From Isoetes taiwanensis (lineage: Eukaryota; Streptophyta; Lycopodiopsida; Isoetales; Isoetaceae): a stretch of 64,000 bases of DNA. The stretch lies in assembly GCA_021234155.1 (NCBI GenBank), contig JAJEKV010000006.1, positions 930,001 to 994,000 of the forward strand. The letters are read 5' to 3'. Of this stretch, positions 1-64,000 are shown piece by piece. The notes under the pieces were generated by a model that searched no databases, had not been told where the DNA came from, and was given only the letters and a program-made list of their open reading frames with translations. The position numbers were made by a program, and so were the translations under genes. Each line of letters starts with the position of its first letter. Within the stretch, counting starts at the first letter, position 1.

Positions 1-1744
1 TGGCGACATTTATTTTAAAGAATGTTGATTAAAAGTTTTTAACCGATGAAAGAGACTGTTCTGCTTTTTACTCGAATGGATCTAAGATCTTTCCCTAAAT
101 TCTGCCGCTTTTACCTCCAATTCTGCTATTCTTTCCTACAATTCTATTGTTTTTGTCCGCCTGGATGTCTTCTAACCTGCCTTCACGTTATGCCAAAGAT
201 TCCTTACCTGCAATTCCGAGCTATCAAGTTTGCCTCCATGCTCGATGCGTCAGCACAGTTTCCAATCCAGAATTGTAGGAAGGAGACTTTCCCTTATACA
301 AGAAAAGGTTGACGAAGCTTAACATGGGTCTCCAAATTGAAGCCTGATGCCTTCACTACCTGAGCTATTGCCACTTTCTTTGCTATTTTCTGAAACTCTG
401 GCTGCTGATATCTACTCTGTTATCTGCTTCTGCCTTTTATAAGCTACCTAGTGGAGGTCGCCATCCCACACGAATCCGAGTCTACATAAGTGATGACAAA
501 ATTGGCTAGTGTTCTTGTCCATACTCTACATTAAACTTTGGAATATTATCCGCTTGATTCTCTAAAGTATGGTATATTACCCGCTTGATTCTCCAAAGTA
601 GCATGTTACTAGCAATAAATCAAAATATGCCACTTCTAAGACCAATATATATTGAAACACTTCCCCTTAGATTCCAAAGCCATTATTCCATTCCAATCCA
701 TATAATGCATTCATCGACTTTAGTATGCTGGCTATCCTAGGGTGAACCTTGTCTTAACCTAGGATGCTTTCTAAGTACGACCTAGAGTATTAGACTATGG
801 TAGAACCCCACCTTACTCCTAAGAAAAAAAGAGAAAGAACTAGCAAAAGATACACTAGAAAGCTTTGGCAAAGTAGAATTTGTTAGGCATTTATACTTTA
901 TGGCATTGGACTAGTGCCTGGCAAATTACTTTTTTTTTTGTAAATTATTACACATTTAGATAGTTGTTAATATCGGGTTAGTTAATGATTAATACTGGGT
1001 TAGTTTGTTATAATGTTAATGCTGTGAAATTGAGTATCTTGTATCTTGTGTTCCCATTGGTTTATACCTAATTAAGCATATAATTTCATTTATACATGGT
1101 CTATATAGGTATGGTAGATGTCATTATATCTATTTGTCAAATTCCATATTTATTTGTAGCTGCATTTCTTTCATTTGTTTGAGCATTCTGGAGGAGAGGA
1201 CTTCGCAATTGTGGCCACTTCACATTTTTCTTCAGCGTGGTACTTGTATTGCCAGGAATATCCTCCTTATTCTTGGGCAGCAACAACTTAGGATTAGACT
1301 CTGTAGCCTTTGTATTAATTGGCGCCGCGTTAATCCCTCCATCTTTAAGGGTGGTGGATCGTCAATGGGGCATGGCCCCTTATGGATCATACCCACATGG
1401 TGCAGATCCAACGACTGCGATTTCATGGTGTACTTTTCTCCATTTTTTAGGCTCTATTTTGACCCAAAAGCCCTTTTAATAAGAGAGGCAAAATTTTAAC
1501 GGACCAAATGCATTTGAGAGGGCTCATCAAGAGCTTCAAAATGAATATATAGATGCCCTACTTTGAAATTTTGATGCCAGAAGGCCTATGGTGCACCATT
1601 AGGGGCAAAAAAAGAGCCCACTTTGAAGCTTTGTATCTCACCAATGAAGGCTCCAAACAGGGCAATTTTTAGGGCTCCATGCAGATCTAATGCTGAGCCA
1701 CTTGATTCTGAGCGATGAATGGCCATCATCGGCTTTCTTCCAAA
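1..1744. other. No recognised gene
   Basis: I see no convincing coding region here. Short open frames at 46-312 and 1134-1499 have no recognisable motif and look like chance. The composition is AT-rich and non-coding. The stretch probably consists of decayed repeats upstream of the LINE remnant that becomes readable at about 1745. Confidence 0.5.
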
Positions 1745-2498
1745 ACGATGCATTCTGAACAATGTTGCTGCTGCTTACGAGGGAATCTATTGGACACGTA
1801 AGCAAAACCTTCCAGTTGTATAGCTTACGCTTGATTTCGAACAAAGGCTTATGGCAGTGTTAGCTGGGAATTCATGCGTCGATGTATGCTAAGATTGGGA
1901 TTTGGGGAACAATTCACATCAGATATTATGAAGCTACATGTCTCTGCTCGGATGATATGATCCATGCTGAGACAGCAAATGCCTTCTCACTCAGCCGTGG
2001 TATTCGGCAGGGATGCCCTTTAGCACCACTACTTTTCACAATTGTCGCAAAGTCGCAGTTATTCACCGTTGCAACCTCAGAGGGACTTCTTCACGGTCTT
2101 GCAATGGAGGATGACACACAAGAGGTTTGCAATCAATATGCAGATGATATGTTCCTCTTCCTAGTCGCTAATGTTGAGAATCTTGCAGCTGCCAAATTGC
2201 TCTTAGACACTTTTTCACTGGCTTCTGGTGTCCTTGTGGGGTGGCAGAAGTATACAGCTTTATGGACATTGGATAATCCGACTCTGGCGTGTGTTCATGA
2301 TTATCCATAGAAATTACTTGCGCATGGACAGGCCATCAAGTTGTTGGGGATTCCAGTTAGCATCTATGTTACTATGGGAGCTGCATGGGAGGAGATCACT
2401 AAGGGTTTGGAGAAGCACTTGTCTTGGTGGTCCACCGCAAAGTTGTCTCTTGCGGGTCACATTACAGTGATCAAGTCAGTCCTTAGTAGTACCCATGT
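1745..2498 (+). mobile_element. LINE-A remnant, reverse-transcriptase part (left piece)
   Basis: The plus strand encodes broken non-LTR reverse transcriptase. Readable segments are NVAAAYEGIYW near 1757, the palm motif GIRQGCPLAPLLF near 2005, the catalytic box NQYADD near 2135, and a thumb-like stretch ending LSLAGHITVIKSVLSSTHV near 2490. The same segments occur in order in the minus-strand LINE at 43.2-52.8 kb, so both belong to one family, called LINE-A here. Stops and frameshifts make it a pseudogene. The coding sequence breaks at 2498 and resumes at 5424, where another element was inserted. Confidence 0.85.
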
Positions 2499-5423
2499 TG
2501 TAACGAACCTAGTGGCTTGCCTTGTGTCAGTATCGGATTGTGTAAGATCATTGTTGATATGCTTCCATGGGTGTGTTGGGGCGGCATTTAAATCTACAAA
2601 AATACTTTAGCTAAGGTTATTTAAAACCTTATTAGGTTAAATTCAAAAGAGTGAGCACCGTAAAATAGGGGAGAAAGGATCAGGTTTGTGGATATTACGG
2701 AACCATGCTAAAATCTAGCATCCAGCATGTCGGATGGGCACCTGGCAGTGGGGATGGATTATCAGGTGTAGATCTGATCCCCTGAGCAAGCATATAAGAA
2801 GCAGAAGGAGTTGGCCAGATGGTGGAAGGAGGAGAAAAGAGAAGCGGATTGGAGCCTGAGCAAATTGGCGGCTGAGCAAGAAGAAAGAGTCCCAAAGCCA
2901 AGAATTCAGGTGGGGATTTGAGCTTGAGTCTGTTCCGGTTAGAGTTCTAAAAGAGTGCCGAAATTAAGAAAAACTTAAACAAGGAAGGAACGAGTTCGTG
3001 TCAGATTTTGGAGGCCTCTTTTAATTTATCTTGAATCCAACCCCAGCCTATAACCGGCCCTGTAGCTAGGTCAATTCATCCGGTTCCATGTAGGAAATCG
3101 ACCCTGATAAGGTTTTCGGCCCAACCCTGTGCGATTCCAAGCTATTCCAGTCGCTTTTGTTTTGCTTGCCAGTCGATTCCCACAGCTTTGGGCTTAAACT
3201 GAGGCTATGGCTTGAGCTAAAAAGCCGAGTCTATTCTGCACTTCTGAGCCCTGTGCAATCCGGCAGTTGAGTCTTGGAGAGTTGGCCTCCTTGGGCAAGT
3301 GCTTTGTTCTGCCCTTGCCTTTAAAATACCGAGCTCCCTGGTGCTGGAAATTGGCCTGATACCGTTGTTTCATGGAAACGCAATTCTGTTGTTGCCGATC
3401 TCAGCTGAGACTTGGGGTTTCTTTTGCTCCAAATTTGAATGCTAAAACTTTAGACGAACCCAATACCTTTGAGTGCTGAGTCTGGCATGCTGGAACCTGT
3501 GAAATAGGACAACCCGACCATGGATTCCTTATAATTTCGGCCTCAAGGTTTTTGTACTGCCATGCTCCTGGAAATCCGATTCTGCCTTCTGAAGATCCGA
3601 TTCTGCTGTGCTGGGATTTAACTTGATAGACTTCTCAGATGATCTCCTGAGCAAAGCCATTGGAACCCTTCTAAACCATCCGACCAAGTCTGTAACCTAG
3701 TGCCATCGTTTTACTTGATATGAGTTTATGCTTGCCAGGGGATACCAGGATTGGGTATCCCCGATATTTTAATAAATCCTATAGTTCCATGGTTTCGACC
3801 ATACCTGAATATTTATAAGGGTTCAAGAGGTGACCCATACTTGTTAGGACATTAAGCCATAGAATCTGGTATGAGGAACTATTAAAGTGGAATATGACAG
3901 ACCATGTTATGCTGGTCCATCCCTGTAGGTCTGGTCCAGTAGGAGCTAAGGCCAATTCATACCCAAGCTAACGAGTTGGCATTCTATAAAAATGGGAAAT
4001 AGACCTAGTTAGGGGTTTTAGTGGTGAGACTACTTAATTAAGTTATGACTCTAGGGTGAATGGTTTATGGGATGATCGTTCCGCTTTTAACGTGTATTTT
4101 GGGTTCTTTGTATTTCTATGCCTGGTATTGGATGATCTAGGCAGAATATACGTTGGGATATAATAATTGAGATTCTATAACATTAAAATGCATGGAATAT
4201 GGGACCATAGGGTTATTTGCTCCAGGGTTGTACCACTGTATGTGGCCTAGTTCAAGGAACCTTTAAGAATAGAGGCTAGCTTGATAACTGTATCATAGAA
4301 CGGTATATTACCAGGACTTTGTTGGAGTAGCATGTGGATTCTACGAGGTTGGAATAGATGGAGCATGAGTGTTGTGGTCTCTCTTGTTATGGATCTAATT
4401 ATGGTATTGCATGGAAGTTGTGGCTACTTATATGTTAAAGGATGTTTCATATTCTGCTTTGCGATTTGGGCTATATGATGCTGTCATTTAGTTATGGAAT
4501 ATCTTGGTCTGAGCCCTATTGTATTGCATTGTTCTGTAGTTGTTTTTGAAAGTAAGATGCATGGGGATTGTATGCCATCTCGTATTGGACCAGTCTGCAA
4601 GGTTATTGGTGACATTCTATGTTGCGAAGTCCTTGATGGATGGTGTTGCATCTTGCATTGCAAACGGACCATCTTCGGAGGGGTGGAATGGCCGTGAGAC
4701 TCCGCATCCGTGCCAGAGGGATAGACGGATGGCATGTTGCATTTACGGCCCACCTTCGGAGGGGTGGGCTGGCCGTGTAACTCCGCATCTGAGCCAGATG
4801 GCCTGACAGATGAGTTAAACCCTGTACGTACAGATGGAGAGAGTGGTCTCCTTGGGGTCGCAACCCAAGGATTACGCTTGGCATTTGTGAATACATACAT
4901 ACATACGATTGATGAGAATGAAAACATGCTTGTAGCCTGAGTTCTAACTAATGCAGGGGCGTAGTGGAGCAGGTAAAATTGTTGTTGTTCTTATCTTTGA
5001 TGGGTATGCTAGATTACTTTGTGGATGATGTTATACGCTAGATTGCTTTGTGGTTGTTGTTGTGGATGCTCCCGGAATGTTTCCTCCCCACTTAGTCCTT
5101 GTGGACTAACCCCCTTGTGTTGTTTGTGTATGTTTAAGACGGTACGTCCTGAGCTGAGAATGCAGTATTCGGATGGAGAGTCTAGGGATGAGGGTGCGAC
5201 AGCAGGAGCGCTTTCCAGAGTCATCCTCGGTGGCTTATAAGGAGGACTTGTTGAGCTAATAGGAGTTGTTAGCATGCCAAACTCAGATGAGCTTGGTCTT
5301 GTATGTAATTATCTGATCAATGGGACTATACTTTATTGAGCAAGTATACGATCTTGGATGTTTTAACTTAGATGTTAAACGTGTCGGTGCAACGGCCTAG
5401 GCCAAGGGGCTAGGTCCGTTTCA
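2499..5423. mobile_element. 2.9 kb LTR-type insertion, probably a solo LTR
   Basis: This block splits the LINE remnant. It starts TGTAACGAACCTAG and ends CTAGGTCCGTTTCA, giving TG...CA ends, and is flanked by a 5-bp direct repeat CATGT (2494-2498 and 5424-5428), the usual LTR-element target duplication. The two ends are imperfect inverted repeats (12 of the first 14 bases match). I find no gag or pol coding inside and no second copy of the 5' terminus, so a single long LTR left by LTR-LTR recombination fits best. A non-autonomous element with undetected LTRs is the alternative. Confidence 0.65.
4660..4803. repeat. Imperfect tandem duplication inside the putative solo LTR
   Basis: Two diverged units of about 80 bp follow each other. 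Both carry CTTCGGAGGGGTGG, then TGGCCGTG, then ACTCCGCATC, then GCCAGA. The first unit starts near 4668 and the second near 4749. It is a local duplication within the LTR-like insert, possibly part of a promoter or enhancer. Confidence 0.7.
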
Positions 5424-6795
5424 CATGTTTATATGGCATCCTTACTGCTAGCCCCACAGATCAGAGTATGTGAGCTCATTGCAATAGTTCGGAACTTTAT
5501 ATGGGCGGGTACTGAGGAAGATGTTGTGATTAAGGTGGCTTGGTCGAAGTACATCCTTCCAAAATGGGCACGTAGTCTGGGTATGATGGACTTCTTATTG
5601 CAGAGCAAAGTCCTTATTTCAAAGTTCATTTGGAGACTCCTAAATGGTGAAGATGACTCTCCTGGTTTACGCCTTCTTAGACAAGCTCTTGGTCACTGTA
5701 TCCCTCTAGGCAAGAAGGCTGTCAAACCAATCCTAGCTTAGGCATTATTTCAGACTCTGCAGCCTTTTCTAAGTGCTTCTCCATTTTCGTATGGCTTGTT
5801 GCCAATATGGGAGGCAGTCAAACATCTTTTCTGGCCATGTCCCTCCATCCACGCCCTATTGGAGCTCCATGGTGGTGGGCACCATTGTCTCCAGACCCCG
5901 CAGCACCTCCACTGGTAGCATCAATTCATCCCCTTACACAGAGACGATGGGTTCTTACAGGTGTTGTCTCTATTCAAGCATGGTATGAAGCGGGTTGCCT
6001 ACTGTCTTGGCCTAAATTTCAGGCAAAGTTCCTGCTCTCTCATTGGGATGTGTCTCTATGGGAGAATGTTGCAGAAAATTTGCCTTTTAAGTGCAAGTTG
6101 GTCTTGCTAAAAGGGTGCCATGGGACTGTCATGAAAATATTCACAGAAACAAGCACTTTGTTAGATCAGTATATCACCTTCTTTTAGTACCACGGCCCCT
6201 CCAGTTGCCAGATGTGTGGCACCTACAGGTTTCACAGCCCATTTTGTGTCTTACATGGCGATGGCTTTGGAATAGGTTGCTCCACCCTAAAGTCTTTGTA
6301 CTATGGTGGCAGGTTATCCACAGGTGTCTGCATGTTAATGCCTTCCGACATTGCTATGATCCTCGATCTGCAGTATGCCCGCTCTTCCTTTTAGACGTTG
6401 AGACTCTTGAGCACTGTCTCTTTGGTTGTCCAGAGGTTCAACCAGCTTGGTCCTGGCTACAAGATTAGTTTAACAGTACATTGGACTGCTGATGTACCCT
6501 CTTGGCGTCCTATACTAATGCATGGCCCCGAGCTAAACAGAAGGCATTCCATCTTGGTTCTGGCTGACAGCTTACGAGCGTTCCTCCCTTGAATAAAAAA
6601 TGATGGAATGCATATGGATGCAGTATCTTCGAATTGATTTTTATCGTTAGTCTCTTATTCTGGAGTAAGCACATTGTGCTCTAGACTCGTGCTCCTGTGG
6701 CATCTCTTTCTGCTTACACAGTTAGATGAGACATGTAAATTTTGTACTTTTTATATGATTAATAATCTTTTTGGCTTTCGTCCTTCAAAAAAAAA
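5424..6795 (+). mobile_element. LINE-A remnant, 3' part with poly(A)
   Basis: This continues the LINE interrupted at 2498. Readable segments are IVRNFIWAGTEEDVVIKVAWSKY (5485-5555), matching the equivalent stretch of the minus-strand LINE-A near 44.5 kb, and a C-terminal zinc-knuckle region with CPLFLLDVETLEHCLFGC near 6380. Stops and frameshifts are frequent. The element ends in TTCGTCCTTC followed by nine A residues at 6787-6795, the 3' terminus also seen in other LINE-A tails in the window. Confidence 0.85.
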
Positions 6796-8240
6796 TCATC
6801 GGTTCATCTTTTCCCTAAGTGAACCATTGATGATCCACCTCCCTTAAATTGAAAAACATTCTCCTTACCTCCCGACTGTTGATGAGTTATAGAGAGAATT
6901 TAAAATTATACATCCTGCTCTTTATTGTTATTCCCTTTAGGAATGCGCATGTTGGCTGGAATGGCAACTTAGATTCTAGGGCCTTAATGTGAAACATAAG
7001 TTTCTAGAGTGTTTGAAATGGATTTTGAAAACTCGCACTAATATGTCAGGCGACAGGCGTTCAATTTTAAACTAGCAAGCTATTTTGATAACTGACATTT
7101 GGTTTGGAGAGAAGCCAGATGTATATAATTGATATAGGATAAAATACCCTGCAAATGAGTCCACAGGCCACTATGTCTACAATAATCTCCCTATCAAACA
7201 TGATCAACAAGAAGTTGCCCTCTAATGCCTTTAAACAATTGATGTTTAGGCAAGTTTAGCTTCTTTAAATGTATTGATAGCCACGTGTCTAGCATGGGAA
7301 AATCCAAAAAGCCTCCTGTGAAGAAGCCTACAACTGAACATGAGGCCAGACTCTCCATAAATTTCACATGCACCTAGTGGTGGAGTTCCACCATTGGAAA
7401 ATCCTCATCTTCAACCATATAATCGCTATCGTCTTTGTATGTTCCACTGTCTTTGTTCTTTAGGGGCAAGGTCATATTCAATTCCTCAGGTAACCTGGTA
7501 CTTTTATTTTCCTTTTGAATATTGCTCTGAACCCATTATTAAAATCTAGACCGATTGACTATCTTAACTAAGTTTGGCCCTTTCCATGCTTCTCTGTTAT
7601 TTCCCAATGGCTTTCTCGTATTGCCCAGCCTTGCTTTCTCTTTAAGCCTATTATTCCTTTTTTTTTTCTACTCTGCCCATATTCATTTTCCTTGTTACCT
7701 TCCCTTATATTGTTGTGACATGCTTCTTCGTTCATGTGTAAAGAAATCTCAGAATGAAAATAGAGAGACAACAACAGACCCCAACACTTCTGATTTCTAT
7801 TTTTGTAGTGCACTCACACAATTGATCGAATGAAATCCTTCCTTTATTCTTGGAGATGCACTTAGTCGTACAGAATTCCTGTGTGTTTCTAGTGATTATG
7901 GCTTCCACTAGTGCAGTGGATTTTTGCCTCATCTATGCCAGTTTATCACAGGTCCTCATCTTTGACAATGTTTTTTTGCAATGTGCATTCCCGCTACTCT
8001 TTTCTCTATTCCTGATCTTTGGTTGTAAATTACTTCTCCAGGAATTGGGGCCTTTGGTCCCAATAACTGAGTTAATATATACTGCATTCTGTCAATGACC
8101 TTAGAGCCACCAAACAACCTCACTAAAGTTTTTGATGCTTTGACTGCTGCTTGAGCAGTCATTTGAATGACAGTCTCCTCTCCCACTGCTGTGGGTGCAA
8201 GTATTCTCCTTGCCGGATCTGCCAGATCCAATTGGTAGGG
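6796..8240. other. No recognised gene
   Basis: Nothing here can be assigned. A minus-strand open frame at 7956-8246 (96 codons, containing VIQMTAQAAVKASKTLVRLF) has protein-like composition and runs up to the adjacent LTR. I do not recognise it and cannot tell whether it is coding. Confidence 0.4.
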
Positions 8241-8435
8241 TGACAAGAAAACTGAACGGATAGATATATATAGAGATGGCTGGTTGGAAAAGCCTTAGCC
8301 GTGGTACATACATATATGCTTGGAAAGAGGCAGAGACACAGGCTAATAGATACGACTAATGGCTCTAGGCCACGTAGGCAGATTGCCAAGATGGCAATCC
8401 ACCTGGCGATGTATATGCAGAGGGTTCATATCTCA
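8241..8435 (-). repeat. 3' LTR of the Copia-derived element
   Basis: This is a direct repeat of 9516-9716. Shared landmarks are the TGACAAGAAAA terminus, AGATATATATAG, GGTTGGAAAAGCC against TGTTGGAAAAGCC, and ACATACATATATGC. The copies differ at many positions, so the insertion is not recent. Confidence 0.8.
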
Positions 8436-8549
8436 ACACTCCCACTGCCTCAAACACACATGGTCAGACCATAAATGTGCACTATGAGCCACTTAGTAGC
8501 CACTCAGCACATAGACCACCACCCAGTAGTTATACGTAGAGTTCCCACT

Positions 8550-9260
8550 TCATCTAGAATAGTCTAGACGAATGTTTAACTCCAGAATCCTCACGTCCTC
8601 TCTTCTTCTTTTCTGGAAATACTGCAAACACATGGCCAGGCTTCTTGCAATAATAATAAATTCTTTCTCTTCTGGACTGATTTCGAGCAATGGATGCAGA
8701 TTCAAATGACCCTTCTTTTGTTTTCTGTCTGACATCCTTCTTAAGTAGATCTTCGATGGCATCTTGAGGCTTCAAGATCCTGTTGCTTAATAGATTGAAA
8801 GATAAAGTATCATAAATTTTTGGTAACTTGTCCCATAAGTACAGTTACTCCTCCATCATCTCCTATTGGAGACCCAATTGCAGCTAGCTACTGTTGCACT
8901 GCATTATATTTGCTTACATATTGCACAACAGTTAGTCCAATGAGCCTTAGACCCAATAGTTTACTATGCAAAAATACCATTGTGGATTTTCTCTTGTCCC
9001 CATATATGCTTTCAAGAAATGCCCACATAATTTGAGCAGTATGATGGGATAGAACAATGGGTGCCAAATTATCACTGAATAAGAGCTCTGCTCTGGCATC
9101 TCATTGCTCCCACTTAGATACAGCATCAGCATCGACTGGTCTAGGTTCAGTTCCATCTACAAGGTTAAGATCTTTCTAACAATAATGAATTAATCCTGGT
9201 CTTTCAAATGTAAAACCTTTCACCATCAAACTTCTCAATGCTTGCTGGAGATAGTACATG
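8550..9260 (-). pseudogene. Copia-type gag remnant
   Basis: Read on the minus strand with frameshifts and stops, this resembles the UBN2-type gag of Copia elements. Readable pieces include LVDGTEPRPVDADAVSKWEQ near 9155, then a stretch with IMWAFLESIYGDKRKSTMVF near 9030, and a zinc-knuckle-like YYCKKPGHVFAVFPEKKKR near 8640. The knuckle is degenerate: the last cysteine of CX2CX4HX4C is missing and the first is replaced. It lies between the two LTRs in the expected position and orientation. Confidence 0.7.
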
Positions 9261-9502
9261 GTAGATCGTAGGATAAAGCCATAAGTTTTCTTCACAAAGA
9301 TTAGTTTACACTCAGGTAATTTTTCCAACCCTCTAATCCACTCAGGTAATTTTCCCTATCCATAATCCACGACAATTCTCTAAGGAGTTGCTCACTTTTA
9401 AAGAGGAAACCCGAAATTGATGCTCCAACTGAAACCCTAAAGTTTGGTTGCAGAATCTGATGCACAGGTCTCAGACTGGATAACTTCCAAGATTGGCCTG
9501 AA

Positions 9503-9515
9503 GGCTATGATACCA
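9503..9515 (-). other. Primer-binding site (tRNA-iMet-like)
   Basis: On the minus strand TGGTATCATAGCC follows the LTR terminus TTCTTGTCA without a gap. It differs by one base from the common Copia primer-binding sequence TGGTATCAGAGC. This fixes the element's orientation. Confidence 0.75.
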
Positions 9516-9716
9516 TGACAAGAAAATTGAACTGATAGATATATATAGTGATGGCTTGTTGGAAAAGCCCCAGCCATGGCACATACATATATGCCTGGAA
9601 GAGGCAGAGACAATGACATGGACTATCATGCATGACTAATGACTCTAGACCATGTAGGCACATTGTCAAGATGGCAATCCACATGGCGATATATATATGC
9701 AAAGCTCCATATCTCA
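9516..9716 (-). repeat. 5' LTR of the Copia-derived element
   Basis: This is the partner of the repeat at 8241-8435. It is the upstream LTR on the minus strand because the primer-binding site abuts it at 9515. Confidence 0.8.
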
Positions 9717-10868
9717 GTATAGGGGGGCCAGGGCTCTCAATGTTCGCTACATGAGATTTGCCTCCTTTCAGGTTCCATTTGCGGACTGATTACTAAAAGC
9801 GACAAAATCAGGGGGTGATTTTCTCAGAGCTGATTGAGCCTCTGAGGTCTTGCTGCAGACTAGTTTCTCGCTTGCTAAATCTGGTGAGGATTTTGCGCCT
9901 CCGTTAATCCTTCTTGCTACATCAGTTCCTCCTGCTATTGTGTTTACACTGCTGCAAGAAGCAGCAGTTGACTTGGTGCTTGTGATGCCTAGGTGGAGGG
10001 CCCCCCTCAAAATACTATCTCAGGTTTGGATCTGGATCCAGATCCCCCTCCTCCTCCTCCTCATTCATTCCTCCTCTCGCTAATACCAGCATATTAAAGA
10101 TACAAAGAACAATCTCTTTTCTACAGAAGAATATGATAGACCAATTTAAACACAAATTGGTCAGAGGGGTTATATACAAGTCCATAAAAAATGGTTGAGA
10201 GGGGTAAAAAGAGATGCTAAGCTGTTTGTCATTTTTGTTCCAAGATTCTGGTTGTAATAATCTTATGTGCAAATATTCGTAATAGATCTTTGTCTAGTAT
10301 GATTTTGCTCATTAATTGGTGTCTATTTTAGATTCAAATAAGAAACATAGATTGTGCCGCAAACCAAGAATTGTTGTTGATTATAAATCAAGAAACATGG
10401 ATTGTAATTGTGCCACAAGTCAAAAGTTAGTGAAGGAATTAGATATTTACTTCAAAGACAAGAGAAATTTCGAAACAAGGCGGAATAAAATCATGCAACC
10501 CATTGCCAGTTTCAGTTTAATTTTGAGCCATATTTATTTTAGAACTGGCTTTAATAATATTCTGTAATATTTGAAGCATAATTTAAAAGTAACAAAAACT
10601 AGATCTCTGCCATGAATATGTAGCATTATAACAGGGGGTTTTTTTTGTGATTTTATACGTTTTTTGGCATGGTTTTCATATGATTTCATGGGCGTATTGC
10701 ACGAGGCATACTAATCAGTACATCTAGAGTGCACCAAGTTTTTGCATGCAATTTGTGCAATTTTTGTTTCATCCTCCTCAATGGTTAAGATCAGAGGGTT
10801 TACAAAGAAAGCCCTCTTTTAATTCAAAAAGATCCAAGGGCTTATAATCAAAGCCCTTTTCTCATTTA
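9717..10868. other. No recognised gene; contains a dispersed repeat
   Basis: No open frame here shows a known motif. A minus-strand frame at 9768-10010 is open but unassigned. The segment 10620-10745 (AACAGGGGG, then GGCATGGTTTTCATATGATTT, then GAGGCATACTAATC) recurs at 31447-31560 and is a dispersed repeat. Confidence 0.5.
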
Positions 10869-11240
10869 GTGTGCTTGTGTTTGAGCATCCCATGCAGTCC
10901 CCTTTGCTCTTACACTCGGGTGCTTGTTTTGGACCAGGATTGCCATCTGCTGTTTCAGCGGTTATTCTTCAAGGATACTACCCGCAGGAGGGGTTTCATC
11001 TTCAGGAGCTTTTCAGGGGCTGCATTGTTATTTCAAAGTGGTGTTTTTGATGTAAAACAAGCACAAATTGATGAAAAAGGTCATGGCAAAGAGGTAGCAA
11101 CAGTGATCTTGTTAGGGTGGCTTGATCCAAGCGAAGCATCTCAAGAAATATGCAGATTGGTACAATGCCGGAGGAATCAATCTTTGTTACTTTTTGTGCT
11201 TCCTATGAGCGGCCGTAAACAAAGTTGATTGGTTGTTTTG
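10869..11240 (+). pseudogene. TMEM53/DUF829-like N-terminal fragment, frameshifted
   Basis: The frame starting at 10869 reads GKEVATVILLGWLD near 11090-11130. After a one-base shift the neighbouring frame reads KHLKKYADWYNAGGIN near 11139-11186. Together these match the N-terminal beta-strand and following helix of the plant TMEM53/DUF829 family (typically VVLLGWLGAKxKHLxxYxxWY). The family comprises alpha/beta-hydrolase-like proteins of poorly known function. The frame change lies around 11130. No downstream exon of the family is visible, so this is probably a pseudogene or a captured gene fragment. An intact gene with a sequencing error is less likely. Confidence 0.55.
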
Positions 11241-11994
11241 GGAGGTCGCAGGGTCTCCGGAGTCGGATTTGGAAAAATCGGGGTTTTCTTCCACTGAATC
11301 ATCCGTAATAGCTTTATTTTATGATGTTAGGTGCATAACCGGTCGAAATTGAGAAGCGGCTTGTCTGTTATGCTTGGTTAATGGATTAGGTCGGATTCTC
11401 TAATAAGCTTTTGGGAATAAAACCAAGAAGCTGCGGATTTAGGCTAAATTTAGGTTGCATGTGATTAATTTATCGTTGATGCGTTAGTTTGTTGCCATTC
11501 TTCCGTCAAGACCATACCATACGAGGAGCAAACAAGGCAAATAAAAAGAGTGGAAGAAGCTTTACGCATTCTTTGAGGTATATAATTGTTTGACACGGTT
11601 ATTCATTTTTCTAATCACGGGTTCTTGGGCTATAACTTTCTACTTCTTCTATTGATCTGTGATGCTTGGTGAGCGGAAAATTTCGCCGCTAAAAGCGCAA
11701 GAGTTGTTTAAGCCTTAAACTTTAAGGTGGTAAACTTGTGTCCTTCTATTTTTCTCGTCTTAACAAAAGCGGTTAAAATCGTAAGAAAAGGCAATAACAT
11801 ATTTTTACATCACAGGCCTATAATGCACGGTTACCACCTTTGGGCAAATGAGTCGGAGGCAAACCAAAGTGGCAAGTAAGCTTGTATTTTTTGTTCTTGG
11901 CTTTGTTCTATTCTTACTAAATCATTGTGGGATCACTTGACTGAATTTGGTTCTTAAACAGTTAATTAATTTATATGCTTCTTTCCTATTGAAG

Positions 11995-12531
11995 GCGCCA
12001 ATTCCTATCATCAAGGATCAACTGGTGAATCTCTGGGATTTTAAGCCTTGAACAAATTTTACTCAACATTCAGTTAATGGCATCCATGCATTTGGTAGTT
12101 GCTCCATTGACAACACTGAAACTTTGCTATATCTACCGATGAATGCATCATTCTGGGGCAGAGGAATGAATTTGTTCAAAGTCCTTTTCTCACTTTGGTT
12201 TTTAACTGTTTTATGTCCAGCTGCATTGAAGATTGCCTCATATCTGCCATTTCCATATGCGGCATTAAGTGTTTTCCTCTTTATACATGCACCAGTCCGG
12301 GACTTCATCTACGATTTTGTGGCAGACAATCAATATCATTGGTTTGGACGGACAGAGAAATGCATAGTTCCATCAGATGAGGTGCTTGATAAATTCATTG
12401 ACAAGGAGGAGATGCTAGAACAAAGGCTTAAGAAAGAGCAGGAGCATTGCCAAGGCTTTGGTTGCTTATTATCAGAAGTATGTCGACGAGCAGTCCAAGA
12501 AGGAAATAACGGAAAGCTTGCAGCAGTATGA
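11995..12531 (+). pseudogene. DCC-family (thiol-disulfide oxidoreductase-like) C-terminal exons
   Basis: A 30-bp exon-like segment at 11995-12024 encodes ANSYHQGST, preceded by AG and followed by GTGAAT. The next exon starts near 12221 after TTATGTCCAG, and the split codon restores an alanine, giving STAALKIASYLPFPYAALSVF, then a segment with RDFIYDFVADNQYHWFGR and EKCIVPSDEVLDKFID. This is the C-terminal half of the DCC family, which is named for an N-terminal DxxCxxC motif. I cannot find exons carrying that N-terminal motif upstream, so the gene is partial. The correct splice sites show it derives from a genomic copy. It may be a gene with unrecognised upstream exons or a truncated fragment. 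Confidence 0.6.
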
Positions 12532-12609
12532 TCGAACTTGGAGAAAAAACAACGAGGATTTAACTGTTTGTTCATTATTAATAAATTCTATTATTACATG
12601 CTACCTCAT

Positions 12610-12696
12610 GTATTAATATTAATATTAATATTGGTATTGGTATTGGTATTGGTATTGGTATTGGTATTGGTATTGGTATTGGTATTGGTATTGGTG
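12610..12696. repeat. Hexanucleotide microsatellite (GGTATT)n
   Basis: A short run of AATATT repeats leads into about 11 nearly perfect copies of GGTATT ending at about 12696. It is a simple repeat just downstream of the DCC-like exon. Confidence 0.95.
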
Positions 12697-12799
12697 AGGC
12701 TATGATATACCATCCATCATTAGAGTATTAGGTAATGTCTATATCTACACCCCTACACCATCTTGGAGCCCGAAGAAGGGGCTCAAAAAAAAAAAAAAA

Positions 12800-13075
12800 A
12801 AGTACAGTTAACACAAACCATTAACACACAACTAACATTATTAACACAAACCATTGTTTTACACATTTAAATTAAATCCCCATAAACCCCTTTGGTTTGG
12901 GTGCATATTCACTGATGGGAGGTTCGTAGAGGCCCGAGAGCCTCAAAAATTTACAATACGTGTACAAAATTAACACCATTAAGTACATTCTCTCAAACCT
13001 TATAGTAATTTGCAAACCTTAATATACAGTATACAAAAATTTGTACATGCATACCCCACAAATGAGGATCGCTAT
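12800..13075. repeat. Dispersed repeat, relative of the MITE at 33.7 kb
   Basis: This segment shares several blocks in the same order with 33690-33930: CTTTGGTTTGGGTGCATA, then CAAACCTTATAGTA, TTTGCAAACC against TTCGCAAACC, and ATACCCCACAAATGAGGATC. Its left side carries AGTTAACACAAACCATT, like the terminal sequence of that MITE. The right terminus is not clear. Confidence 0.65.
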
Positions 13076-13255
13076 GTACGATTTTTAAGCTCAGATTTAG
13101 AAAGATGAAAGTCGCACCAACAAAAAATAAATTCAATAGATTGCTTCAAACATAACAATCGAGGGTTTGGATTGGGATAATCAATCAACCATCTTGCCTT
13201 TGCTCTTTTTAATAGCACATACACATGCAGATCCTTATGATGGTTATTAGATCAA

Positions 13256-13795
13256 CTAGGAAAAATATGGTGGATGTACAAGAGTAGCATTCACAAATGT
13301 TACAGAATCTGGCAAATGATTAAGTTCAACATGGAGGAGTTTGGCCCAACCTTTCACCCCTCTGAAGTCCCCAGTTCCACCCACTATTGCAACTTCAGAA
13401 CCATAAGCAATATCACGGCCATTGATAGAAAATGTACCATTGTATTGCTCTGTTTCAATCACGGCCGTCAAAATTTCTTGTGCATGTGGAAAATCTGTGT
13501 AGAAACTGTCTGCAATAGTAATCCAGGACTTCAGACGTCCCACTGCCTTGGAAGTGTTGGATTGCTCTGCAGTAAGTAGTATGTCACCTATTCCTATCGT
13601 TCCCCACTTGGTTGTAGTAACATAGTCGCCATCAGTACTAGCTACAACTCGTACTGTCTCATTGGGCTTGCCAAATGTGGTATGGACATAAAAGACTAAG
13701 TTAGATGTCTTCATTTTGAGTTGGCCATGATGATGATATGCATTTGCAAGGTGCAACACGATCAAGAGCAATGCGGATGTGAGTAACACATTCAT
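13256..13795 (-). CDS. Dirigent protein
   Basis: This single-exon frame encodes 179 residues. Residues 1-19 (MNVLLTSALLLIVLHLANA) are a typical secretory signal peptide, so the product is expected in the apoplast. The rest follows the dirigent fold: a first strand with LVFYVHTTF, then GTIGIGDILLT, the SKAVGRLKSW block, a TEQYNGTFSINGRD hairpin, and the family signature VGGTGDFRGVKGWAKL near the C-terminus. Two or three N-glycosylation sequons are present. Dirigent proteins direct stereoselective radical coupling of phenols in lignan and related pathways; which reaction this one serves cannot be read from the sequence. The length is typical and no stop or frameshift is seen. A TATA box lies about 40 bp upstream of the ATG. 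Confidence 0.9.
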   Translation of the reverse strand: MNVLLTSALLLIVLHLANAYHHHGQLKMKTSNLVFYVHTTFGKPNETVRVVASTDGDYVTTTKWGTIGIGDILLTAEQSNTSKAVGRLKSWITIADSFYTDFPHAQEILTAVIETEQYNGTFSINGRDIAYGSEVAIVGGTGDFRGVKGWAKLLHVELNHLPDSVTFVNATLVHPPYFS

Positions 13796-13831
13796 CCTTG
13801 GACTTACAATTTCTAAAGCCCCTTATTCCAT

Positions 13832-13841
13832 CTTTTATAGA
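13832..13841 (-). promoter_or_regulatory. TATA box of the dirigent gene
   Basis: The minus strand reads CTATAAAAGA here, about 40 bp upstream of the dirigent start codon at 13795. Sequence and spacing suit a plant core promoter with a short leader. Confidence 0.65.
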
Positions 13842-16080
13842 GGACATGTACACAAGAACAAAAAAAAAGGATGTATCTTATATTTAGATGCACTCATTCC
13901 TAAGCTGGAATGCTTGACTTTAAGTGCATTGCTTCTTGAAACAGCAACTTTTAAAGTCCTTGAATGGGAAATACCATGTGATGACCATTACAAAAAATCG
14001 TCTATCGTATGGCAGAAGGCTAACACTATTCGTTTGGAAACTTGAGCTCTTTATTGTCATTTTTATACTTCAATCAACTCTTAAAATACATTTTTTTGGG
14101 TTGAGAATATAAGGGCCATCCTCTAAAACATTCAAAACTATAAAATTAATTCAAGTAAAATCATATAAATCATATAAAACCTGAGCATCCATGAAGACTT
14201 CAATATGCCATGACCTGTATTAGCATTTATTTATAATATTTACATCCAAAATATCATTTTTGGGTTGTTCTTGTGAGAAACCCCTCGCGAAAAAACACAT
14301 TGTTGATCGATGACAGTAAATACAAGGTCGGTTCTTGCAACCAGTCAAACACTATGATTGAGGTTTAATTTGTTCCTCGCACCATATGTAGCCATCTTGA
14401 CTACTAGGTTACAATGGGTTCAAATCCCACAAAATGCACTACTGCTTCTAAGATAGAAGGCCCGTTAACGGGCTCAAATCCCGTTATTGATACATATTTC
14501 TTGCTAGTTTTATATTTGGATGCATCGTTCTCAGAACTAAACCATGTTCCACAAATTGCAACATCTACTTATCAATGTTGACAATGGTGCTTTATGTCCT
14601 TGTTCCTATCACGTGGAGAGGCCCCAAAGGGGCAAAATGTTCACCAACACATATCTATAAGCAGTCTATCATAACCAATTTTTTAAACTTGAAAGAACTG
14701 ACATGTTTTTTAAATTTGTTCAATTTTCCATATGGAGATGTCTTTGAATGCATAGAAATGCTGCTCTAATGCATCATGCATGAAGTTCATCTTTGAGCCA
14801 TAATATAGACATTATGAACTATAGTTCCTTGTTGAAGATTACTGCCACATCCTCTGTCCCTCTGAGAGCAAAGAAACGTGTGGGCACACCTGCAATAAGC
14901 TATAAACAGCCTTCCGATTTTACCGTAAGAGATAACATGACCAAGTGAGGTGGTTTATTTCTCGTATATAATGAATATTGGCTATAGTCTTCTAGTTTAA
15001 TTTTCATATCTACTCCAACATCTCCAAGAAGTGGTCTACCCTAAATCAAAATCTTATGATATCTCAGGGGAGACATGTTCTTGGTTCACATTTGAATTCT
15101 ATATGGATAAGTAGGAACATGTATTAAAAACTATCAACTGATTTACCTTCATGCATAGGGGTTGCATGAGAGTACTAAGAATGGAGATTTCTGATGTGAG
15201 GGATCTTCTTATGCAGATGTACAAAAGTAAATGCTAGTACGTACAATTCATATTTATATTTCATGTGTCCACGAACATTCATATTTGGTTTCCAGTTGTG
15301 TTCTGCATTCATTCGTCCTGTCGAATTCAACATTGTGTGCTTCTATTTATTAATGCAGAGCTTTTGGTCTCTATTTACCTATGGGGAGCTTTTACTACCA
15401 TCCAGTAAAGGCTAGCATCATCCATTACTCAAAATCGGTTAATAGAGGCATCCATTAATCTATGTTATAGAACTATTTCAGGTCTTGCAACCATAGAATT
15501 GCATATGCCTTATGGGCGCCCTCAAGATAATATCAAGATGTTAGCTGTTTCCTGCACATTAAATTTGCTATCTAATGATCTATTAATAGTGCCCTAGATG
15601 CTTCAAAATATAGTTTGCCACATCTGTCTTAATGTACTTAATTGAAATGGCAAACTATTCTTCATCATACTTTCCTATAAAAAAGATTCTATTGCTGGCA
15701 TCCTCGGTTTCCAACTTCTTAAAAGAATATACCTTGAACAATTCTAGTCCATTGATGGGTGAGCTTTTGTTAAACCCATCACCTCGAATAAATTATGAGT
15801 TTATCATCAAAATTTGGAGATGAACGTCATCTACAAAATTAGCTATTTAAGGCCCTAGAATATACATTCTAGCAGTTTGACAACTTTAAGGTTGGATTCC
15901 GTGTCTATAACTGTCTTCTTTCTTTGACACGTCGTGTGATGACATGGTACCTCACTATCTAGCCAATGTGAAAAATGGAGGTCAGCCTCTGGGGTGCTTA
16001 AATTTTATTACCTCTTTTAGTATTAAATAGCTCTTCAATATCAATATCACTATCTATCTACTCTATATATGTTCTTATGT
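13842..16080. other. No recognised gene
   Basis: This is AT-rich intergenic DNA. Two B-box-like sequences occur (GGGTTCAAATCCCAC at 14419-14433 and GGGCTCAAATCCCG near 14471), but no tRNA can be folded from what I see. They may be remnants of tRNA-derived SINEs. Confidence 0.5.
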
Positions 16081-16084
16081 TTGT

Positions 16085-16375
16085 CGCGCTTATCCGACCG
16101 TCCGTTCGAGATCCGACGGCTCACGTGGCTTTGGGACGTATCCTACGGCCCAGATGGCCTGGGAGTTTATATATAATTCGTATAGACGCGATCCTACGGT
16201 CCAGGTTGATTTGATCCTGATCGTCGGTTTGAGATCCTACGGCTCACGTTGCTTTGGGACACATCCTACGGTGTACATGACTTTGGGAATTATATGTAAT
16301 AGATCCTATGGCTCATGTTGCGTGAGATCTCGACCCTTGATCGAGTCCAGGATCCTACGGCCCAAGTTGAATGCT
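16085..16375. repeat. Degenerate repeat array based on GATCCTACGGC
   Basis: Seven copies of a unit with core GATCCTACGG are spaced 30-60 bp apart (the first is GATCCGACGGCTCACG near 16110, the last GATCCTACGGCCCAAG near 16351). Several units continue as GCTCACGTTGCTTTGGGA. The array is irregular rather than a perfect satellite and resembles subterminal repeat arrays of some plant DNA transposons. Confidence 0.7.
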
Positions 16376-16404
16376 CATCCCTTAGGAAAAGGCTTTTAAA
16401 ATTT

Positions 16405-16480
16405 TTATGTTGTGTGGGGGATTCGAACCCTGGCCATTGACCCCCCAACCCCCCATTCTAACCACTAGACCAAGCATTAA
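16405..16480 (-). repeat. tRNA-like (SINE head) sequence
   Basis: On the minus strand GCTTGGTCTAGTGGTTAGAA (A-box region, 16456-16475) is followed about 33 nt later by GGTTCGAATCC (B box, 16419-16429). These are the two internal RNA polymerase III promoter boxes of a tRNA. The acceptor stem does not pair and the middle is a run of G residues, so this is a tRNA-derived SINE or pseudo-tRNA rather than a functional tRNA gene. Confidence 0.6.
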
Positions 16481-16544
16481 TTCCATGAAGAATTTATGTT
16501 TCAAATATACTTAAGGGTAATGTTCCCATTAAGATAAAATATAC

Positions 16545-16815
16545 TATAACATTCTAGCTAGTTCAGGAATGTTCTAGAATGTTCTGGAAGGCTCTAGAAA
16601 GTTTGAGAATCTTCTAGAAAGTTCTAGCACATAAGAGAATCTAGGGGGCATCTAAGAAAATTCTTCCTGAAAGTTCCAAATTGTTCTAATAAGTTTTAGA
16701 ATGTTCTAGAATGTAGGGGAATCTACGGGAATGTAAGGAAATCTAGGGAAATACTTCCAAAAAGTTCTAGAATATATTGAAAGTCTTAGAATGTTCTAAA
16801 AAGTTATAGAATGTA
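16545..16815. repeat. Degenerate short-repeat array of TTCTAGAA-type palindromes
   Basis: At least ten near-copies of GTTCTAGAATG, an approximately 11-bp unit, run through this segment with spacing that drifts. Examples are GAATGTTCTAGAATGTTCTGG near 16567 and AGAATGTTCTAGAATG near 16697. The 8-bp palindrome TTCTAGAA also fits the alternating TTC/GAA pattern of a heat-shock element. It is most simply a decayed minisatellite. Confidence 0.7.
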
Positions 16816-16879
16816 AAGAAACATGCACGTAGGAACATGCTAAAACTCGAACATGCACCGTAGGACGCATTAAATTTCT

Positions 16880-16907
16880 TGTATATATATATATATATAT
16901 ATATACA
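16880..16907. repeat. (TA)n microsatellite
   Basis: About 13 TA units lie immediately upstream of the LINE-B 5' end. The insertion may have occurred next to this tract. Confidence 0.95.
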
Positions 16908-16967
16908 ATTATATTCGCCAAAAACGGAATTAGGTGCGCGCCAGTTTGGCGCCTCCGAGCCTTTCGT

Positions 16968-17687
16968 ATGCCGCCCAAGAAAAAAGCTATGGAGTATGAG
17001 GGAGACATGGATCATCTTCTATCTGTGATGCTGGAATTGAAGAACGAGGTATTAACGCTGAGATCAGAAGTTAAGGGCATCAAAGAAGCGCTCAATCTAA
17101 TGGCCCAAAATTCCGAGAACCAAAAATCGGAATCCTCTGATAAACAGACCTACGATTTCAGAGCGCAGATCACAGCTTTAGAAATCAAGCTTGCTTCCCT
17201 AGTAGCGGAGTCCACTAAGGAACAGATGAAAATTCATCATGCTGAGGTCAAAGAACAGATGAAAATTCATCACGCAGAGATCTCTTCGGAGCAACTAGAC
17301 CAAGAAGCACGGGCAAGAAACTTGAAAATCTCTGGCCTCCATGAGATTGATGGAGAAGACATCAATGACACAGTCAGAAATTTCTTCGCTACCACGATGA
17401 GGTTACATGATCCTCTATACACAACAGCACGCAGGCTAGGGAAACCAGGACCATATACCCGGCCAATTTTGGTCAGATTTCAGAGCAAGGAAGCCAGAGA
17501 TAGAGTCATGCATAACAGAGCTGCTCTCAAGGGCGAAAAGGTTTGGTTAGACATAGATCTTACTCCAGGACAACAGGAGATAAGGAAAGCGGAATGGGCA
17601 AAAGTGAAAACTGCAAGGGAAGAAGGATTAGTGGCGTATCTCGATAAGGGAGGCAAAGCCATAATCACAAGTAAGAAGCACAAATAG
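16968..17687 (+). CDS. LINE-B ORF1 protein
   Basis: This is an intact frame of 239 residues. Residues about 10-110 are heptad-rich and predicted to form a coiled coil (for example LELKNEVLTLRSEVKGIKEAL). A direct duplication of KEQMKIHHAE lies at about residues 83-103. Residues about 120-200 look like an RNA-recognition-motif fold (ARNLKISGLHEI, then RPILVRFQSKEARDRVM). This coiled-coil plus RRM plan is that of L1-like ORF1 proteins, which bind their own RNA as trimers. The stop at 17687 is 12 bp before the ORF2 frame at 17700. No zinc knuckle is visible. Confidence 0.85.
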   Translation: MPPKKKAMEYEGDMDHLLSVMLELKNEVLTLRSEVKGIKEALNLMAQNSENQKSESSDKQTYDFRAQITALEIKLASLVAESTKEQMKIHHAEVKEQMKIHHAEISSEQLDQEARARNLKISGLHEIDGEDINDTVRNFFATTMRLHDPLYTTARRLGKPGPYTRPILVRFQSKEARDRVMHNRAALKGEKVWLDIDLTPGQQEIRKAEWAKVKTAREEGLVAYLDKGGKAIITSKKHK

Positions 17688-17699
17688 GAAATAGGGGCC

Positions 17700-20600
17700 T
17701 TGAGAGTCAGTCTGTGGAACACACATGGACTATCTCAAGCCAAGCTGAATGCTACTTTTGCTGTTTGGGAACATCAAGATCTAATATGTTTTACAGAAAC
17801 CTGGCATCACAAAACACGCTCTCTTCCTGACATTCTGGGTTTTGAGCTGCTGGGACATGTTGAAAATGATAAGAAACCAGGCGCAGGTCGTGGCCATGGA
17901 GGTATTGCTCTATACAAAAGATCTAACTCTACATTTGATATGGAGGTAAAGAAGGATCCCAAGAAACAATACATATGGGTTAAACTCTGCGAGAATGGAC
18001 AGCAAGCATTCTTTGCCATATGCTACTTTGCTCCTGAATCCTCCCAGATATACAAACAACCAGATCATGACAAGGAAACTCCGTTTGAGAGCCTATGCAT
18101 GGATATCCTGGATTATTCATCTCAAGGTAAAATCTTTGTTATAGGAGACTTTAACGGTCGCACAAGCAACCAACAAGCAAATGTTTTTGAAAATCTCACA
18201 AATCTGCATTTGGATGAGCTCGAAGACCCATTGTACAAAATGTAATTTCAGCAGATCAAATTTCAAATGATAGGGGACAAAAACTCTTGGAGTTATGCAT
18301 CACCTGCCAACTCAAAATACTAAATGGAGTTCAGCCCTTCAATCTATCGGGCAAATTCACCTACCAGAACCACGCAGGTGCAAGTACTATTGACTATCTG
18401 TTAGCCAGAAACAAAGACCAAATCAGGGATTTCTCTATAGGAGATCTTATGCCAGAATCTGACCATGCACCCTTGCACATGATATTCGAAGCACATGCTA
18501 AAACATTGAAACAGGCCCAGAAATTTCGCCCTAGGATCAGGGTAGACTATGAGCAGCATGTCAAGTACAGAGAGCATCTGGAGGGGCTGCTTACAGATGC
18601 AATATGGTCAGGAGAAATAGAAAAAGATGCAAAGCTGCTCCAAGAACACATGTTAAATGCTGCAACTGGAACTTTTGGTCTCACGAAAAGGCACAGGAGA
18701 GGCATTCCTTGCAACTCTTGGTGGGATGCTGAATGCCAAGATGCCCGAAGCAAACTGCATCATAACTGTGTGTACAAGCCCGCATGGTATAAACGCCTCA
18801 TAAGGCACAAAAAGCGCACCTACTTTGCTACAAGACAACAGACATTATCTGATCAGCTGCTAAAGAAACCTAAACGGTTCTGGAACATGCTTAAAGATAG
18901 CCATGCACATAATAGCCTTGATAATGATGCTCTGCTAAAATTAGTCAAGGATATTTATGAAAGGGAAGGCGCTACCAGCATGCCTATTATGGCTACATCT
19001 GAAACACTTTTTACTGTTGCAGAGGTAGAGCTATGCTTATCCAAGTTAGCAAATAATAAGGCCCCAGATGCTGACGGTTTATGCATGGAGCTCTTAAAGT
19101 GGGGCGGAGAGAAGACTCACGAGATCTTAACAGAATTGCTGAACTTATGCCTCACCCAGGGACTGCCTCACAGTTGGAAACTAAACCGAGTACACCCAAT
19201 CCATAAAGGAGGAAATCACAAAGTGGCAGCAAATTATAGAACAATTCTTATTGGCAGCATTTTCTCAAAAATTCTGGGCAGTCTTCTTGAGAACAAGCTC
19301 AGCAGCTGGACAGAGCAAGCAGAGGCTCGCTCACAATACCAGGCAGGGTTCCGATGTGATCATAACACCCTTGATCATGTCCTCACACTCCGGGCTGTGA
19401 TTGAGAAAGCTAAAACACCAAACTCTTCCCTGTATCTAGCATTCATTGACTTCTCTAAGGCGTTTGATACAGTTCCCCGTAAAGACCTTGGTGATAGATT
19501 GCTTCAACTCGGAGTCCCCAAAGAAATTAGAGATGCGGTATCCCAACTATATGCTGAAGTGCTAATAACAATCTCCAGAGAGAGCAATTCAGTTCTGAAG
19601 AGCACGATAGGAGTAAGGCAGGGATGCCCTTTATCCCCCACTCTATTCGGCATTTATATTGATGAACTAGATGATTGGCTACGCCAAAGATCACTAGCAG
19701 GGACAAAATTGGGCAGCTACATCCTTCAGCTGCTCCTCTATGCCGACGATGTAGTTCTAATTGCCAGCAAGAAAAAGGTATTGCAAGAGCATCTCAACCA
19801 CTTAGCAGACTTCTGTGCAGCAAAGAAGATGACCATTAATCTGTCAAAGTCTAAAATTATGGTTTTTGGCTCAAGAGAAAGGCCAGATTTCACCTACAGG
19901 GGAGAGCTACTGGAAATAGTTGAGTCATATAAATACTTGGGGATTGACATGGCAGCTAACTACAGTTGGAAAATCTGCATTAATAGAAGAGTTTCAGGCG
20001 GGAAAGCGGCACTATATAGCATGCTAGCTAAATGCAATAAGGCATCACTCACTTGATTTGGAATTTGAAGAAGCTTCTCTTCAAAACACTAGTACGACGG
20101 TGGTCTTTGTGACGGTGCTCCAATCTGGGGTCCAGAGATCTCGGCCAAACTGTGGAAGCAGATTGAAGCGATTCAAAAATCCTTCATAAAGGAAGAACTC
20201 GGCATTAGATCTCAAATCCCTTATCCGATTATGCTTGCTGAAGTAGGCCTGCTACCACTGGAGTTAGAAGGTTTATACCAGGCAATAAACTTCTTTAACA
20301 GGGTGAATGCTCAAGATACAACCAGATTATCTCACCATGCTTTGGAGAACTCAGAGTGGAAGAACAAGTTATTAGCTTGGGCTGCTAGATGGGGGGTAAC
20401 CGCCTGGCCACTTGAGAAAGATGAAATCCGAGCCATGCTAGAGAAGCAAGCAATGCAACACATGTGGGCAAACCCAGGAAAGAGAATGATACAGTACCAG
20501 AAAAATGTCAATCCCATGATAACAGGTGAAAGCCAACTCTATTTGATAGCGAATATACCTAAGTCTCAGAGATGCCTGCTGGCTAGGTACAGAACAGGGT

Positions 20601-20854
20601 CTCATAAGCTGGAAATTGAGACTGGGAGATGGGCTAAGATACAGGTAGAAGAACGTTTATGTAAAATATGTGAGACGAGACAGATTGAAGACGAAGACCA
20701 TGTTTTCACATGCTGCCCGGAATACGCCCACATCAGAGATAGCTTTGGTATTCAAGCTACTGATTTTCTATCTTTGTTACAGATGCCACCAATGGCTTTA
20801 GGACCCTATATTAGAGCTGTTGATACTCACCGCTCTTTTTTGTTAAAGTTGTAA
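17700..20854 (+). pseudogene. LINE-B ORF2 (endonuclease and reverse transcriptase), frameshifted
   Basis: The endonuclease occupies 17700-18480: VSLWNTHGLSQAKLN, ICFTETWH, FVIGDFNGR and, after a frameshift near 18235, ESDHAPLHM. The reverse transcriptase covers about 18950-20050 with NYRTILIGSIFSKILG, FIDFSKAFDTVPR, GVRQGCPLSPTLFGIY, the catalytic LLYADDVVLIA near 19737 and YKYLGIDM. A stop at 20054-20056 and frameshifts up to about 20130 break the frame. The C-terminal part (20231-20854) ends in a CKIC...DHVFTCC zinc-binding segment. Without the breaks the protein would be about 1050 residues. The enzyme would copy the element's RNA at a nicked genomic target. Confidence 0.85.
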
Positions 20855-20983
20855 ATAGCTTGTTCATGTGCTCCATGGTCTTTCGAGGCCCAAGAGAGCA
20901 TCAGACAAAATAATAATAATAATAATATTGGGTGCCACAAATGATGTAGAGTCTCAAATGGTGTAGAGATTATGCCACAAAAT

Positions 20984-21137
20984 CTTGGTAGAGATTGATC
21001 TCGGTCGTCCATCTTTTGAGATGGACGGTCCAGACGGTGCCACCTCGTAACTCCCCAAGCACCCCTCTTGTTGGTGTACCAAAACATTGGTACAGATTGA
21101 TCTCGGCCGTCCATCTCTGAGATGAACGGCCCACAAC
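20984..21137. repeat. Duplicated segment, each copy with a hairpin
   Basis: Two direct repeats of about 50 bp begin CTTGGTAGAGATTGATCTCGG (near 20984) and ATTGGTACAGATTGATCTCGG (near 21086). Each holds an inverted repeat: CGTCCATCT-TTTG-AGATGGACG at 21006-21027 (9-bp perfect arms) and its relative CCGTCCATCTCTGAGATGAACGG at 21107-21129 (one mismatch). Confidence 0.75.
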
Positions 21138-21929
21138 AAAAGCCCCAATTCGATTTCTCCACGCCGATGGCGCCCCTGTGGTTTTCCTTGGGGTTCAGTC
21201 GATTGGAGCAGCAATGGTGACGGAGGAGGTAGATCTTTTCTGCCGCTGTTACAAATCCGACCGATCGATCCGCTCCTCTGGCCAAGTTAAGATTGGGATC
21301 TTGTGTTTTTGTCAAAAATCCGTCTGGCCATTGTGAATATCCAGGCCGAATTGACAGGGTTTTTTTCAGCGTTTATATCATGTTCTTTTCTAGGCGTTAC
21401 CCTGTCAGCTTCGAGACGCTGCCGGCAAGCCTAGCTGATTAAGAGAAGGAAACTCTGCTCCCATTGCCAGCAGTGTGTTTAATCGGCCTTTTAAGGTCTT
21501 TTCCAGGTTTCGTGTTGTTCCGTTTGCATTTGGCTTGTTTTGCATTTGGCTTGCTTGTGTCGTGGGTTTTTGAGGGCTAATCGTGTGGTTTCCCATTTCA
21601 CAAGGCGTCATTTGCTTCAGTGGGTCGTTCCTCCGGAACAGGGTTAACTTGGAATTGGATGACCGAGAAGTGATGGTGATATGATAGCTTCCAAGAAAAC
21701 ATCAAAATGGGACTCCTTTAATTTTGTACGTCCTGCTTCTTCTCACTGTAGGATGCTTCAGTTTTGTGCAGGAGAAATAAAGCATTGTGAAATTTCTATG
21801 CAGGGTATGCAGAAGCATGAGCTTTTAAAAACAGAAGTGCTGCCAGCTATGGCTTTGAACCGAGCAGTCCAAAGGCTTCTAAATGAATTTGCTGATTTAT
21901 TATCTGAAGATGAATTGCAGAATACGGAA
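21138..21929. other. No recognised gene; possible exon
   Basis: A segment at about 21804-21937 is bounded by CTATGCAG and GTAATT, and reads [20 protein letters not shown] and beyond. It looks exon-like, but I cannot assign it. A short frame from the ATG at 21213 runs 40 codons and is also unassigned. Both could belong to a decayed gene. Confidence 0.35.
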
Positions 21930-21935
21930 AATGTG

Positions 21936-22222
21936 GTAATTTAGATGTTGCAACAAGAATATTTGAACAGATGCCTGTGAAGGAAGTTGTTGCATGGAAT
22001 GCTTTAATTGTTGCGTATGCAGAACATGCAAGCTTGGAGGAGGCCAATCAAGTTTTTGAGCAAGTGCCCCAGCACAATGTGGTATCTTTTAACGCTATGA
22101 TTGCAGCTTATGGTCGTCACGGACAACTTATCAAGTCCCTCCAACTTTTTGACCAGATGCAAGAAGAATCGTTACAACCAGATAAGATTACCTTCATTTG
22201 TCTTATGGATATTTCGAAGTAG
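21936..22222 (+). pseudogene. Pentatricopeptide-repeat (PPR) gene fragment
   Basis: The frame reads about three PPR units: [40 protein letters not shown] and [20 protein letters not shown], then a partial unit with [19 protein letters not shown]. The pattern is that of plant PLS-class PPR proteins, which bind organellar RNA. It stops at 22222 without further repeats or a C-terminal E/DYW domain, and no start is evident, so this is a gene fragment. Confidence 0.75.
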
Positions 22223-25200
22223 TATCTAAACTTGCCAGTTGCATTTGGCTCTATTTTTGCTACACAAACAACTGCAAAACATTTGAAACCCAGTTGATGC
22301 ATTTTCAATATCTCTGTTTTGTGCAACGGCACTTCGTGTTTCGACTTAATATGCGAGAGGATTTTTACGCCATGAAAGTATGGCAATAAGAAACCGATTA
22401 TGGAAGGCGATTTCTCGCCAAGGTGTGCCCTCCGTCAAAATTTTCTTACGCAATGATTACGCTTTTGAACCCGGTGACATTTCATCATTCTAGTTGGGGG
22501 ATACTACTATTCTAGTGGTAAGTTGTTTTACATATGTTTGCAGCTTAACACATTTTGCATGTTTTTATGAAACATTGCAGATGGCATACCATTGGAAGGT
22601 CCCATTTACAGCCATGAATCCATGCTCTCTTGGCTTCTTGCACTCATCCTGTTTCATAGGATGGCCACAATTTATGTTTATGCTGATTGCATCTGGAAGA
22701 ATTCCATTACTTTACATTTTAGGATGAAGCGTTTTGCAAGTTTATGCTTTGTACTTCTATTAGTTCATACTTCTATACTTTCCACATAGATAGGGCCACT
22801 TGAGCTAGAAATCTGGATTCCAAACTGTGTTAGAAGATGTCTCAAGTAGGCTTTAATTGCATAATATGAAATATCTTTACTTGAGCTAGAAGCCTGAAAA
22901 ATCTTTCTATTCCACAGGTGATGTGTTACTTATTCGGATTTAAGACCCGATCAATTGCTCGTGGAATTTGGAATTGCCCGTGAGGTCAGCATGTTGCTAT
23001 TCTGTTTGTAACTTTGGAAATGTCATTAGGGCTGATTTATTGATTGCTTTACGTTCTCTTCTTTAGATATGCTTCATAACTTAATCTGTGATAAGTTATC
23101 CATGTCTATCTATGTGTTTTCTTTTTCTGGTTTGGATAGCTAAAATGTGAAGCGAGCCCCCCTTTGAATTATACCGCCCTTATTACAGTCTCTGCAAAGA
23201 TTTGGCATCCTGGTATTTCAATATAAATGCGGTTGAGGTTTAGACCCCTTTTATATAAAGCGTGTGTGGGCATAATGGTTCAGCAATAAATCCCATGCTA
23301 GTCTCCTTGATGGCAATTCGCTGAATAATTTCTCAATTTGCTCTCCACTTTGTGGAGGTTGCTTTAGAAAAAAACGTGATGAATCAAAATCCATTGCCAT
23401 TTGCAAGCCTGGTTCATCTGGTGACGTGTTTCTCTGAAGACTCCATTTTTTTTCATGTTGCGGGTTATACGGCCTGGATAATACTTTTTGGTGCCAACAT
23501 GGTAACACCTATGTCAATAATATTTCTGGGGAAAAATAAGAAATGGTTGTAACAATGTTTGATGTTTTGCGGTCTTTGATGAGCTTTGTATTCATCAAAT
23601 GAACACGGCAAGGAGGTTGCAAGTGCAAATGAAGCTAAAAGATGTTAGCTGGTCCCTAGTGGCATTGAAATTAAGTGATTCTGTGCCTAACCACTTGGCC
23701 GTAGGGCTGGATTGTATTTCACATTTTTAGTTTTTGTGCATACTGCAAGAAAGTCCTGATAAATTGTTCAACTTTCAGTTTCAAACAACGACGCCTAAGA
23801 GATGCTTAATGTGTCCTCCAAATGGGGTTCTTTAACCAAACGAGGTAATAAATGCAAAAAGTGCTATTTAAGTTGTTGTAGTCTTGTGCATTATGTATTA
23901 TGTCATGAAATAAATCTCTTTTGTAATTTGCAGTTGTCAGTTATGTAGAACAGCCTGAACAGCCTCAAGTATGTTATTTAGGATTATCATGCCATGCTAT
24001 GATTAGGTTTTGTTGTACAGGTTGTAGTTGGTATTCTTAAACTTGATGACAGGATTTATAAGACTGGAAATGCAGGAACAGTAAGCTTTTTTCTCGTGTT
24101 ACAACATTAAGTGCACAAAATTACTCATGTATGCATTTAAATTACATGTAGTATTGAGGGATCTCATAACAAAAGCTATTATTGCGCAATTTAAGGCTCA
24201 TTCGAGTCCTCTCTTTGCTTTGTGCTTCGATCCATCTTCTGGTTGTTGCCTTAGTCCATGGACATAATTTAGATTTTTTTAGGATCTATCCTATGCATAC
24301 CTATATAAACTTTATTGCGGCCTTACAGATGCGCTAGCATCCTGTGCTTTGCCACATTTCCCATAAATGTCACCAAGAAAAATTCATGTCTGTTGCAAAC
24401 CATATGACCGCATAAAAGTATGTGCTGCTGGAGCAGATTCTTGAAGAGTGAGTTGTTATATTCGACAATATACATTGTGTAGCCAATTGCCTAATTGTTT
24501 GGCTGTTCTCTGCTGCAATGTAACCTTTTTTTGCATTCCTCTATGTTGCATCTATTGGCAGAGTTGCGAGACTAGTTGTTGGAGAGATTTGGAATGCATA
24601 CCTCGCTTAAATCTTCTCTGCAAACTCAAAGTAGTTATACTTTGGAACTGGAAAGAGACAAATAAGCATCTGTTTCCCCAACGTACGCAAGCCAAGTGAA
24701 TATGTGCACATCCCGCAGATATAGTCTGAAACTGTGGTTTATTGCCTGGTTTACTTCAAAAAGCACCCCATCAGCAGGCTCTTCATGGGGCTCTAATGGC
24801 ATGGAGTGCAGGTCAGATTTCTTTCTGCTTCGCTTTGTCCCGACACTAAATAATAATTTGCATATGCTATTTTCTAAATCAGCTGAAGATTGGAACATTC
24901 GTTGTGGGATGTCAAGATCCATAGAACTAAAGATTATTTGGTTTTTTTGTAGCGGGCAATCCATTGGCAGAAAATATCTTTGCTTGAGCAAATATTGGAT
25001 CTTAGATGGGATTGTTTAAAGCTTTGCTCTGCCAACAAATGCAAACACAGAATCTCATTATTGTGGCATACGCAAATAATTGGTCTTGAGCTATTGAATG
25101 TTTTGAGGAGATGCACCACGGAGGCACAAATCGAAGCAAAGGTACATTGTTTATTTCATGGAATAGAATCTTATGCCACATTGGCCTCTTCTTTAAAGAT

Positions 25201-28200
25201 TCGCCAAGTTGCACCACAAGAGATCCACAAGTGCTATTATTTTTACGTGTTTTGCTCAGTCTTGATGTGAATGTGCTGCATCATCCAAGTGCGATCCTGC
25301 ATGTTATCCAACGATGTTGTTTATGCTCTTTAGAATCTTATATTGACAAGTGATACCTATTGCTTTATTGGCTGAGATAGCAATGCTCCACTAGATGCAT
25401 TAGAGGCTGTTGTTTCTTAGTGGTCTGTGTTGTTTTATTATCATAAACAACAATACAATGCTTTTGCTTTTACGCTTCCGTACTTTCTGTAAACTTTCTC
25501 TCTGTAATTCGGCTATTCGTCCCTCTTTTTTTATTTAAAACATTTGATTTCTTTTTCAGATGCGACACCGTCTATTTCTGTGGCACTTTCCTCCTTTACA
25601 AATGCTGGCTTTCTTGCCACAAATCGTGCCTCGGTGCGGTTTGGCGTTTGGAAGTAGCGTTAGGGCTTTTAGCAAATCGAACTGTGGGATTCATAATGTC
25701 GGACCTTTAAAGACACTCCGGCTGGTATAATGCATTCTTGATTATTCCCATTCATCAAAGATCTAGAATTTTGAGGAGCTAATCTCCGTTTTGATACTAG
25801 GCAACTTCAAGTGTTTGCTTTAACAGACCGGGGGCAAAGACTTTGCCAATTGAATACCATGAAATTAATAAAGGGGCTGAGATGGTTAATTCCACATTCG
25901 GCTACCGGCCAGAGATGCAAAGACGAGCTCCATGACTTATAGATTTGATACTACCAGCTCTATTATGAAAGCAAGATAAAGGCTTTTGACGATGGGTTCT
26001 TTGCATGCATGCATGCGAAAAACAACAATAATATGAAAGAAAGTTTGTTGCTCTGTTTATATATATTCCCAATTTGAGATATCAATTTGTAGGCACGCTT
26101 AATCAAAGACTAGCAAGTGATGGTCAATTGCTCGTATTCATCCCTTTGGAAAGGTTACACACATGAAGCACTTTATACCAAGCGTGCGCCTAAGAATTTG
26201 GATCATAGCAAAATCAAAGGTATGAATGTTTGTTCCTTATTTCGATTCCATATTTGAGGTAAGCCCTTTGGTATGTTAGGCTGACTTAAAATATATTATT
26301 AGTTTAATCGTCTATATCTAGTGCCTATGTGCACATAGTTGGTATTCAAATACCAAGTATTCACTTGTTAAAGTCCTTAGTATTTATCCCAAATACACCC
26401 GAGCACCCTCAAATGCTTACAATGTTCCATTGAAGTCCAATTTCTTTCTTCTTTGCACATTGGGAAGGCGGATATAGGGGACAAGAGTATATTGTTGGGA
26501 TCTGCCTTGTGAGAACTAGTGTCGTGCCCATATTGTTACCTTGAATGCCTTCGTAGTAAACATTTTTTTCAAGTATCATCATTTCAATTGGGTAATAGGC
26601 TACGATTTGGAGCTTCAAAATTAATATTTTATAGAGTGTTCTTATGTTGTGTGTTGGTCTTTGGTGCCTTTGTTCTTATATTGTCACGTTGGTCTTTGTG
26701 CCCATTCAATCCTGCAATATGGGTAGCACGGGTCGTACTAAACGCTCTTGCCAATGCTTGACCTTCATGCTTTCTTCTATGTAAGATAGATAAAATCTTG
26801 AGCATTCAACATATGTTTGTATTACCAAGTAATCTCATTGGCAATGCAACAAGTCAAAGAAACGTATTGTGTTGCCATGTAGAAGCATTTCTATCTTTTT
26901 CTTTCTGTATCTAATTTATCGTTTTTGATCTCGTCTTAAAGGAATGCATGACTAGTTGTTTGCATAGCAACCCAACCAGCTTCAGTAACTAATGTGGTTG
27001 AAAATACTGATTCAGATTTGTGCTTTTCAAAAGTGTATACTTATACAACAGGTAGGATGCATCGATAGATATTGCAAATGACGGCATTTCTGTGGCAAGT
27101 AGCACAGATGAAGACCATGGCATAGCTGACAGATGACTTACACATAGCTGACTTTGGGAATTATAATGTATAGCATATGTACTGCCTTGCACCAAGCTCA
27201 TGTTGTCTTTGACTAATCGAACAAACAAATCCACAAAACAAGTTGATACCAATGATTTATATCTGTGAACACAAAGCAATGATTTCCTTCAACTTAATAT
27301 ATTCAAGAAAACCCATGCATCAAATATTAGTCTGACAACTCACAACAATTGGTTATCCAAGACACTATCTAAGACTCCAAAATGCAGCAACATTTAGCGT
27401 CTTTTGTTTTAATGCACTAGCATCCAGCGTCATTGTACTCTTAAATTTTTGTCACATCCAATATCATTGGCCTTGCTTAATTTCACCAAAGACAACAATC
27501 TAATTTAAAGAACGTGGTAAAGCTTAAAAAAAGGAAGTGCACACTATGCAAACAAGGTGCCTTGCGAGTACATTCGAGTAGGAACGCATAATCATTGATA
27601 AAAGGTTGTGGAGACCCAAGATTTTAACATCACATTAGCGCCCAGTGCTTGTCACATTAGAAATTGTTGGATTGCAAAGAAAAGAAACTGTTAATTATCT
27701 CTAGATTAGGCTGTCGATTACTCCAAATCTATTAAATTGGCATAGTTCTAGCTTTGCTTAAAACACTTCAAATAACCTTTGATTAGACTCTAAAATTCTT
27801 CATATCCCTTCGCTGCCAATTAGTTCAAATAGTGCTCCAAATCAGTGTTTATTTGCCGTTTCGGCTTCACAAACAGCAAATCCGGCGTTCAAATTATGCC
27901 AAGAACCATAATTTTTCACTTTTGATGTTTCTGGTCAATGTGTCATTGAGCTGACGGTGGCTAAGAACTTTGCCCGGGGGTAGCCCCCGTCCAAGATTTT
28001 TGGGCATGCCCCAGATTTATAGCGTCTTCGGCAGTCGTAGTGTAATAGCAGAGTCTTTGTAGAGTCTTAAGGAAGCTAGGGAAATCTTCATAGAAATCTG
28101 GAGTTTATGGAATAGACACCATATACATCATGTGCCTTCAAGGAATCTTAAACTCGAAGCATTGCCAGGATCTTAAAAAGTGGAGAACATATTCTAGCAT

Positions 28201-29290
28201 TGTGGGGATCTTAAGGAAATCTTGGTATATCATTCACATTGGGTGTGGCTTGCAATGAATCTTTGTATGATCTTGAGGAATACTTGCAATATCTTGGGGA
28301 ATGTTGATAGATTCATGGAAAACCACGAAGAATCTTATAGAATCTTTTCAGAATATTGGGCAGTCTTAATTGAATGTTAGTATACTTAGAAATCTTATAG
28401 AAACTTAGCAAATCTATATTTCCCAACGTACGTACATTTGACTCTTAACACATGGATGTAGATTCTTAAATCATTGTAGGGTGCAATTCGCCAAGTAGCT
28501 TACTGAGAGACATCCCTTTTCCTTCTCAACGGTGGAGATAATTGTAACACATATTTGAAAATAGCATATGTTTTCTATAACCTTAAGAATTACATGTTTC
28601 ACATTTAACCACCCTAACATTTTACATGAAAAGCTTATGGCATTTTAATGTCTTAAATATCTTAATATTGACATAGAATGTTGACATTGGATTTCAGCAT
28701 ATTCCTACAAATATGCCAGATCTGGGGTTCACAAATATACACCTCACACCCCCACATACTTGAGCATTCCCTTGCGTATGTACATATACGTATGAAAATA
28801 CAAATAGGAACGGCATGTACAAGGTGATCAAAGAATGATCGGCAATGCTTGCCAACTGTTATGCAACGAAAACACGTTTTTGTTGTTAAAAAAAGAACAA
28901 CCCACCCAATGCGTGCACAATCTTTTGTATAGAAATTGCCACTTCCCAAAAGGTAAACTTTTGTCGGTGAGAATGTTATTTTGCAATATAACATGTGTCG
29001 AAATGCCTGTGCCTCAAAAACAAATCCAAGGTTATGTAGAATAAGAAAACAGTGACAAATGCAAATGTTTCTAGATAATGTTGGAATCTTTATGGAATTT
29101 GAAAGAATGAGAATTATAAGGGGATCTTAATATTTCCTTAAACTCTCTAATGTTCTATGAAGATTCTTCTAGATCCTTTAAGATTTTGTATTCCACTAAA
29201 TTCGACTCTTTCAGCGTATTCCAATCCGTTTAAGCCTAGATTTTATTTCCATGTCTTCATAAACCATAGCTCAGTAACCCATTCATAGTA
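22223..29290. other. Long stretch without a recognised intact gene
   Basis: No intact coding sequence is recognised across 7 kb. A PPR-like segment is readable near 25060-25120 (IIVAYANNWS, then after a stop AIECFEEMHHGG), probably another decayed PPR piece. Exon-like snippets near 24020-24080 are unassigned. From about 28050 to 28430 the DNA is full of loosely repeated AGAATCTT/GGAATCTT words, a decayed short-period repeat. Most of the region looks like old intergenic DNA. Confidence 0.45.
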
Positions 29291-29298
29291 CAAAGACT

Positions 29299-31149
<1,851 letters not shown>

Positions 31150-31446
31150 TATCTCAAAATCATGTATACATTTGTACTTTCTTAAGCACGTCTCTAGAGC
31201 ATATACCAATTGTGTAAAAGGCAATGCATTTAGAATGTACCCATTCCATTGGATAGATGCCCAAGAGAATTTGATTGGTCCCTAATGTATTGCCAAACCT
31301 TTCCTCGCATCAGTTCCACATTATTTGCAAATCAATACATTCTACTAAGCAGTGTTCCAAGGTTTCATCACTCTCTTTGCACGCCGGACACAGTGGACTA
31401 TTGTATTCATTTGGAGAACTCTATGCATAACTTGCCAAATATCTAG
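31150..31446 (-). pseudogene. LINE remnant, C-terminal zinc region
   Basis: On the minus strand near 31390-31310 the sequence reads LCPACKESDETLEHCLVEC, followed by a short stretch ending IMW. This is the zinc-binding zf-RVT segment found near the C-terminus of plant LINE ORF2 proteins. Nothing else of the LINE is well preserved. Confidence 0.7.
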
Positions 31447-31560
31447 CATAATAACAGGGGGTCCTTTTTGTATTTTTGTATGCTTTTCAATATGGTTTTT
31501 ATATGATTTGGCAGCTATATTTATTGAGGCATACTAATAGGTATATCTAGCGTACACATA
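31447..31560. repeat. Dispersed repeat, second copy of 10620-10745
   Basis: Shared blocks are ATAACAGGGGG, ATGGTTTTTATATGATTTGG against ATGGTTTTCATATGATTTCA, and GAGGCATACTAAT, then TATATCTAG against TACATCTAG. Both copies are in the same orientation. The element type is unknown. Confidence 0.6.
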
Positions 31561-31962
31561 TGCCAACATTAATTTTACTGTTTTTGTTACCAGATAACAG
31601 GTGAGAATATGGCTATACAGAGCTTCAAAACCAAGTTCATCCACAAAGTCCCATGCCTTGCTTGCATTGAATAACCAATTATCAATGTACATATTATTCG
31701 CCACAAAATACAGGACACAACTAGCTCTGGTTTAGATTGTGAGTGGATAGGTTTATGGGTTAAAATCCCATATACAACAAATTGCTCATCAAAATGATGA
31801 ATTATGTTATGGTTTTTAGAAGCTACAGATCAGTCATTCTACAACATAATCTAAAGCTTTAATACCTTATACTCATGGAGAGCGCATAACCTAATGCAAA
31901 TGGTCACACATTTTATGAAACTGCTACTTAGGAAACACATCTGTTAGATGGTTCAATTTACA

Positions 31963-32640
31963 ATAGAATAGAATAGAATAGATTTTTTAACGTCCACGGA
32001 GACCAATAGGTCATGGGACCCATACAATGGGCTAGTACAATCATTACTACTAGGATTAAAAAACCCCTGCCTCGAAAGGTTTTCAAGGGAAAAACCTTTG
32101 CAGTAATGATGATACTAGACAAGCAGAGATAATGACTACTGAGGGCTTAGTAATTGCCGACATTTATCTAGAACCTCAAGTATGTATAATGCCAAGTCAT
32201 GCACAGATGGTGCTCTGAGAAGTTGTGGAGGCGTGGAATGGAATGCTAAGGTCATAAAATGATTCCGGACTAGCTCAAAAGCAGGGCAACTCAGAAGAGT
32301 ATGGCTTTCATCTTCAATAACCTGTAACTGGCAACAGGCACATAGTCTCGTTTCTCGTGGCAATTGCGGCCGCTCCCATCTACCTGTCTCAATCCGTAGC
32401 CTGTGGGACCCCGTGCGAATTGATGCAATAGCTACAAGCTTGTTCCTGGACAATGAAGCAAGCAAATAAGCTTGGGGCCCTGGTGCCAAGGTGGGATTTA
32501 TGTGTGCATGATAATGACCAGTTTTCACTTGGGCCAAAGTAACTGCGTCCCATATCTTTTGAGAAAAATGACCATTGAGAGGGCATCTTGTTCTGCTCGG
32601 CAGTAGGCAAGTCCACAATGCTGGGTTTTGTGGATTTGCA
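31963..32640 (-). mobile_element. 5'-truncated LINE-B copy
   Basis: The minus strand at 32618-32136 encodes the C-terminal part of ORF2, with IRTGSHRLRIETGRW and a CACCQLQVIEDESHTLLSC zinc segment. This parallels YRTGSHKLEIETGRW and CKICETRQIEDEDHVFTCC in the copy ending at 20930. The 3' end lies at a short (TTCTA)n tail at 31963-31986. The upstream part of the element is missing. Confidence 0.8.
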
Positions 32641-33677
32641 GCTTCTTTAGTAAAGAAGAAAGTATAGGTTATAAATGTGAGAATGATAGGAATGTATGCT
32701 GCTTCAAGGGATAGGAAAGAAATGAAGAAGACCTGAAGGCAAAGATGGATTCAGTTGAGGATCTTGCACGTCCATTATGCTTGAAAAAATTTGTTCAAAG
32801 GGGAGATTTGCGGTTTGACAAAAATCATAGAATCATTTTGACCATAGAATCGAACAAGCCTTGGAAGCCACGTATTTGCAAAGGGAAAGATCCTGATTGT
32901 ACCTTGTATGCAACACCTATTTTTTCTTCTTTATAGCAATTATTTTGAGGCTTCTACGTGATATGTTTTCACTGGATTTTATTGTGGTAATTTTTCCATT
33001 ATGCTTTTCAACTTCAGTTTAGGCCACAATTGTGGTAAATATCCAGTAAGTGTAGCTTTTATTATTGCTTTGCAACTGAATGGATGATATTACTTTTGTA
33101 TTCTTGTTTGTTCTCTTAAGACATTTTTAATCCAAGAATGAAGCTTTAAGCACTCTATTTTGTCGCAATTGATCAGCCGTATTATCTTATGTAGCATTGC
33201 AAGTTTGTTTGCATTCTTTGCAACATATTGAGCATCTCGAGTTTGTTTGCATTCTATGCAGTGTATTCAACTCATATCATGATGGATGGTTCGGTAAGTG
33301 TAGTTGCTACTTTTCAACCATATGAATGATATTTCTTGCATTCTTATTTGTTCATTATATATAAAGGAGCATTTATTTGTAAACATCGATTTCTATGCAT
33401 ATGCATATTGTCATATGGTGATGTACAAACTGCATGTTTGTGTGTAATACCTTTTGGAATCATTACGAACTATAGTTTGAAGTGCATATTGATGCCCAAA
33501 TCACCTTTTCGCCTGCAATACCATTTTTAAGGAGTCATTATATATCGCAGTTTGAAGTGTCTATTTGTCATAATGGTGATATTCAATCCACCTGTTTGTC
33601 TGCAATACCTTTCTTGAGGCAAACTGCTTGTTTGTCTGAAATACCCTTCCCAAGGCCTCGAAGGGGCCAATTTTTTT
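32641..33677. other. Unassigned; one protein-like short frame
   Basis: A plus-strand frame at 32745-32936 starts MDSVEDLARPLCLKKFVQRG and runs 63 codons with protein-like composition, including WKPRICKGKDPDCTLYA. I do not recognise it. It may be an exon or a gene fragment. The remainder holds no feature I can support. Confidence 0.35.
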
Positions 33678-34083
33678 TTAAATCAATATAAACCATTACA
33701 TCCAACACTTCTAAACTAAAATCCCCCTCAAATCCTCTTTGGTTTGGGTGCATAGTCACACGAGGTAATGTAGATCAGCAAGAGCCATTTTTATCCTACC
33801 TAAAACCATATAATATATCTATAAAATCAATATCATTTGATACATTCAAACCTTATAGTATTTCGCAAACCTCATTATATAATATATCAAAATTTGTACA
33901 AGTATACCCCACAAATGAGGATCACTATCTGCGGTCTAGACCGAGGATTAACTTGCAAATATGCCCATCCAACAGCTCTCGATGCTCAGAGTCATCCTCC
34001 CTATGAATATGCACCTAAACCAAGGGGATTTCAAGGGAATTTTAATTTAAAAGTGTTGGATGTAATGGTTTCTGTTAACTTAA
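33678..34083. mobile_element. MITE with terminal inverted repeats
   Basis: The left end carries AAACCATTACATCCAACACTT (33690-33710), then CTAAACTAAAATCCCC. The right end carries its reverse complement, read as AAACCATTACATCCAACACTT and then TTAAATTAAAATTCCC (34071 back to about 34036). The inverted repeats extend outwards imperfectly to TTAA at 33678 and 34083. At about 400 bp without coding capacity, this is a non-autonomous DNA transposon. The TTAA ends could be the target duplication or part of the repeat. Confidence 0.75.
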
Positions 34084-34199
34084 GAACTGTAATGGTTCAG
34101 ATGCAAATAAGCGAGCACACCCTTGAGGGAATGAATTTTAGCTAGATCCCCTTCTACACATTCTTGATCTGTATTATTGTAACTTGCATATTCCACTTG

Positions 34200-36045
34200 G
34201 AATGCAAAGAGATGACACTAGACATTTTCAGACATTTGTAAGCTAGCTTTATGAATGGTCTCGTCTGAAGGGAGAGATGAGGAACTCAAGGCATGGTCCC
34301 TGTATAGTTTATTTGATCTGGTGAAATTGTGACTATATATTTCCAATTCTTTTCTGAACTCTGCCCATCCACATAACATGGTATTCTTGTCCATGATTCA
34401 CAATAACTTATGCCACAGCTGATCCACCTTTTTACTATATGAGCATCGGCTATTAAGCTAGAGGCCCATTCTTGTTGTGAAAATTTACTGGAATCCACCA
34501 CGGTGGGGTGGTAATAGCATTTAGATCGTTGCTATTTAACGCGGATAACTTCTTCACTATTTTTGATGCAACAAGAAAGGAAAGAAGAGGCATCAAACTC
34601 AGTCTTAAACTGTTGAAAAGCGACCATAGAAACGAAACCTGTACCGATATCTTATTATGTCTAAATGAGAATAATAAAGCTTGAATAATGAGTTGCAGAC
34701 CTTGTGAATCTACCGTTACTTCATGATTTTCCAGATGAATTTAGCCACTAATATTTTGCTTTGTAGGCTTACGTCTATCATGCCAATACCTCCTTCTTCC
34801 TTTGCCCTCTTACACTTCCACCACACGACTTTGACAAATGCACCTTCTTTGCCTCCCCAAACAAAATTTCAAATTGTTGTTTCCATCTCATGTGCCTTAT
34901 TAGGTGGAGCAATTAAAAGTGTGGGTATTGCATAACACACATTTTGCTACTATAATCCTTCTAGCTAGTGATAGCTTTGTAACTTTCCACCAGTTTAAGT
35001 GTCTTTGGAGTCCGAGAATCATCTCGTCCCAGATCCTAGTTGTATGCACATTTATTCCAACTAGGATTCCTATGAGCCAAAGCTTTCCCCTTCTAGAATA
35101 GTTTTCCACGGAAGACGTTCAAGACAATTAGGATATGTGTCTTTTGCCGCCCATTGCACAAAATACTTCTTCCAATTAATGAGGCATCCTGATGCAATTG
35201 ACTTGCATTCATTAAGTTGTCTTCCTCTGCTTGTGAAAAGAGGAAGGAGTCATTTGCATATTGATTGCAAATCTGGTACGATCCATCCCACATTTGCAAC
35301 CCTTGTAATAGACCATCTTTTGAAGCTTGGACACAGAGCTACAAAAATCCTTCTGCAGCTATATTAAATAGAAATGGTGCCAGTGGGTATCCTTATCTAA
35401 TGCCCCTTTTGATTTCAAAAATAGAGAAAGCTTCATCATGGAGTAGAACTGATGCTCGTGCAGAATACAATAACTTCTTAACAATATTGGTGAAAGATTC
35501 TCCGCGTATCTAGAAAACTCCAACTGATACTATCATATGCTTTAGTGAAACCAACTTGATATAGGCCATTCTTTGATTTGTTTTCCTTGTCCAGCTTATC
35601 TAAAATTTGCATAGACTGAAAATATGCCTTTATTTCATCTACTCCCAGTACTCTTGAAAAAACTTATTCGGTATTCTATCCATGGCAGGGCATTTACCTT
35701 TGTCTAAAGAAAGAACTGCCTGATGCAAATCCCTTTTTTTTGAAGGCAAGATATTTTTATTTTTATTAATAGTATGTAAGTAAATACATTTATTCATGGC
35801 TCCATACTAGCCAGATAGCCTAACCCTGTCAGGACAAATACTAAAACAACCCAAGCATAGAGGTAAAAAACAACTTGATGCAAAACTTCTAATGATAGAG
35901 ATTGATTTAAATCGTGTTGTTGCTCCTGTTTAATCACTGGATGCACCGTCAAGATAACTAACTCTTCAAATACATCTAGGCAAGACATTGTTTTCTCCTC
36001 AAAAAATTGTTTATAATGATCATGTAAAAATCCCTTCAAGTCATT
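34200..36045 (-). mobile_element. LINE-A remnant (minus), with a nested LINE tail
   Basis: Going down the minus strand the pieces appear in LINE order. First is the linker before the reverse transcriptase (36039-35880; EEKTMSCLDVFEEL, then HPVIKQEQQHDLNQSLSLEV). Then come VLSLDKGKCPAMDRIP at about 35710, FTKAYDSISWSFL near 35540, a degenerate catalytic box NQYANDSFLF near 35262, and LQRHLNWWKVTKLSLARRI near 35010. Stops are frequent. The reading is interrupted at about 35738-35877 by a small insertion. Confidence 0.8.
35738..35877 (-). mobile_element. Short truncated LINE 3' end inserted in a LINE
   Basis: A poly(T) run followed by GAAGGCAAGATATTTTTATT (a LINE 3' end on the minus strand) lies between two copies of TGATGCAAA, near 35723 and 35877. 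It interrupts an otherwise continuous reverse-transcriptase reading, so this is a heavily 5'-truncated insertion with its target duplication. Confidence 0.7.
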
Positions 36046-37345
36046 TGACCTCTATAGGATCAACCTATCATCCAATGTCATACTAGACAGAGTTGTTTGA
36101 CCATTTGTTCTTTTTTTCGCTGCCTTAAAGAAAAACCATAGTAAAGGGATTCTTGCCATAGTAAAGGGATTCCCTTTTTTGGGGTCAATTGCATGTTCTA
36201 TTTGGCAAGGTAGAGCCTAGTCGCGGTAGGCTGAGAATAGAATACCAGACTGCAAGGTGACGAAACCACAAGTTCTGTTCATGCCAACCCAGAAGAAAGG
36301 AAGAAATCTCGCCGGATTTTAGAGTGGAGCAGGAATCTTGGTGTTAATAAAAGATGATGCCAACTTCTTGGTAGACAACCGATAGAAAGTATATATGTAC
36401 TATGAAAAGTACATATTTGTTGGTTCGGCATTAACATGCAAGGCATGGCCCCCTACATTTTGGCTTGACATTGGTCCATGTGGAAACTAGAGTGTCTAGA
36501 AGGTTTTGAATTACATTCAATGAGAGGTGGAGATGCTCCTTTTGTCACTTTCAATTGTTCTTTCTTTTCCTTGTCATATTTGTTTCCTTCTTGTATTACC
36601 ATTGCTTCGGCCGATACGTCTCAGTTGTACTCTCTGTCTGCATGCAACTGACATCTTCTTGAAAGCTAAAGGCTAAAGCAAATTTCTCTCTCAAGTGTGG
36701 CCTTTGCAATGACACCGTATGGATGTTCATATAGGTGGGCCATAAGATGAACCAAGGTCTAGGTTATGGAAGTCCAACGTTCCAGATGGTGTACAAGCAA
36801 GCCTAGGTGCTCATTGGAGATTGCTATTTAGGCAAAATTGTAAGGATCATGCCACCTGTGATCAAAGGCCACCGACAGCATAGGAAGTTCTGCCACCTAG
36901 GAGCAGTGTAGGCAAGGCCGCCAATGACATGGGAAGTTCCTGCCACCTAGGAGCAGTGTAGGCAAGATGCTGTGAATTAACCATTGGGGCCATTCCATTT
37001 TATTCCTTAGCTCTTATCTCCCCATTTATCCGTGTCCTTGTAAGGGTCCTACCATGGGAGGATGGATATATGTATGAAGAAGAGTTCAACTTTGGAACTG
37101 CCCATATAACCCCAATTGGATTAACCTGATGCCAAAACATTGTCTTAGGTCTCCAAATACTTTCCGAAACCTTCTATCTGGCCCATTCAATCCCATCCCA
37201 CTTCCTCTTACAAAATTTGATCCACTTGAGCTTAGATCCTGCTTGATCTGCATACAAATGCCATCGATTTTGTTGCTCAGCTGGAGCCTTTCCACCATAC
37301 CCTCCATTTTTTTCCCTCTTTTGCTGCCCATCTCAGCTCCGGGAC
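36046..37345. other. Intergenic; includes a tandem duplication
   Basis: No gene is recognised. At 36868-36965 a unit of about 48 bp is duplicated: both copies contain CATAGGAAGTT or CATGGGAAGTT followed by TGCCACCTAGGAGCAGTGTA and GGCAAG. The last 300 bp lead into the F-box/kelch gene and probably contain its promoter, though I see no clear TATA box. Confidence 0.6.
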
Positions 37346-39739
37346 ATGGATTGGAGCCCTTTTGATCCTTCCTGCTCAGATTATCCTGTCCAGCAAAGCT
37401 TTGCAGACCCTTGCGCCATGAACTGCGATGAAGAGATCGATGAGCAAAAGGGTCTGACTGCTCTTGGATCCGACCAGCTTTTAGCTATTTTGCAGCTCCT
37501 GCCCGTTCAAGCAATTATTGCCTTGGGCATGACATGTCGGAGGTTTAAGAAAATTTGTAACATGGACGAGCTCTGGGCGATTATTTGCAGACGAGAATGG
37601 GGGAATAAATCTGTAGATGGATGGCGGAAAATCAGACGAAAGGTAGGATGGAAACTATTGTATCAGGAAATGCTGCGTTTGAGTTCAGCTTCATGGACAC
37701 AAATACAGCCAGGGGATGTGGTTCCTGCTGCACGGGCTTCTCATTCTCTGAACTTGGTTGCTGGAAAGGTCGCTATTTTTGGTGGTGGATCTGTTGGTGG
37801 TACGTTCTTTATACGAACTTCTGAATTTTCTTTTCCAAGTTCAAGCTTTGTAAAGAGCTTTACGTTTTATTTCTGCAAAAACTGTTGTCATCTCTTACTT
37901 GGTATGCTGGATGCATCAAACATAAATATACTACATATAACAGCCGACTGTTTATCAGGCATGATAAATATGTTGCAATAATAACATAATTATTCAGTGG
38001 ACCCTCATCAAATGATGAAAAAGGTAGTAGACTCGAGTCAATGTGATATATATTGTTGTGCCCTGCTCACTGTCACAAACTAGAAGAAGGAAATTTAAGA
38101 TCCATTCATCTGAACAAGGCTTCCCTTTAAGTTGGCATCCTGCTTAGGGTTTGATTCTTGGGCACATTACATATTTGTGAAATTTTTAGTTTTGCGTGTG
38201 TTAGGCATGGTTCCCTTCACAAAATTGCTAGTCAGACTGGATCCTTCCATGCTTATTGGATTCTAAATTCTGGCATGCTTCATTCAGAATCTCCACTATT
38301 AGAGGATTTTGTATCATCTTCAGTTCACCTTAGAGGAGGGCCAAAATGACACAAGAAACTGTAAATGGTAGACTTTGGATGCTCATTTGGTTGGAGTAAA
38401 CATTAAACTCCTTGGCCTTGTTTGATTCTCATCTGACAGACATTTGTTGAAGTAAACATCAAATTCCTTGGCCTTGTTTATATGAGCAGAGTTGATTGTC
38501 AAGTACTATGATTACTATAATATAATATGACATATTAATGACAGACAAACTGTTCTACAATCATACAATAAAACAACCAGTGAGTATAACAATGTTTCGT
38601 TTCTACTTAATAAATAAGCTGGTCGGCCTCGCTGCAATATGTGGCTCCAGAACAAGCTGATAAACAGAATCTGAGAAAATATATTATCATTATAGAAAAT
38701 GAACAATCATTGCAGTTTCTGAAGTCGATTTTATTGTGAACTAGGTTGTTTGATGCAATTGATATGCCAAATTACCTGATTTTCTTGATCCTGACATGCA
38801 GGGAAGGACTTAGATGATACTTGGGTAGGGACACTTGAAGAAAATTGCATGCATTGGCAGCAAGGAAGCACTGGCACTCCTCCAGGGAGGTTTGGTCACA
38901 GCTGTATTGCTGTTGAAGATACGCTTGTCTTATTTGGTGGAATAAATGACCAAGGAATACGGCAATCTGATACATGGCTGTGTAAATGTATTTTTGGACA
39001 GGAATTGTCTTGGCAGTTGCTAGAGGTGGCAATTGCTCCACCAGCTCGTGGTGCTCATGCTGGTTGTTATGCTGGTGGTAAAAATGTTGTGATTTTTGGT
39101 GGAATTGGATCAAATGGAGCTAGATTGCAAGATACTTGGATTCTAGATCTATCTGCAGTGCCTTTATGTTGGTATGAGGTAACTCCAGCAGTGTCACCGC
39201 CTGCAAGGTCAGGCCATACATTAACATGGATTGGTGGCCACCGCAGCATTCTTTTTGGTGGACGTGGTGTGAAATTTGAGGTTCTAAATGATGTCTGGCT
39301 ACTTGACTTGGGGCAGGATATACCTTCATGGGTTGAACTGCAACACCCAGATGTTTATTCTGAGAATGATTTACCGTCCCCTCGTGCAGGGCACTCAGCT
39401 TCGTTAATCTTTGGAGGTAGAGTTCTTGTTTTCGGTGGGGAAGATGCTACGAGGTCTCGCAAGGGGGATCTATGGTTGCTTGATCCCTTTGCAGTCTGGA
39501 GCCCATCATACATGTCAGGCAAGTCGTGCAAAGCTCTGAACATCCATGGTAAGAGAGGCAGCCATAGGTTTTGGAAGAAGCTTAAGATCAGGGGAAGGTC
39601 TCCAAGCAAAAGATCTTTTCATGGAGCTTGTACTTTAGATACTGGTCATGCAATCTTGATATTTGGGGGAATGGTAGAAAGAGATAAGTTAGGGCTGGAA
39701 TTTGATGCTGGTCTCTATTTGCTGCAGTTAATGCCTTGA
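37346..39739 (+). CDS. F-box/kelch-repeat protein
   Basis: This two-exon gene has exons 37346-37799 and 38802-39739, with a 1002-bp GT-AG intron. Together they give 463 residues without a stop; the split codon is GGG at the junction. Residues about 36-85 form the F-box (LTALGSDQLLAILQLLPVQA, then CRRFKKICNMDELW), which should bind SKP1 in an SCF ubiquitin ligase. From about residue 125 kelch blades follow, with repeated FGG cores (GKVAIFGGGSVGG, LVLFGGINDQG, VVIFGGIGSNGARLQDTW, SILFGGRG, VLVFGGEDATRSRKGDLW, ILIFGGMV), forming a propeller for substrate binding. Length and layout match the Arabidopsis At1g51550-type F-box/kelch proteins. There is no LOV domain, so it is not a ZTL/FKF1 photoreceptor. 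It looks functional. Confidence 0.9.
37800..38801 (+). other. Intron of the F-box/kelch gene
   Basis: The donor is GTACGTTC and the acceptor CTGACATGCAG. The intron is AT-rich. Near 38440-38500 it contains an imperfect duplication of the phrase AACATCAAATTCCTTGGCC. No gene is seen inside. Confidence 0.85.
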
Positions 39740-42289
39740 TGGTGGCAACGGTGTTCTTATATATTAGCTTTGGTATCCTTATTATCTAAGTATTGTTGCC
39801 ACAGCTAGGACATCCAGTGTAAAGATGCGTGAACGCAGCTTCTTATTTGAGAGAATCTTGCAAAAGTTTCAGACAGCATGGGAAATAGTGGGATCAACTT
39901 GTTTATTAACCTGTAATTGACTAAAGCATTTCACAGTGCCCGGTGATAAATGACATCTCTGATGTTCTGTGTAAATTTAGGTTTCATAATGGAACAGAAG
40001 ATGCCTATAGACGATCGTGCTACTTTTAATGAAGCTAGCAATGAGAATGTGATATTTGCTTTTAGTAGTAGATTTATTCTCTCCCATTATTGCAACAGGT
40101 AGCCTGCATCAGCTTTAAGTCCTTAAGAAATGCAATCTAATGGCTCGGAGGCAGAATCTTCTGCAGTGGTACAGTTCACAAATTTTCATTGCCCGCATTG
40201 CCACTTAGTGGTGTAAAGCCTCGAAGGAGGCTATGCAGGCTGTACTATGAAATGCAGACAGTAGATCTGTTATTTAGGATAAAATTCACATAGTAGATCC
40301 TTGCAACAGAAAAGAAAAGGGATGATGAGTTCTGTTATGGCAAAACGGCACACAAGCATTTGATCTGATCCAAAGAAAACAAGGCCACCATGGGTTGCCC
40401 TCATGAATGGGGTAGAGAAGGATGGAATGACTTTCAATAATGGCAAAGCTACCAAAATGCCACTGCAATTTGGTAGATAGGTAGGCAATTTGGGCTAATG
40501 ACCAAAAAGCCCCATACCTCCAAAAATTACCCGGAGCCCCCAAGGCAACCAAAATACTATATTTCTAGATTTAAATACATATGCTATTGTAATGACCAAA
40601 ATAACCCTTTCTATTATAAGATTTTTGAAAAAGTACCAGAATGCCATTGCAATAAGGTGTAAAAATTGTGGTTTTGTATTTTATAACTTAAGGTTTTTAA
40701 AGGTTTTGAATGGGTATTCGTAGCATTATACGCATAATGCTGATGGTGGAGCATGGACTTTGGTTTTTTTGAGAGAAGCGAGGAGTCAAATATGGAAGGC
40801 TGAAGCCGATTATCTGATACAGATGTCGATCTTCTGCCTGCATGTTGGCATCTAGGCGAGGGGGCCGGCATGGCGTAGATTTATAGAGGGCATCCGGTTC
40901 TGGGTAAGTTATATTTGAAAGCCTTGCTAGAAAGTCTGGAGACGATTGAGAGGTCATAGGTTAAGCTCGATCCTGCTCTGTTCTTTCAAGCTGTGTTAGA
41001 AGTTGCTGGAGACGGCGCCATATCCAGGCAAGGCAGAGGTTCGCAGGAGGGTTAACTCCGTCGGACTAAGTTCTTTGTGTTGAATTGGATCAGGGCTACG
41101 ATTACATATGAGATGCCATCAAAAAATGGACCTTCCAGACAACACCAGCAAAGCAGTTTTGGGACTTGAAGAAGGGGCATCATAGCTGGAGCTTCAATCC
41201 ACCCATGCACAGGCTGTAAGAAGCCCCTTCTTTGATGAAGAACTTGTATTAACATAATAGCGCCATATCCAGTTCTTCTTAGCACAGTTTATTTTTAATT
41301 GCAAATTTGTGCAGACAAGGTGTTGCATACTTTACACTTGTTGTTGCTGCCATTGGCAGACAAGTACATTAGGCTCCACGGTTTCAGCTTGAGATTCAAA
41401 AGCATTTGTATACATTTTGAAAGAATGTATGGTTCTTTATTAAGTTTGTTAGTGCACACATGTAGTACACATATTTTGAAGCATCCTATGTAATGATGTG
41501 TTAAGCCATAAGATTCTCAACTTGGGTCTGCCTCATATGGCAGGGGGGTTCAAGTCTCCTTTTTTGCATGGTGTTCTCTAATTGACTTGTATATTGACTT
41601 GTATCAATGGTGCGGTGGAAATGCCAGTTTGACCCCATCACGGATGCAGTAGATGGTCTACAATGCACTGGAAGGAATAAGAGAAGGAATATTATAATGA
41701 TCAATGGCTAGAAATGAGCGATAAGAAGGAAATGAGCGATAAGAAGGAATTAGGTACATAGGTAGGCAATTAGGGGCAATGACCTAAAAAGGCCCCATAC
41801 CTTCAAAAATTTACAAAAAACCCATGGTCTACCAAAAAACGATATTCAATAAAGAATTTAAATATATATGCTATTATTACCGAAATAACCCTTGGCCCGA
41901 AACATCAAAATAATTTAGTAAAAAAATCTTGTTTCTTGAATTCCGGTGCTTGATAAAGCGCACTTCGACTCAAGCTCTAAAATCCAAATACATCAGCAAT
42001 TTGCATTTGGGCATCCATTTTCCTTCTTGTGGCAGCCCTCTGCCTCTTATGAAATTGATCTCCTTTGAAATTCAATCTCCTTCTTTGTTGATCTCAAGGA
42101 TCAAAGACAATAATTTGTACAATTATATGGACAACAACAAAATCCGTATCTTCATAGTACATCCTTATTCCTCAAAACATCTGCTTTTTCAACAATTGCT
42201 TATGCTTTTAAGTAATAGATTACATGCTCATCAACCCATCTTTCATGAGTTTTATTTTATTATTTTATTTTTCCTTTTTTATTTTTATT
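39740..42289. other. Intergenic with a pair of dispersed repeats
   Basis: No gene is recognised. Segments 40474-40618 and 41754-41905 are diverged copies in the same orientation. Both contain ATAGGTAGGCAATT, GGCCCCATACC or AGCCCCATACC, TTTAAATA, ATGCTATT and AAAATAACCC or GAAATAACCC. They may be two copies of one repeat or the flanks of an old element. Confidence 0.55.
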
Positions 42290-43015
42290 GAAGGACGTCA
42301 ATCTTTATTTTATCAAAAGTAAAATACGAGTAAAAATGCAAAGATGGGAATAAAATCCCAGAGAGTAAGCATGGAAACCCATTGAATGAAGCAACCTGCC
42401 TATGCATAAGAGCGCACATCCAAAAACTCCTCAAAGATCAAGCGCCTCTTACGAGGGGCAAGTGAAGAACAATCATAAGACTTAACTATACCACCTTGAG
42501 CATATTGAAGAACACCATCATCTACCATATCCATACCTTTGAAGACTACCAGTCTTCATCTTTTCGTAATAGTCCAAAGCAACCAACCTGCTGCAATGAA
42601 AAGCTTGGATTTGTAACTGTCCAAATACTTGGGTAAATTGCCAAAAACACTTATTGACTTGTTACTGATACCTGGAAATGGAGAACAACCAACCCCATAC
42701 ATGTCTAAGGTGGCCACGCATGAAAAAGCAATGTTCAATGGTCTCAGGTCTCTGGTTATATTGTGGACACAGATTTGATATTGTAGGGTCAAACCTGTGG
42801 ACAAGAATTTAACTCGAATATATCTATGAAAAATCTGCCACTAAAGTACAGCCACTTTAGCATGAAGTAGCTTATCCCATGCCCAAGTCCAAATGTGATG
42901 CCAGTGAGGAGGGGGGAGTTGAGGGGGCCACTTATTAGAAGGAGGAAGGATACCAGTATCAAGCAATAGCTTATACATAGGGTTCACAAGTCTGCACTCT
43001 TTAATCTTCTGATGT
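42290..43015 (-). mobile_element. LINE remnant, C-terminal part
   Basis: The tail TTTTTATTGAAGGACGTCAATC at the left edge is a LINE 3' end on the minus strand. Upstream on that strand, around 42770-42700, the sequence reads ISNLCPQYNQRPETIEHC, the zinc-binding zf-RVT signature. A second LINE-type 3' end (TTTTTTTGAAGGATGTCAG) begins at 43016, so several truncated LINE ends are stacked here. Confidence 0.7.
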
Positions 43016-43059
43016 TTTTTTGAAGGATGTCAGACTTTATTTAATTTGCATCAAAATTA

Positions 43060-43188
43060 GATGCAGAGTTAGAGTCAAATTTTTATTCCCGCCTCTGCAT
43101 TTGTATTTTGCTTTTGGCTTGGAGTTTCAATAAAGTTTGTCGTTCTTCAAAAAAAAAAAAAAGGATGCAGAGTTAGAGTCAAATTTTT
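43060..43188 (+). mobile_element. 79-bp LINE 3' end with long target duplication
   Basis: The insert 43085-43163 contains GTTTGTCGTTCTTC and a poly(A) run of about 14. It is flanked by two identical copies of GATGCAGAGTTAGAGTCAAA followed by T residues (43060-43084 and 43164-43188). The duplication includes the start of the poly(T) of the neighbouring LINE-A, so this insertion happened after LINE-A arrived. Confidence 0.8.
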
Positions 43189-43347
43189 TTTTTTTTGAAG
43201 AACTGTGTCATCAATATATTAAAAGAATGGTAATGTTACAAAGCAAGTGAGGAGGAAGGAGGACTGCCCCAAAGAGACAGCGATACCTCGACACTTTACA
43301 ACAAACTCACAAAACAACTGCAACTCTACTGCTGTACAAACTGACCA

Positions 43348-46300
43348 TCACCATCTACAACACCCAAGAAGTCCTAGAAAGCTTTGAAATAGCTTGTACC
43401 TAAGTCGAGGAATCAGAGAGGCTGCAGGCTGCTGAATCCCCTGAAAGATCCACAACTGCTGCCGCTTCCAAATCAACCACACCAACCAAGCCACGCACAG
43501 ATGCAAGGCTTGCTGCCGCAAGAGCGGCCAAGCACCAGGATACACATGAAGCAACAACTGCTGGCTAGTCAATCTCACCTGAAACAGAGCCCTGACCCAA
43601 TCCCAGGCAGCCTGCAAGTGAGGGCATAAAACCAGACAATGCTCCACAATCTCACGATGAAGGCTACAACAAAAGCAAAGAGGGCTCACACCCAGCCTAA
43701 ACTGACTCACAAGGACATTCATCCTGATACAGCTGATACAGCGGTGCACCACCTGCCACAGAAGCACCCTAACCTTCGGTGGGGGAAGTGAGCTCCATGT
43801 CCACGTCCAAACCGAGCGCCATCAAGAACCGGGAAGCTGCAGAGACCACTTGCCTGAAGGGGGCAGAGTGTCATGAATAGCCAACACCCAGTAACAAGAC
43901 CTCACAAAACAAGAAGACACAACATCCGGATGAACCTTCCAAACCTGCACCACCACATCATCCTGAGGGACTATAGGTATATGTAGCGGAATACTCCCCG
44001 CCACTTGTTCCCGTGATAGCGGGTCGGCGCGCCCTTCAGCTTAAAGCGAAGCTCGAAGAACTCCCCACGGCTAGCTGACCACCCCAATATCAATCCTCCA
44101 AGGTGAGCACAAAGCCGCCTTCCAACGGGCTCAAGGCCCCAGCATGCACAAGTGGCGACCAAGGGCAAGTGTGCGGGGGTAGAGGAACCCACAAGAAAGG
44201 AGAAGAGTGGTGATAAACCGAGGCATAATCTAGCCGGAAGAGCACACGCATTACATGATCCCAAGCCCGCAACACCCCCCGGAGAAAAGGGGATGCATGT
44301 GGGAAAGGCCGGAGACCATACAACAGTGCCCAGGGCAACTCCACATGCACAGATGGCTTCCCAACCCACAATGGCGAAGAGACTACAACAACAGCGCCGT
44401 ACCAGGAGAAGATGCTCCATCCTGCAGAGCGCTCCAAACAAACTTGGAGACCAACACCTTACTATGCAAAGGCTGCCAAATCCGAATGGCCAAGCCCCCA
44501 TCCTCCCTGGGCGAGAGTCACTTCCACCAAGCCACTTTAACAACCGCCCCTTCATCATCCCCGCCCCACACAAAATTTCGAACAATCTTATCCAAAGCCT
44601 GTATCTTACCCTCAGGAGCTAACATCGCAGATGCTGTATACACATGAGTGCTACAAACCTGCCATGGACAACTTACTACCCTTCCACCAATTGAGGTGTT
44701 TCTGCAACCCCTGCAAAATCTCATCCCACACTCTCCCCATGGAAATATCTCCTCCAAAGGGAATACCGAACAGCTTAGTACACACATTACCTGGAAGCAC
44801 CTTCCAAGGGAATAGAGCCAAACAAGGGGGAGGCGGAGTCAGCTGGGCCCATAATACGGAGCACTTATCCCAATTCAGAAGAATGCCTGAGGCCAAGGAG
44901 AAAGTATCCAACAAACCCTTCACATTCCGCAAATTCCTCTCTTCTGCCACCAAGAAGAGGAAAGTGTCATCGGCGAACTGGTTAATAATCTGCTGACTAC
45001 CATCCTGCATCCGAAGCCCATCCACCACCCCCTCCTCCACTGCAGCCAAAAACAACTGAGACAGTGCCTCCGCCACAATCGTAAAAAAAAACGGGGCCAA
45101 CGGGCACCCCTGACGCACCCCTCTGCCTAAGGAGAAAAAGGCGGAGGGTTCACCCTGGCACACCACCGTAGCCTGAGTTGACCTATGCAGCTTCATGACT
45201 GTCTCTGTAAAGCGTGGACCACAGCCCAACGCTAACATCATGGCAGACAAGAACTCCTAACGGACACTATCGTAAGCTTTGGCAAAGTCAAGCTTAAGAT
45301 AGGCAATGCCTTGACCTGTTTTCCTGGCCCAATAAAGGCCCTCATAAGCTGCGGCAACATTAGTCAAAATGTTCCTCCCAGGAACAAACCCAGACTGCAC
45401 CTTACTAATGGAAGAAGTCAACACCGGCTTCAACTTCTCTGCCAGGGCTTTCGCAATAATCTTGTACACAGAGGACAACAAGGATATAGGCCTCCAATCA
45501 TTAATAGTAGAAGGCTGCTTAACCTTAGGAATAAAGGAAATGCATGCGGTATTCAAGATCCTATCCATTTGAGAAGACTGCAGCAACTCAAGATACACCT
45601 GATACACAGACTCACCAGCCCACTCCCAATAAGTCTGAAAGAACTCCACGGGGATGCCATCCAGTCCAGGACATTTATCCTTGGCCATGCACATACATGC
45701 CTCCGCTAAATCCTCTCTGGAAAGCTCCTGCTCCAAGCTCTCATGCTGGTGAGGCAGAATAGATGGCTTAACAACCCCCAAAACAAGCTCCTGCATCTCC
45801 TGCTCATAGGGAGATGAGCATGCACATACCTCTGCAAATCAGCGGGATCCTCCAAAGTCCGGCCATCAGGCAAAGCAAGGGACGCCATAGATCTTGATAT
45901 CGCCAGCAGTCGCTGCTCAAGAACACCGACGAACTTGTGCCCCTTCTTCAACCCGGTAAGGGCCGCTTTCACACGCGCCTCCTGCACTTTAACCTGCTCC
46001 AGAGCAAAATAATACGCTGCAACACGTGCATTCTCCCTAATGCCATCGAAGGTTGCGCCGAATCTTCTCCAACTCCCCGATAGAGACTATGCAACTCCCG
46101 CCGCGCCGCACACGCTGCCTACCAAAGACCTTGGCAAAACGCTCCACCCTGGCCAACGCAGTCACCATACCAGACATACCCTTCGAGAGATGAAAAGGTA
46201 TCAAGCCACAACTCCCCGGCACCGGGGGCGAAACCGTGATCGCCGTAAGTCGGGTGTTCAAACGGAACACCGGCCCGGAGAGGGCCGAGAGGCAACCGCA

Positions 46301-46936
46301 CCTCGACCGACAAAACCCGAGGGTAATGATCAGAAATGGAGGTAGACAGAATGTTACTCCGACGCAAAGAGGGCACACCATCCAGTGCGCATGGGGAAGC
46401 ATAGCACCGGTCATGCCTAGCATACGCCCGGCCCGCACCAATCTGCCTATTACAATAGGTGAAAGACAAGTCCCCAGGGACCTCAACCAAGGCCAAATCC
46501 TGCAACAAACGAGACCAATGTTCCCTCTCAAACCCATGCACAACCTGGGTTCCAGAACTAGAGCGATCTTCTACTCGCTCTACCATATTGAAGTCCCCTA
46601 ATAGCAACCAAGCAACCTGCAACCCACCAAGGGCTCGCAACTTATTCTGGACTGTGGCCTATAAAGCACCCCGCTGAGAAGGCTGATTAGGGGCATAAAC
46701 ATTAACAATCCCCCACTCTTGCCCTCCCTCCAACCACTTAATTATTGCCCACCGACCAAACCTGTCTATTGCAGAGTATGTGATCTGCACATCCATCCTC
46801 CAAGCAATAAGAGTACCCCCACTAGTCCGCCCTGAAGAAGAAGCAATAGAGCCAAACTGCCTACCAACCATATTCATGAGCCTGGACATATCACCCCTGT
46901 GACACTTATGCTTCTGAATGCAAACAATATCAGGAC
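43348..46936 (-). pseudogene. LINE-A ORF2, main part
   Basis: Endonuclease segments are RPDIVCIQKHKCHRGDM (near 46935), IVNVYAPNQ (near 46700), WLLLGDFNMVERVEDRS (near 46600) and ISDHYPRVLSVEV (near 46340). The reverse transcriptase starts with CPGLDGIPVEFFQTYW (near 45660), then WRPISLLSSVYKIIAKALAE, YLKLDFAKAYDSVR (near 45290), GVRQGCPLAPFFFTIV, and a catalytic box FADDTFLFL near 44970, with phenylalanine instead of the usual tyrosine. The C-terminal zinc segment is near 43650-43600 (CFCCSLHREIVEHCLVLC). Frameshifts separate these blocks. Family: plant L1-type LINE. Confidence 0.85.
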
Positions 46937-46941
46937 GCAAC

Positions 46942-47496
46942 TGTTAGGGGTTTTCCACCCTTTGAATGCATTAGCACTATGGCTATTAAATTTGAAGACA
47001 CTATCATTATTGGCATGGGTCCACATCATCAAATGTTATTCATATTCCTATTGGTCCATGTCAGTGATCCTCCCACATCATTGCCATGTCATTGATCCAT
47101 GGGAAAAGGCACAAAGAAGAAACACAAAAACTACCCTTGGTCCATGTCATGTGCCACATCACTGCCATGTCATTGCCACCTAGGCCATTCTTGTTTGTAA
47201 ATAGGCATTTTACATGACTAAAGAGAGATCATGTATGGAGTGAGAGAGAGATCATTAGTGAAGAGCATGATCATGTGGGTGTTCTTGTTGTATCTTGTCA
47301 ATTTCAATAAAGAAGTGCAGTTTGAGTATCTTTTGTGATGTTCTTGTAATGTAAGTGTGGATGTAAGTGTGCTTTTGATTATCTTAATTCTGGGTGAGAG
47401 GCAGAGTTAAGTGTCTTAGTTTGTGTGCTGATGAAGGCTTTCGGGCCAAGTCCAAGGTCTTGAATTCTGTCTTGAAAGGGAGATTTTCCCTTAACA
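46942..47496 (+). repeat. 5' LTR
   Basis: This is a complete 555-bp LTR. It has TGTAAATAGGC at 47196 where the other two LTRs have TATAAATAGGC, so the likely TATA box of the 5' promoter carries an A-to-G change at 47197. Confidence 0.95.
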
Positions 47497-47519
47497 TTTT
47501 GGTTCCGTTGCCGGGACCT
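47497..47519 (+). other. Primer-binding site
   Basis: TTTTGGTTCCGTTGCCGGGA follows the 5' LTR directly. It resembles the TGGCGCCGTTGCCGGGGA primer-binding sequence common in plant Gypsy (Ty3) elements, supporting a Gypsy origin. Confidence 0.7.
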
Positions 47520-48761
47520 TGGACGTTTCAGCAATGTTTCTTGATCCAATCAAAGTGCAGTTTGGACACAAATTTCAACAAAGTTTCAAATGAATTACAA
47601 TCTCCATGTTCTATATATCAGGTTTAGGACAAAAGGTCTCATGTTATTACAAAAAGAAAACAATTCTCTAGAGTTCAAATCTCTATATTTATATAAACTC
47701 AAATGGTTTCCAGATTGAACATTATACGTTGCATAATTCTAAAATCTATAAAGCACAGTATACAAAGAAGTTATTCTCTTGGAAACTCTGGCTCTCTATA
47801 AACAGAACAGAAGCCTCTTCTGCACAAGTTTCTTTCCGAGATGTTCTTGAAACCCAGCATTTGCTGGAATTCCCGTGATAAGAAGAAATAAAGCTATAGG
47901 GTGTAAAGCAAGTTACCTACCTTGCTTGAAAAGCTACATGTTCTGTAAGCTTCCTGGTTCCTGAAGACCTCCTGTGAATGCTTAAATCTTGTTGTGGATT
48001 TCTACTGTAAACAAAAGAAGGAAACTGTAAGGTTCATGTAAAATTCATATTCTCATAGACAAATGCTGGTGTAACCTCTGTGCCATACCAATTGCAAAAA
48101 CCTGTGCAAAAGCTAAGTCAAAAGTGATTTATTGTGATAGCCAAACTCTGCAGAAGATTTCAGAGTTAACACAACAGATGTGGGATGCTAAAAACATGAT
48201 GTGTACAGCAGATACTCGCCAATGGCCGATACCTAATATGCTCTGATTTGCCATATCCGTTTGTTACCATCTGATTTCTGTCCCGACTCTCCTGATTAAA
48301 AGAACCATCCAAAGAAAGCCAGGTTATCATTTTAGAGAGGGGAACACAGCAGATCTGAGCAAAGAAGCAAGCCTCCGACTAGACCAGAGAGGCCGGCAGC
48401 AGATAGGTGAGCGGAACCAGAAGAGGAGGCCGGATTTTTACCCTAACCGCATCCCGCGCGCAAAGAAAAGGAACGAGTAAAAAAAATAAAAAATAAAAAT
48501 TCAAAGGGTTAACATAAAAAAAAAAAAAATCTTATATAACTTTATAATTTATATATATTGAGATAAGGAATATATATGGTGGATAATTGGTAAAGGCTTT
48601 GTTTGGAAACTACAAAGTCATTAGTTCAAATCCAGCTTAACACAAATTTTGAGCAAAAATACTTATAAAGCATGGATTTTGAAATGTACGAGCTAGATTT
48701 TTCGTCTTGCATTTCAAATTACTTCAAAACAAACATAATTTGAAACAAACGTGAAAAAAAA
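47520..48761 (+). other. Untranslated leader of the LTR element
   Basis: This is a 1.2 kb non-coding leader between the primer-binding site and the gag start. At 48590-48650 it includes an A-box-like TTGGTAAAGGC and a B-box-like AGTTCAAATCC, reminiscent of a tRNA-like or SINE sequence. Packaging signals would be expected here but cannot be recognised by eye. Confidence 0.5.
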
Positions 48762-50405
48762 ATGGCTTTAAAATATTCCTTCTATGATCATGATGATCCT
48801 CACAAGGTGAGAGCAAAAACTCATGTAAAGCAATTCGAGGCTCTAAGCATGTTAAATGGGCATGACGAAGACTCTATAAGGGTGTTGATCTTCCCAACAA
48901 CCTTGCAAGGTGTAGCCGCTAACCTGATGTACTCAAATATTGACTCTATGTCTATATGGAATGAAATGAAAAGTTATTTTATTTCCATGTTCAAAGAAGA
49001 ATTATCATATAGAGAATGTAGAAAAATATTGGATACAATGAAAATTGAGGAAGGAGAACATCCTCGAGAGTTTGCTTTGAGAATTCAAGATATAGTTGCA
49101 GAAATGCAACCCAGACCGCATGAAGAAGATATAATTGAATGGTCTATTAATGGATTTCCATTTGAAGTATGCCAAAGGTTACAAATAGAAAATCCTCCTA
49201 CATTAGACCAAGCAGTCCAGAGAGCTGTTGTGGTTAAAAGAGTTCTAGGTGCTAGGAAGCATGAAGAACTAGAACTAGAGAGCTCTGTGCATAGTAAGGC
49301 ACAAGAGATGAACGAAATGGAGGAATATAGACTTGAGGAAAGTTGTGATAAGAAACATAGTACATGTGACTATGTAAATTCATGTGGAAGTGGCAACTCT
49401 ATGAGCAATGAGGTTGATCCATACAAAATAGGAAATGTTAAAATGATTCTTGATGATTTTATGAAAATCCAGGAGCTTCAAAATGGCAATATAAATGAAG
49501 TAGAATTCTTCAAAGTGGGCGAGGAGATATTTGATTGCTATGATATCAAATATATGTTTGATCGCCCATTGTATGAAAACAAGAAGGTGAACGATAAAAT
49601 TGAGGAAGAAAATGTCAATATCAATTCAAATAATGTAGAAATTTGGATTGAGAAAGAAATTTGCACTCAAGCAATTGAAAGGCACGTTACAGGTGATGAA
49701 AATTTGGCAACACATAGTGCTACCTATGATATTGTGAAAATAGCTCCAATCCTTAAAGAATTCCAAAGAGAAAATCTTATGGGCAAATGGGGAAGCGTGC
49801 CCATCATCAATAGATTATTTTGTGAAAAAGTGGTCTCCAAAGTTAATGCCGCTACAGGACCTCATATTGAAGAACTCCGAATCACAGAGAATGCAAACAA
49901 GTATGACATGGAGAATGTTAAAGATATGATTTATCTTGAGCAATCCAAGTTCAAGGCAAATCCATTCATATGGACAAATTGTTATGAACAGGGCCATATA
50001 GACCAACAAGGAAACTTTATAGATGATTTCTTGACAAAGAAAAATATGCTTATTCATTATGGCACCTTGCTTCAGCAAGAACCAAAACCCAAAGTAAAAA
50101 TCAAACATTCCATTGGGAAGAGTGATGAGAACCCAGGTTCTCATCAAAAGTTTGGGGGAAATATGTTAGGGGTTTTCCACCCTTTGAATGCATTAGCACT
50201 ATGGCTATTAAATTTGAAGACACTATCATTATTGACATGGGTCCACATCATCAAATGTTATTCATATTCCTATTGGTCCATGTCAGTGATCCTCCCACAT
50301 CATTGCCATGTCATTGATCCATGGGAAAAGGCACAAAGAAGAAACACAAAAACTACCCTTGGTCCATGTCATGTGCCACATCACTGCCATGTCATTGCCA
50401 CCTAG
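48762..50405 (+). CDS. Gag-like protein of the LTR element
   Basis: This is an open frame of 547 residues. Residues about 20-165 match the Ty3/Gypsy retrotransposon gag core: IWNEMKSYFISMFKEELSYR, then a helix with EGEHPREFALRIQDIVAEM, and IIEWSINGFPFEVCQRLQIE. The rest is acidic and Asn/Glu-rich with no zinc knuckle and no protease motif. The frame runs through the polypurine tract and about 240 bp into LTR2, so the last 80 or so residues come from LTR sequence. Gag would form the virus-like particle; enzymes must come in trans. The frame is intact, in line with the young age. Confidence 0.85.
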   Translation: MALKYSFYDHDDPHKVRAKTHVKQFEALSMLNGHDEDSIRVLIFPTTLQGVAANLMYSNIDSMSIWNEMKSYFISMFKEELSYRECRKILDTMKIEEGEHPREFALRIQDIVAEMQPRPHEEDIIEWSINGFPFEVCQRLQIENPPTLDQAVQRAVVVKRVLGARKHEELELESSVHSKAQEMNEMEEYRLEESCDKKHSTCDYVNSCGSGNSMSNEVDPYKIGNVKMILDDFMKIQELQNGNINEVEFFKVGEEIFDCYDIKYMFDRPLYENKKVNDKIEEENVNINSNNVEIWIEKEICTQAIERHVTGDENLATHSATYDIVKIAPILKEFQRENLMGKWGSVPIINRLFCEKVVSKVNAATGPHIEELRITENANKYDMENVKDMIYLEQSKFKANPFIWTNCYEQGHIDQQGNFIDDFLTKKNMLIHYGTLLQQEPKPKVKIKHSIGKSDENPGSHQKFGGNMLGVFHPLNALALWLLNLKTLSLLTWVHIIKCYSYSYWSMSVILPHHCHVIDPWEKAQRRNTKTTLGPCHVPHHCHVIAT

Positions 50406-50713
50406 GCCATTCTTGTTTATAAATAGGCATTTTACATGACTAAAGAGAGATCATGTATGGAGTGAGAGAGAGATCATTAGTGAAGAGCATGATCATGTGG
50501 GTGTTCTTGTTGTATCTTGTCAATTTCAATAAAGAAGTGCAGTTTGAGTATCTTTTGTGATGTTCTTGTAATGTAAGTGTGGATGTAAGTGTGCTTTTGA
50601 TTATCTTAATTCTGGGTGAGAGGCAGAGTTAAGTGTCTTAGTTTGTGTGCTGATGAAGGCTTTCGGGCCAAGTCCAAGGTCTTGAATTCTGTCTTGAAAG
50701 GGAGATTTTCCCT
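50164..50713 (+). repeat. LTR2 (internal copy)
   Basis: This 550-bp copy lacks the terminal TAACA. A TATA box is at 50418-50425 (TATAAATA). It is preceded by the polypurine stretch and followed directly by LTR3. Confidence 0.95.
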
Positions 50714-51263
50714 GGGGTTTTCCACCCTTTGAATGCATTAGCACTATGGCTATTAAATTTGAAGACACTATCATTATTGGCATGGGTCCACATCATCAAA
50801 TGTTATTCATATTCCTATTGGTCCATGTCAGTGATCCTCCCACATCATTGCCATGTCATTGATCCATGGGAAAAGGCACAAAGAAGAAACACAAAAACTA
50901 CCCTTGGTCCATGTCATGTGCCACATCACTGCCATGTCATTGCCACCTAGGCCATTCTTGTTTATAAATAGGCATTTTACATGACTAAAGAGAGATCATG
51001 TATGGAGTGAGAGAGAGATCATTAGTGAAGAGCATGATCATGTGGGTGTTCTTGTTGTATCTTGTCAATTTCAATAAAGAAGTGCAGTTTGAGTATCTTT
51101 TGTGATGTTCTTGTAATGTAAGTGTGGATGTAAGTGTGCTTTTGATTATCTTAATTCTGGGTGAGAGGCAGAGTTAAGTGTCTTAGTTTGTGTGCTGATG
51201 AAGGCTTTCGGGCCAAGTCCAAGGTCTTGAATTCTGTCTTGAAAGGGAGATTTTCCCTTAACA
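50714..51263 (+). repeat. LTR3 (outer 3' copy)
   Basis: This 550-bp copy lacks the initial TGTTA. A TATA box is at 50963-50970. It ends CCCTTAACA, followed by the GCAAC target duplication. Confidence 0.95.
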
Positions 51264-51354
51264 GCAACTGCCGAAGTGCCAAAGAAACACGGGCCCTCTT
51301 ACTACTAGAGGACTGCACCCCCCGCACATTCCAACTGAGGATCGACCTATTCAT
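51264..51354 (-). pseudogene. LINE-A ORF2, endonuclease N-terminus
   Basis: On the minus strand this begins NRSILSWNVRGVQSSSSKRA, the usual first strand of a LINE apurinic endonuclease (N of NVRG binds metal). The sequence breaks at the LTR insertion and continues at 46936 with RPDIVCIQ. Confidence 0.8.
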
Positions 51355-52761
51355 CCCGGAGGAGAAGTGTCCAGCCCCACATGCCTACCCACCAGGCCAT
51401 CAGCCCACTTCACAGAGTCTTCATCTAGAGCCAGAGGATTAATCACAAAGAATGTGATCCCACCATTTCTCACGTGACATTCCACTTCCAACACGTGTTG
51501 GAAGTCCCTGTGCACCTCCATAGAGTCATGGGCCACACTAGTCTCTACCTCCAACCGGGCTGCTCCAGCCACCTCATGCTCGGCCACATACCCCCTACAG
51601 GGACATCTCCAAAGAAGATCACCGGCCCCTCCCACCCCCTCGGACCTAGCCACAACCAAATCATCCCGAGCCCTCCCCCGAGCCATCACGCCCCTAGCCC
51701 CACCATCCAATGGGCGGCCAGCAGCAAGCCTGCCCCGGCCTCGTCCCACACCCTCCCAACCACACCACCTCGTCCAACTCCACTCACTGCACCACGGAGT
51801 CCTCTGCCTGCTGCCTCAGGAACAGAGGAATCCCGGGCCTCTGCATAAGCACCCGCAACCCCTACCACATCACAAGCACCAGCAGGACCAGCAGGATCAT
51901 CAACAGGTCAGATGGTAGCACAATAGATGGAAACATCCGCTGGATCTCAGAGCCATTCAAAAGCTTCAATCGGAAAAGAAAGTGCCAGAGACCACTACGC
52001 ACTGGAAGAGAAGTGGACACAGACTGCAAAGCAGGCAGAGCAACACAGATCTTGGGGACCTGCACAATAGAATGAGCCAACCCAGGCCATTAGCCATAGA
52101 AACCAAGAAATCAGGCACCATCATATCAGGAGGAAGATCCTGAATCTGGAACCAACACGGGATTTTAACTGCTGTTAAAGAACTGGTGGACATTGCCGGA
52201 GTATAATACTGATACAACACATATGATTCACCCAAAGTATCCACCCCCCGACTAACCAATTGCCGCACAGAAAACTCCGCCTCAAACATGATTATGAAGA
52301 AATTATTTGGTAGGAATTTCAGAGACTGATACATGGGCAAACCAATCTACCTCAGATGTCCGGCAAGCCAAGAGCTAAACCTCCTCGTGTCCAATATCAA
52401 TATCGCAAATGAAACTAGATTCTCAATGGTCTGAACATCCTGGTATGATCAAAATCTATCCATGGAGTCTCTGGAAGAGCTGCCTGCAGGTATGATCCTC
52501 CACAAATTTCAGAGCCTCTTGAACACGGGTAGTCCTACACTCCGGAGCCTTGAGCTTGATCCAATCTGAAAACCCCGGTCGAGTGATGCGATCAACAGTG
52601 TCATTGCGCTGCCAGGCTGGGCGCACAGGAGTTGGGGCTGCCGCCCTGGCACCCTGAGAGGTATCCAGGGGCACCCCAGGAGGCACATCAGCTACATGCA
52701 CCCTAGAAGAGGGCATATCACCAGCAAGTGATCCCTTCCCAAGCACAGGGGAAGAGGGCTT
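51355..52761 (-). pseudogene. LINE-A ORF1-like region
   Basis: On the minus strand, broken frames read PSSPVLGKGSLAGDMP near the 5' end, a DUF4283-like domain (ECRTTRVQEALKFVEDHTCRQ, later FSVRQLVSRGVDTLGESYVL, then WFQIQDLPPDMMVPDFLVS), and a proline- and alanine-rich tail. This is the ORF1 of plant L1-type LINEs, an RNA-binding protein. Several stops are present. Confidence 0.7.
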
Positions 52762-53069
52762 GGGTCAAAATTGGCATCAATGCATCCTCAGAAATATATG
52801 CAATGGAACCAGGCTGGAATAAGACAGATAGGTGATCTTTGGGATGAAACACATGGATGGAAACATTGGGATGAAGTAGCTGAGCTTACCAAAGGTTCAC
52901 ATCTGGACAGGAAGTTCTACAAGGTAGTACTGAAGGAAATTAAACATGTAGATGAATTGGCAAGTAGTACTAATCAGTGGCACTTAAAGGGTAAAGAAAT
53001 ATATTCGGTAAGTGAAATTTACAGGGCATTAATCAGTCATAACCCCTCCAAAGCAACTCTGTTATGGAA
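52762..53069 (+). mobile_element. LINE-C remnant, left half
   Basis: The frame reads QWNQAGIRQIGDLWDETHGW and on to YSVSEIYRALISHNPSKATL, the region between reverse transcriptase and the C-terminal zinc segment in plant L1-type LINEs. It is cut at 53069 by the terminal inverted repeat of the DNA transposon. The matching right half is at 63320-63770. The left edge abuts LINE-A; the shared GTCAAA on both sides of LINE-A suggests that LINE-A had inserted into LINE-C. Confidence 0.8.
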
Positions 53070-53090
53070 TTAAGCATGATTTCATTAATT
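53070..53090 (+). repeat. Left terminal inverted repeat
   Basis: TTAAGCATGATTTC, then A, then TTAATT. It pairs with 63299-63319, which has G at the single mismatch. Similarity ends about 3 bp further in. Confidence 0.9.
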
Positions 53091-53309
53091 GGATAAAATA
53101 ACGCAATTTTGAGAATTTTAAGCACACCTTATTTGCTGAAGCACGAATACTTTCACCTAGTTCTCGAGCCCAACAAACATAAGGTAATTAACATACACAT
53201 ATACATACAAATTATGTGTTATACTTGTACGTGTACATGATACTTGTAGAAGCCCAATAATGGCCCTACATTCTACACCAATAATTCACATCAATAATTT
53301 TCACTTCAC

Positions 53310-53317
53310 TATAAAAA
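53310..53317 (+). promoter_or_regulatory. TATA box of small gene 1
   Basis: CACTATAAAAAC lies 36-43 bp upstream of the ATG at 53353. The same sequence precedes the paralogous gene at the same distance, and the leader sequences (CATTCATCTTCC against CATTCATCTCCC) also match. Confidence 0.75.
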
Positions 53318-53352
53318 CAGCTCGACTCGGGGGTAGAGATCATTCATCTTCC

Positions 53353-53595
53353 ATGGCTTCCTCGATGCCTCGTCCAGAGCACATCCGATCTTTCAAGTGC
53401 TACTTGAGCTGCAACGATCTGAATGAATGCGCAAGAAATGGTGTTAATCTTGATCCATGGCTCCAATCTAAGGCTGATGGTCCTGCTAGTGCTTGCAGGA
53501 AGCTCACTCGTGTTAAAGTCCACATTTACTGGCTTCCTGATCAGGAGATCTATGAGCTGAATAGCATCACGAGCTTTGATGTTGATGATGAGTGA
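53353..53595 (+). CDS. Small transposon-borne protein 1, unknown function
   Basis: This frame encodes 80 residues. It is soluble and has no signal peptide or membrane segment. It is clearly paralogous to the next gene: IRSFKC against IEAIKC, then LDPWL against LDPYL, VKVHIYWLPDQ against VMIHLIWLPER, YELNSIT against YEISGIT, and an acidic end D.DDE against DPEDE. I do not recognise the family. I chose the start at 53353 because the paralogue starts at the equivalent ATGG and both have a TATA box about 40 bp upstream. Its place inside the element suggests an accessory role, but that is inference. Confidence 0.7.
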   Translation: MASSMPRPEHIRSFKCYLSCNDLNECARNGVNLDPWLQSKADGPASACRKLTRVKVHIYWLPDQEIYELNSITSFDVDDE

Positions 53596-53905
53596 ATCAA
53601 TGTTATCAGTGATGACTACTGTATCTGTTTATGATATAATAATGGTATAAGAACCTATAAACTATGTAAGGATGTAATAGCACAATGAATATTGTTTGAT
53701 GTATCATACCTGAGTGTAGCGTAGGGTTGTGCTCTTCGACTTCCACTATATCTGCAAGCTTTTCAATCACACCTGAATGACTAAAGCACAAAAACTTCTA
53801 CTATCATCGTATCCATACGAAAGATGTATTGTACTTGTATGTATACAACAGTCTTATACACGCGCAATAATTGGGGTAAAGTCTACCCCAATAATTCTAC
53901 CTCAC

Positions 53906-53913
53906 TATAAAAA
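53906..53913 (+). promoter_or_regulatory. TATA box of small gene 2
   Basis: CACTATAAAAAC lies 35-42 bp before the ATG at 53948, matching the arrangement of small gene 1. Confidence 0.75.
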
Positions 53914-53947
53914 CTTCTCACTTCGGGCTAAAGTTCATTCATCTCCC

Positions 53948-54178
53948 ATGGATTTTTCGCCTTCATCAGTTCACCACATCGAGGCGATCAAGTGCTCTGA
54001 TCTTGTTGGTTGCCTAGACAGGCATCTTCTTCTTGATCCCTACCTGCGAAGAAAAGCTTTGGGCGCTGAGATTCGCTGCCCTGCGTCAATTCGTGTGATG
54101 ATCCATCTGATTTGGCTTCCTGAGCGCATGAGCTATGAGATATCAGGGATCACTACTACAGATCCTGAAGATGAATGA
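53948..54178 (+). CDS. Small transposon-borne protein 2, paralogue of protein 1
   Basis: This frame encodes 76 residues, with the conserved blocks listed for protein 1. The two genes are about 350 bp apart, in the same orientation, and share promoter and leader, so they arose by tandem duplication of the whole transcription unit. The proteins have diverged strongly while the frames stayed open, which suggests both were used. Function unknown. Confidence 0.7.
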   Translation: MDFSPSSVHHIEAIKCSDLVGCLDRHLLLDPYLRRKALGAEIRCPASIRVMIHLIWLPERMSYEISGITTTDPEDE

Positions 54179-54491
54179 TTCACCTGTTCAAAATGTTATA
54201 ATGTAAGAGCTCTTGTGTTAAGATGAAAAATGCAAGACGTAATGAATAATAAATAGTCTATTGTAGTGATGTTATCGATAATAAATAGTATAGTGTGAAA
54301 TGCTTTAACGTACCTGTAAGACTCAAGTTTCATCTCCTTCCTCGGATGCCTCTTTAGCAAGCAATTCCTGTAGCTGGATTCCTACAGTAGGAGGTATCAC
54401 AACCAATAATGGCTTCGGTTCCACAGACCAAGCATAGTCTATCGTTTTGAGAGGTCGATAACGGGTCCGTCATTAGATTCGCCTCCACTTC
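54179..54491. other. Intergenic between convergent genes
   Basis: This 310-bp stretch lies between small gene 2 (plus) and the transposase C-terminal frame (minus). It should contain both 3' ends. I see no gene. Confidence 0.6.
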
Positions 54492-54974
54492 TTATGCCAG
54501 CCAGTCCCGAGCATCGTTGAGTGTACGGGGTGCCTTTCCTAGCCACGTGCTCCCACCAAGAAACAAAACCTCGTTATAATGAGGGGGTGGGATCTTGTAT
54601 TGGATCCTCTTCCAAGATAATGCAATCCATGTAGGACATGCATCTGCGGGTCTTACAAGAAGAAACATACCTTTCTGTACATCTTGGTATGAATCAAATA
54701 TTTCCACTGCGTTCTTGGGTTTATCCTTAGCAGGTCCAACGAAGCCAGTCGGAGCGTCATATCGATCAACCTGAATAGATTCAGGCTCGTCAAGCATAAC
54801 TTGCCTTGTGCGGGGCCAGAAGTTCAGAATTTCTGCATTGCCTGGGGGTATTTCCCCTAGAACACACATCACTTCGCACCAGTAGTCTATGACCTCGTTC
54901 ATGTAGGTATTGGACCACGAGTTCACACCAGCCCTGGAGATATTAGCCCAATGCACCATGTACTGCGCGAATGG
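54492..54974 (-). pseudogene. C-terminal extension of the transposase, out of frame
   Basis: An open frame reads FAQYMVHWANISRAGVNSW and on to a conserved-looking tail (YWCEVMCVLGEIPPG, later CPTWIALSWKRIQY). It follows the main transposase frame without a gap but one base out of register near 54976-54983, so a single-base indel probably broke a protein of roughly 980 residues. A very short intron could also explain it, but only about 17 nt would lie between plausible splice signals, too short for a plant intron. Confidence 0.6.
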
Positions 54975-54975
54975 A

Positions 54976-57438
54976 CTACCTCAATGCTCCTATGTCTTTG
55001 AGACTTGCATATGGCTTAACAGCCTTTAAGCACCCGGTCGGTATCATTGGGAAACCATTGTCATCTGCTTTCCACATCCGAATACCCTTCTCTGGCAACC
55101 ATTCTCTATGACCAGGTCTCATCTTGTAATACATTACTGGCCATCCATCATTCATGCAAAACTTAAACAATAACGGCTCTAGGTGACCAACCAAACAATC
55201 CTTCTTATCAGGAATGTATCCTTTGACGAACCCCTTCCAATCCGGAACCTCGGCAACAAGGTATGGCGTTGGTGCCTTCGTGCTACATTCTCGGAACAGT
55301 TGCATTAGTTCAGGAAGAGTTAGAGCATCAGACCTGCGCATTAATGTGGAGTAGTTACCGAATAGTGCATCAATGTCATCATGAGTGTGGCCTACCATCA
55401 TGAAGCCCAGCTGTATCTGATCAAATACACCCAACCACACAAGATAGGATAGATAAGAGAAGAGATATCTGTTCTTATTCTGCCCAGCGCAATTGTCTAG
55501 TTGCAAGTATAGTCGCCTAGGTAACATCTTAAAATGAGATGCTTCCTTAGCAGGTGGTACAAAGTCTTGCCCAGTGCTGTTGCCTTTTTTTGTCCTCAAC
55601 CCCGAACTGTTGAGGAGTGCACTGACCCACATGCCCTGAGGACGTCCTTCTTCTTTCAAGTGGCCCCAATTATCTTCGGAAGTATCCTCTAGTGTTTTGA
55701 TAGCATGATTCAATGAACCAACATGAAAGTTTGAATCGTCCTTCCAAAGGTCTAGTGAGAAATGTCCCAATGCACCTGTGCCATGGCCATGCATCAGTGC
55801 ACCAATCACACTAACTTTCAAGCGTTCACCTCTCCATACTGACTTTGCGAGTTTCTCTAGTCTTGGAATCATGGTCTTGTTTTGGTCCATTTTATCATGT
55901 ATAATGGTAAGCGCCTGTTCTGGTGATCGATGGGACAGAGCTCTCCATGACCAGTACAAGCTCCTACAAGAGATCTGGGCAGTCATGTGTGCCTTCCTTT
56001 CAATCTGCAACTCTCTTCTCTCCCTTGGATCTCTTGTCTTAGCCATTTTTTCTTTGATTACAATACATGTGTTGCACTTAGAGAAAGCTATCCTTTTCGC
56101 TATTGCAACCTCGTTATGATCCTGCTTCCACCCACGTGAAAATGATGAGTGAGAGACCTGTTTGCCTGTCATCTCCTTCACATTGGCGTTCACCTCTTGA
56201 AGAATGTCCTTCTTGGTTAGAACAGAGGGGAGCCTCTTCACATTCTCTCTTACACCTTCAGTATTGATTTTCGATCTGTGGGGCATTGTCTCAGCGTTCT
56301 CATCTATGTACATAGACAGCACGGCCTTCCCTGCTAGAGTGTGAGACCTTGGTTTTTTCATGCCCATGTTCCCATGTTCAGCTACTCTGTGACCATCAAG
56401 GAAAAGTCTTCGCCATTTATAGAAAGTGGACATTGGAATACCATACGCTATATGCCATGCTTTCACACAAACCTGCTTGTTATTTAGCATGAGCATCTTC
56501 ACCTGTCCGTTCTCTGAACAAACATCTAACATATTAAAAACAAATGTGGTCCTCTCTGAAGCAGTCAAGTTCCAGAAGAAGGTACGCATGCTACTAATCT
56601 CTGCAGTTGAGAAGTTTGCGCAGCATCTTCTCATACAACAGATGGATTTCTGAAAACCTAAAATTGAAGCTGCCATGATCTTTCTCTGGGCTTTGGTCAC
56701 ACCAGCTTTACGTGGAGTCCTGTTCACCATTCTATACATCCTTTTGGGTGCCTTTTCGACATCAATTTGCATGGCATATGGTTCTGCTTCAATGACTGTC
56801 TCTCTGACAGTCTTTATGAGTGTGGACACAGCTACGTTGTCTACTAACACCAAGGCGTTCGACCACTTCACCAAATCATGCAACTGAGGCATCTCAGCAC
56901 AAGCCTGACATCTCATGGACGGTCTTTCCGGCATGGGGCATAGCTTCATCACTGTGGCAGCCAGGAAGTCATCACCTAATCTGGTATCAGCAACTGCTTG
57001 ATTAGGATCGGTGAAGATGATCACACCGAACCCATAAGGCATATCACAGCATTCATGCAAAAGTGTGCAATTCTTCTCAATAAGTTCTTCCCTGGAGATA
57101 CCACCATGACGATGTACTGAAGCAGACGGAGTCGTGGGATCCTCCAACGACAACCAATTCAGCCTCTTTATCTGTCCAGGCGGAGTGCAGACGGCGGTCT
57201 TATCTTCAAGTGCAGTCACGTCTCTCTCGGGCCACAGGATGAAACTCCCTCTGGACTCTGCAAGTATTGCAATCTCGGGTTCCGGATAAGGCAACGGAAT
57301 GCTGCCATCAAGAATGACTTCCACAGACACTACAGCGAAACCCTCGGGCAAGGGCAAGTTATGGTGCTTGGTGAAGTTGTGCAGACGACCCTCTGCAACC
57401 TTCGTCCCGTTGAATAAAATGGATCTCAATTGCTCCAT
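54976..57438 (-). CDS. Putative transposase, DUF7869-like RNase H fold
   Basis: Taking the ATG at 57438 (MEQLRSILFNG) gives 820 residues; the frame is open further upstream, but a splice acceptor (ACATGACAG) just before this ATG suggests a 5' UTR intron. A helix-turn-helix-like segment lies at about residues 325-350 (VKAWHIAYGIPMSTFYKWRR). The catalytic core has a first Asp in IIHDKMDQNKT (about 515), a second in LQLDNCAGQNKNRYLFSYL (about 648), and GHTHDDIDALFGNYS (about 683-697). This spacing and wording match the family I know as DUF7869, whose members look like DDE/RNase H-fold transposases. It should excise and insert the element. The terminal inverted repeats support this role. The C-terminus is probably frameshifted. 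Confidence 0.7.
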   Translation of the reverse strand: MEQLRSILFNGTKVAEGRLHNFTKHHNLPLPEGFAVVSVEVILDGSIPLPYPEPEIAILAESRGSFILWPERDVTALEDKTAVCTPPGQIKRLNWLSLEDPTTPSASVHRHGGISREELIEKNCTLLHECCDMPYGFGVIIFTDPNQAVADTRLGDDFLAATVMKLCPMPERPSMRCQACAEMPQLHDLVKWSNALVLVDNVAVSTLIKTVRETVIEAEPYAMQIDVEKAPKRMYRMVNRTPRKAGVTKAQRKIMAASILGFQKSICCMRRCCANFSTAEISSMRTFFWNLTASERTTFVFNMLDVCSENGQVKMLMLNNKQVCVKAWHIAYGIPMSTFYKWRRLFLDGHRVAEHGNMGMKKPRSHTLAGKAVLSMYIDENAETMPHRSKINTEGVRENVKRLPSVLTKKDILQEVNANVKEMTGKQVSHSSFSRGWKQDHNEVAIAKRIAFSKCNTCIVIKEKMAKTRDPRERRELQIERKAHMTAQISCRSLYWSWRALSHRSPEQALTIIHDKMDQNKTMIPRLEKLAKSVWRGERLKVSVIGALMHGHGTGALGHFSLDLWKDDSNFHVGSLNHAIKTLEDTSEDNWGHLKEEGRPQGMWVSALLNSSGLRTKKGNSTGQDFVPPAKEASHFKMLPRRLYLQLDNCAGQNKNRYLFSYLSYLVWLGVFDQIQLGFMMVGHTHDDIDALFGNYSTLMRRSDALTLPELMQLFRECSTKAPTPYLVAEVPDWKGFVKGYIPDKKDCLVGHLEPLLFKFCMNDGWPVMYYKMRPGHREWLPEKGIRMWKADDNGFPMIPTGCLKAVKPYASLKDIGALR

Positions 57439-57534
57439 CCTGTCATGTAAACAAAATAGAATGATGTAAGAAATCGCGGACGCGATTTCATGGAACACTA
57501 TCTGCCAGTATTGTGGGGGCATTAGTCAATGTAC
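57439..57534 (-). other. Probable 5' UTR intron of the transposase gene
   Basis: On the minus strand TTTCAG|GTACATTG (about 57534) and TTTACATGACAG|GATGG (57440) form a GT-AG pair about 95 bp apart. The palindrome at 57470-57489 sits inside. The reading is tentative because the frame also happens to be open here. Confidence 0.5.
57470..57489. repeat. 14-bp palindrome motif, copy 1
   Basis: GAAATCGCGGACGCGATTTC: arms of 9 bp around GA. The core is ATCGCGGACGCGAT. Confidence 0.9.
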
Positions 57535-57551
57535 CTGAAATTCGCTGCGTT

Positions 57552-57569
57552 AGATCGCCACTGCGATCT
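57552..57569. repeat. 14-bp palindrome motif, copy 2
   Basis: AGATCGCCACTGCGATCT: arms of 7 bp around CACT. It is nested between a wider inverted repeat (CAGTATTGTGG at 57504-57514 and CCACAATACTG at 57588-57598) in the divergent promoter. Confidence 0.85.
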
Positions 57570-57648
57570 GGCTGAGCACTGAGAGTCCACAATACTGCCA
57601 CTAATGAGGATCTATTCCAAGAGAGATTCCCTACGAATGCTCTATTGA

Positions 57649-57664
57649 AACGCGCCCGCGATCC
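57649..57664. repeat. 14-bp palindrome motif, copy 3
   Basis: AACGCGCCCGCGATCC, which on the minus strand is GGATCGCGGGCGCGTT. The core is ATCGCGGGCGCGTT, one arm imperfect. Confidence 0.75.
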
Positions 57665-58820
57665 GATTGAACAAAAGGAGCTTCAAAGATATGCAGAATT
57701 GTCCTAAGCTTCTGTAGTAAAAATGAAGTGTTTCAGCAAGTTTCCAACACGTTGCGAGTTGTCTAACTGAAGATCTAGGAACTTGCATCTCCTCCATGTG
57801 GCAAGGAAGATACTTGTAGAGAAACAACAGACCATTACTGACATGAAGCTGAATGGAATTATTATGGACAAACGTATTGAAGACAAAGAAGAGATTGGAA
57901 TTAGTGAAGATGTAGCTAGTGAAACTCATGCAACCGAGCATCTATACAAACAATGTTGTCCCCAAGAGTAGGATAAAGCATCAATCCATACAGAAATTTT
58001 AGAACCATTAAATCAATTTATTGGACAGAACAATGCAAGTTAAGTGAGTGATTTATCATTGAAATGATGCACATGCACACTACTGTCCCGAAAACAAGAA
58101 CAATGCAATTGCAGAATAAAACAAGAACAATGCATATCAAAACATGCAGTGGACATCGATTCTTGCCTGCTTCGGGCACTTAGATGTCGATTAAATGCAA
58201 CATCTCGTCAAGCGCCATCAGCCGCCTCCCTTGCGCCTCGATCGAAATCTCCCGAGCCAATGCATTTGGAATGGTCTGGAATGAGGAGCTCTTGGCGGGG
58301 AAAGAGAAAGTGCATTGGGCGGGGAAATTTGATTTCTAAATTCAAATGAAAGTGCATTGGGCGGGGCATTGGGCTGTCGCAGTCACCGTACCTTCGGTTC
58401 GTGCCAAATTCCGAAATGCGCTGGCTGTCTCCATCGGACGGGTAACCTAGCTTTGACAGTTACACGCTTCCCACGCGTAATGTCATGCCAACTGCTTTTA
58501 TGTAAGACGGATTTCTGACAGGACATTAAGGACAGGGCATAAAAAGTATGATGCCTTTATCCCTTCCGCCAATCATAAATAAATGCGCCGACGGAATTAA
58601 ATGCGCCGACGGAATTAAATGCGCTGGCCAAAATTAATTTGCCGTCGGAAATAAATGCGCACGTGTGAGTCTGACACGTGCACTTATGTCGGGGCCTTAA
58701 TGGCGGGACATTTATGGCGGGCGTCCCCAGGCTACTTAAACCCTTTTCGCGATTTTTTGGAGTCAGTCCTTTCCGCCGCCCTCGAAATTTTTAGCGCCTT
58801 CGACAAAAATCAGCGCCATC
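57665..58820. other. Divergent intergenic and promoter region
   Basis: This lies between the transposase 5' end and the start of the ParB-methyltransferase-like gene. A plus-strand frame at 57783-57971 (62 codons) is open but unassigned. GAAAGTGCATTGGGCGGGG occurs twice (58306-58324 and 58349-58367). The last 250 bp hold the repeats described separately. No TATA box is clear for the plus-strand gene. Confidence 0.5.
58583..58681 (+). promoter_or_regulatory. Tandem repeats and G-box dyad upstream of the ParB-like gene
   Basis: The 18-bp unit ATGCGCCGACGGAATTAA is repeated twice (58583-58618), with a third partial copy and an inverted relative TTAATTTGCCGTCGG at 58635. Next comes GCACGTGT-GAGTCTG-ACACGTGC (58659-58681), a perfect 8-bp dyad containing two CACGTG G-boxes. 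It lies 140-240 bp before the ATG at 58821, a position typical of plant transcription-factor sites. Confidence 0.65.
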
Positions 58821-61800
58821 ATGTCTCGATCTTCCGCCCTCAGAGAAGGTAATTTTCGCGCTTTCTTTCAGCAGTGGTCCTTTGACACCATTTTGTACTT
58901 TAAATTTCAATGAAGAGAGGTCGAAAGGATTGCGACCGCGATGTTATCGATCTGTATTCGTATTAGTTTATGCTTTAGAGTGCTCAAGGGAATTGCGGCC
59001 GCGATTTCCTTGACTTGTTTTGTTTTGAAGCTTGCTTGCATTACTTGCAAGGATCGCCGTCGCGTTCCTTGCCAGCATTTTTAGAAATGTTACTATTTCA
59101 GTTTTACTTGCAAGGATCGCGGTCGCGTTTCTTGGAAGCTCTTTCTTTTGAAATGTCTATTGACCTCTAGTTTTCATTTCGTTCGTGCAGCACTTGACCT
59201 TTTCAGAGGTCCAAATGTTGAACCCATGCGAATCGTAACTCCCGATAAAAGTCGGAGGTGGTGCATGGAGATTGCCCAAGCCATACCACATATCAAGGGA
59301 GACCGCAGGAAGGACCTCTGCCTCTTCTTGAGGACCGGTAAGGGGCCAGAGGACTTTGAACAGATGGGGATTATCGTAGCCATGTGGGAGGGCACGAAGA
59401 ATAATGTGCAGGATGCCATTATATGTAGCGTTGAGGACACACAGCAGCTACAGTTTGTGGAGTACATCCTTCGATGGCAAAACTACGACCCGTCCATTAT
59501 GACTGCAAGCAAGCACAACAAGCCAGCTAGTGGCAAAGGTGTGCCAACTAGTGCAAAGGGCTTTGGTTGGGATCTGCCATCATATGATTCCTTGTCTCTC
59601 TCTGGTATTAAGTGCAACAAAGATCTCCTCGTGGGCTTCAGCAAGTGCAGAAAGGGCTTGTCAGCAGATAAAAAACCTCCTTCTTGTGCCTTAAAGGCTA
59701 CTAAAGACAACAAGCTACCGGCGCGTATGGATACAAACTGGTTGCGTGCTGTTGCTAAGAAAAGGAGTGTTGTTCCATTAGCTGCGATTGGTGAACCATC
59801 TGAACCGAAAGATCCAATTTGCTGCTCAGCTAATCCAATATCTTCAGTAGTTGTTGATCCTACTGCTCCGAAAATGCTCATGCCTCCCCCTATAGTGCCT
59901 CCCCCTACAGAAGAACCAGTACAGAAGAAGGCAACCATTTTCAAAGTTAGACTTCGGCCTCTAAATGTAGATGATAAGGACCAGCCTTCTACATCATCTA
60001 CACCTACCTCATCAGGTGTCCCAACTGCCACTTCAACTGCAATAACCACTTCAACTTGGCCTTCTGAGACTCGTATTCCTGAGGAACTCAAGTTCAACCC
60101 TGCTGAGGAAAAGAAACTTGCTGAGCTAACAGCACAGAAGCTCGAGGAGTTCAGAAAATATTATCCAATGGGAGTGAATTGGTTCACAAAAGTTAGCATC
60201 TTCGACTGCGAGACAGCTCCAGCTACAATGACGCACAGATATCGTTCGAACGACCATGTGCAAACTCTGATAAGGAGCTTCAAGAAGTGCCCTACGGAGG
60301 TTCTAACCCCGGCAGATGTTGTCCCTTTTGATCCCATCACTAAGTAAGTACTTTGTATACGTACATTGTTGTGAGGTTTTCATTAACTAAAATATTTTGT
60401 ATCCCAGGAAAATAATAACTTGGTCCAAACCTGAGGATCTTCAAAACAAAAAATATTACATTATTTCTGGAAACCACAGCATATTTGCTGCTCAGATCCT
60501 CTGCTCTGTGATAGGGACCATCGAACAACGGACGGAATTTATGAAAGTTTACGCAAGGAGAAGAACACGGGTGCTGAATGGAAACCTGTCCAACAGGGAA
60601 TACATTCAATTATCTATTCAATGCAACGACATAATTGCAGACTCCGTATACAGAGAGCCACTTGTGGAAAAGCTTCAACAGCTTCGTAATCAGCACAAGG
60701 CTTTCGGGTGCCCTCCGCAGGGTCCAACGGGCACAGCAGCCACATCAGCTTGGAAGGTAAGCCTATTTACTTTTTGCTGAAACAGATCGCGGCCGCGATC
60801 CTAACGGGCATTTTACTCCAGGATTTTGTTGAGGTAGCCACTACGACACTCAAGGTGAAAGAATTGAAAGACGAGAAGCAGTTTATATTCATGCACGACG
60901 AACCATGGGCGAAGTTCATGGAAGTCGTAAATAAGTGGGCATCACGGAAGCTATCGGATGATCATGGAGAACTGCCAGAAAAGCCCACAAAAGAATTTTT
61001 CAACAAAACATTTCTCAGGAACCTTCGTGGCATGAACAATGCGGAGGTATCACAGCTTATGGATGAGATCCTATGTGGAAAGACATATTTAAAAGTGCAG
61101 TCTGGTTATACCGGCAGGCATGAATGTAAGCAGAGGGCCTTGGACATAAGAACTCTGACATTGATGCACCGTGAGGTGCTATCCTACGCCAACTGCTTGC
61201 TAGACAAAAATTACGGCAGCATAGAGGAGCTCCTGACAGAATTCCCTGAACTAAATGAAGAGAGGTTACTTGATATAGCAGGTATGGATTTTGATTATAT
61301 TAAGGCCAACTATAATAAGGATCACGTTCAGGGAAATCTTCCCACTGTTTTTCTGGAAGCTTTACTAGCTATACTCAAACCCGAAGAAGCAAAGAAACAG
61401 AAAGAAAAAATGAACATTGTAAAAGCAGTAACAAAATCTGGTGTTCTTGTGCGGGGGCAAGTATTGGAAAATGCCACCATGGTTTTCATTGATATGCGCA
61501 GTTTCAGCACTGTATGGGAAGTAAAAAAATACACAGATCTTTTCAGCAAGATTGCAAGTATGACTACTGCAAAAGTGTATCATATCGTGATGCTCCTGAG
61601 ATCAGTCCACTTGCCAAACTGCTTATACAGCCAAACTCAAATCCAGGGCTGTTCCCATGTGTCCACGGGTGCTTATGAGGAACAAGGCTGGGTTAGCAAG
61701 AAAATGATAAAGGAATTTCAATACTACGTCACGCATGTGACGATCAATAGAAGTGACGTTCGTATCTTACCTGTGCTGCCAAGATTGGAGCTGCGTCTAA

Positions 61801-62783
61801 CTCAGGGGACCAATGCGCCAAGAGGCACACCTCTACCAAAGTATCCAATCACAGGTAATGAGGAGGTGGACGCCAAAACAAAGAAGAAATACCTAGAATA
61901 CTTCACAGGTAAGCCTAAGTTTTCATGGGCAGCTATGGAAGGGGATTTTGTTCTGAAAGGCCAGGCTAAAACGTCGTATATCTACGCCATGGTGAAGGAA
62001 TTGGTTCCAGATGATGGTGCTGTTATTGACTTCTTCTCCGCGGGAACTGCTTCTAGAGTGGCTCTGATGCAAGGTAAGCGTAGCGTTTCTTTGGAGTATG
62101 ATGACAAGGTCTGCAGGTTTTTGAGATCGTTCTTCGAGACCTTGGAGAAAATGGCAAGGCCACCCTGTGAAGAAGAAGAAGAAGAACAGAAAGTAAACCC
62201 GGACGCAGAAAACGTGCAAAACATCCAAATAACTCAGCAGACGGATCTGAGTAACATGGATGTGCTACTGGACCAGCTAGATCAGAAAAGCTTTGAGGAG
62301 AGGCTGGAGGAAACAAAGGCTCTTTTAGAGAAGACAGAAAAAGACACCGCTGCTCTTGATAAGACATTTGAAAAGCTCGAGGTCTTGAATCAAAAGTTTG
62401 ATGCGGTAATGCCATTAGTAACTGGTATGATCGACAAACAGTCTAGCCAGTTTCAATACGTTGGTCCCTCAGAATCCGAGACTCAATTTCAAGACCCTGA
62501 AAATATCGAAGTAACCAAGAGAAGGAAATTAGTAGATACGTCCGAATATAGTGCTGAGCTACGTGGAGAATTGTTGGATACACAGTACTCAGGACGTGTG
62601 CAGCAGATCGCTGAGGCTATGGATGTAGAAATTCCTTCGGTTACAGGATATTCAGAAGCGAATCTCTCACAGATCATGGCTTTAGGTAAGGCACATACAG
62701 ACAGAATGGCCAAGGAACTTGGCGTTGCTCCAGAGTCTGTGAAAGAGACTCAAGAGTCTGTGGAAGAGACTCAAGATAACTGA
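58821..62783 (+). CDS. ParB-like / DNA-methyltransferase-like fusion protein
   Basis: There are four exons: 58821-58848, 59191-60343, 60408-60756 and 60822-62783. All introns are GT-AG (342, 64 and 65 bp) and the joined frame encodes 1163 residues with no stop. Residues about 350-425 resemble the ParB/sulfiredoxin fold (HRYRSNDHVQTLIRSF, then YYIISGNHSIFAAQ, like the GNHR motif of ParB-like nucleases). Residues about 700-945 resemble a beta-class N6/N4 DNA methyltransferase: the AdoMet-binding motif I is VIDFFSAGTASRVALMQGKR (911-930), followed by SVSLEYDDK. Motif IV, expected upstream as DPPY-like, reads FIDMRSFSTVW (about 732-742), without the proline pair, so catalysis is doubtful. Residues about 955-1060 are acidic and coiled-coil. 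It may bind or mark element DNA. Confidence 0.65.
58927..58942. repeat. 14-bp palindrome motif, copy 4
   Basis: GGATTGCGACCGCGAT; the core is ATTGCGACCGCGAT. It lies in intron 1. Confidence 0.8.
58989..59009. repeat. 14-bp palindrome motif, copy 5
   Basis: The core ATTGCGGCCGCGAT is flanked by GGA on the left and TTCC on the right, extending the dyad. It lies in intron 1. Confidence 0.85.
59051..59068. repeat. 14-bp palindrome motif, copy 6
   Basis: GGATCGCCGTCGCGTTCC; the core is ATCGCCGTCGCGTT. It lies in intron 1. Confidence 0.85.
59114..59131. repeat. 14-bp palindrome motif, copy 7
   Basis: GGATCGCGGTCGCGTTTC; the core is ATCGCGGTCGCGTT. It lies in intron 1. Confidence 0.85.
60785..60800. 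repeat. 14-bp palindrome motif, copy 8
   Basis: GATCGCGGCCGCGATC, a perfect 16-bp palindrome inside the 65-bp intron 3 (60757-60821). Confidence 0.95.
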
Positions 62784-62962
62784 AGTTTTCTCGATTTTTA
62801 TGGATTTGAATTCATCATGTAAAAACTATGAAATTTTGTAACAGACTTTTGCTCTTTTGAGGAAATGATTATTCTCTTACATCTTTTTACTGTATAGAAG
62901 TACTGACCTTCTGTATTATTATCCACTTGTGTACTGACCTTGTGTATTACTGAACTTGTCGG

Positions 62963-62984
62963 GAAGATCGCCATCGCGATCTTC
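62963..62984. repeat. 14-bp palindrome motif, copy 9
   Basis: The core ATCGCCATCGCGAT is flanked by GAAG and CTTC, giving 9-bp arms around CATC. Confidence 0.9.
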
Positions 62985-63073
62985 TCCACATGTTTAGTCA
63001 TTTAAGAATGATATTAAAATGTTGCCGTAAAGCTTGTAATGACCTCTCATGCCTTACTTATCTGGTTAAAAAC

Positions 63074-63087
63074 ATCGCCATGGCGAT
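63074..63087. repeat. 14-bp palindrome motif, copy 10
   Basis: ATCGCCATGGCGAT, a perfect 14-bp palindrome about 230 bp from the right end. Confidence 0.9.
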
Positions 63088-63298
63088 TTGCACGAGCATT
63101 CACGGCATTATAGCTGTTGAATGTTTTGTGTTCCTACACATTCAAGGTCGCCCCATAATTGCTTTTCCCGCGGATAAAAATAATGCGAGCAAAAACTGTG
63201 CTCTTACTCATTGCAAATTGCTTAACAATAACAACCTTTTTCCTTCTAGGATGCTACTGCGACCTATTTCGTCTCGATCGAGAAAACCAAATTTCTCT

Positions 63299-63319
63299 AA
63301 TTAACGAAATCATGCTTAA
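63299..63319 (-). repeat. Right terminal inverted repeat
   Basis: AATTAACGAAATCATGCTTAA, the reverse complement of the left end with one mismatch. Confidence 0.9.
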
Positions 63320-63770
63320 TTGTGAAGAAGAGACTTTGGCAGCAGTATGCAAAAAAGGATGAAAAAGTTATAATGCAAACAAGATCAAGACCTTTAGGTG
63401 GCTTATACTGCACCAAGGGTTAATAACTAACTCGAGAAGACATAAGATGGATCCAGACATCTCACAGAATTGTCCAATGGGATGTGGAGAGGTAGAAACC
63501 TCAAATGATGTGTTTCAGTGTCAGGTTGATACAGATTTTTGGAACTGGACTACTCAGATCAACAAAGCAACAATTGGTGAACAGGGTCTTATAGACTTCC
63601 TTAATACAGATAACAGAATATTATGCACAACAAGGTCTTTGGGCTGCTGGGCAGTGTGGAAGCACAGAAACAGGGTGGCAATGGAAAACAAGAACCCCAA
63701 TCTTATATGGCTTAAACAAACATTTCTAGCAGAATTGGTAAACTCAGCAGTGGCACATCTTCTTTTTTAA
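63320..63770 (+). mobile_element. LINE-C remnant, right half
   Basis: The frame continues LINE-C after the transposon: NANKIKTFRWLILHQGLIT (63372-63428), then a zinc segment CPMGCGEVETSNDVFQC (63468-63518) and the usual C-terminal helix with CWAVWKHRNRVAMENKN. In the zinc segment the usual histidine is replaced by valine. A stop (TGA at 63360) and a frame change near the junction show that the LINE was already or has since become inactive. No poly(A) tail is visible after 63770. Confidence 0.8.
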
Positions 63771-63797
63771 AATGGCAAAGGGTTGGAAAATGTGCCT

Positions 63798-63831
63798 GGA
63801 ACGCCGCATGTAACGCCGCATGCGGCGTTCC
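63798..63831. repeat. 13-bp inverted repeat (hairpin)
   Basis: GGAACGCCGCATG (63798-63810) and CATGCGGCGTTCC (63819-63831) are perfect complements around an 8-bp loop. It lies just outside LINE-C. Confidence 0.85.
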
Positions 63832-64000
63832 CTCTCCCCTTGCGTGACGAAATTTGAACTTGCGGGATATCGAATACTTATTTCGAATTTGTCTTTTCTC
63901 CTTCAGACTGTGCTCGCACTCCCCTCGCCCATTTCTCACCGGAAGATGAATCTACAAACAACATTGGAAGTCTTTGATCAGGAAGATTGAAGCCTGGCAG
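63832..64000. other. No recognised gene
   Basis: This is the end of the window. A 14-codon frame from the ATG at 63945 has no recognisable feature. Confidence 0.5.

Follow-up and report, generated by a model that had tools for sequence, protein, structure and literature searches.

A 40-bp palindrome in the non-coding DNA of an Isoetes taiwanensis transposon family, a candidate recruitment site for an element-encoded protein

What could ten copies of one palindrome be doing in a single transposon, and what would read them? The question is raised by a 64,000-nt stretch of Isoetes taiwanensis DNA (assembly GCA_021234155.1, contig JAJEKV010000006.1, positions 930,001-994,000, forward strand), referred to here as the window, in which a 10,246-bp DNA transposon (53072-63317) lies inside a LINE and carries a DUF7869 transposase gene, an accessory gene and two small ORFs. 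An earlier note on this DNA had pointed to ten copies of a 14-bp palindrome, and had proposed a ParB-like protein of the element or its transposase as the binder. The evidence described below argues that these are specific, selectively kept sites of this element family, most simply for a putative element-encoded DNA-binding protein. The parts of the element other than the sites are the following.

53068-53071, no strand: left target-site duplication AATT, which joins the interrupted LINE frame
53072-53097, plus strand: left terminal inverted repeat, 26 bp, matching the right one at 23 of 26 positions (repeat search of the ends)
53353-53595, plus strand: small ORF 1, 80 aa, with relatives in copies L012, L020 and L021
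53948-54178, plus strand: small ORF 2, 76 aa, a paralogue of small ORF 1, with relatives in L007, L012, L020 and L021
54492-57438, minus strand: DUF7869 transposase gene (PF25273, E=2.1e-42)
58821-62783, plus strand: accessory gene, four exons, 1163 aa, with GT-AG junctions yielding a single open frame
63292-63317, minus strand: right terminal inverted repeat (same repeat search), with a similar repeat in relatives
63318-63321, no strand: right target-site duplication AATT, at which the LINE frame is restored

Inverted repeats, a target-site duplication and a recoverable empty site identify the element as a TIR DNA transposon. The best 30-mer match between its ends scored 27, as compared with at most 22 in 60 shuffles, and the ends of related copies carry a similar terminal repeat. 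AATT was chosen over TTAA as the duplication because the interrupted LINE rejoins in frame with AATT only, and the LINE protein recovered after excision at AATT matches zf-RVT over positions 1-85 of 85. The two small-ORF units share 61.5% DNA identity, and a Pfam scan of small ORF 1 found no family above the cut-off. The main transposase ORF spans 57438-54979, with the C-terminal part (54980-54492) in a different frame, reflecting either a short intron or a frame break. Nineteen homologous proteins were found for the transposase, and its structure model resembles the Mos1 catalytic domain and integrases, with no Foldseek match at E<=0.001; an IMG/VR scan found no relative of it, and a literature search on DUF7869 found no paper. 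The accessory exons occupy 58821-58848, 59191-60343, 60408-60756 and 60822-62783, of which exons 2-4 are kept in relatives. The region upstream of this gene (58200-58820) is CpG-rich.

The core pattern, ATYGCSNNBGCGWT, has exactly ten mismatch-free matches in the 64,000 bases, all of them as the earlier note had named them except that one given as 58993 begins at 58992; the copy at 57649 is on the minus strand. One mismatch admits four further places (1318, 12446, 26832 and 54700), and up to two mismatches give 63 matches versus 34.6 expected, a number reached by none of 100 shuffles. This core is real and palindromic, and a site length of 14 bp proved too short, as conserved, symmetric positions reach out to -13 on one side and +26 on the other, counted from the core start. 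The full site is a 40-bp dyad, WnTGCTC-N4-RR-ATYGCSN2SGCRAT-YY-N4-GAGCAnW, with the core at its center and with two conserved zones approximately 11 bp apart in each half. T is present at -8 in 19 of the 20 half-sites, and no set among 5000 random placements produced an equally informative flank column. With a 40-bp matrix, the ten sites score 29.6-40.8 bits and the rest of the window no higher than 12.8, and each site, when left out of the matrix, still outranks every other window position. A pattern-independent search likewise ranked ATCGC-N4-GCGAT first among the element's dyads, with 11 places, the eleventh being a poor one in exon 4 (62607, 40-bp score 3.0); no dyad occurred more than six times in 20 shuffles of the element, and this one was absent from the 53-kb flank.

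The ten sites are distributed as follows.

57460-57499, core 57473-57486, no strand: dyad site 1, transposase leader, 35 nt from the ATG
57541-57580, core 57554-57567, no strand: dyad site 2, transposase leader
57636-57675, core 57649-57662 (minus), no strand: dyad site 3, transposase leader
58916-58955, core 58929-58942, no strand: dyad site 4, accessory intron 1
58979-59018, core 58992-59005, no strand: dyad site 5, accessory intron 1
59040-59079, core 59053-59066, no strand: dyad site 6, accessory intron 1
59103-59142, core 59116-59129, no strand: dyad site 7, accessory intron 1
60773-60812, core 60786-60799, no strand: dyad site 8, intron 3, core 36 nt before exon 4
62954-62993, core 62967-62980, no strand: dyad site 9, 3' non-coding DNA, 107 bp from site 10
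63061-63100, core 63074-63087, no strand: dyad site 10, 3' non-coding DNA

Sites 4-7 are spaced 63, 61 and 63 bp from start to start, and intron 3 (60757-60821) is 65 nt long, 40 of them belonging to site 8. An exact-pattern scan and the gene model agree with the earlier claim that the cores never lie in exons and occur nowhere else in the window: none of the ten is in coding DNA, though non-coding DNA amounts to 37.8% of their span (2126 of 5618 nt), for which the probability is 6e-5 if placements are independent. Local protection of CpG from methylation near the sites was looked for with a negative result, the non-coding CpG observed/expected ratio being 0.61 within 150 bp and 0.98 beyond.

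Genome-wide, the motif is far from uniformly frequent. The core has 4924 forward matches in the 1.66-Gb genome versus 676 for a reversed-pattern control (7.3-fold), and 50 of the 62 listed matches, all of which were retrieved, are in element copies, with 40-bp scores of 18-42; the 12 outside such copies score -10 to 14. Equal frequency inside and outside the element, which would have spoken against the earlier proposal, was therefore not what was found. Chance origin of the sites is ruled out by the shuffles, the matrix ranking, the dyad search and this genome control. The sites are also kept in related copies, seven of which, picked by motif clusters and not by protein homology, were compared with the window. 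Within these eight copies, none of 74 sites scoring at least 15 overlaps a coding match. A core stands 34-37 nt before exon 4 in six of the eight (five of seven relatives and the window), a core precedes the transposase ATG by 34-36 nt in six of eight (again five relatives and the window), and the 3' pair is exactly 107 bp apart in the same proportion (five of seven relatives and the window). In comparisons of the window with five distant relatives, aligned non-coding sequence lying outside the sites shows 27-52% identity and the cores show 43-100%; some of the individual comparisons have sites that are conserved no more than the DNA next to them, as for the leader cores of L006 (43%) and the 3' dyad arms of L011 (38%, versus 47% outside sites). 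Directly observed are the sites and their symmetry, their enrichment in this element family and in its non-coding DNA, and the way their positions are conserved among the copies compared.

The number of sites apparently changes through tandem duplication, as regular spacings in the sequences suggest (a 63-bp unit in L007, 119 and 119 bp in L009, 154 and 154 bp in L008). The much diverged copies L020 and L021 have both genes and one and two sites, respectively, at a score of at least 18, and L018 has three. A de novo search for a replacement dyad in the diverged copies L012, L018, L020 and L021 gave no clear one; in L021, ATCGC-N4 (six places) and TTGAA-N3 (seven places) rose above its three shuffles, and no such dyad did so in L012, L018 or L020. 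Strong single matches can occur outside this element family: a 34-bp pattern in which the arms are required matched five IMG/VR contigs, with one site each and 40-bp scores of 13.7 to 35.3. Three of the five share an identical site sequence, and the ORFs of two (L001 and L005) look phage or bacterial. These matches are taken as chance in a very large collection.

The reading that we consider rather probable is that the dyads are operator-like recruitment sites for an element-encoded DNA-binding protein, most likely the accessory product, serving anti-silencing and/or autoregulation. We infer that a protein binds, which one it is and what follows. As a symmetric dimer on each 40-bp dyad, the product of the accessory gene would contact the DNA at the core and again approximately one helical turn outward on each side. 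It would be positioned in the transposase leader, in the accessory introns and behind the accessory stop codon, and would there influence how copies of its own element are transcribed or packed into chromatin, with an outcome such as the anti-silencing mediated by VANC of Arabidopsis VANDAL elements, and/or autoregulation. A bolder version is speculative: an independent second invention of sequence-specific self-protection by a land-plant transposon, in which the accessory protein would load at parS-like dyads, coat the element and avert silencing, and in which the main role of the introns would be to harbor protein-binding sites that could not be accommodated in coding DNA.

The accessory protein was read by eye as having a ParB-like signature, GNHS..AA, and a degenerate methylase-like C-terminal part. 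Its IxGNHxI..A stretch is largely conserved among element copies and is at most suggestive of ParB. Profiles did not bear out the ParB-like identity given earlier, which rests on this by-eye signature and on an analogue in a Sola1 element of Ectocarpus. The spliced domain had no Pfam match of any kind at E<=10, single exons had no ParB match in NCBIfam at E<=1, ParB families were absent among the Pfam matches of five relatives' domains, and PDB sequences gave no ParB match to the domain alone or as a five-sequence profile. More broadly, a Pfam scan of the protein found no family above the cut-off and no DNA-binding domain recognized by profile, two protein searches found no homologue, tblastn against phages gave no match, and an IMG/VR scan with exon 4 found no relative. 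Two matches were taken as chance, namely Cas9_PI (E 0.0025, below the cut-off) and the 75 PDB sequences returned for exon 4 at E<=10 (best E 0.024, the best 60 all cytochrome c peroxidase). Methylation targeting, also raised earlier, appears weak. A motif-I-like stretch, DFFSAGT, is present at residue 913, and a 99-aa methylase-like piece matches PF01555 at E=0.15, below the cut-off, with no match for a 253-aa piece; motif IV ([DNS]PP[YFW]) is absent across the 1163 aa, its likely place being occupied, by eye, by FIDMRSF or VFVDMRSF. Judged by motifs I and IV, the sequence does not appear to be that of an N6/N4 DNA methyltransferase, and the predicted structure of the methylase-like fragment has a pLDDT of 36.7.

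Might the DUF7869 transposase bind the sites instead, either to bring the ends into synapsis or to autoregulate its promoter? Three sites lie in its leader, with the nearest core at a kept distance from the ATG in most copies, and two lie 230-350 bp from the right element end. Plant CACTA elements, moreover, have subterminal TnpA sites; a literature search on TnpA/Spm found no paper. Against this, no site is present in either inverted repeat or in the left 4.3 kb, where the best score is 1.7 (53068-57400), and five of the ten sites are within introns of the other gene. Because the ends are without sites, synapsis, which the earlier note had entertained, is unlikely and the transposase is the less likely binder; autoregulation by the transposase is possible, and this explanation as a whole is improbable. 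A host transcription factor or insulator protein, exploited by the element for its expression, is an equally improbable binder. Sites upstream of one gene and in the introns of another are enhancer-like, and the CpG-rich region upstream of the accessory gene fits such a role, but strong sites would then be expected at host genes too, and among the 62 listed core matches the full 40-bp site occurs only in element-family copies. The least credible explanation, that the palindromes are structured nucleic acid (transcript hairpins acting in splicing or RNA processing, or DNA cruciforms) or functionless inverted duplications, draws on a resemblance to compensatory change, since spacer columns -6 to -3 agree between the arms of one site in 102 of 204 cases versus 71.5 expected (51 non-redundant sites, 0 of 4000 shuffles), and on the dyad that fills most of intron 3, but G-T pairs, which a transcript hairpin would tolerate, are not in excess (25 versus 27.4 expected), so that the hairpin is rejected, fixed letters (T at -8 and the core) at fixed distances favor sequence readout, and a neutral origin is hard to accept because site positions are kept.

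Recruitment of an element-encoded protein would give the family wider interest. To our knowledge, there are few cases in which a transposon tags its copies for a regulator that it encodes itself, and VANC is the one that has been worked out. Transposons of algae that carry a ParB-like/methylase accessory gene are reported, in the excerpted account, with no defined target (PMC12477816), and among the literature matches listed, by title and abstract opening, there was no paper on such a palindrome. In the present family such a target is available, 40 bp long and conserved in its spacing and position, so that a single recombinant protein and a single oligonucleotide would suffice for a direct test of whether accessory proteins of this kind recognize and remodel their own transposon. 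If the reading is correct, the protein would represent a natural DNA-binding module specific for a very long sequence, and the gene would be an example of introns retained as binding-site carriers.

In bacterial ParB/parS systems, parS is approximately 16 bp. The likeness to them consists in several palindromic copies in the neighborhood of a gene that may encode a ParB-like protein; here, in contrast, the site is 40 bp, the element is eukaryotic and has introns, and ParB membership lacks profile support. No ParA family was found among the scanned ORFs of the element at E<=1, and the sequence does not appear to encode a partition system with ParB beside parA and a parS of the usual length. Sola1-1_Ec32 of the brown alga Ectocarpus has an accessory gene for a ParB-like and N4/N6 DNA methyltransferase protein, and its authors propose that the product binds and epigenetically modifies its own transposon (PMC12477816). 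Both are large DNA transposons with an accessory gene of approximately 1100 aa on the strand opposite the transposase, and a binding site is defined here, while the excerpted text mentions none (PMC12477816). The likeness is one of description; ParB has no profile support and the methylase catalytic motif is absent here. Sola1 is recorded for Physcomitrella (PMC9033089), and an AWWT duplication is given for Sola2 elements (PMC3627910). AATT fits AWWT, and the likeness to the Sola superfamily rests on this 4-bp AT-rich duplication, not on the transposase; bases beside the relatives' terminal repeats, seen on one side only, include tata, atat, catt and gaat. VANDAL elements of Arabidopsis are Mutator-like, unlike the present element with its DUF7869 transposase, and the likeness to VANC is drawn from the sequence. 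In both, an accessory protein is encoded beside the transposase, and copies of a short motif occupy introns, intergenic DNA and terminal non-coding stretches of the element coding for the binder, here a putative one (PMC5735166, PMC10398659). The VANC21 motif is 9 bp (YAGTATTAY), arrayed in one orientation, unlike the 40-bp palindrome. The number of motifs in VANC targets likewise varies through tandem duplication (PMC5735166), and the VANC type of placement, outside coding matches, is that of all ten window sites and of 74 of 74 sites scoring at least 15 in the eight copies.

The earlier note had reported ten copies of the 14-bp palindrome ATYGCSNNBGCGWT, and exactly ten zero-mismatch matches occur in the 64-kb window, at the same places; nine of the core positions were correct as reported, while one had slipped by one base (58992, not 58993). 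A dyad search independent of that pattern ranked ATCGC-N4-GCGAT first in the element, the DNA transposon carrying these sites, at 11 places including the ten, and found it at none in the 53-kb flank; the commonest dyad in the shuffled element reached six places at most (20 shuffles). The claimed absence of cores from exons also holds (0/10 overlap exons of the gene models), non-coding DNA making up 37.8% of the span.

The core is real, but the true site is larger than 14 bp, since conserved columns extend beyond it. Reading each of the ten sites in both orientations gave 20 half-sites, with a flank consensus (numbered from the core start) of RR at -2,-1, T at -8 (19/20), G at -10 (15/20), and T or A at -11 (19/20) and -13 (20/20). 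The most informative flank column carries 1.57 bits, never equalled in 5000 sets of random placements, and this result is unchanged without site 59116, which is similar to its neighbour. With a 40-bp symmetric matrix, the ten sites score 29.6–40.8 bits and the next best place in the window 12.8; when each site is left out in turn, it still exceeds every other place in the window. The two conserved zones of each half-site lie about one helical turn apart, from which we infer a predicted dimer, each subunit of which would touch the DNA at two points. Spacer columns -6 to -3 vary between sites, yet the arms of one site match beyond expectation (102/204 versus 71.5 expected; 0/4000 shuffles; 51 non-redundant of 82 sites). 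In the strictest set (26 sites), the spacer match gives P 0.0045, and columns outside the site behave likewise (P 0.0025). The matches hold no excess of G-T pairs, so a transcript hairpin was rejected as their source, and the matching looks like DNA-level symmetry stemming from how sites arise or get copied.

The check on motif frequency proposed with the motif came out in its favour, the core being commoner across the 1.66-Gb assembly than a reversed-pattern control (4924 forward matches versus 676). The first 62 distinct core places among the matches listed, in contig order, were all fetched; 50 of them lie within copies of the element family at 40-bp matrix scores of 18–42, and the other 12 score -10 to 14. 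The 14-bp core therefore arises by chance, the 40-bp site hardly ever. One of the fifty, in locus L016 (score 19), has no adjoining coding homology and a 21/26 terminal repeat ~230 bp away; its assignment, resting only on this repeat, is weak because matches of 19/26 and 20/26 also occur in L023 and L025. Two of the 12 low-scoring places fall in loci with element traces, but not at a full site (L022, which has a terminal repeat and, at another position, a site; L025, with a weak exon-3 match). Unrelated viral contigs contain single strong 40-bp matches, unclustered. Loci L013, L016, L018, and L022 are truncated copies or remnants retaining 3' sites and a terminal repeat, the 3' pair of L013 having the 107-bp spacing seen in the window.

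Seven loci (L006–L012) were selected for having motif clusters, and all seven, as the earlier note expected of clusters, are relatives of the element, with identity from 30% (protein) to 95% (DNA). Across the window and these loci, 0/74 sites scoring at least 15 overlap coding matches, which occupy between 0 and 62% of a given span and 48% on average. A core lies 34–37 nt upstream of exon 4 of the accessory gene in 6/8 copies (the stretch is deleted in L007; no site was found there in L009), and a site lies 34–36 nt upstream of the transposase ATG in 6/8 (no site in L011 comes closer than 200 nt to the start match; the nearest in L012 is at 128). The spacing of the 3' pair is exactly 107 bp in 6/8 copies, the exceptions being L009 and L012. 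Non-coding DNA was aligned between the window and L006, L008, L009, L010, and L011 (not all segments in each; L012 left out), with gaps scored as differences. Identity to these five distant relatives is 27–52% in surroundings, 43–100% in cores, and 38–69% in arms, the lowest values being 43% for the L006 leader cores and 38% for the L011 3' arms, under their surroundings' 47%. L007 is close to the window everywhere (89–96% outside sites) and so little informative. The strongly diverged L020 and L021 keep one and two sites at score ≥18, and L018 three; this loss perhaps reflects decay or altered specificity, and a search for replacement motifs in diverged copies gave no clear candidate. Changes in site number look like tandem duplication.

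Judged from sequence, the sites are best explained as protein recruitment sites, because a symmetric fixed sequence and spacing recurs in one mobile family, at constant non-exonic places despite diverging surroundings. Among candidate binders the accessory protein ranks first, since seven of ten sites lie in introns of its gene or just downstream, three lie in the transposase leader, and none was found at the element ends; this element-encoded protein would be recruited to the 40-bp sites. Its suggested ParB-like identity is without profile support, and the case for methylation targeting is weak, the methylase-like part being without the catalytic motif. No CpG sign of protection appears near sites (o/e 0.61 within 150 bp versus 0.98 further away). 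The stretch 58200–58820, upstream of the accessory gene, is CpG-rich (o/e 1.21), and the median is 0.4 in 540-bp pieces of window positions 1–52000. Flanks in the transposase leader have 3 CpG in 242 nt, and all three cores retain CpG, a pattern that fits selection on sites and is uninformative on methylation. Within the CpG-rich stretch, four 18-bp tandem units (AATTAAATGCGCCGACGG-like; 58577–58666) form a second repeated cis element.

Two small ORFs also lie inside the element:
53353–53595, plus strand, small ORF of ~80 aa
53948–54178, plus strand, its tandem paralogue, ~80 aa
Each has, by eye, a TATA-like box upstream; neither matched a family above cut-off. Relatives occur in L012, L020, and L021, and of the second also in L007. 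At 54979–54980 the transposase C-terminus carries on in another frame (short intron or frame break). The element splits a LINE zf-RVT domain (52732–53067 and 63322–63770), and the insertion probably hit a LINE that was old by then, because the joined stretch contains one stop. A ~550-bp unit is present in three copies (46942–47496, 50164–50713, 50714–51263; 99.6–99.8% identical), two of them head to tail.

Among known systems, VANC21/VANDAL21 is the nearest worked example for sites within an element. In VANDAL21, introns as well as intergenic and terminal non-coding stretches carry a 9-bp motif that recruits an anti-silencing protein encoded by the element itself (PMC5735166; PMC10398659). The nearest gene arrangement is that of Sola1-1_Ec32 of Ectocarpus, whose authors cite green and red algal cases and suggest that proteins of this kind may bind the transposon encoding them and modify it (PMC12477816).
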